Shown here in pieces: positions 1 through 28,234 of a DNA stretch of 28,234 bases (its first letter is position 1; each line of letters opens with the position of its first letter). The DNA is from a virus. The DNA is taken from IMG/VR virus record IMGVR_UViG_3300036835_000224, positions 1 to 28,234 of that record; one strand, 5' to 3'. Below the pieces are notes generated by a model. The model saw only the letters and a list, made by a program, of their open reading frames with translations. It did not search any database and was not told the origin of the DNA. A program made the position numbers and the translations under genes.

Positions 1-159
1 AATGAATAGGCAAGAATGACGCATACCGCTACGACGCAAATAGCGGCAACTCTGGGCAGGCTGCACCTGCTTGTGACCTTCGACCCAGAGGAGATCGGCC
101 GGCGGATCGCAGCCGCACGAAACAAGGGGTGGACCCAGGTCAATCTTGCTCACCACGCG
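1..159. repeat. Terminal direct repeat, left copy (circular overlap)
   Basis: These bases recur at 28073-28234. The match is exact for 126 bases; the right copy then has three extra bases (AAG) and matches again to the window end. The plain reading is that the contig represents a circular or circularly permuted molecule of about 28.07 kb whose ends overlap. The three-base difference is odd for an assembler overlap and may reflect two alleles or a sequencing error. Confidence 0.9.
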
Positions 160-396
160 AACGTCAGTCCCAGCACGGTCTCGCGATGGGAGCGTGGATT
201 CGTACCGCCGGTACGGGAGCTCATCCGAATCGCGGCGGTGCTCGAGATTGACGTCACCGAGCTCGTTGAAGAGCAGCCGCGCCATGCGACCGATCCGGTT
301 GTGCTCGCGCGTCTCGACCGGATCGAGGGAATGCTGCACGAGCTGCTTGGCAAGGAGGAGGACGACGACGAAGAGCCCCGCGCGGCCTCGGCTTAG
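16..396 (+). CDS. CI-like HTH (XRE family) immunity repressor candidate
   Basis: 126 residues. A helix-turn-helix of the XRE/Cro-CI type spans about residues 27-75 (Q-V-N-L-A turn region and the recognition helix SPSTVSRWERG). The C-terminus has a short amphipathic helix (LDRIEGMLHELLG) and a run of acidic residues, with no S24 peptidase domain, so RecA-driven self-cleavage is not expected. The ATG at 16 has only a weak AGG upstream; a GTG at 73 would start just before the HTH as is usual in this family and would leave a dyad at 26-46 upstream. It diverges from the small HTH gene at 27825-28043 across the circle junction, which is the layout of a CI/Cro switch; because the rest of the phage reads with the other gene, this one is inferred to be the repressor. 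This copy lacks one lysine codon in the first helix compared with the copy at the window end. Confidence 0.75.
   Translation: MTHTATTQIAATLGRLHLLVTFDPEEIGRRIAAARNKGWTQVNLAHHANVSPSTVSRWERGFVPPVRELIRIAAVLEIDVTELVEEQPRHATDPVVLARLDRIEGMLHELLGKEEDDDEEPRAASA
26..46. promoter_or_regulatory. Operator-like dyad in the repressor 5' region
   Basis: CCGCTA at 26-31 and TAGCGG at 41-46 form a perfect inverted repeat with a 9-bp spacer. The same dyad occurs at 28098-28118 in the right-hand copy. The size suits binding by a dimeric HTH repressor, and it lies between the ATG at 16 and the alternative GTG at 73. Binding is inference. Confidence 0.35.
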
Positions 397-420
397 GCTC
401 GTCCGGTGAAGAGAGATGCA

Positions 421-442
421 GAGGCCGCCGTGCGGCGGCCTC
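421..442 (+). terminator. GC-rich hairpin after the repressor gene
   Basis: GAGGCCGCC at 421-429 and GGCGGCCTC at 434-442 make a perfect 9-bp stem with a 4-base loop (GTGC), 24 bases after the repressor stop. No T-run follows, so it may attenuate transcription or protect an mRNA end without acting as a canonical intrinsic terminator. Confidence 0.5.
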
Positions 443-492
443 GCATGGCCGGACGCAGGATTCAGCCCATTCGGACGTATAGTGGAGGGGTC

Positions 493-633
493 ATGCAGGC
501 TCCGGTGATCGTGTTCGACCACGTCCGCAAGGACGTCGTCGCGGTGCCGCCCGGGCCAGCCGCCGAGAAGCGGCTCGCGGAGCTGGTTGCTGCGCAGCAG
601 CACCAGGTCATGACCAGCGGCCGGCCGCAGTAG
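493..633 (+). CDS. Small hypothetical protein (46 aa)
   Basis: The ATG at 493 is preceded by GGAGGGG at 484-490, which could serve as a ribosome site and makes this start better than the upstream ATGs at 406 and 445. A TATAGT at 478-483 resembles a -10 box, so a promoter of its own is possible, though no good -35 is seen. The protein begins MQAPVIVFDHVRKDVV and ends in a helical, Ala/Glu-rich stretch; no family is recognised. It lies 16 bases before the next gene on the same strand, so both are probably on one message expressed with or from near the repressor. Confidence 0.5.
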   Translation: MQAPVIVFDHVRKDVVAVPPGPAAEKRLAELVAAQQHQVMTSGRPQ

Positions 634-649
634 CCCTCCCGGCTCTGGG

Positions 650-1075
650 ATGAACATCGACTGGGTCATCCCGTGCCGGTATGTCGAGGTGCACGACAAC
701 CTCGGGACGATCATCGGCGCCGGCATCGACACCTTCTGGCTTCCCAACCTGCCGGCCCAGCTTCAAGTGCTGCTCGCGATCCGTCTGCTCGCGATGACCG
801 AAGAACTCGACCCGGCAATCCAGCATCCGATCCGGAACGTGATCCGCGACCCGAACGGGGAGCTTGTGACCGAGCAGTCGGGCACATTCGCGATCGGTGC
901 CCAGTCGGCTCGCCCGGAATGGCTTGCGGGGATCATCGTCCCGACCGCGGTCGTCTTTCAGGTGAACGACGAGGGGACGTATACGATCGAGTTCGGGATC
1001 GATGACGCGTCGGAGTCGCTTCCGATCCACGTCGTTCACGGCCTGCCGCCAGGCATGCCCGGCAGCGCCGCGTAG
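650..1075 (+). CDS. Conserved hypothetical, DUF6941-like
   Basis: 141 residues. The N-terminus (MNIDWVIPCRYVEVHDNLG), the following TIIGAGIDTFW, a central Leu-rich beta stretch and a GTYTIEFGIDD segment near the C-terminus look like the small all-beta DUF6941 family found in actinobacterial chromosomes and prophages, whose function is unknown. The assignment is from memory of the family pattern and is moderate. There is no signal peptide or membrane segment. The ATG at 650 has only a weak GGG upstream. It sits in the plus-strand cluster behind the repressor and before a terminator-like hairpin, which suggests expression in the lysogen, perhaps as a cargo gene. Confidence 0.6.
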   Translation: MNIDWVIPCRYVEVHDNLGTIIGAGIDTFWLPNLPAQLQVLLAIRLLAMTEELDPAIQHPIRNVIRDPNGELVTEQSGTFAIGAQSARPEWLAGIIVPTAVVFQVNDEGTYTIEFGIDDASESLPIHVVHGLPPGMPGSAA

Positions 1076-1130
1076 TCGCTTACCGACTGGTGAGATGCAA
1101 AGCCCGCCTCCGGACCTGTCGGCATAAGAA

Positions 1131-1149
1131 CGGGCGCCAGAGGCGCCCG
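1131..1149 (+). terminator. Terminator-like hairpin ending the plus-strand cluster
   Basis: CGGGCGCC at 1131-1138 and GGCGCCCG at 1142-1149 form a perfect 8-bp stem with a 3-base loop, 55 bases after the preceding stop codon. There is no T-run. Position and stability suit the end of the 493-1075 message. Confidence 0.55.
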
Positions 1150-1599
1150 CTGGATCAAGTTGTGAGTGCTCGACCCGGCTCTACGCTACCGCGCGCGCCG
1201 GTCAGTCAATAGATCATCGGCCAGCCGCGCCGGCGCCGGCCCCTCGAGCTGCGCGCGCGGGTCAGGTATGAGCAGATGCGGCTTGGCGTAACTCGTGCTC
1301 GCAGCCCGCGTCCGACTGTCGCCCCGCCGCCGAGGTGCCGGCCGCGTTCTCGTCGGCGTCGCTCCCGCGCGCCGCCAGCCGGCGACGATTGCGGCGGCCT
1401 CGCGCCCTGCCACCGAAGCAGCAGGGGGGATCTCGGCCGGGCCGGTGGCCGCACTTGGACGGGCGGCCCCGGCCCAACGCTCACCGTAGCCGCGGCAGGT
1501 TCACCCGAACGGGGGAACCGTGCGCGAGCTGAGAGCCGATACCTTCGTCAGCGGACTCCGCCGCATTGGCCGGCGAGGAAACTTGGACAAGGAGAAGTG
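1150..1599. other. Gene-free stretch between plus-strand genes
   Basis: About 450 bases. Open frames on both strands here are rich in Arg, Pro and Ala and lack a credible start, ribosome site or recognisable motif, so none is called. It ends with the strong ribosome site AAGGAGA (about 1589-1595) of the next gene. No clear promoter was identified. Confidence 0.5.
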
Positions 1600-1962
1600 A
1601 TGAGATTTGTGATGGTCCTCGCCGCGCTCGCGGCTGTTGCCGCTCTGGCCGCGCCGATCGCGGGCGCCTCGGGATGGCGTCACCTGTCATCGGCCCAGGT
1701 CGCGGCCATGGTGGGCCTCCGCGGAGACAGCGAAGCCGAGGCGATCATCGAACGTGCCTATCACTGCAGCTCCCCGCCGCAACCGGGGGCCCGAGCTGGA
1801 ACGCTTACCTACTGGCGCCACCCCGGCGCGACGAGTGTCGCCCGTTCGCTGGGCATCACCGGTAGGAACCGTCTCCGGAACGCAGAGATGCGGCTGGCAA
1901 CGCTGGGTCCCGGCTGCACCGTTCCGTCCGGACGGTCTGGGCAGTTCACCGCGGGCAGTTAG
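1600..1962 (+). CDS. Secreted hypothetical protein (120 aa)
   Basis: The start is set by AAGGAG a few bases before ATG 1600. The N-terminus is a clear signal peptide: Arg2, a hydrophobic Val/Leu/Ala core over residues 3-20 and a small-residue cleavage region (IAGASG) near residue 23. The mature part of about 95 residues has two cysteines that could pair, in AYHCSS and GPGCTV. No family is recognised. It is separated from the repressor cluster by about 500 bases and is convergent with the late minus-strand operon, sharing bases of the stop codon region at 1959-1962. A secreted protein in this location fits a lysogenic-conversion (moron) gene, but that is inference. Confidence 0.6.
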   Translation: MRFVMVLAALAAVAALAAPIAGASGWRHLSSAQVAAMVGLRGDSEAEAIIERAYHCSSPPQPGARAGTLTYWRHPGATSVARSLGITGRNRLRNAEMRLATLGPGCTVPSGRSGQFTAGS

Positions 1963-2165
1963 CCGGCCGGGCCGGGTGGGCGGGGCCACTGCTGGGTGGC
2001 TTCCCCGTCCTCGCCTAGCTCCGGGAACCGTTCCCGTTCGACGAACCAGCCGACCCGGGTGATCCTGATCCCGGTGTCGGGCCGGATCGCCCAGACGGTG
2101 AGGATGGCGAGGGCGAGGATGAGGCCGGCGGCGATCCCGACGGCGGCGAGCTCGTACCCGCTCAT
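1959..2165 (-). CDS. Small single-pass membrane protein of the lysis cassette (holin-like)
   Basis: 68 residues. The ATG at 2165 overlaps the stop of the upstream gene as TGATG, so it is coupled to it. A transmembrane helix covers about residues 6-28 (LAAVGIAAGLILALAILTVWA) and is followed by a polar tail ending in Pro/Gly. Small single-span proteins next to an actinophage endolysin are often annotated as holins or holin partners; the sequence itself shows only the topology. It is the last gene of the minus-strand series and its stop region overlaps that of the convergent plus-strand gene, leaving no space for an intergenic terminator. Confidence 0.6.
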   Translation of the reverse strand: MSGYELAAVGIAAGLILALAILTVWAIRPDTGIRITRVGWFVERERFPELGEDGEATQQWPRPPGPAG

Positions 2166-2587
2166 CAGTCGACGATGCAGGTGTAGATGCTGACGTGGCC
2201 GCCGGGCGCGTTGATCGTCAGCTGCCCGAACGTAGACCCGGCCGGACAGTCGCCGCCGCCCGCGGCCCCGCCGACGGGGCCGCCCGACACCCACTTGGTT
2301 CCGTCCCACACTCGCATCGACCCGTCCGAGCTGACGATGTAGGTGTCGCCCTGCTGGTTCCCCGACGCGGGGAGATCAGCCGGCGTCGCGACGGTGCCCT
2401 TCATGGTGATCCCAGGGCCCGGCGGACCAGGTGGGCCTTGAGGCCCCGCGGGGCCCTGGGAGCCTGGAGGAATGTCGATCGTGACCGTCTTCGACGGCGT
2501 CAAGGCGGCGGGGCCTCCGACCGCGATCGCGGTCAGGAACCCGGCGGACCCCGCCAGCGCGACCGCGGCGACGAGCAGCCACTTCAC
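2165..2587 (-). CDS. Secreted or membrane-anchored collagen-like protein
   Basis: 140 residues. Residues 1-24 form a signal peptide or N-terminal anchor (MKWLL, then an Ala/Leu/Gly core). Residues 42-59 are Gly-X-Y collagen-like repeats ([15 protein letters not shown]). Residues 64-101 have the pattern GTVATPADLP, DTYIVSSDGS, MRVWDGTKWV that is common as a bead in phage fibres. The tail has Cys114 and Cys137, possibly a disulfide. No lipobox is visible. It lies between two small membrane proteins in the lysis cassette, overlapping the upstream stop by 4 bp. A fibre-type protein with a secretion signal is unusual; roles in envelope disruption or surface exclusion are guesses. Confidence 0.7.
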   Translation of the reverse strand: MKWLLVAAVALAGSAGFLTAIAVGGPAALTPSKTVTIDIPPGSQGPAGPQGPPGPPGPGITMKGTVATPADLPASGNQQGDTYIVSSDGSMRVWDGTKWVSGGPVGGAAGGGDCPAGSTFGQLTINAPGGHVSIYTCIVD

Positions 2588-2778
2588 GGCTCACCTGTCT
2601 TCTTGTCCGGGAACCGCACCACCTCGGCCTCGTGGAGGCCGTCTTTGAACGCCTGCAGCCGTTCCTCGCATTCGGCGTGGAAGCGTTTCCTCATCGCTTT
2701 CACATACCAGAACGCGGACAGCACCGAACCCATCCCTGACAGGAACGCGCCGAGGGCGGTGAGCACGTCGGAGGACAC
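2584..2778 (-). CDS. Small membrane protein after the endolysin (holin-like)
   Basis: 64 residues from GTG 2778, the first in-frame start after the endolysin stop at 2781-2783. A hydrophobic helix covers about residues 5-27 (VLTALGAFLSGMGSVLSAFWYV), followed by a basic turn (KAMRKRF) and a charged, coiled-coil-like helix. This one-span topology with a charged cytoplasmic tail, directly after an endolysin, is common in actinophage lysis cassettes and suggests a holin or holin-like role. It could also be an accessory envelope protein. It overlaps the next gene by 4 bp. Confidence 0.6.
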   Translation of the reverse strand: MSSDVLTALGAFLSGMGSVLSAFWYVKAMRKRFHAECEERLQAFKDGLHEAEVVRFPDKKTGEP

Positions 2779-2780
2779 AT

Positions 2781-3668
2781 CTACGCGAGCAGCTCCGGCC
2801 GGACGACGCCGCGCAGATCGGACCGGTAGTAGAGGGGTTCCTGGTAGGGGCCGCCCTCGGACCCGTTCGACCACCACAGGCTCGCGGTCGGGTCGCCGGG
2901 CGCGATGCAGACGGTGACGTGGCCGCCGTTCGAGCTGTACAGGGCGAGGTCGCCGACCCGGTATGGCGCCTGGGTTTGCGGGTTAGACGCCCATAGAGTC
3001 TCGGTGTACCCGTACCCGTTGTAGTCGTTCCCGTTCGGGTCCGGGACCTGGAGGCCGGTTTGCTGGTTGGCCCAGTAGTAGGCGGCGGTGGCGCCTTCGG
3101 AGCAGTCGCTGTAGATGACACCGTCGGGGTTGTCGCCGAGCGACTGCATCGGCCTGGCTTGCCGGTAATGCCAGTTCGCAGCGTTGGCGAGAGCGCGGCG
3201 GCAGTAGTCCTGGATCGAGCGCTGCACCGTTTCCCGCTCGTTCTCGTCCGGGGTCGGCGGCTGGGTTGCGGCCTGCCTGATCAGGTCGGCCGCCTTCGCG
3301 TCCATCGCGTGCTCGGCGGCATGCGGTTTGCCTTCCTGGACGAGCACGCTTCGGAGGAAGTTCCAGGTTGGCTTCCCGATCCAGCCGGTCGGGCTGATCT
3401 TCGCCCACGCCTGCACGGCCTCGACGCCGGGGCCGCGGCTCGAGCCGTGTGCGAACGCGTTCGAGTAGTCCTGGTCGTATCCGTCCGGGTTCCACGGCCA
3501 CGCACCGAGCCGGCCGAGTGTGCGTTTCAGTCCTTCGACGGCCGAGCTCGGCGGCGTCGGGTTCTTGCCTTGGGCGGCTGCGTCTGGTGGGTAGAAGCAG
3601 CCGAGCCACGGAACGTCAACCATCGGGCCGCCCCTCGGCGGCTGGCTGTTCCAGTTAGACTCGGTCAT
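2781..3668 (-). CDS. Endolysin: peptidoglycan-binding plus NlpC/P60-type cysteine peptidase
   Basis: 295 residues with no signal peptide, so export would need a holin. Residues 45-107 resemble a small peptidoglycan-binding helical domain (LKRTLGRLGAWPWN to GVEAVQAWAK and IGKPTWNFL). The C-terminal domain has the cysteine-peptidase signatures: Cys189 in SDCSEG, with a GGHVTV motif placing His250, as in NlpC/P60 peptidases that cut peptide bonds in peptidoglycan. The ATG at 3668 has a GAGGCGG upstream. It is followed by two small membrane proteins and a secreted collagen-like protein, forming the lysis cassette. Whether the specificity is for stem peptide or cross-bridge cannot be read from the sequence. 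Confidence 0.8.
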   Translation of the reverse strand: MTESNWNSQPPRGGPMVDVPWLGCFYPPDAAAQGKNPTPPSSAVEGLKRTLGRLGAWPWNPDGYDQDYSNAFAHGSSRGPGVEAVQAWAKISPTGWIGKPTWNFLRSVLVQEGKPHAAEHAMDAKAADLIRQAATQPPTPDENERETVQRSIQDYCRRALANAANWHYRQARPMQSLGDNPDGVIYSDCSEGATAAYYWANQQTGLQVPDPNGNDYNGYGYTETLWASNPQTQAPYRVGDLALYSSNGGHVTVCIAPGDPTASLWWSNGSEGGPYQEPLYYRSDLRGVVRPELLA

Positions 3669-3681
3669 CGCACCGCCTCGC

Positions 3682-3839
3682 GTGACCTATTGCAAGTATG
3701 GGCATCCGCTCGAAGGCGAAAACCTGATGGTGATCATCAGAAGGAACGGGCGACAAGAACGGCGCTGCCGTGTAGGCTCGGGACCCGTGCCGAGAACATC
3801 CGGATGTCTCAGATTGCCGGACGTCTGAAGCGACGCTAG
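3682..3839 (+). pseudogene. Possible frameshifted small zinc-knuckle gene
   Basis: From GTG 3682 the plus strand encodes CKYGHPLEGENL, then a basic segment ending RRCR, the pattern of small phage proteins whose motif reads Cys-x-x-Gly-His-Pro, Asn-Leu, then Cys-Arg-x-Cys. The expected second half is in another frame, CRLGTRAENIRMSQ to a stop at 3839. A loss of two GT units in the CCGTGTAGG stretch (about 3769-3777) would explain the break. No ribosome site is seen. It lies in the gap between the endolysin and the fibre genes, divergent from the endolysin. It may be a decayed gene or chance. Confidence 0.35.
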
Positions 3840-3850
3840 TTCGTACGCGA

Positions 3851-3955
3851 TCACGTCGGGGCCGTCCGGGTCACCCACTTCGAGCTGCCTGGGGACTCAC
3901 CGGGGACCGGCACCATCGGGCCGCCGGCGTACGGATGCGTCCAGAAGTCGCTCAT
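3851..3955 (-). CDS. 34-residue peptide between fibre and endolysin
   Basis: The ATG at 3955 overlaps the fibre stop (ATGA), which suggests coupled translation. The peptide MSDFWTHPYAGGPMVPVP and its Ser/Thr/Pro-rich end echo the endolysin N-terminus, which has a Trp near residue 6 and GGPMVDVP; the DNA shares the 14 bases ACCATCGGGCCGCC at 3912-3925 and 3620-3633. It may be a short remnant or partial duplication of the endolysin start, or a small tail peptide. No function can be assigned. Confidence 0.45.
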   Translation of the reverse strand: MSDFWTHPYAGGPMVPVPGESPGSSKWVTRTAPT

Positions 3956-5073
3956 GCCGCTCTCACGAAGACCCGCATGGCGGTCGCGGTGTTCGCCCAG
4001 ATCGCGCCGGCGGTGAAAGGGCTGGGGAGCGACGCGCTGATGCTGCCGAGCTGGTAGACGAGGCCGGCGCCGCCCGAGCCGACGCTGTTCAGGTTGGTGA
4101 GGGTTTGGCTTGTGTGGAATAGCCAGTTGACGGTCTGCCCGCTCACGCCGGGGTTCGTGCCGGTGCCTTGCGCGACTCCGGCAAGCCAGTATTGCCCGGC
4201 GGTGAGCGCTTGGCTGATGGTGATCGACCTTTCGCCGCTGGTGGTGGTTGCGACGGTGCCGGCGTCGAGGATCAGGCTGCCGGGGTATCCGTTGCTGTCG
4301 GCGTAGATGCCGAGCCGGTATGTGGTGCTCGCCTGCGGGCTGGTGCAGATGACCGCGATCCGGTCGTAGGTCGTGTCGGTCGGGACAAGGAACGGGAGCG
4401 CGTGCATGGTGCTCTTGGCGATCGAGACGGAGCCGATGTAGGCCGTCGAGAACGGGGTGGTGTACCAGTAGCCGCTGAGATGGGGCGGGAGGATGCCGGC
4501 GCCGCCGGATGTGAGGGCCGCCCACTTCACCCCGGTCGATTGGGTGGAGTCCGCGACGAGCACCTGCCCGTTCGTCCCTACCGGAAGCTTCGACGCCGTG
4601 TCCGCGCCGGTCGCGACGGCGAGGTCGCCTTTGCTGTCCCACAGGAGGTCCTGGCTGACGCCTTGCGGGTTCGCCCACTTCACCCCCAACGTGAGGGCGG
4701 GGTCGGCGGTGAGGATCTGCCCGTTCGATCCGACCGGCAGCCTGGCGGCCGTGTCGGCGCCGGTGCCGAGCGCGAGGTCGCCTTTGGCGTCCCAGATCGT
4801 GTCGGTGGCGACATCGCCGCCGCCGCCGCCGGTGGGTGTGACCCAGTCGGTGTCGTAGTCGGTGCCCGACGCTTTCTCGAGTACTTGCCCGGTGGTGCCG
4901 CCGGCGGGCACTCCCGGCCCGGCCGGCCCAGTCGCTCCCGTGGGGCCGGCGGGGCCGGCGGGCCCGGTGGGGCCGCCTGTGCCGTCGACCCGGATCACCG
5001 CCGGGTTGTCCGGGTCTTCGGTGACGGTGAGGCCGTCGCCCCAGATGATCTTCGAGAACTTCGTCGCCGCCAT
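3952..5073 (-). CDS. Tail fibre with collagen-like stretch and two shaft repeats
   Basis: 373 residues. Residues 34-54 are Gly-X-Y repeats, followed by GVPAGGTTGQVLEKASGTDY, a linker widespread in phage fibres. Two 41-residue repeats follow at 94-134 and 145-185, sharing WD-KGDLA, TGADTA, LPVG-NGQ and GVKWA. The C-terminal 190 residues are Thr/Ser/Gly-rich beta sequence, probably the receptor-binding head. It is the last large tail gene, after the tail-tip genes and before the endolysin, as expected for the adsorption fibre. The start ATG 5073 follows the previous stop after a few bases. Confidence 0.8.
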   Translation of the reverse strand: MAATKFSKIIWGDGLTVTEDPDNPAVIRVDGTGGPTGPAGPAGPTGATGPAGPGVPAGGTTGQVLEKASGTDYDTDWVTPTGGGGGDVATDTIWDAKGDLALGTGADTAARLPVGSNGQILTADPALTLGVKWANPQGVSQDLLWDSKGDLAVATGADTASKLPVGTNGQVLVADSTQSTGVKWAALTSGGAGILPPHLSGYWYTTPFSTAYIGSVSIAKSTMHALPFLVPTDTTYDRIAVICTSPQASTTYRLGIYADSNGYPGSLILDAGTVATTTSGERSITISQALTAGQYWLAGVAQGTGTNPGVSGQTVNWLFHTSQTLTNLNSVGSGGAGLVYQLGSISASLPSPFTAGAIWANTATAMRVFVRAA

Positions 5074-5076
5074 CGG

Positions 5077-5643
5077 TCAGCCGAGTTTCGCGACGGTGCC
5101 GCGGCTGAGGTAGAAACTGACGGACGTGCCGGTACCTCCCATGATCCGGCCGAAGGACACGACGGCGGTGAACCCGTCGCCGGCGGTCATCTGGTGCGGC
5201 ACCGACGTCACCGCCGGCGCGGCGGCGGCGAAATCCGAGGTGACCCCGGACGCTGTCCCCACCTGCCAGGCGGCCCCGGCGCCGTACACCTGCCCGACCG
5301 TGCTCGAGTTGACGTGGAGGGTCATGAAGTATTCGTCGCCGACGTTGGTGAGGCCGCCGGTGGGCCACACCTCCGCCGAGAACACGTAGACGCCGTCGAG
5401 CAGCACCGTCGGGGCGGCCGGGGCGGAGTAGTCGACCAGGGCGGAGCTGCCGGCGACGGGGGTGTCCCAGGTGATCGTGCCGCTGGTGTTCGGGCTGATG
5501 GTGACGGTGTTTCCGGTCCACTGCTCCACCGTCACCGCGCCGCCGCCGCCGGTGCCGCCGCCGTCGTCGGACTCCCACAGGATCCGGACCGGGTCGGCGC
5601 CGCCGTGCTCGTGATCGCGCGAATGGATGATCGGCTTCGGCAT
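5077..5643 (-). CDS. Minor tail or fibre protein
   Basis: 188 residues. The N-terminus contains RDHEHGGADPVRI, a short His-rich motif often seen at the start of phage tail spikes and fibres. A Gly-rich linker at about 27-36 leads to a beta-rich C-terminal domain (DGVYVFSAEVW, YFMTLHVNSS, FTAVVSFGR, TSVSFYLSRG) that resembles a C1q/TNF-like jelly roll in strand pattern. It sits between the tail-tip protein and the collagen-like fibre with gaps of only 3 bases. It likely forms part of the fibre or tip assembly; the fold is inferred. Confidence 0.65.
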   Translation of the reverse strand: MPKPIIHSRDHEHGGADPVRILWESDDGGGTGGGGAVTVEQWTGNTVTISPNTSGTITWDTPVAGSSALVDYSAPAAPTVLLDGVYVFSAEVWPTGGLTNVGDEYFMTLHVNSSTVGQVYGAGAAWQVGTASGVTSDFAAAAPAVTSVPHQMTAGDGFTAVVSFGRIMGGTGTSVSFYLSRGTVAKLG

Positions 5644-5646
5644 CGT

Positions 5647-7050
5647 TCAGCCGCCGCTCTCGTCGGGGAACATGGAGGTGTCATTGAAGTACGCCTGCGG
5701 CGACAGGTCGAGTGAAACGGTGATGTCGTCGTAGTTCAGGTTCAGCGGGTTGACCTGCTCGTGGACGCCCTCGACGAAGTAGGACTCGTCGAAGAACCCG
5801 CCGTCGCTGTCGCCGGGCGAGTTGACGGTGATGTCGATCAGGTCTGAGATGTCGACCTGGCTCATCAGCGCCCAGCAGGCGCCGGCGTGCGGCTGGTTCG
5901 GGTTCATGGTCCGGAACGCGATGTTGGTGATCCGGTTGCGCGGCTGCGAATAATTGGTCGTGTAGAAGGTCGCGAACCGTTTGGTCTCGGTGATCGAGTC
6001 GGAGTCGTCGAGGGTGCCGCGGAGGGTGGTCAGGTTCTGCGCGGACCAGGCGCGGATCCCGTACTGATCCTGCGAGGTTGTGTCGATCACGACGTTCCCT
6101 TGGATGTCCTCGTCCTCGACGGCGATCTGGAGGGTGCCGTCCGTGTTCAGCTTGTAGGCGGGGGTGGCGAGCGCCTGGTTGATCACCTTCGACAGGCCGC
6201 GGTTGAACGCGAACTCGCGGAGTTGCGCGATCCCGGATCCGTGCTCGATCGCGAATCCGTCGCCGGCCTGCCAGTGGTGCCAGTCCCAGGTGCCGGGGTC
6301 GGCGGACGCGTGCGTTTCGAACGGGAAGAATTTGGCCCGTCTGCCATGCACTGCCAGCCGGCCGAAGCGGTCGCAGAAGCAGTTACTTACCCCGGGCCAT
6401 TCACCATCGCATGCCTCCGCGATCACGTCCATGACGCTCTCTCCGGGGCTGTGGACGGAGGTGGCGAGCTCCACGTTCCCGGTGAACACGACCCAGTAGT
6501 GGTTGGGGATGTGCGCGTCGCCGAGCACTCCTTCGATCCGGTGCTGCATGCTCTCGTTCGCGAACACGATCTGCCCGACCGAGTCGGGCGCGACGGTGGC
6601 GGGGTCGTCGCCGAAGACGGCGGCGCCGGTCGGGCCTGGCACCATCTCGATCGCGGACAGGATCTCGAACAGGTCGACGAGCGTGATCTGCAGCCGGCTG
6701 ACCCGCTGGGACGGGTCGAACACGTAGTCGTAGTCTTCGATGAACCCGCGGAACCGTGTCCACCACTGGTCGGAGGTGGGGTCCCAGTGGGCGAGCGCGG
6801 CCTGCAGCAGCGGCTCGATCTGGCCGTAGTAGGGGCCGGACGGGTTGGTGGGGTCGAGGATCCCGTCGGGGTCGGCGATCGTGACGGTGGCGCGGCCGGT
6901 GTCGGTGCGGTCGAGCTCGTACTGGCGGCCCCGGTCGATCTGGTAGCTGGTGACGAGGTTGGGGTAGCTGTCGATCCGTGTCCAGGTGCAGTCCCAGTAG
7001 AGGGTGGGCTGGTCGAACGCGATGCAGAACCTGCCGATCGGTTCACTCAC
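5647..7050 (-). CDS. Minor tail / tail-tip (baseplate hub type) protein
   Basis: 467 residues directly after the tape measure, overlapping it by 8 bp. The N-terminal 120 residues are beta-rich with TWTRIDSYPNLVTSYQIDRG, RATVTIADPDGILDPTN and FRGFIEDY, the pattern of actinophage minor tail proteins whose N-termini resemble distal-tail proteins; the later part (VMDVIAEACDG, a CFCDRFGRLAVHG segment, VINQA, DISDLIDITV) fits the hub-like proteins of siphovirus tips. It probably forms the ring or hub at the end of the tail tube. The exact role among tail-tip proteins is not determined here. Confidence 0.75.
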   Translation of the reverse strand: MSEPIGRFCIAFDQPTLYWDCTWTRIDSYPNLVTSYQIDRGRQYELDRTDTGRATVTIADPDGILDPTNPSGPYYGQIEPLLQAALAHWDPTSDQWWTRFRGFIEDYDYVFDPSQRVSRLQITLVDLFEILSAIEMVPGPTGAAVFGDDPATVAPDSVGQIVFANESMQHRIEGVLGDAHIPNHYWVVFTGNVELATSVHSPGESVMDVIAEACDGEWPGVSNCFCDRFGRLAVHGRRAKFFPFETHASADPGTWDWHHWQAGDGFAIEHGSGIAQLREFAFNRGLSKVINQALATPAYKLNTDGTLQIAVEDEDIQGNVVIDTTSQDQYGIRAWSAQNLTTLRGTLDDSDSITETKRFATFYTTNYSQPRNRITNIAFRTMNPNQPHAGACWALMSQVDISDLIDITVNSPGDSDGGFFDESYFVEGVHEQVNPLNLNYDDITVSLDLSPQAYFNDTSMFPDESGG

Positions 7051-10000
7051 GGGCGCCCCTGCGGACGTGGCCGCGGCTCTTCGCCCGCTTCACGATCTGG
7101 TTCTCGAGCGCCCCCACATCCGGTGCGGAGGAGTGGAAATGCTCGATGTGGATCGATGTTCCGCCGGCCATGCCGGCGGTGAACTGGCCGGGCCGGCCGG
7201 CGGGAAGGGTCATGCCGGGGCCGGCCATCGCCAGGCCGAGCTCGAGCCGCCGTTTCTGCGCAAGGGTGAGGCCCTGCCCGAACGTGTTCACGAACGTGGA
7301 TGCGGAGACGCGTTTGAACCGTTGCAGCGTCTTGTCGGAGCGGCCCTTCAGCGCCGAGTCGATCGTGTTGAAGTACTGGTCGATCGCGGCCCTGGCCGCC
7401 GGGCTGCCGCTGAGGATCGCATCAGCGAGCACTTTCCCGATCCCCTTGAACCGCGCCGCCACCTTCCCGGCGTTCAGGCCGGTGCCGACCAGCCCGACAT
7501 CCTTTATCAGCTGTTTCAGGTGCTCGAACCGGGCCCGGAGCGCTTTCACCCCCGGGGTGGGCTCCTGCCCTTCTGCGGTTAGTCCCATCGCACGGAAGGC
7601 CATCGCATCGCGGATCTGCTGCTGAAGCTGGAGGATCTGCAACCTGACCTGCGGCGACGCCGACTTCAGCCCGTTCTTTATCGCTTCGGCGAGGCTGACG
7701 GTGCCCTGGTGGGTGAGCTTCTCGATCCGGTCTTTGTTGCGGGCGAAATAGGCGGCGAGGTTCTGGAGCAGGATCGGTTCGCCCCGGTCGCTGAGAACAG
7801 GGATCGCCCGCTGGAACGCGCCGGCCTGGCGGAGCATCACGGTCAACTGGTCTTGGAGGGCTCGGACATCGTCGGCCGTGCTCGTGGTGAGCTGCGCGAT
7901 CTGGACGGAGGCGGCGGCGTTCGCGAGTGCTTCCTGCCTGGCCTGCTCGAGTACCTGCTGGCGCTCCTGCGCGGCCTGCTGCGCGGCCTGCCGAGCGGCC
8001 TGGGCGGCCTGGCGATGCTGTTGCGCGATCTGGTCGCGATAACCCTTGACGGTGAGCATGGCCGCGACGATGTCGGACTCGGCCGCACCGGTCTTCTTCA
8101 GCACCGCGACCTGCTTTATGGCGGCGGCGAGGTTGTCATTGAGGCTGTCGGTCAGATCGGCCCGTTGCAGCGCAAGGCTGGCCGCGTCAATCTTCGCTTG
8201 CCTGGCGGCGTCGCTGCGCTGCTTGAGCGTGTCCTTGACGGCCTGTTCCGCGTCAAACAGTTGCCGTTGCAGACCGACGTTATTCTTGTCGGCCGCAAGC
8301 TGCTTCTTCAGGATCTCGACAAGCCGCTGCTCGGTGGCGAGATCATCCTCAAAGCTAGGGGTTGCTTGCGCCCGGGCGATAGCGAGCTGTGCCTGGTCGA
8401 TCTGCGCCTGCCGGGCGAGCGCCACCCGCTGAGCCGCATCGTCGGCTGCCTGTGTCGCGTTCGCGATCTGCTGGGCGCTCGTGGAGCGAGCCGTCCGCTG
8501 CACCTCGGCCAGCTTGTCCTCGAGGGTGTGCCTGCGGGTGATGTCCTTAGTGATGTCGATCCGCTGCTGGAGCAGCCCGGCGATCTCCTTCAACCGTGCG
8601 ATCTGACCTTGCAGAGTCGGGATGTCCTGCACCTGGCCGATCGCTCGGTTGATCATGTTGTCGAACCAGGTGTTCCGCTGGCCGACGGTGGCGCCGGCGC
8701 GCGGTGCGGGCGGGATCGGCGGCTCCGCGGTGGTCGAGGCGACGGCGCCGCGGATCGTGTCGGGGATGTCCTTGCCGCCCTGGTCGATCCCGAGCTTGAT
8801 CCCGTCGGTGAGCCAGCCGCCGATCTGTTGGCCGGCGTCGGTGGCCGGTTTCTGGAGGCTGTCGAGCTCCCTGTTCAGCGAGTCCTTCAGCTTCCGGGCG
8901 AGGTCGCCGGCCTTCCCGAGCAGCGGGATGCCGCCGGGGATCTTGGTGAACGGCTCGAGGATCTTGAGGATGATCTGGATCGCCTTCTTCTCGAGGAACT
9001 GGCCGGCGGCGTCGAGGCCGGAGCCGATCCCGCTCATGATCAGCCGGGCGAGCTCGGTGCCGGCGCCGACCACGATTCCGCGGAGCGCCTGCAGCTCGGC
9101 GAGCCACAGCCGGATGATCGCGGGGATCGCCTTCTTGAAGAAGTTGGCCGCGAACACGGTCAGCGCGCCGAGTCCGATCAGGATCCCGTCGATCACCGCC
9201 TTCCCGACCCGGTTCCAGTTGACCGACTTCACGAATCGGGTAACCGCGTTCTCGATGCCGGCGAACTTGCGGCCGATGGTTGTGCCGAGCGTGGCCCAGT
9301 CGACAGCGGCGAACGCAGCCACGAGCGCGTCGAGCGCTGCCGTCGCGATCCGCTGCGTGTTCGCCCACACCCGGTCCCAGTTGATCTGGTTGAACGCGTC
9401 CCGGAGCTGGTTGAACGCGGACACCGCGACGTCGCGGATCCCGTCCCAGACGACGAGCAGCTTCGCGTGGACGGTCCGGGCCCGGGACAGCCTGCCGATG
9501 AACTGGTTCACACCCTCGAGCGCGCGGGCGAAGGCGGGCGCGACGGCGCCGACGAGGGAGCCGCCGAGGTTCCGGAACGACTCCCGGATCCGGTTGATCT
9601 CGCCGGGGATCGACCGGCCCATTTCCCGGGCGGACCCGCCGAACTCCTTGGTCAGCTCGGCGAGGATCACGCGTTGCGCGTCGATGGTGTCACCGACCCG
9701 GGTGAACCCTTTGATCTGCGCAATCTGCGACTTGGTGAACTGGACGCCGATCCGTTGCAGCCGGGTGTAGCCGCGGATCGGGTCGTTCAGCGCCTTGCCG
9801 ACCTGGAGCGCCGCCGACGACATCTGGTCCATGCTCGGCGCCGCCCCCTTGTTCATCCGGGTCGCGAGGTCTGCGACGGCGGTGGTGGCCTGGTTGAAGA
9901 TGTCGTTGCCGGCGCCGACCCGGTTCTGCACCCTGGTGAAGGTGAGCAGCATGTTCTCGCCGGCCTGGACGGCCTCGTCGTCGATCCCCGAGTAGTTCGA

Positions 10001-10300
10001 GATCGACGTGGCGAGCTGGTCGACCTGTTTCGCGGTGACGTTGGCGGCGGCGCCGGTCGACTTGATCGCGGCGGTGGTCTGCGCGGCGACCTCGGCCTGC
10101 TGGGTGAACTCGTCGATCGACGCGCCGATCGCGCCGGTGACGCCGCGGATCCCGGCCTGAACGGCGTCGAATACGACCGCGCTTTTCAGGATCGTGCCGA
10201 TCCCGACCGAGAACCGCTGCACCGAGTTGGACGCGTGCCGAAGGCTCTTGTCGAGTGAGCTGGCGTCCCCGACGATCTCGACGACGAGCTTGCGCGCCAC
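7043..10300 (-). CDS. Tape measure protein
   Basis: 1085 residues from GTG 10300, the longest gene in the genome. It is helical and rich in Ala, Gln and Lys/Arg, with hydrophobic segments around residues 370-400 (DGILIGLGALTVFAANFF and following) that could enter the host membrane on DNA ejection. Three related helical modules start with ARQ at residues 629, 699 and 787. It follows the frameshifted chaperone and precedes the tail-tip gene, the canonical position. At about 1.5 angstrom per residue, the known scaling for tape measures, the tail would be about 160 nm long. No peptidase or lysozyme motif was recognised inside it. Confidence 0.92.
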   Translation of the reverse strand: MARKLVVEIVGDASSLDKSLRHASNSVQRFSVGIGTILKSAVVFDAVQAGIRGVTGAIGASIDEFTQQAEVAAQTTAAIKSTGAAANVTAKQVDQLATSISNYSGIDDEAVQAGENMLLTFTRVQNRVGAGNDIFNQATTAVADLATRMNKGAAPSMDQMSSAALQVGKALNDPIRGYTRLQRIGVQFTKSQIAQIKGFTRVGDTIDAQRVILAELTKEFGGSAREMGRSIPGEINRIRESFRNLGGSLVGAVAPAFARALEGVNQFIGRLSRARTVHAKLLVVWDGIRDVAVSAFNQLRDAFNQINWDRVWANTQRIATAALDALVAAFAAVDWATLGTTIGRKFAGIENAVTRFVKSVNWNRVGKAVIDGILIGLGALTVFAANFFKKAIPAIIRLWLAELQALRGIVVGAGTELARLIMSGIGSGLDAAGQFLEKKAIQIILKILEPFTKIPGGIPLLGKAGDLARKLKDSLNRELDSLQKPATDAGQQIGGWLTDGIKLGIDQGGKDIPDTIRGAVASTTAEPPIPPAPRAGATVGQRNTWFDNMINRAIGQVQDIPTLQGQIARLKEIAGLLQQRIDITKDITRRHTLEDKLAEVQRTARSTSAQQIANATQAADDAAQRVALARQAQIDQAQLAIARAQATPSFEDDLATEQRLVEILKKQLAADKNNVGLQRQLFDAEQAVKDTLKQRSDAARQAKIDAASLALQRADLTDSLNDNLAAAIKQVAVLKKTGAAESDIVAAMLTVKGYRDQIAQQHRQAAQAARQAAQQAAQERQQVLEQARQEALANAAASVQIAQLTTSTADDVRALQDQLTVMLRQAGAFQRAIPVLSDRGEPILLQNLAAYFARNKDRIEKLTHQGTVSLAEAIKNGLKSASPQVRLQILQLQQQIRDAMAFRAMGLTAEGQEPTPGVKALRARFEHLKQLIKDVGLVGTGLNAGKVAARFKGIGKVLADAILSGSPAARAAIDQYFNTIDSALKGRSDKTLQRFKRVSASTFVNTFGQGLTLAQKRRLELGLAMAGPGMTLPAGRPGQFTAGMAGGTSIHIEHFHSSAPDVGALENQIVKRAKSRGHVRRGARE

Positions 10301-10306
10301 GTCAGG

Positions 10307-10869
10307 TCACCGTTCCTTGACGGAGTCGTGCATGGCGATGTAGGTGCCGAGCGACCAGTAGCCCTGCTCGAGCTGGAGAAGGGTGACGCCGGGGAAGTAG
10401 TGCGCGAGCCACGGCTGGTACATCAGCCCTGGCCGGCGGAGGATGTCCTCGAACTCGTGATGGCCGTGAGGGTCGATGATGACGAGGAACCGTCTGACGT
10501 CGCGGGCGAGGTTTCGGGCGGGGGCGCCTCGGCCGCGGTAGCCGGGGGGCGCTCGTCTTCGGCCTCCTCGCCGCCGACGAACTCGATGTCCGACAGGTTC
10601 GTGTTCATCACCAGCCGGGCGATCCGCTCGACCGTCCAGTCGGGGTGGCCCGCCCGCACGGAGGTGGCGATCATCGCGAGCAGGACCGGGCCGCGGCCCC
10701 GGTCGAAGCCGTCCTCGATCACGGCGAAGAACTCTGCGACCGGCAGCTGCGTGAACCGGTCGATCAGCATCAGGTCCTTTCCCTGGTCTGACAGCGCCCA
10801 CCGGTAGAAGGTGCCGTCGAGCTCGAACCCGTCTTCGCTGCGGCGGCCGGATGTGTCGTCGTCAGCCAT
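10307..10869 (-). CDS. Tail assembly chaperone, -1 frameshift product (gpGT type)
   Basis: The frame of the short chaperone continues in the -1 frame from about 10543 to a stop at 10307-10309, giving about 187 residues. The extension reads RRFLVIIDPHGHHEFEDIL and LMYQPWLAHYFPG, which is not shared with the short form. It has no start of its own in a coupled position and ends 6 bases before the tape measure start. This is the lambda G/GT arrangement, in which a minority of ribosomes slip to make the long chaperone that contacts the tape measure. The slip site is inferred at 10543-10549. Confidence 0.75.
10423..10869 (-). CDS. Tail assembly chaperone, short form (gpG type)
   Basis: 148 residues from ATG 10869, set by AGGAG six bases upstream in TAGGAGCACAAATG, which overlaps the preceding stop. 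The N-terminus carries DGTFYRWALSDQGKDLMLIDRF, then helices with VIEDGFDRGRGPVLLAMIA and TVERIARLVMNTNL, then an acidic and Pro/Ser-rich end. Position between the tail tube region and the tape measure, and the overlapping second frame, identify it as the chaperone that coats the tape measure during tail assembly. Confidence 0.8.
   Translation of the reverse strand: MADDDTSGRRSEDGFELDGTFYRWALSDQGKDLMLIDRFTQLPVAEFFAVIEDGFDRGRGPVLLAMIATSVRAGHPDWTVERIARLVMNTNLSDIEFVGGEEAEDERPPATAAEAPPPETSPATSDGSSSSSTLTAITSSRTSSAGQG
10543..10549 (-). promoter_or_regulatory. Candidate -1 ribosomal frameshift site CCCCCCG
   Basis: On the minus strand the zero frame reads CGC CCC CCG here, so the heptamer is C-CCC-CCG and both tRNAs can re-pair after a one-base backward slip (CCC, CCC). 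Continuing from 10543 in the -1 frame gives the extension open to 10307. It is the only X-XXY-YYZ heptamer I found in the overlap of the two frames. Confidence 0.6.
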
Positions 10870-10877
10870 TTGTGCTC

Positions 10878-11279
10878 CTAGTGGTTGAAGTCGTCGGCCA
10901 TCTTGTCGAGCAGCCGGTCGAACGCCTCGACGATCTCGTGCTCGTGCCGGTCGAGGGCGGGCTCCATCGCCCGGTCGAGCAGCAGCTGTGCGAGGTTGGG
11001 GCGGCGGCGCGGGTCGGCCCCGCGTGTCTTGACGCCCCGCTGTCTGGGCGCGACATACACGACCTTGCGGGTGATCCCGGTCCGCATCCTCGCCCACAGG
11101 GGTGAGAACGTCATCCGGCGGATCTTCGATCCGGCCAGCTCTTCAGCGTCTCTGCGGACGGGCTCCGCGACCTCCCGGAGGCCTCTGCGGAACCCGAGCC
11201 GAACCTCACGGTCGGCTTTCGCGAGCGCTCTCTGCACGTTCTGGTAGTTCCGGACGCGGATCCCGGTCGCGCCCGGCAT
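10878..11279 (-). CDS. HK97 gp10-like tail completion / head-tail joining protein
   Basis: 133 residues, very basic. The pattern of an N-terminal helix (VRNYQNVQRALAKADREVR), an RDAEELA segment and a GITRKVVYVAPRQRG beta region resembles the HK97 gp10-like family that links head and tail. The ATG at 11279 overlaps the tail tube stop as TGATG. In HK97 this protein precedes the tube; here it follows it. Its own stop codon is part of the ribosome site of the chaperone gene. Confidence 0.6.
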   Translation of the reverse strand: MPGATGIRVRNYQNVQRALAKADREVRLGFRRGLREVAEPVRRDAEELAGSKIRRMTFSPLWARMRTGITRKVVYVAPRQRGVKTRGADPRRRPNLAQLLLDRAMEPALDRHEHEIVEAFDRLLDKMADDFNH

Positions 11280-11710
11280 CAGGGTGCGGCGGTGCCCCAG
11301 GCGAACCGGCTGCCGGGCGCCGGCTTGAACGTCGCGGTCGTCTCCGCCCGGGCGGCCAGCGCGCCGGAGAGGCCGTTGTAGTTGAACAGGACGGCGGTGC
11401 CGCCGAAGATCGGGTTGGTGGCGGACGTGCCGGCGGTCATGTCCGGCTGCACGTACAGCGGGAACGCTGACCCGCTCGTGTACAGCGGCTCCAGGGTGGC
11501 GTGGACGCTGTTGGCGGCGAAGTCGTTCTCGAACTGCACCTCGATCGTCTGGTCGGCGGTGCCAGGCAGGAATTCACGGGTGCCGGTGCCGCTGAACCCG
11601 GAAACGTCTACCTGTTCCTTTTCGCTGGGTGTGTCGATGTTGAACGCGTGGTCGGAGAGGTCCTTGGTGTTCACGACCACCTTCACCGAGTTGAGGAGGA
11701 ACTTGCCCAT
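11279..11710 (-). CDS. Major tail (tube) protein
   Basis: 143 residues. The strong site AAAGGAG lies 10 bases before ATG 11710 and only 1 base before the ATG at 11719, so 11710 is chosen. The protein begins MGKFLLNSVKVVVNTKDLSDH, followed by beta-rich sequence with TSEKEQVDVSG-type tube motifs (PSEKEQVDVSGFSGTG), TIEVQFENDF and a Gly/Thr-rich end. Size, beta content and position before the chaperones fit the tail tube monomer. Its ribosome site is inside the last codons of the upstream glycosyltransferase, so the two are tightly linked. Confidence 0.75.
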   Translation of the reverse strand: MGKFLLNSVKVVVNTKDLSDHAFNIDTPSEKEQVDVSGFSGTGTREFLPGTADQTIEVQFENDFAANSVHATLEPLYTSGSAFPLYVQPDMTAGTSATNPIFGGTAVLFNYNGLSGALAARAETTATFKPAPGSRFAWGTAAP

Positions 11711-11715
11711 TGTTC

Positions 11716-12378
11716 TCATGCTCCTTTCATGGGTGCGAGAGCGGCCAGCTCCCGCATCGTTTCGACGCGCCACTCGACGGGGCTGCCCGGCCCGACATGG
11801 ACGAACCTGGGGGAAATCGCGGGCTCGTCCGTATCGTCGGGCGGGTACTGCAGATGGAGGGCGTTCCATTCCTCGCCGAGCCAGTGCGTGTTCAGATACA
11901 GCTCGGTGGGCTGGATCAGCCGGCACGGCGGCGGGTCCGCCCGGTAGCCGAGCAGCTGCAGGAACGCGGCCTGCTCCCACCAGCGGTGATGCAGGTACCT
12001 GGTCAGCGTCCAGGCTTTTTCGATCCACGGTCGCATCGGCCGGCGGACGTACCAGACGCCGACGGACGGGACTTCGCCCTCGCGGGTGTGGTGGCGGGTG
12101 ATCGCCTGCCACGCCCCGTCGTCGACCTCGTCGGCGAGATCCCGGGTGTCGTCGAGGATCAGAACGTCCGCGTCGACCCACAGGACTTCCTGGTGGGTGT
12201 CGAGCGCGTGGAGGACGCATGTGATCTTGTGCCACGACGCCGGCCGTAGGATCATCCTCGGCGGGGCGGTGACGAGGTCGTAGCCGTGCCAGTCCGCGTA
12301 CCGCTCCATCGCCGGCAACGCGTGCTCGAGCAGCGGCGTGTGCGACCCGACCGCGAACGTGACCAGCGCGCGCCTCAC
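11716..12378 (-). CDS. Glycosyltransferase, GT34-like (DxD type)
   Basis: 220 residues from GTG 12378, overlapping the upstream stop (GTGA). Motifs: an early strand RRALVTFAVG, the metal and nucleotide-sugar motif WVDADVLILDD with Asp69 and Asp71, and RWWEQAAFLQLL, the WEQ motif found in GT34 galactosyltransferase-like enzymes. It should transfer a sugar from a nucleotide sugar; acceptor and sugar are unknown. It stands between a GT4 enzyme and the tail tube gene in the virion operon, which suggests that capsid or tail proteins, or the host surface, are glycosylated late in infection. Confidence 0.8.
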   Translation of the reverse strand: MRRALVTFAVGSHTPLLEHALPAMERYADWHGYDLVTAPPRMILRPASWHKITCVLHALDTHQEVLWVDADVLILDDTRDLADEVDDGAWQAITRHHTREGEVPSVGVWYVRRPMRPWIEKAWTLTRYLHHRWWEQAAFLQLLGYRADPPPCRLIQPTELYLNTHWLGEEWNALHLQYPPDDTDEPAISPRFVHVGPGSPVEWRVETMRELAALAPMKGA

Positions 12379-13535
12379 GCGGCCAGCTCCTGCGGCTCGG
12401 CAAGCTTCTGGAGGGCGGGTTTCCAGTACCTGTCGGTGACCTGGTCGGCGTCGTAGGCGCGCGCGAACTCCGCCGCCGCCGCTCTGAGCTCCATGTCCTC
12501 GCGCGCCGCGTACGCGGCCTCCAGGGCGGCGACGATCCCGTCCACGGACGGGACGATGAAGAAGCTCTCCTGCAATGCGTCCCACCACGGGTCGCCTTGC
12601 ACGAGCCACCCGATCTCGGCGAGCTCGGTCATCGACGAGTGGTCGGACGCGATCACCGGCACCCCGCTCGCCTGCGCCTCCAGCAGAGGGATCCCGAACC
12701 CCTCGCCCATGCTCGGCATCAGCAGCACGTCGAACGCCTGGTACATGCACGCGACCGCCTGGCTGGGGATGCCGAGCTGCCAGGCTTCCTGATGCGGGAA
12801 CCGGAGCCGGCCGGCCGGGCACCGGACGGCTTCGGCGAGGACGTCGAGGTTGATGCCGCCGCCGGTCGGCGGCTTCGCCATCGTGTGCACGTACATCCAC
12901 ACGTCCTGGTATTTGCGGGCGAGCCGGGAGAACGCGAGGAACGCCTGCGGGAACGCCTTCCGCGGCAGGGACGGGTTGCCGGTGTTCGCGGCCACCATCC
13001 CGATCAGGAACACGTCACGGGGGATCTCGAGCTCGTCCCGCACCAGCTCGCGGATCTCCGGCTGCGGCCGGAACTTGCCGGTGTCGATCCCGTGCGGCAC
13101 ATAGACCGGGTCGAGGCCGGCTTCGGCCATCAGCTGCTCCCCGAACCGCGACATCGCGACCGGCTGCACCCGGTCGTGCTGGAGGACGGCGAGCACCGCG
13201 GGCGGGATCGGGTAGTGGTCGACAGGTGTCCACACCGCTGCCCGGAGGCCTTCCGGCCACACGTCGGGTTTCAGCACCCACGCGTCACACAAGGCGATCG
13301 CCTGGTCGGCGCGGTGCTGGTCCGCGAACACACCCAGGTTGATGTTCCCCCACTGCCCGTCGGAGGGGTAGCAGACCGTGCTGTTCCAGTTCGTCTCCCG
13401 CCCCTGCAGCCCGTAGTTGCACAGCACCGCGACCTGGTGGCCGAGCGCGCGGAGGCGGGGCACGTACAGGGCGGTCTGCTCGCCGTACCCGGACGGCGCC
13501 CACGGGGCGTTCGATAGCCACAGGATCCGGCTCAC
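12375..13535 (-). CDS. Glycosyltransferase, GT4 family
   Basis: 386 residues with the two Rossmann halves of a GT-B enzyme. The N-terminus has RILWLSNAPWAPSGYGEQ and an Arg-Ala-Leu-Gly-His stretch; the middle has PHGIDTGKF; the C-terminal half has PRKAFP (Arg192, Lys193) and EGFGIPLLE at 278-286, the E-x7-E motif that binds the nucleotide-sugar donor, followed by ASGVPVIAS. The GTG at 13535 overlaps the neck-protein stop. It is a retaining-type enzyme by family. With the GT34-like gene it forms a coupled two-gene insert inside the head-tail joining block. Confidence 0.9.
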   Translation of the reverse strand: MSRILWLSNAPWAPSGYGEQTALYVPRLRALGHQVAVLCNYGLQGRETNWNSTVCYPSDGQWGNINLGVFADQHRADQAIALCDAWVLKPDVWPEGLRAAVWTPVDHYPIPPAVLAVLQHDRVQPVAMSRFGEQLMAEAGLDPVYVPHGIDTGKFRPQPEIRELVRDELEIPRDVFLIGMVAANTGNPSLPRKAFPQAFLAFSRLARKYQDVWMYVHTMAKPPTGGGINLDVLAEAVRCPAGRLRFPHQEAWQLGIPSQAVACMYQAFDVLLMPSMGEGFGIPLLEAQASGVPVIASDHSSMTELAEIGWLVQGDPWWDALQESFFIVPSVDGIVAALEAAYAAREDMELRAAAAEFARAYDADQVTDRYWKPALQKLAEPQELAA

Positions 13536-13975
13536 AGCACCATCCGGATCCGCCACTCCGCGCCGAACAGCGTGATGCCGGTCTCCGAGTACAGGGTCTG
13601 CCCGGACGGGCTCAGCGGCTCGATCTGGACGTCGTCGACCGTCCCCTGCAGGGTGCGGTCGGACTCGATCACCGCCCGCAGCGACGAGTCCATCCGCGGG
13701 TCGATCAGCCCGAGCAGCAGCTGCTGCGCCGCGGTGTTGTCCACGGTGCCGACCCGGGCCCGGACGACCCACAGCGCCTCCCAGCTGCGGCCGCCCTGCC
13801 CGGTCCGCTCGAGACACGGCGTGTCCGGGTACATGTCGATCGTGGGCGGGGTCGGGTTCGCGACCCGGATCGGCTCCACCTGGATCCCGTCCATCCCCGC
13901 CGGCAGCACGGTCAGGCCGGCGCGGAGCTGGTCGGCGAGCGCCTCCGTGATCTCCACCAAAGAGGCCTCCGCCAC
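13532..13975 (-). CDS. Neck / tail terminator-like protein
   Basis: 147 residues from GTG 13975. It has an N-terminal helix (ITEALADQLRAGL), a central YPDTPCLERTGQGGRSWEALWVVRARVG and an IRVANPTPPTIDMYPD segment that recall small tail-terminator or head-closure proteins of siphoviruses. It follows the connector after 1 base and precedes the glycosyltransferases. The position between connector and tail tube supports a role at the head-tail joint, but which ring it forms is not certain. Confidence 0.6.
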   Translation of the reverse strand: MAEASLVEITEALADQLRAGLTVLPAGMDGIQVEPIRVANPTPPTIDMYPDTPCLERTGQGGRSWEALWVVRARVGTVDNTAAQQLLLGLIDPRMDSSLRAVIESDRTLQGTVDDVQIEPLSPSGQTLYSETGITLFGAEWRIRMVL

Positions 13976-13976
13976 C

Positions 13977-14300
13977 CTACGACAGGCCCCAGCTCGTCTT
14001 GTACGGGGCCAGCTTGTTCGCGTACCAGTCCCACGTGTCCCGCGGGGTCAGGATCGGCAGCGCCTCCCCGAGCCCGATCACGCCGGTCGGGATCTCCTCC
14101 CGCGACCACAGCTCCGCGGCCCGTTCCAGGTTCACCTCGACGACCAGGGCGGGGGCGGGCGTGCCGAACGCGGTCCCGCACTCGCTGTCGATCTCGAACG
14201 CGGCCGCGTCCAGCACCCGCTGCCCGGCGTCCTGCTGCGGCGGCGTCGGCGCCCGGACCTTCAGAACCCGGAACAGCTCCGTCACGTCCGCGTACGCCAC
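13977..14300 (-). CDS. Head-tail connector protein (gp6-like)
   Basis: 107 residues from GTG 14300, 4 bases after the capsid gene stop. It starts MAYADVTELFRVLKVRAPT, continues with a helix (AGQRVLDAAAFEIDSECG) and a conserved-looking VNLERAAELWSREEIPTGVI stretch, and ends YANKLAPYKTSWGL. This helical pattern and the place directly after the major capsid gene fit the connector that binds under the portal. Confidence 0.75.
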   Translation of the reverse strand: MAYADVTELFRVLKVRAPTPPQQDAGQRVLDAAAFEIDSECGTAFGTPAPALVVEVNLERAAELWSREEIPTGVIGLGEALPILTPRDTWDWYANKLAPYKTSWGLS

Positions 14301-14304
14301 CGGC

Positions 14305-15567
14305 TTAGCTCAGGTGGATGAACCGGGTCGGGTCGAACACCTTGCTCTTGAACGCGCCGATCACGCCGACCTCCATCCCGCCGATCGCGGGCTCGACCGC
14401 GCGCATCTCGACCGGCGCGCCCGGCGTCTCGCCGACGAGGAACGCGGAGCTGTCGCCGACGATCGCGGTGTTCGCGTTCGTGAACCCGTAGCTGCCGACG
14501 ACGCGGAGCCCGCTCCAGGTGCCGGTCATCGCGGACACGTCCAGCGACCCGACGGCGCTGACCTGGAGGGTGGCGTTGGTGCCGACACCGGCCAGGGAGA
14601 AGAACCGCTGCGCGGACAGATACAGAGTGTTCGTGTTCTGCCGGCCGCCGGTGTTCGCGTAGATCGTCGAGATCCCCTTCAGGACCGCGGCCCGCCACGC
14701 GTTGAAGTCCTCGGTGCCGGTCGTGCCGAGCGCCGGGCTGATGGTGCCGCCGGCGGCGGTTCCGAGCTCCGAGCAGGCCGCCGTTTCGGTCTGCCGGGCG
14801 TACGCCTCCGCGGCCAGGTCGAACCACAGCTGCAGCGCGTCCGGCGTCGACCAGTTGATCACCTGCCAGGACAGGTTGCCGCCGCCGAGGTAGGTGTCGG
14901 CCGTAATCGTGTCGAGCTCGACCTGCATGTCCTTCGTGCCGGCCTCCGTCTTCTCCGCCGCCTGCAGCAGCACCTCCGGGCGCTGCACGATCTTCGGGTA
15001 CGTCAGCTTGCCGGTGGTGAGCGGCACGCTCCGGCCGGTCGCGACGACGGGCCTCGAGCCGTTGATGATGTCCATGATCTGCGCCAGGTGCGTCGGCGGC
15101 AGCAGCCCCTGCACGTCGGCGGTGAGGGTGTGCGCGACCGCGCGAGAGAGCCGGTCTGTCGCGGCCTCCTTCAACGTGGCGATCCCGCCGGCGCTGTTCG
15201 ACGCAGCGGCGGCGATCTGCGGGAACCGGACGATCAGCTCGTCCCGGGCGTAGGCGGCGAACGTGCGGTAGATGACAGGGCCGCCGTCGATCTCGACCGG
15301 CACCATCTGCTGCTGGTTCGATCGGAGCAGCTTCGACACGTCGCGTGAGCCTTCGGCGCGTTCCAGGTCGGCGGCGAGCAGGTTGATCTCCTCCTCCAGC
15401 TGTGCCACCTGCTCCCGGTACTTCGCCAGATGCTGCTGCTCGAGCTCGTCCAGGTCGCGTTTTTCGTCCTCGGCCAGTTTGAGGGTGTCCTCGATTTTCT
15501 CGTAGGTGCGCTCGCGCTCGTCGCCGAGACGGTCGAGACGCATCCGGGTGGTGCTCAAAGACGACAT
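14305..15567 (-). CDS. Major capsid protein, HK97 fold
   Basis: 420 residues. Residues 1-75 form a charged coiled coil (ERTYEKIEDTLKLAEDEKRDL and on), the delta or scaffold domain that the protease removes in HK97-type heads. The rest has capsid-like features: LIVRFPQIAAAASNSAGG, a DTYLGGGNLSWQVINWS segment, and a C-terminal AIGGMEVGVIGAFKSKVFDP. The ATG at 15567 follows the strong site GGAGGTGA. About 220 bases separate it from the upstream microprotein, the longest gap in the structural block, so it may have its own promoter or an mRNA processing site. Confidence 0.9.
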   Translation of the reverse strand: MSSLSTTRMRLDRLGDERERTYEKIEDTLKLAEDEKRDLDELEQQHLAKYREQVAQLEEEINLLAADLERAEGSRDVSKLLRSNQQQMVPVEIDGGPVIYRTFAAYARDELIVRFPQIAAAASNSAGGIATLKEAATDRLSRAVAHTLTADVQGLLPPTHLAQIMDIINGSRPVVATGRSVPLTTGKLTYPKIVQRPEVLLQAAEKTEAGTKDMQVELDTITADTYLGGGNLSWQVINWSTPDALQLWFDLAAEAYARQTETAACSELGTAAGGTISPALGTTGTEDFNAWRAAVLKGISTIYANTGGRQNTNTLYLSAQRFFSLAGVGTNATLQVSAVGSLDVSAMTGTWSGLRVVGSYGFTNANTAIVGDSSAFLVGETPGAPVEMRAVEPAIGGMEVGVIGAFKSKVFDPTRFIHLS

Positions 15568-15788
15568 CAGGTCTCACCTCCGGGGTCAGAACAGGGGATC
15601 TGTTTCAGTCCCGGCGGGTGATGCCTGCTTCAGCCCGGTGCGGCGACGGTGACGCTGATCCTCTGCGCGGTGATCGCCTACGGGCCCGGCACGGGGCGCC
15701 GTCCACCCGGAACGCTACCACCGCCGGCCGGACGGAATCCGGCTCCCGGGCTGGGGCGGGGCGCCGCGGCTGCGGCCCCGGGTGCCTC
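15568..15788 (-). other. Leader region of the major capsid gene
   Basis: 221 bases without a credible gene, GC-rich and able to fold. It ends with GGAGGTGA before the capsid start. No promoter box could be named with confidence; high capsid expression from a promoter here is a guess. Confidence 0.4.
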
Positions 15789-15884
15789 TCAGCCCCAGCC
15801 CGAGAACTTCGCCCAGACAACGAACACGGCGATCACGATCAGCGCCGCCGCGGCCGCGTCGATCTTCAGCCCGTTCAGGTTCAC
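15789..15884 (-). CDS. 31-residue single-span membrane microprotein
   Basis: The GTG at 15884 overlaps the protease stop (GTGA), so it is coupled to it. The peptide MNLNGLKIDAAAAALIVIAV and FVVWAKFSGWG is almost wholly a transmembrane helix (about residues 9-25) with a Lys on each side. It is too short for most gene callers. It sits between the protease and the capsid gene, where no membrane protein is expected. Function unknown; the coupled start and uninterrupted hydrophobic helix argue that it is made. Confidence 0.55.
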   Translation of the reverse strand: MNLNGLKIDAAAAALIVIAVFVVWAKFSGWG

Positions 15885-16810
15885 GCCGACCCCGCGACCG
15901 TCCGCAGCGACGCGGGCGGTTCCATCCCGGCCGTGTTGTAGTACCTGACGAGCTTCCGGGCCGCCGCCGCCTTCTCCGCCTGGGACACGTTCCTGACACC
16001 GCCTCGGGCACCCGCGAGCGCGGCCGCGGCTGCGGCGAGCGCGTTCGTGTTCAGGGTGCCGTCCGGCTCCAGCACCGGCAGGCTGCCGCGTTCTTTCGCC
16101 GGCGCGTCGCCGGCCCGGACGATCAGGCACGCCCGCAGGTACTGCTCGTCGGTGAACCGTGCGGGTGAGCCGTCCCACGGCTTCCCGGTCGTACGGATCC
16201 GTTTCAACGTCTCGACGCCGAGCGCGGCCAGCCGGGCATCGACATCCTCCGACCGGGGAAGGACGATCACCGGCTCGACAGGCGCCTGTTCCCGCACCGC
16301 CAGCACCTGCGCGTCCGGGTAGGCCGGGTACCGGCACAGCGACACCTTGTCCAGCTGCGCCCGCAGCCGCTGCACGACCCCGTCCACACGGCGGGAGTTC
16401 AACGCCCGGAACTCGACCGACAGCCCGGCCAGCAGGCCGCTGTTGATCATCGCCAAAGCCTTGTCGCCATCGGTGTTCTCGTGCACACCGAAGCTGCCGT
16501 GCAGCCCGTCCTCCCGATCCTGGAACTTCAGCGACTGGCCGACGACGCCGCGGATCCCCTCCTCGTGCTCGAAGCTCAAAAGCACCTTGTCCCGGCCGGG
16601 CGTGGACAGCTGACGCTCGAACGCGCCCGGCATGAACATCTCCCGGTACGGCTCCCAGTCGGGCGGGTCGGCGACGGTCACCGGCTGGTTGTACGGGACG
16701 ATCTTCGCTTCCAACGTGCGGCCGTCCCAGCCGTCGGACAGCGGCAGCTCGAACGACCGGACGATCATCTTCCGCTCCCCGGTCTCCGTTTGGGTCTCGA
16801 CGGCGCTCAT
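15881..16810 (-). CDS. Prohead protease (HK97 type) with C-terminal extra domain
   Basis: 309 residues. The N-terminal half is an S78-type maturation protease: AKIVPYNQPV, FMPGAFERQL, LSFEHEEGIRGVVGQ with catalytic His82, and GLLAGLSVEF with Ser131. It processes the capsid scaffold domain inside the prohead. Residues about 210-300 form a second domain (WDGSPARFTDEQYLRACLIV, LPVLEPDGTLN, AAAAALAGARGGV, YYNTAGMEPP) that also occurs at the ends of other phage and actinobacterial head proteins and whose role is not known to me. It overlaps the portal gene by 4 bp (ATGA). Confidence 0.9.
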   Translation of the reverse strand: MSAVETQTETGERKMIVRSFELPLSDGWDGRTLEAKIVPYNQPVTVADPPDWEPYREMFMPGAFERQLSTPGRDKVLLSFEHEEGIRGVVGQSLKFQDREDGLHGSFGVHENTDGDKALAMINSGLLAGLSVEFRALNSRRVDGVVQRLRAQLDKVSLCRYPAYPDAQVLAVREQAPVEPVIVLPRSEDVDARLAALGVETLKRIRTTGKPWDGSPARFTDEQYLRACLIVRAGDAPAKERGSLPVLEPDGTLNTNALAAAAAALAGARGGVRNVSQAEKAAAARKLVRYYNTAGMEPPASLRTVAGSA

Positions 16811-18021
16811 ACCGCCACCATCGTCGTCGGGCGCAGCTCCTGCACGATCGCGGAAGGCTGCTGCGCGGGTGTGGCCGCCGCGGTGGGCGGCATCGTCAAC
16901 TCGTCCAAAGCGTCCCCCTCTCCCATCGGCGGCAGATGCAACACCGCCGCCCTGAACTCGTCAGCCGTCATCACGTTCGCGTTCACCATCGCGAGGCTGC
17001 CGGCGACGAGGTCCTGCCACGCCGGCGCCAACGCCTCCCGGGAATCGAACTCCACCGCCGAACCCCGCGGGAGCATCTGCGCCGACAACGCGGACGCGAT
17101 CTGCTCCGCCCGGGGGCGGAGCTCGCCGCGCCACCATTGCTCGATCAGCATCTGCGGGTTCTGGTAGGTCAGCCCGCCCTCCAACGCCATGTTCACCAGG
17201 AACGGCGGCACCCCGAACGCGGCCGCGATCACCCTCGCGTAGTACTGCTGCAGATCCGTCAGCAGCATGTCCGTCGGCGAGAACGACAGCTGCTGCAGCT
17301 CGAGCTCCGGCGGCAGCACCGCCGGCACGCCGGCGCCGGACCGCTGCCTGGCTGCCACCCATTGCTCCTGGATCGCCACGGCCTGGTCGCCGGTCAGTTT
17401 CCGGGACGACTTCAACACGGCGTTCGGGACGGAGCCGCCGACCCCGACCATCGCTTTCCCGAGCTCGCCGGCCGCCACCGACCCCCACAGCGCGTCCGCG
17501 TACGCGCCGAGCGCGGGGGTGCCGCGGACGCTGTCCGACCGGGGGTTCCGGGTGATCTGCACGACCCGGTCCGGCTGCAGCTGCACCTGCTGGTCACGGT
17601 AGACGCGGCGGCCTGCGTCGACGTTCACCGACACGGCGGACGCGTTCAGGACCGTCCAGCCGGCCGGGAACCCGTCCGCGTACTGGTCGGTCACGTACAG
17701 GAACGCGTCCCCGTACACGTACAGGTCACGCACGGCCGCGGACAGGGCGGAGCTGATCCCGTTCGGGTACCAGTTCGGGTCCGGGTTCGTCACCCACGCC
17801 GGCTCCCTGGTGCCGGTGAACCGCAGCGGCATGCTCGAGATCCCGTCGCAGACCAGCTGCAGGCACCGGTTCGCCGCCCACACCCGGTCGACAAGCCTTG
17901 GCGAGTACACCGCGGTCGTGCCCCACAGCTGATCCCAGAACGCGTCGATCTGCGGCTGGATCGACACGTCCTTCATGTCCAGCGAAGAGCCCTCCCGCCT
18001 CAATGTCGGCAGCAGCCTCAC
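16807..18021 (-). CDS. Portal protein
   Basis: 404 residues from GTG 18021, which overlaps the terminase stop. Signatures include VWAANRCLQLVCDGISSMPL, DLYVYGDAFLYV, VVQITRNPRSDSVRGTPALG, IAAAFGVPPFLVNMA and TYQNPQMLIEQWW, the order seen in HK97-family portals. It forms the dodecameric ring for DNA entry and exit. The C-terminal 40 residues are Pro/Ala/Thr-rich. Gene order TerL, portal, protease, capsid is canonical. Confidence 0.92.
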   Translation of the reverse strand: MRLLPTLRREGSSLDMKDVSIQPQIDAFWDQLWGTTAVYSPRLVDRVWAANRCLQLVCDGISSMPLRFTGTREPAWVTNPDPNWYPNGISSALSAAVRDLYVYGDAFLYVTDQYADGFPAGWTVLNASAVSVNVDAGRRVYRDQQVQLQPDRVVQITRNPRSDSVRGTPALGAYADALWGSVAAGELGKAMVGVGGSVPNAVLKSSRKLTGDQAVAIQEQWVAARQRSGAGVPAVLPPELELQQLSFSPTDMLLTDLQQYYARVIAAAFGVPPFLVNMALEGGLTYQNPQMLIEQWWRGELRPRAEQIASALSAQMLPRGSAVEFDSREALAPAWQDLVAGSLAMVNANVMTADEFRAAVLHLPPMGEGDALDELTMPPTAAATPAQQPSAIVQELRPTTMVAV

Positions 18022-19478
18022 CAGATCACCGGGTCGTCGGACGGGTCTGTCTCGGCGAGCTTCAGCGCGCGCCACCACGCCATCCGGGCCGCGAACGCGA
18101 GTGTCACGTCCGGATCGCTCGTTCTGACCAGGCGCGGGTTGCCGTGCCGGTCGACCTTCCCGGTCAGCTGCTGCACCTGCGCTCCGAGTTCCTGGTCGTG
18201 GTCGTGCGCGACGGTGCGTTCCGCGATCGCCTGGTAGAACGCCGCGGTCGAGTCGACATCCGTGGCGACGTCATGCGGCCACGGCGCTACCGGCAGTCCC
18301 TCCTCGGCCAGCCTCGCCATCAGGCCGAGCCGGAGATGCGGGTTGTGGACGAGCTCGAGCAGCTCCCACTGCTCCCCGGCGGCCCGGATCGCGTCGGCGA
18401 TCTCGTCGTCTGAGGGATGGTCCGCCGCCCAGCCGAAGAACACGCCGCCGTCCAGGGTGCACCCGACCAGCGCAGCCTGCCGCCGGTATGAACCGTCCAA
18501 TGCGAGCACGACCCGGGTGCCGTCCATCGGCGGCGGCTGCCGGTCGCACCGGGCCCACGCCTCGTGCGGAAGCCACGGCCCCGACGACTCGACCGGCTGC
18601 CCCAGGTGGTAGGCCCGGAACAGATGCTCCGGCATAGCCGCCGCCTTCAACGGCATCGACTCCGCCCGCAAGAACCCCGCCCGGATCGCCGGGTTCGCTT
18701 TCCGCCACTGCGCCCGATCGTCGACCGCGCACCCCGCCTCGGCGGCGTACTCGACGAACTGCACCCCCGGCGGCAGCGTGTCCTCCCGCCACTGGCCGCG
18801 GAGCACCTCCAGCATGTTGTCCCGCATCGACGTCCCCGGCGTCCCGAACCCGACCAGCCGGCTGTCGGCGCGCTTCCCCAGCCGGGCGAGCAGGCTGGTG
18901 ACGAGCTCCGCCGGCACATCACCGACCTCGTCCACCAGCGCGAGCGAGAAGTTCAGCCCCTGGATCGCCGACAGCTTCGCCGGATGCGCACGCATCGTCG
19001 ACCCGGTCGGCTTGTACTCCAGCACCGCGTCGTGGGAGTAGAAGTCGAACAGCTCCTGCAGCTGCGGCGCGCACTCCACCATCCGCAGCGCGCTCTCGAC
19101 GAGCCGGCGCGCCTGGTCCTCCTTCGTCGCAAGCACATCGACCTCGACGTAGTCGTCGCCGCGCGCGACCCGCTCGAGCGCAACCGCCGCCATCAACGTC
19201 GTCTTTCCGTTCCCGGCCGGGATCGAGATGAACGTCGCCAACGATTCGCACATCCGCTCGAGCAGCCGACGCTGGAACGGCGCCACCCGCATCCGGCCGC
19301 CGGCGCCCGCGCCGATCGGCATCACCAGCATCTCCTCGACCCAGCGGACGATCCGCTTCGACTCGGAGCTCGTCCGCCAGCCGTGCCACCTCGGCATCTC
19401 GGCGAGGCGGAGCGGCGGCTTCACCCCCGGCCGCTGCAGGATCCCGTGCGCCGGCCGCGCGACCGCGGACTTAGCCAC
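18018..19478 (-). CDS. terL: Terminase large subunit
   Basis: 486 residues. The ATPase half has a Walker A-like SIPAGNGKT at 85-93 and a Walker B LALVDE at 179-184; the nuclease half begins with VVLALDGS (Asp328) and ends in LAFAARMAWWRALKLAE. It cuts and pumps DNA into the prohead through the portal. It overlaps the HNH gene by 8 bp. No small terminase gene was recognised upstream; the HNH protein takes that place. Confidence 0.93.
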   Translation of the reverse strand: MAKSAVARPAHGILQRPGVKPPLRLAEMPRWHGWRTSSESKRIVRWVEEMLVMPIGAGAGGRMRVAPFQRRLLERMCESLATFISIPAGNGKTTLMAAVALERVARGDDYVEVDVLATKEDQARRLVESALRMVECAPQLQELFDFYSHDAVLEYKPTGSTMRAHPAKLSAIQGLNFSLALVDEVGDVPAELVTSLLARLGKRADSRLVGFGTPGTSMRDNMLEVLRGQWREDTLPPGVQFVEYAAEAGCAVDDRAQWRKANPAIRAGFLRAESMPLKAAAMPEHLFRAYHLGQPVESSGPWLPHEAWARCDRQPPPMDGTRVVLALDGSYRRQAALVGCTLDGGVFFGWAADHPSDDEIADAIRAAGEQWELLELVHNPHLRLGLMARLAEEGLPVAPWPHDVATDVDSTAAFYQAIAERTVAHDHDQELGAQVQQLTGKVDRHGNPRLVRTSDPDVTLAFAARMAWWRALKLAETDPSDDPVIW

Positions 19479-19779
19479 GGATCGCTCCCCACCGGGCCGG
19501 ATCAGCCCGAAAGCGATTCGTCAGCGAGCCATTCCCGACTGCGGGGGTCACGCCGCGCGCGCCGCTTAAAAACCGGGCCGCTTCCGCGCCGCGCCGGCTG
19601 TTGCAGCGGTGGCAACAGGCGACGAGGTTAGCAGGGTTGAACGCGGCGCCTCCGTGCGCGAGCGGCTTCACATGGTCGACGGTGTTTGCACGCTGCCCGC
19701 ACCAGTGGCACCGGTACCCGTCACGCTCGAGCACGAGCGGGCGGGTGCGTTGCCACATCTGGGTGCCGTACACCCTCAC
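19471..19779 (-). CDS. HNH endonuclease next to the terminase
   Basis: 102 residues from GTG 19779, overlapping the fibre stop. It has two zinc-knuckle pairs (CHWCG and CCHRCN) around the HNH core [12 protein letters not shown] and NPANLVACC, all expected residues present. Small HNH proteins beside TerL are needed for cos cleavage and packaging in HK97-like and many Gram-positive phages, and this position supports the same role here. Confidence 0.9.
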
Positions 19780-21128
19780 GTGATCGTCCGGTAGCGGAGG
19801 ACGGACCCGGTGTACACGACTGTCGGGGAGCCGGCGGTGGTGGTGTTCTGCGCCCACCGGAACTTGAGCAGGCCGCCGTTGCCGACATGGTGGCCGACCG
19901 CGCGCACGACCCGTTTCGCCGCCTGGGTGCCGAACGTGGCGGTCGCTCCGCCGATGTCGGTCGTTGTCAGCGACTGGGCGGCGTCCGTCGTCGAGAGCCC
20001 GATCCACATGCACGACCCGCGCGCGGTTGTGTCTTCGCTCAGCTCGCATTTGAGGTCGGGTGTGCCGGCGCCGGCCGGGGAGGCGTAGACGGCGACCAGC
20101 TCGATCTCGTACGGGATGCCGGCGGCGGCCGTGAACTGGAGCTGGTCGTCGTCCTGGATCGTGTTGTTCGCGACCGACTCGTCGGCGCTCTTGCGGATCA
20201 CGGTCCAGCCGCCGGTGTCGTTCGCCCAGATCGTGGCGTAGTCGGCGCCGCTCGACTTCACGAGCTGCTGCCCGGCGGTCCCGGCGGCCGGGACACCGGG
20301 GCCGGCCGGGCCTTGCGCACCGGCTGCGCCTTGCGGGCCTTGCGCGCCTGTTGCACCGGTCGCCCCGGCTGGGCCTGCCGGGCCCTGGATCCCCTGTGCG
20401 CCCTGGGTGCCTTGCTGTCCGGCGGGGCCTTGCGGGCCTGCCGGGCCGATCGGCCCCTGGTCGCCCTGCGGGCCGGGTGGGCCCGGGTCGCCTTGCGGGC
20501 CCGGGTCGCCTTGCGGACCGGGCGGGCCGGCTGTGCCGCCGCCGGCTGAGGCGGGCCGTTCGAACGCGACGAGAACGGGGACGCCCTGGCCGGGCTCGGT
20601 TCCTTGCGGGCTGCCGTCCTCCGTTTCGACCGGGATCACCCAGGTCGTGTCGTTCTGGGCGGGTGTGCCGGTGACGCGGTAGCGGTGCCAGCTTTCGGCG
20701 TCGTTCCGCTGCTGCAGGTAGATGGTGCTTCGGTCGCTCAGCTGGGCGATGTAGGCGGACCAGTCGACGGAGTGGTTGTCGATCTTCTGCACCCACAGCT
20801 GAGTGGCGTGGGAGGGCTGGTCGTTGTCCACACCGATCTTTCCGTTCTGCCCGAACGGGGCGGTCGTCGGCGCGGTTTGCCAGTTCCAGTCGGACGACTG
20901 GGTGGATCCGGCGTCGCCGCCGAGGCCGGCCTCCTGCGCCCAGTCCCGGATCTGGTTGTACAGCTCCTGGTCGGCGCCGAGCGGGATATGGACGCGGTCC
21001 TCGTCGTCGTCGGTCGGGGCCGGTGCGACGGCTTCTTGGGCGCTCCTCGCTTGGGCGGCGAGCTCGGCGTCGATCGTGCCGCTCGTGCGGCGTTCCGCGT
21101 ACGTCGTCGGGCCGGCCGTCTCGGTCAC
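19776..21128 (-). CDS. Large collagen-like fibre protein upstream of the terminase
   Basis: 450 residues from GTG 21128, overlapping the upstream stop. The first 190 residues are acidic then globular ([38 protein letters not shown]). Residues 201-279 are uninterrupted Gly-X-Y repeats ([16 protein letters not shown] and on). [21 protein letters not shown] linker, as in the tail fibre at 3952-5073, leads to a C-terminal beta domain of about 145 residues with a jelly-roll-like pattern. It should form a trimeric fibre. The location before HNH-TerL, far from the tail genes, suggests a head fibre or a displaced adsorption fibre. Confidence 0.8.
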
Positions 21129-21307
21129 TCGTCGTCGCCGTCGCCGCCGTTGTCGGGCTCGTCCGGCTCCGGCTGGGTCGGTTCGGGCTCCGGGGTGCCC
21201 GTCGTCTGCTTGCGGGCGCTGCGGTTGCTCGAGCGCTTCACTTTCGGCTCCTCCTTGATCGGTGCACGGAACTCGCGGGCGTTGAGTCTGTCGCGGTAAT
21301 GCGTCAC
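21125..21307 (-). CDS. Small charged protein (60 aa)
   Basis: From GTG 21307. The first 35 residues are basic ([21 protein letters not shown]), the rest is Pro/Glu/Asp-rich and probably disordered, ending GGDGDDE. It overlaps the fibre start by 4 bp and is probably co-translated with it. The basic head and acidic tail might bind DNA or a partner; no family is recognised. Confidence 0.55.
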
Positions 21308-21344
21308 GCTTGCCTCGCTTTCGCCGGGTTTGCAAGCGCATTCG

Positions 21345-21566
21345 TTACCAGGTCGCCGCCGCTTGTTCCGGGTCGGTCAGTTGCCGGGCGCGCTCGCGGA
21401 TCCGGTAGAGGCGCTGGTATTCGAGCGCGCGCTCGTGGAAGGAAAGGTCGGTCTGTTTGCGGTGTTCGTGGTAGGCGTTCATCTGGCAGCGGCGGGTGCA
21501 GAACCGGCGGTGCGGCTGTGTCAGATCGAACGGGGCGCCGCATCGCTCGCACGCCGCCGTCTCCAT
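21345..21566 (-). CDS. Small zinc-ribbon protein (73 aa)
   Basis: Cys-x2-Cys (CERC, residues 7-10) and Cys-x3-Cys (CTRRC, 23-27) around PFDLTQPHRRF make a compact zinc knuckle, followed by a long charged helix (HERALEYQRLYRIRERARQL). The start lies 3 bases after the replication gene stop. Such proteins usually bind DNA or a partner protein; a role in replication or in control of the late genes just downstream is possible but not shown. Confidence 0.6.
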   Translation of the reverse strand: METAACERCGAPFDLTQPHRRFCTRRCQMNAYHEHRKQTDLSFHERALEYQRLYRIRERARQLTDPEQAAATW

Positions 21567-21569
21567 CTC

Positions 21570-22064
21570 TCACGGCCGAAAGCTCGCGGTGTACGTCTTG
21601 ATCGTCTCGAGCGTGACGTAGTCCAGATGCTCTTCGACGGTCTGGTCGGGCTTTCGGTAGGCGCCTGCGTTCTGTCGCGGCTGCGGCTTGTCTGGTTCAA
21701 GTCGGGGTTGGTCAACACTCTGTTTTAGAGAACTTCCAGAGTAACAGAGTGTTTTTGCTAGCAAGTTGCTAGCAGAGAAGCCCACCAAACCCGCATGGTT
21801 GAGCGAAGCGAGGTGCTTCAAGTCTGCATCAAGTCTGCCGCAAGTCTGTAGTAAGTCCCGGATGTCGCCCACCTGGATCTGCCCGTCTGTTTCGGCGTAA
21901 GCGAGCCAGATGCCGTGCAGAAGCCCGCGCGCTGGCAGGGGCAGGTGGAGGTATTCGGGCTTGTGGAGCAGCGCCCGGTAGTTCTTGATCCAGGGCGGGT
22001 TGCGGTGCTTGTAATGCTGGAACCGTTCCCAGTTCGGGACGGTGATCCAGTCGGTGCTGTTCAC
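21570..22064 (-). CDS. Replication initiator-like protein, with embedded origin-like repeats
   Basis: 164 residues from GTG 22064, overlapping the RecT stop. The N-terminal 95 residues (DWITVPNWERFQHYKHRNPP, WIKNYRALL, LPLPARGLLHGIWLAYAE, then ASLNHAGLVGFSAS) match the winged-helix-like N-terminus of phage proteins encoded beside recombination genes and generally taken as replication initiators. The C-terminal 60 residues are polar and low in complexity. Its gene contains four 11-bp iterons (21818-21861) and an AT-rich stretch with palindromes (21714-21780), so it could bind inside its own gene, as lambda O does. The function is inferred from pattern and context. Confidence 0.65.
   Translation of the reverse strand: MNSTDWITVPNWERFQHYKHRNPPWIKNYRALLHKPEYLHLPLPARGLLHGIWLAYAETDGQIQVGDIRDLLQTCGRLDADLKHLASLNHAGLVGFSASNLLAKTLCYSGSSLKQSVDQPRLEPDKPQPRQNAGAYRKPDQTVEEHLDYVTLETIKTYTASFRP
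21714..21753. repeat. Perfect 11-bp inverted repeat in AT-rich stretch
   Basis: AACACTCTGTT at 21714-21724 and AACAGAGTGTT at 21743-21753 are exact reverse complements separated by 18 bases. Bases 21714-21780 are about 40% G+C by my count (27 of 67), far below the surroundings. It lies in the 3' half of the initiator-like gene and may be part of a duplex-unwinding region. Confidence 0.75.
21756..21774. repeat. Two TGCTAGCA palindromes
   Basis: The 8-bp palindrome TGCTAGCA occurs at 21756-21763 and 21767-21774, separated by AGT, so the repeat period is 11 bp, the same as the iterons nearby. They sit next to the inverted repeat in the AT-rich segment. Confidence 0.7.
21818..21861. repeat. Four tandem 11-bp iterons (candidate origin)
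   Basis: Units start at 21818, 21829, 21840 and 21851. The first three share CAAGTCTG, the fourth only TAAGTC. The 11-bp period is not a multiple of three, so the protein encoded here is not repetitive; selection on DNA is the simplest reason for the repeat. Spacing is one helical turn, which would place binding sites on one face of the DNA. Confidence 0.75.
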
Positions 22065-22654
22065 GGCTCGGCCTCGACCTGGTGGGCGTCGAGCTGCTCG
22101 ACGATCTCCTGCTCGACGGCCGCGGCCTGGTCGTGCCACGGGAACTCCTCGACGTCTTCGGCGCCAAGCTCGTCAGGGATGTAGATCCGGCCCATGGCGA
22201 CGTCGGGGCAGTGCCAGGCCATCCCGTTCGTCATCGCCCGGGCGAACAGCATGTTGCGGGGGTACTGCGTCCAATTGCCTTTGTTCAGGAGCTGCGCGGT
22301 CCTGGCGTCTTCGATCGTGAACTCGGAGTCGGGACGAAGCTGTTCGCCGCGGTCGTAGAACCTGATCACGCACTTGTCCGGGGTGAGCTCGACGATCCGG
22401 TAGTCGTACCGGCCGCTGGCTCTCACCAGTGCCGCGCAGGCGCCGGCGCCGAGGCCGGGTTTCCCGTCGATCACGTGCACCTCGTTCATCGCGAGCAGCG
22501 GCGGGATGCCGAGCGACGCGCCGGCCTCGATCTTGACGAGCGCCTGGGCGAGTTTCATCCCTTCCCACCAGCCTGATTCGGCGTACGCTTTCGCACGTCG
22601 CTGGTTGAGCTCGAACTCCTGGAGCGGCGGCAGTTTCGCTATCTCGAGTGTCAT
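22061..22654 (-). CDS. recT: RecT-family single-strand annealing protein
   Basis: 197 residues. The core has the RecT-like pattern WWEGMKLAQALVKIEAGASL, GIPPLLAMNEVHVIDGKPGL, ALVRASGRYDYRIVEL, TIEDARTAQLL, GNWTQYPRNMLFARAMTNG. It should anneal single strands and promote strand exchange during phage replication or repair. The ATG at 22654 overlaps the 49-residue gene stop (ATGA) and has AAAGGA upstream, so it is preferred to an upstream GTG at 22690. No partner exonuclease of the RecE or YqaJ type is visible nearby. Confidence 0.85.
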   Translation of the reverse strand: MTLEIAKLPPLQEFELNQRRAKAYAESGWWEGMKLAQALVKIEAGASLGIPPLLAMNEVHVIDGKPGLGAGACAALVRASGRYDYRIVELTPDKCVIRFYDRGEQLRPDSEFTIEDARTAQLLNKGNWTQYPRNMLFARAMTNGMAWHCPDVAMGRIYIPDELGAEDVEEFPWHDQAAAVEQEIVEQLDAHQVEAEP

Positions 22655-22800
22655 CGTTTGGTCGGTCCTTTCGTTGCGCGCTGTTTCCACAACTCGGCGC
22701 GGTGTTTTTGCCGGGTCAGGCGCCGGCGGAGACGCCGGAGCTCCGTCTCGAGAGCGGTGATCCGGTCGACGAGATGCTGGTTCCAGCGTTCAGCCGGCAT
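22651..22800 (-). CDS. Small coiled-coil protein before RecT (49 aa)
   Basis: MPAERWNQHLVDRITALETE then a strongly basic helix (LRRLRRRLTRQKHRAELWKQ) and a Lys-rich end. Its ATG at 22800 overlaps the upstream gene by 11 bp and its stop overlaps the RecT start, so it lies in a coupled series. Leu/Ile spacing in the first half suggests a short coiled coil. Possibly a DNA-binding or RecT-partner peptide; no family is known to me. Confidence 0.55.
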   Translation of the reverse strand: MPAERWNQHLVDRITALETELRRLRRRLTRQKHRAELWKQRATKGPTKR

Positions 22801-23065
22801 CGCCGCCTTGGCCGGCGGTCTCGTCGATGTCGTCCGGGCCGCACACGAACGCGTCGGGCTCGTCTGTGAACGTCAGCTGCTCACCGGCGAGCGGGGTGAG
22901 CAGCGACAGCGGGTACACCGACTCGGCCGCGGGGGACGCGCTGACGTACTGCCGGTCGAGCGTGACGAGCACGGCGGTGAACCCTTGCAGGCTGGGGAAC
23001 GCTTTCACGGTTCCGGTCATCCCGGACGGGGTCCGGACCCGGTCGCCGACGTCCAGCCGTTTCAC
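22790..23065 (-). CDS. SH3/KOW-like small protein (91 aa)
   Basis: From GTG 23065, overlapping the Rpf-like stop (GTGA). The first 60 residues (DVGDRVRTPSGMTGTVKAFP, AVLVTLDRQYVSASPAAESV, YPLSLLTPL) have the strand-turn pattern of small SH3-like or KOW barrels often seen in phage early regions. The rest is acidic and Gly-rich. Function not known; binding to a protein or nucleic acid is likely. Confidence 0.5.
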   Translation of the reverse strand: MKRLDVGDRVRTPSGMTGTVKAFPSLQGFTAVLVTLDRQYVSASPAAESVYPLSLLTPLAGEQLTFTDEPDAFVCGPDDIDETAGQGGDAG

Positions 23066-23400
23066 CGGTTGCAGCCCCAGTAGCCGCGGTGCCGGGTGAG
23101 TCCGTATTCGGCGACGGTCATCTGCACACGGGCGGGCGCGAGGTAGGCGTGAGGGAACCGTCTGAGCAGGCCGAGCTCGGACGCCCACCACCGCCACGTT
23201 CCGGTGTAGAACCCGACGCCGCCCTCGTAGACGGGGCCGCGCATCCGCCAGTTTCCGCCGGTCTCACATTCCGCGATCCGCTGCCAGAACTGGACGCGCT
23301 CCGGTGGTAGCCCGGCTTTGACCGTAGGGCAAATCCAGCCGGAAACAACAGCGGCACCAGATACGGCAATGCAACGGATGAGATGCCTGTCACGTGTCAA
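23062..23400 (-). CDS. Secreted Rpf-like / transglycosylase-like protein
   Basis: 112 residues from TTG 23400, with AAAGGA about 9 bases upstream. Residues 1-30 form a signal peptide (RDRHLIR, a hydrophobic CIAVSGAAVVSGWIC, then TVKAG). The mature part has FWQRIAECETGGNW with the catalytic Glu position of resuscitation-promoting factors (their motif is CESGGNW), YEGGVGFYTGTWRWW, then a C-terminal GYWGC; the two Cys match the conserved Rpf disulfide. Rpf proteins cleave peptidoglycan glycan strands and wake dormant actinobacteria. It heads the RecT operon, just after the attP region, and is far from the lysis cassette. Lacks LysM or other wall-binding domains. Confidence 0.75.
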   Translation of the reverse strand: MTRDRHLIRCIAVSGAAVVSGWICPTVKAGLPPERVQFWQRIAECETGGNWRMRGPVYEGGVGFYTGTWRWWASELGLLRRFPHAYLAPARVQMTVAEYGLTRHRGYWGCNR

Positions 23401-23461
23401 TCACCCGGTCCTTTCTTGGGCTCCGGCGGCGCGCGGCGCCGCCCTGGTCGCTTTTCGGGTC

Positions 23462-23502
23462 GGGGCGGCGGGGGGCCTGAGCAGCCGGAGGCCCGCCGCC
23501 CC
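23462..23502 (-). repeat. Very stable GC hairpin in the Rpf/RecT leader
   Basis: The right arm AGGCCCGCCGCCCC (23489-23502) pairs with 23462-23478, which has the complement plus three extra G, around a 10-base loop. It lies about 60 bases before the Rpf-like start and could act as a terminator, anti-terminator target or mRNA stabiliser. No T-run follows. Confidence 0.5.
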
Positions 23503-23912
23503 TGCTGCCGCACCGCACGGGATCACCCTTCCGAGAGGGCAGAGCTCCGTTACGGCCTGTTCGCCCGCGGCGCGGCCATCCACGAGATGACGGGCGGAGC
23601 CGCAGCCGACGCTGCCGCCAAGCTGCGCCGGCTGCGCTCACGGGAAGGAGGTGTTCCGCTCCGCCCGACAGCCGTTTACTGGGATTCGAATCCTCTAGCC
23701 GATTCATCGCAGGGTTGTGCCGGGGGTCCGTGGAAGGCGGCCCGCCCGTTCGAGTCCGGCGGTGTGGCCGTCGCAGCTGCGGTTCCGCGGGCCGGTGTGC
23801 CGGTCGAGTGTGGGGGCGGGCCGGGCCGTCGCCGCGCGCGTCCCCCGGCGGCGGCGAAGAGAAGAGTGCGGGACGCCCGATCCAGGCCACCCGGACACCC
23901 CGGACAGTGAGG

Positions 23913-23947
23913 CTTGGCCGGAATTACGGCCGTAATGTCCGGCCAAG
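23913..23947. repeat. 35-bp near-perfect palindrome
   Basis: CTTGGCCGGA at 23913-23922 and TCCGGCCAAG at 23938-23947 are exact complements, and between them is the perfect palindrome ATTACGGCCGTAAT (23923-23936) plus one unpaired G at 23937. The arms thus pair over 17 bp with a one-base bulge and no loop. It could be a strong bidirectional terminator, a protein-binding site or a cruciform. Confidence 0.85.
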
Positions 23948-24103
23948 CGAGCGTCGACGGGGGCTGCTGCCGCTGCCGTCGTCCCGCCGCGGCGAGGGTC
24001 GGCCCCCGCGACGCGTGACCGTCCGGGGGCCCGGCGACGCGGAGTAACCGGTACGCGCCGCAAGGTGATCGTGCCCGACCCGTTCGGGCGGCTGCGCAGG
24101 TCA

Positions 24104-24340
24104 CTAGTCACGGACCGTTCGTGACTAGAACTCGTGACTACACGGCCTGAGTTCGCCTCGGTTCGGCTCCGAGCCGGGGAGACCGCGGGTTCGGCGCCGG
24201 CCGGCGAATCTCCTGCACACTGAACACCCCAGGGACCCCGAGACACTTCCAGACACTTGGGGACACGGCGGGGTGTTCTATGTGGCGGATAGAACATCTG
24301 CCCTGCGTATCGCCGGGTCGTGCCTGCCAGCGTGACTACA
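24104..24340. other. Candidate attP: core dyad with flanking arm-type repeats
   Basis: Core: TGTTCTAT (24274-24281), a 7-bp spacer, ATAGAACA (24289-24296). Arms: CGTGACTACA at 24133-24142 and again at 24331-24340 on the other side of the core; the shorter CGTGACTAG at 24120-24128, and its reverse at 24104-24112. Between arm and core are three near-repeats of 10 bp starting at 24241, 24251 and 24261 (AGACACTT, AGACACTT, GGACAC) and an inverted pair GAACACCCC/GGGGTGTTC (24222-24230, 24270-24278). Inverted core sites around a 7-bp overlap, with distant arm sites on both sides, are how lambda-type attP sites are built. It lies some 240 bases downstream of the integrase stop. Confidence 0.55.
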
Positions 24341-24344
24341 GGCG

Positions 24345-24578
24345 TCATGTCTGCGGCACGGCCTCGGTCAGCTGCAAAGCGATGGCCGTCAACGCGTGCG
24401 CGATCGCCAGCTCGGCCGTCCAGCGCAGATCGTCGTTCGCTCGGCCCATGCCGCCGCCGACGACCATCTGGAGGCGCTCGTCGTCGGTCATCTCGGCCAG
24501 CCGCTTCGAGTATGCCTTGATCCCCCGCAGCAGCGACTGCGCCACCTCGGCGTGCTCGGCTGCCAGCGTCGTGTTCAA
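24345..24578 (-). CDS. Small helical protein coupled to integrase (77 aa)
   Basis: The likely start is TTG 24578, which overlaps the integrase stop (TTGA). The sequence (LAAEHAEVAQSLLRGIKAYS, LAEMTDDERLQMVVGGGMGR, LRWTAELAIAHALTAIALQL) is helical with no membrane segment. No family is recognised. It ends 5 bases from the last arm-type repeat of the attP-like array, so it may modulate recombination; this rests on position only. Confidence 0.55.
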   Translation of the reverse strand: MNTTLAAEHAEVAQSLLRGIKAYSKRLAEMTDDERLQMVVGGGMGRANDDLRWTAELAIAHALTAIALQLTEAVPQT

Positions 24579-25666
24579 CCGGCCGCCTTCCTGCGCAGCG
24601 GGATCGGCCTCGGCGGCGTCTGCCGGTACGCCTCGACGATCCGACGGCGGGCGAGCTCCTCGTCCGCGTGCCCGTAGGTCGTGCGCACGAGCTTGCCGCC
24701 GTCTTGGTGGCCGAGATGCAACGCGATGTCGCGGTCGTCGAGCCGCAGCACATTCCACGCGTACCAGCCGAAGTAGTGCCGCGTACAGGCGTAGAGATCG
24801 ACGTTGCCGAGGCCGGCGGCGCAGCGGACACGGTTCCAGTGGTAGGAGCGCGTCGACGGCGTGTAGTGCTCGCCGGTCAGCGTCGGGAATACGAACTCCG
24901 ACTCGCGCGGCAGCGAGAGCAGCCGCGTCGCCGCGGGGTCGGTCAACCCCGGCTTGCGGACCTGCCCGTGCTTGGGCAGCGTGAACGCGCGCTGCTTGAC
25001 GTTCCACTGCTCGTCGATCAGCACCGTCTCGGCCTGGAAGTCGATCTTCGTCCAGCGGAGCGCGTCGTTCTCGCCCGGCCGGGTGCCCTCATGGCAGGCG
25101 AAGTCGAGGTAGGCGGCAAACGACGGCGGCGTCAGCTCGTCGGCCAGCTCGACCATCCTTGCGATCGCCGCGATCCCTGGCGGCGTCCGGTCCTTCCTCG
25201 GCTTGCGCGGCAGCTTCAACCCCAGCCACGGGTTCGTGTCGACGAGCCGTCCGGCGGCGATCGATGCCGCGTCGTTCCACATCGTCGCCAGCCGCTTGGC
25301 GGCGCCGGCGTTGCTGCCGCCGCGCAGCCACTCGGCCACCACCAGGTCGCCGACCGCGCGCATGGCGAGATCGCCGTAGCGCTCGACGAACTTCTGCGTC
25401 GCCTCGCGGTAGTGGATCATCGTCGACGGCGACGGCCGCGCCCACAGCGGGTCGGTCGTCCAGGTCTGCCACCATTCGCGAACGGTGACGCCGGCGCGGG
25501 CGCCCTCGGCCAGCAGCCGGCGGGCCTCCTGCTCGGCGGCCGCGGCCTCGGGCTCGGTCGCGTAGGTGTCGGGGCCGCCGATCACCTGGCGGACGGGGAC
25601 CTGCTTGCGCAGGCGCGGGTGCCAGGCGCGGGCGCGCCAGCGGCCAGAGGGAAGCTGGTTCGGCAT
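24575..25666 (-). CDS. int: Tyrosine integrase
   Basis: 363 residues; the start ATG 25666 has the excellent site AAGGAGG 7 bases upstream. Residues 1-60 form the arm-binding type N-terminus (SGRWRARAWHPRLRK, then a Thr-Glu-Pro-Glu and helical stretch), 60-135 the core-binding SAM-like domain, and 170-350 the catalytic domain. Catalytic residues visible: Arg196 (GTRPGE), a Lys near 232, Arg296 (TRH), His320 (LGHQDGG) and the nucleophile Tyr331 (TTYGH). The first His of the usual HxxR box is Ala293. It integrates and, with a directionality factor, excises the prophage; the candidate attP is downstream. Confidence 0.93.
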   Translation of the reverse strand: MPNQLPSGRWRARAWHPRLRKQVPVRQVIGGPDTYATEPEAAAAEQEARRLLAEGARAGVTVREWWQTWTTDPLWARPSPSTMIHYREATQKFVERYGDLAMRAVGDLVVAEWLRGGSNAGAAKRLATMWNDAASIAAGRLVDTNPWLGLKLPRKPRKDRTPPGIAAIARMVELADELTPPSFAAYLDFACHEGTRPGENDALRWTKIDFQAETVLIDEQWNVKQRAFTLPKHGQVRKPGLTDPAATRLLSLPRESEFVFPTLTGEHYTPSTRSYHWNRVRCAAGLGNVDLYACTRHYFGWYAWNVLRLDDRDIALHLGHQDGGKLVRTTYGHADEELARRRIVEAYRQTPPRPIPLRRKAAG

Positions 25667-25701
25667 GGTTACTCCTCCTTGTGGGTTTCTCCGGCCCGAT
25701 G

Positions 25702-25926
25702 TCACGGTGCGGGCCGGCCTCCTTCCACCGTACCGTCCCCGTCCTGCTGTTCGAGCCATTGTTCGCAGGCTGAGAGCTGGTAGCGGCGGACGCGCATCCC
25801 CCACGTCTTCGACGGCATCCCCCGCTGCCTCCAGCGGTGGACGGTCGTGACGCTGACATGGAAGGCCGCAGCGAGCTCGCCGGCGGTGATCCACCGTTCC
25901 TGCACCGGCGGAGCCGCGGCCGGCAT
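25702..25926 (-). CDS. Excisionase-like HTH protein (recombination directionality factor candidate)
   Basis: 74 residues from ATG 25926, overlapping the upstream stop as TGATG. It contains a MerR/HTH_17-type winged helix: WITAGELAAAFHVSVTTVHR followed by WRQRGMPSKTWGMRVRRYQL and SACEQWLEQ. Such small proteins next to an integrase generally bend DNA at attP arms to favour excision. It lies 35 bases before the integrase start on the same strand. It could instead be a transcription regulator of the integrase. Confidence 0.75.
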   Translation of the reverse strand: MPAAAPPVQERWITAGELAAAFHVSVTTVHRWRQRGMPSKTWGMRVRRYQLSACEQWLEQQDGDGTVEGGRPAP

Positions 25927-26354
25927 CACTCGTCCTCCTCCGGCGCCGGCTGCTCCAGCTCGAGCGCGAGATCGGGCTGGCCCCATCGGTCGGCGCGGTA
26001 GCGGCGGAGCGCGTCGATCAGATGCGCGGAGCGTTCGAGGCCGACGTCGAGCTCGTCGATCGCCCAGCCCATGATCGCCGCGTCGGCGACCGCGTTCGTG
26101 CACGCCTCCAGCACGTTCTGCGCGAACGCGCGGGCGGTGTCGACGTCGACCTGGCCGCGGTTCTCGCCCCACGCCAGCTGCACGTACGGCTTCCGGGAGA
26201 GCGCGGAGACGCCGGCGGAGACCATCAGCGGTCCGGAGGGCCGGTCGGCGGCGGCGGCCTGGTACTGGGCGGCGAGCATCGCGAGCCGGGACAGGTTGCC
26301 GTTCACGCTGCGGAGCAGCTTGTCGGCGGCCCGCTGCAGCTCCGGCGTGCTCAT
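25926..26354 (-). CDS. Hypothetical helical protein (142 aa)
   Basis: From ATG 26354 (ATGA overlap with the upstream gene). The sequence (STPELQRAADKLLRSVNGNL, then VQLAWGENRGQVDVDTARAF, ACTNAVADAAIMGWAIDELD, RYRADRWGQPDLALELEQPA) looks like a helical protein with one small beta part and an acidic end. The WGENRGQVDVDTARAFA stretch resembles small phage early proteins of unknown role. It immediately precedes the excisionase-like gene. Confidence 0.6.
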   Translation of the reverse strand: MSTPELQRAADKLLRSVNGNLSRLAMLAAQYQAAAADRPSGPLMVSAGVSALSRKPYVQLAWGENRGQVDVDTARAFAQNVLEACTNAVADAAIMGWAIDELDVGLERSAHLIDALRRYRADRWGQPDLALELEQPAPEEDE

Positions 26355-26572
26355 ATCCGCCACCCGATCACGAGCGCGCGCATCGGCGGGCGCTCGCCGT
26401 GCGCCGTCTTGCGCCACGGCGTTAGCAGGATCGCCTTGCTTGTGTACCGGTGGCCGTCGGCGTCGGTCGTCCAGGCGTGGTCGATGATCGGCGCGCGTGA
26501 TCCCTGGTTGCAGACAGTCACGATCAGCCGCCCGAACCGGCGTGCCCGCCACGGCAGCTTCGGCGTGCTCAC
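26351..26572 (-). CDS. Hypothetical protein (73 aa)
   Basis: The GTG at 26572 overlaps the upstream stop (GTGA), preferred over an ATG at 26599. Beta-rich and basic: RRFGRLIVTVCNQGSRAPII, DHAWTTDADGHRYTSKAILL, TPWRKTAHGE. No family recognised. Part of the coupled early series. Confidence 0.55.
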   Translation of the reverse strand: MSTPKLPWRARRFGRLIVTVCNQGSRAPIIDHAWTTDADGHRYTSKAILLTPWRKTAHGERPPMRALVIGWRI

Positions 26573-26961
26573 TCGGCTCGCCGATCGTCGATCTGCCACA
26601 GATGCATCGTGGTCGGGTGCAGGTTCACGTACTCGCCGCGCGGCGGGAGCAGCAGCGCCATCGTCACCTCGTCGGGGACGAGCTCGTACCGGACGTCGGC
26701 GATCTCGTCCCAGGTCGGGTACCGATCAGGGTGCGAGACCGACAGATGCCAGAGCTCGAGCTCGGCGGGCGAGAGCCAGATCCCTTCGGGCACCTGCTTC
26801 ACCGGTTCGCGGGCGACGATCACGCTGCAGCCGCTCTGTGTCCGGTAGGCGCGATGCTTGGGGAGAAGCTGCGCCGTCGGCGCCGGCACCTCGATCGGGG
26901 TGAGTCGGCCGGCGCCCGTAACGCGCGTCCGGGTCGCATACATGCCCGGCACCCGGCTCAC
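26569..26961 (-). CDS. Conserved phage early protein (HPDRYPTWDEI type)
   Basis: 130 residues from GTG 26961, overlapping the upstream stop. The C-terminal half has LSVSHPDRYPTWDEIADVRY, ELVPDEVTMALLLPPRGEYV and NLHPTTMHLWQI, a pattern that recurs in early regions of actinobacterial phages and prophages (it resembles DUF7694 as I recall it). Function unknown. The first 50 residues are basic with an LPKHRAYRTQSG segment. Confidence 0.6.
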   Translation of the reverse strand: MSRVPGMYATRTRVTGAGRLTPIEVPAPTAQLLPKHRAYRTQSGCSVIVAREPVKQVPEGIWLSPAELELWHLSVSHPDRYPTWDEIADVRYELVPDEVTMALLLPPRGEYVNLHPTTMHLWQIDDRRAE

Positions 26962-27281
26962 GGCCGCTCCCCGGCGCAGCTCGAGCAGAGGTCGGCCTCG
27001 ACCCAGTAGCAGCCTTCCTCGCACGCGTCGTTGTCGGTGCAGCCGCACACACGGCAGGCGGCTCCGCCGGCTGCCACGTCGATCTCACGCTGCGAGACGA
27101 CCTCGCCTTCCGAGTCGATCAGTCTGTGTGCCGCCTCGTAGTGGTCGAGCTCGCAGGGATCGCCGACGACGTAGACGGCGCCGGCGACGTCGTAGACGTA
27201 GCAGCCGCAGTCGAGCCGTCCGGCGAGGCGGCCGCCGAGCTCGCGCTCGATCATCTTCCGGCTCTTCTCGACGGCGCTCAC
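26958..27281 (-). CDS. Zinc-knuckle early protein (107 aa)
   Basis: From GTG 27281 (GTGA overlap). The N-terminal part is a small domain with DCGCYVYD and HYEAAHRLID; the C-terminal part has CRVCGCTDNDACEEGCYW and DLCSSC, a cysteine-rich motif that recurs in small actinophage proteins and probably binds one or two zinc ions. No enzyme motif is seen. Role unknown. Confidence 0.65.
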   Translation of the reverse strand: MSAVEKSRKMIERELGGRLAGRLDCGCYVYDVAGAVYVVGDPCELDHYEAAHRLIDSEGEVVSQREIDVAAGGAACRVCGCTDNDACEEGCYWVEADLCSSCAGERP

Positions 27282-27487
27282 TTGACGACTTCAAGATCAG
27301 TCTCGGGGAGCCCGAGCCGTGCCCGCCGGCGGGCTCGCTCGTCCCGCTCCGCCCGGCGCGCGAGCTGGTCGCGGCGCCGTTCAGCCTTCTTCCGGCGGCG
27401 CGCACGGCTGCGCTCCAGGAGCGTCGCGGTGACGCCGGTCAGCACGAGCGCGGCGGCGAAGCAGACGGTGACGACCAGGACAGTCAT
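27278..27487 (-). CDS. Small membrane protein with basic tail (69 aa)
   Basis: ATG 27487 overlaps the upstream stop (ATGA). Residues 2-23 are a transmembrane helix (TVLVVTVCFAAALVLTGVTA), followed by a highly basic helical tail (RSRARRRKKAERRRDQLARR). The topology is inner-membrane with a cytoplasmic tail. It could tether an early protein or act in superinfection exclusion; this is a guess from topology. Confidence 0.6.
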   Translation of the reverse strand: MTVLVVTVCFAAALVLTGVTATLLERSRARRRKKAERRRDQLARRAERDERARRRARLGLPETDLEVVK

Positions 27488-27726
27488 CGGCCCTGGTCCC
27501 AGCACTGCAAGCAGCGATACCGACGGCCGACGGCCTGCCTCGTCACCAGCAGATGCCCGCCCTGGTCGTCGTATGCACGCCTGCATGAGCCGCAGACGCC
27601 GTACCGGACATCCGATGCCTGCTCGAGCCAGGCGCGCCTGGCGGCCTTCTCGAGCGGTGGTGTTGCGGTTGCCTTTCCCACACCCATGGGTGTGCCTCGG
27701 GTCTTTCTCCGCAGATCGACGGCCAT
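27484..27726 (-). CDS. Zinc-ribbon early protein (up to 80 aa)
   Basis: The C-terminal 45 residues are a clear zinc ribbon: CGSC, then about 27 residues, then CLQC. The start is not certain: ATG 27726 has a weak GAGAGCGG upstream; a second ATG at 27687 lies in the centre of a 16-bp palindrome. The first 30 residues are basic and of low complexity. It is the first gene after the Cro-like gene. Confidence 0.6.
   Translation of the reverse strand: MAVDLRRKTRGTPMGVGKATATPPLEKAARRAWLEQASDVRYGVCGSCRRAYDDQGGHLLVTRQAVGRRYRCLQCWDQGR
27679..27694. repeat. 16-bp perfect palindrome
   Basis: CACACCCATGGGTGTG is its own reverse complement. It lies inside or at the start of the zinc-ribbon gene depending on which ATG is used. 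It might be an operator or only a chance palindrome in GC-rich coding sequence. Confidence 0.6.
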
Positions 27727-27824
27727 CCGCTCTCGGCGTCCCGCGCGGGCTTCCCGACCCGCACAGGCGCTCGGCAGTGGCCATGGCTTCCGTTATCGGT
27801 TCGTTCTCAAGCCCTCCTAACCGT

Positions 27825-28043
27825 TCAGACGGTGACTTCGTCGTTCTCGAAAAACCAGACGATCGGCTTGTCGGTCGCACGCGCGATCTTCAACAGCAGC
27901 TCGATCGAGGTCCGGTGAGTGCGTCCGGTCTCGTAGCGCACGAGCGTCGCGAGCGAGACGCCAATCTTCCCCGCCAAGTGCTCGCGCGAGAGCCCGGCGT
28001 CGATTCGCGCCTGCCGGATCCTGGAAGCGAGCTCATCCGTCAC
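27825..28043 (-). CDS. Cro-like small HTH (XRE) regulator
   Basis: 72 residues from GTG 28043. The HTH spans about residues 8-42 (IRQARIDAGLSREHLAGKIG, then a recognition helix in SLATLVRYETGR), followed by a helix and WFFENDEV. It is only an HTH with no multimer or peptidase domain, as in Cro. It heads the long minus-strand series and diverges from the CI-like gene. No ribosome site is seen before the GTG, and the promoter below would give a leader of about 5 bases, so it may be translated as a leaderless message. Confidence 0.75.
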   Translation of the reverse strand: MTDELASRIRQARIDAGLSREHLAGKIGVSLATLVRYETGRTHRTSIELLLKIARATDKPIVWFFENDEVTV

Positions 28044-28055
28044 TTGACGGCTAGC

Positions 28056-28085
28056 AACCTACCATGCACACGAATGAATAGGCAA
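28056..28085 (-). promoter_or_regulatory. Candidate promoter of the Cro-like gene
   Basis: On the minus strand TTGCCT (28080-28085) and TAGGTT (28056-28061) stand 18 bases apart, matching the -35 and -10 consensus at 4 of 6 and 3-4 of 6. Transcription would start a few bases before GTG 28043. A TTGACG on the plus strand at 28044-28049 could be the -35 of the opposite promoter but has no good -10. Confidence 0.4.
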
Positions 28086-28234
28086 GAATGACGCATACCG
28101 CTACGACGCAAATAGCGGCAACTCTGGGCAGGCTGCACCTGCTTGTGACCTTCGACCCAGAGGAGATCGGCCGGCGGATCGCAGCCGCACGAAACAAGAA
28201 GGGGTGGACCCAGGTCAATCTTGCTCACCACGCG
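28073..28234. repeat. Terminal direct repeat, right copy (with extra AAG)
   Basis: Matches bases 1-159 except for AAG inserted at 28199-28201, where the left copy has a single AAG. With the insert the repressor reads RNKKGWTQ, the spacing usual for XRE helix-turn-helix proteins; the left copy reads RNKGWTQ. Confidence 0.9.
28088..28234 (+). CDS. CI-like repressor, second partial copy (cut by window end)
   Basis: The first 49 codons of the gene at 16-396, present again because the ends overlap. It differs only in having two lysine codons in the first helix of the HTH. It is not a separate gene. The real circular genome should have one copy, and this version is more like family consensus. Confidence 0.8.
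   Translation, partial: MTHTATTQIAATLGRLHLLVTFDPEEIGRRIAAARNKKGWTQVNLAHHA

Follow-up and report, generated by a model that had tools for sequence, protein, structure and literature searches.

The DNA analysed here (hereafter, the window) is a 28,234-base IMG/VR virus record of a tailed temperate phage, in which integrase, RecT, terminase, portal, capsid and tail genes are recognisable, together with a glycosyltransferase-like gene between the capsid and tail genes (12375-13817, minus strand; PHROG 2170, E=2e-35). The segment of interest lies within a minus-strand gene for a 164-aa protein (21570-22064), whose GTG start codon overlaps the stop codon (GTGA) of the gene directly upstream, which encodes a RecT-like single-strand annealing protein (22061-22690, minus strand; PHROG 561, E=1.9e-25). 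Residues 9-62 of the translated 164-aa protein match PHROG 26426, 'replication protein' (E=4e-5), and its significant viral fold matches include gp04 of phage PhiPLPE, a putative replication protein (E=9e-5); that is, the N-terminal domain resembles the PHROG 26426/PhiPLPE gp04 type in both sequence and structure. The AlphaFold model, built from an alignment that left out rows from cultured-phage records, is of high confidence over the first ~105 residues, save for a short dip, and poor beyond. The protein has no match in Pfam or NCBIfam and none to the lambda O family, the homology expected of a lambda-type initiator. A PDB sequence search with the family profile returned nothing significant, and in a PDB fold search (Foldseek) the top matches included winged-helix and plasmid RepA entries (4pta, 4pt7, 4pql and 5kbj) at E values of about 1, which are not significant; with no Pfam match either, the protein cannot be assigned to the RepA_N domain (PF06970). 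The family to which the gene belongs is broad, Pfam-less and annotated as phage replication protein, and in its cultured members PhiPLPE and Cr-LKS3 the corresponding gene (gp04 and 'replication protein O', respectively) is followed by a gene for a DnaC-like helicase loader in the former and for a replicative helicase in the latter. No helicase-loader gene was recognised beside the 164-aa gene in the window. Because the basis is homology and gene neighbourhood, we infer, rather than observe, that the window protein is of the initiator type. A genome scan found only two prophage relatives, one in a metagenome-assembled genome (MAG) labelled Deltaproteobacteria (L176) and one in a Nitrospirales MAG (L177).

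Inside this gene, on the minus strand, lies an array of four 11-bp units with the consensus GACTTGNNGCA (21814-21857), the first of them degenerate, in a slot shared with relatives. Three exact copies of CAGACTTG occur on the minus strand of the whole window (21848-21841, 21837-21830 and 21826-21819) and none on the plus strand, a fourth GACTT stands one period before them (21857-21853), and the best register reads GACTTACTACA/GACTTGCGGCA/GACTTGATGCA/GACTTGAAGCA over 21857-21814. The first-pass annotation, made from the letters of the window alone, had described three exact units and one degenerate unit at 11-bp spacing in 21818-21861, a description that holds once moved by a few bases. A lambda-type origin has tandem repeats within its initiator gene, as seen here. 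It is conceivable that such repeats merely reflect the protein, that is, a repetitive or helical peptide with no role for the DNA itself, and amphipathic helices do give rise to a weak period of ~11 bp in coding DNA. However, the period is not a multiple of 3, and successive units are read in different frames; the array score was reached by none of 20,000 codon shuffles and by only two of 20,000 protein-preserving shuffles, and protein-preserving shuffles likewise fall short of the periodicity observed across relatives (below). Further, the two versions of the conserved downstream repeat, GCTAGCA and GATATCA (below), encode different peptides at the same place. We thus attach next to no credence to a protein-level origin of the repeats, as the annotation had also argued from the broken reading frame. 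Only two other tandem arrays in the window score as high, and both have periods divisible by 3 (12 bp at 7964 and 18 bp at 20461); the second is an in-frame repeat (20461-20520) in a tail-fibre gene (19776-21341, minus strand) that is GC-rich and collagen-like.

Further along in the direction of transcription is a block, ATGCGGGTTT (21787-21796, minus strand), whose codons are conserved and which stands exactly 12 nt ahead of the first of two TGCTAGCA palindromes spaced 11 bp apart (21774-21767 and 21763-21756, minus strand, jointly 21756-21774); the palindromes, too, are conserved in relatives. They fall within a 67-bp AT-rich stretch, a candidate DNA-unwinding region (21714-21780, no strand assigned), with a G+C content of 40.3% vs. 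69.1% for the window, which ties for the lowest of any 67-bp stretch in the window. The same stretch holds a perfect 11-bp inverted repeat, with its left arm AACACTCTGTT at 21743-21753 and its right arm AACAGAGTGTT at 21714-21724 (minus strand); an inverted repeat as long as this arises in 3 of 3000 shuffles of the segment, and it was not found in relatives. The composition and both kinds of palindrome are hence as first described, and an AT-rich tract adjoining the iterons, as in lambda-type origins, is present here and as a dip in GC in relatives as well. As a single strand, positions 21705-21780 fold into two hairpins (z -6.2), as would be expected if only the downstream GCTAGC pair mattered, whether its hairpin served in mRNA or, as a primosome or primase site, in single-stranded DNA, and the CAGACTTG repeats were due to chance or slippage. 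The variant CTCTAGAG-N3-CTCTAGAG of one relative (L007), in which self-pairing is kept and the sequence changed, also fits this explanation. Hairpins, however, would not fix an 11-bp period, and the GCAAGCA that forms the third unit of longer arrays pairs less well with the other units, yet the 11-bp spacing is still kept. In addition, the upstream slot is periodic across the window's clade (below), and no Rfam family matches the segment. We consider it very unlikely that hairpin formation accounts for the segment.

The downstream repeats extend far beyond the window: very divergent relatives have GCTAGCA units, spaced at 11 bp, midway along the gene. A scan at the DNA level only, for three GCTAGCA units at 11 bp, retrieved 55 viral contigs, and the genes in which most of these arrays are found share the same N-terminus. 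With any spacing from 7 to 17 bp allowed, the in-gene arrays had spacings of 11/11 (at least 47), 10/11 (at least 7), 11/10 (at least 1) and 12/12 (at least 2), and no in-gene array with another spacing was among the matches listed, such spacings belonging to ordinary tandem repeats. In the cultured phages PBR31 and DC33, GATATCA units replace GCTAGCA, which predicted a second version of the repeat, and a scan for GATATCA at 11 bp was then made; 67 of 80 arrays taken from a longer list lay in the gene by motif and more did so by eye, all of them on the coding strand, with the qualification, applicable to all in-gene counts here, that genes were recognised by a sequence motif and truncated ones are missed. 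Among non-redundant relatives retrieved by protein, which are mostly uncultured contigs and, being related sequences, not independent of each other, 55 of 72 carry an array (48 of the GCTAGC and seven of the GATATC type); the window carries two units after the domain. Across all sequences, GATATC occurs with FQHF (47/47) and GCTAGC with FQHY (82/84), a pairing that may simply mark clades. Judged by this conservation, TGCTAGCA is a conserved iteron of the wider family and more than melting DNA, at variance with the first-pass annotation, which had taken it as part of the AT-rich melting region only and had thought the arrangement distinct; the layout recurs in numerous phages, unrelated ones among them, with repeat sequences that differ from one to the next, and is not unique to this phage. 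We found no description of 11-bp GCTAGCA or GATATCA arrays in phage initiators in open-access papers.

Several patterns support the conclusion, drawn from aligned relatives, that the 11-bp spacing is kept at the DNA level beyond what the codons demand. The third unit reads GCAAGCA in 45 of 45 in-gene GCTAGCA arrays, where GCTAGCA would create an in-frame TAG stop, and it reads GCTAGCA in 10 of 16 arrays outside the gene; members of the window clade with four units in strict register have GCTATCA or GATATCA as the third. Synonymous sites are constrained in the window clade at GCG GGT and at TCT GCT AGC ... CTA, with alanine encoded by GCG in 16/16, glycine by GGT in 13/16, serine by AGC in 14/14 and leucine by CTA in 10/11 cases. 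Searching IMG/VR for ATGCGGGTTT-N{6,16}-TGCTAGCA returned 31 contigs, in 30 of which the gap is exactly 12 nt; most of these 30 matches were confirmed by motif to be in the gene and the rest look alike by eye, as opposed to the lone gap-9 match, which does not. Loss of the iteron spacing in relatives that keep the protein had been named at the outset as a result that would count against an origin, and the data mostly favour the original proposal in this respect.

The upstream array behaves differently from these conserved units. The closest relatives found (L004 and L176; 60-64% identical) have no CAGACTTG, and alignment with them places a four-residue insertion in the window at the CAGACTTG site; L003/L004 and L176 show no clear upstream array and only one full GCTAGCA unit. 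Nevertheless, the slot just upstream of GCGGGTTT holds a periodic array (p<0.05, codon shuffle) in 20 of 38 window-type genes, and the best period, out of 8-24 tried, is 11 or 22 in 19 of these 20. When 37 non-redundant members were pooled, only lags of 11, 22 and 33 stood out against protein-preserving shuffles (z of 9.2, 6.9 and 5.2, respectively). Such upstream periodicity is absent from the GATATCA family and no more than faint (z below 3) in other GCTAGCA initiators. The repeated unit differs by phage, e.g., GACTTGNNGCA in the window, ATCGGCANNTC in L161, a GCAGAGG-type unit in L184, GTCA in L411 and ACTT in L417. That is, the proposal that the CAGACTTG units are iterons fails at the level of their sequence, which is not conserved, but gains from other window-type relatives, in which the slot is occupied by arrays that share the period and differ in sequence. 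With positions counted from the start of GCGGGTTT, the mean over 37 clade members shows GC dropping from ~0.65 to 0.48 at 70-95 nt and a purine-rich coding strand (0.66-0.67) at 45-95 nt. Most relatives have this purine run after the iterons and the window does not; it has 0.40 GC at 20-70 nt after the GCGGGTTT start and its inverted repeat where relatives have the purine run. Outside the window, IMG/VR yielded just two contigs with triples of CAGACTTG at 11 bp; in one, that of Gordonia phage Lilbeanie, the triple lies inside the replication-initiator gene, which belongs to a different protein family. An 8.4-kb contig (L159) carries, within short open frames, about eight 11-bp units at 1897-1924 (GATCCAGACTT/GATCGGGCTT) that share CAGACTTG with the window. 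We also considered CAGACTTG as a degenerate GCTAGCA, an idea that was dropped for having too few matching positions.

The segment thus combines phased repeats that are confined to one gene family with locally AT-rich DNA, and we consider it probable (roughly 0.8) that it is the replication origin of the phage, lying within the gene that encodes its initiator. The proposal that this gene encodes the initiator and carries the origin is well supported by the gene family, the DNA-level spacing and the anatomy of the segment, although the anatomy differs from the one first proposed. By analogy with lambda and pSK41, an origin of replication is the most likely function. In lambda, ori lies midway along gene O and has four iterons with an AT-rich tract after them (PMC7466680); each iteron is a 19-bp inverted repeat to which an O dimer binds (PMC5043065), O binding opens the adjacent AT-rich tract (PMC5043065, PMC7466680) and, according to work cited in PMC7466680, two iterons beside that tract suffice for unwinding. 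The window likewise has iterons and an AT-rich tract within the initiator gene, with two conserved units beside the AT-rich part. In contrast to lambda, its units recur every 11 bp instead of being ~19 bp long with dyad symmetry, only the GCTAGC units are palindromic, and the protein has no lambda-O match (one member of the wider family matches the PHROG 'O-like' profile, but weakly, with E=0.0096). Hence, the segment would work like a lambda-type origin, yet it is not a member of that class by protein homology or by repeat length. In the rep gene of plasmid pSK41 (RepA_N), four Rep boxes lie centrally and are bound by the N-terminal winged helix, and the linker encoded by the origin is dispensable in the protein (PMC5703833); similarly, the conserved iterons of the window stand at the end of the folded domain, ahead of the poorly ordered tail.

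Phages offer comparisons as well. In some mycobacteriophages, RepA is both necessary and sufficient for a plasmid to replicate, and the origin has been proposed to lie in or beside the gene (PMC7157519). Among RepA-like actinophage initiators (Gordonia phage Lilbeanie, GTE6, prophi62-3), several have RecT a few genes upstream, and Lilbeanie has CAGACTTGGTC three times at 11 bp inside its initiator gene, but these proteins belong to another family (PHROG 1882/2447) and no GCTAGC element was seen. The initiator genes of prophi62-3 (L387), StorminNorm (L388) and RiverRaider (L389) carry 11-, 12- or 24-bp repeats, some palindromic, in a similar place, the gene at 2001-2798 in prophi62-3 having a 12-bp palindromic array. 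The closest parallels are PhiPLPE gp04, Cr-LKS3 g53 and PBR31 orf004, which share the N-terminal domain NW..FQHYK.R.PPWIK with the window protein and have GCTAGCA- or GATATCA-type iterons and a purine run at the same place; they differ in that the phage-specific upstream array was undetected outside the window clade.

Alternatively, the repeats might be an operator or an incompatibility/partition site through which the protein or a phage repressor controls expression or copy number, with replication starting elsewhere. Phased palindromic repeats suit regulators too, and a few GCTAGCA arrays lie outside coding genes. However, like those of lambda O and pSK41 rep, the arrays sit well within the coding sequence of an initiator-type gene, and they are followed on the coding strand by an AT-rich and, in most relatives, purine-rich tract. 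We regard this alternative as unlikely and favor the origin.

Our best reading of that origin is a lambda/RepA_N-like one with single-turn iterons, two-tiered in the window clade, where the order would be phage-specific iterons, an invariant GCGGGTTT...GCTAGC block and an AT-rich (in relatives, purine-rich) opening region. Mechanistically, the N-terminal DNA-binding domain of the initiator would bind the 11-bp units specific to the phage (21857-21814), with each helix turn taking one protomer and all protomers on one face of the DNA; the complex would then spread across the two GCTAGCA units as well as the invariant GCGGGTTT block and bend the DNA, upon which the adjacent AT-rich stretch (21780-21714) would open, the replicative helicase would be loaded and replication would start there. 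More tentatively, and with slightly less than even confidence, we suggest a division of labor in which a fast-evolving, phage-specific 11-bp array, read by the phage's own initiator, sets replication identity or incompatibility, and an invariant GCGGGTTT-GCTAGC block common to all is read by a conserved surface or by a second, perhaps host, factor, both tiers being written in the codons of the initiator. If so, natural variants would provide a readable record of the co-evolution of initiator and iteron, and related initiators, each with its own 11-bp repeat, would constitute a natural experiment from which recognition rules could be derived. A second natural experiment is the conflict between the genetic code and the repeat that selection favors in the DNA, in which GCTAGCA gives way to GCAAGCA or GCTATCA at just the sites where it would introduce a TAG stop. 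Single-turn iterons are also relevant to the stacking of initiators on DNA, given that the iterons of lambda, which have been studied in detail, span about two turns. In practical terms, two simple DNA patterns could locate origins across a large group of phages, most of them uncultured.

Some observations speak against an origin here, namely the weak or missing upstream array and the single full GCTAGCA unit of the closest relatives, the missing purine run in the window and the lack of a recognised neighbouring helicase-loader gene. So does GC skew, which had been suggested as a check and turns in the window at ~19.6 kb, 2 kb away; of five cultured relatives, four have their turning point at 0.3-2 kb from the gene, a proximity confounded with divergent transcription. 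Because the turning points coincide with divergent transcription, we did not use GC skew as evidence of an origin.

Finally, the repeats also occur in other settings. Initiator-like proteins of a different type are encoded with the same repeats at 10-11 bp in three contigs (GCTAGCA in L114 and L151, GATATCA in L295); the L114 protein matches Pfam DUF6291, and the other two proteins look alike by eye. In L034, L037, L047, L058, L072, L083, L085 and L086, 11-bp GCTAGCA arrays, some with at least five units, lie outside long open frames, where they might be origins or operators apart from the initiator gene. Three cultured phages, PhiPLPE (L178; gene 860-1678), L179 and L182, have two more GCTAGCA sites 32 bp (about three turns) apart, at nearly the same positions within the part of the gene that encodes the DNA-binding domain.
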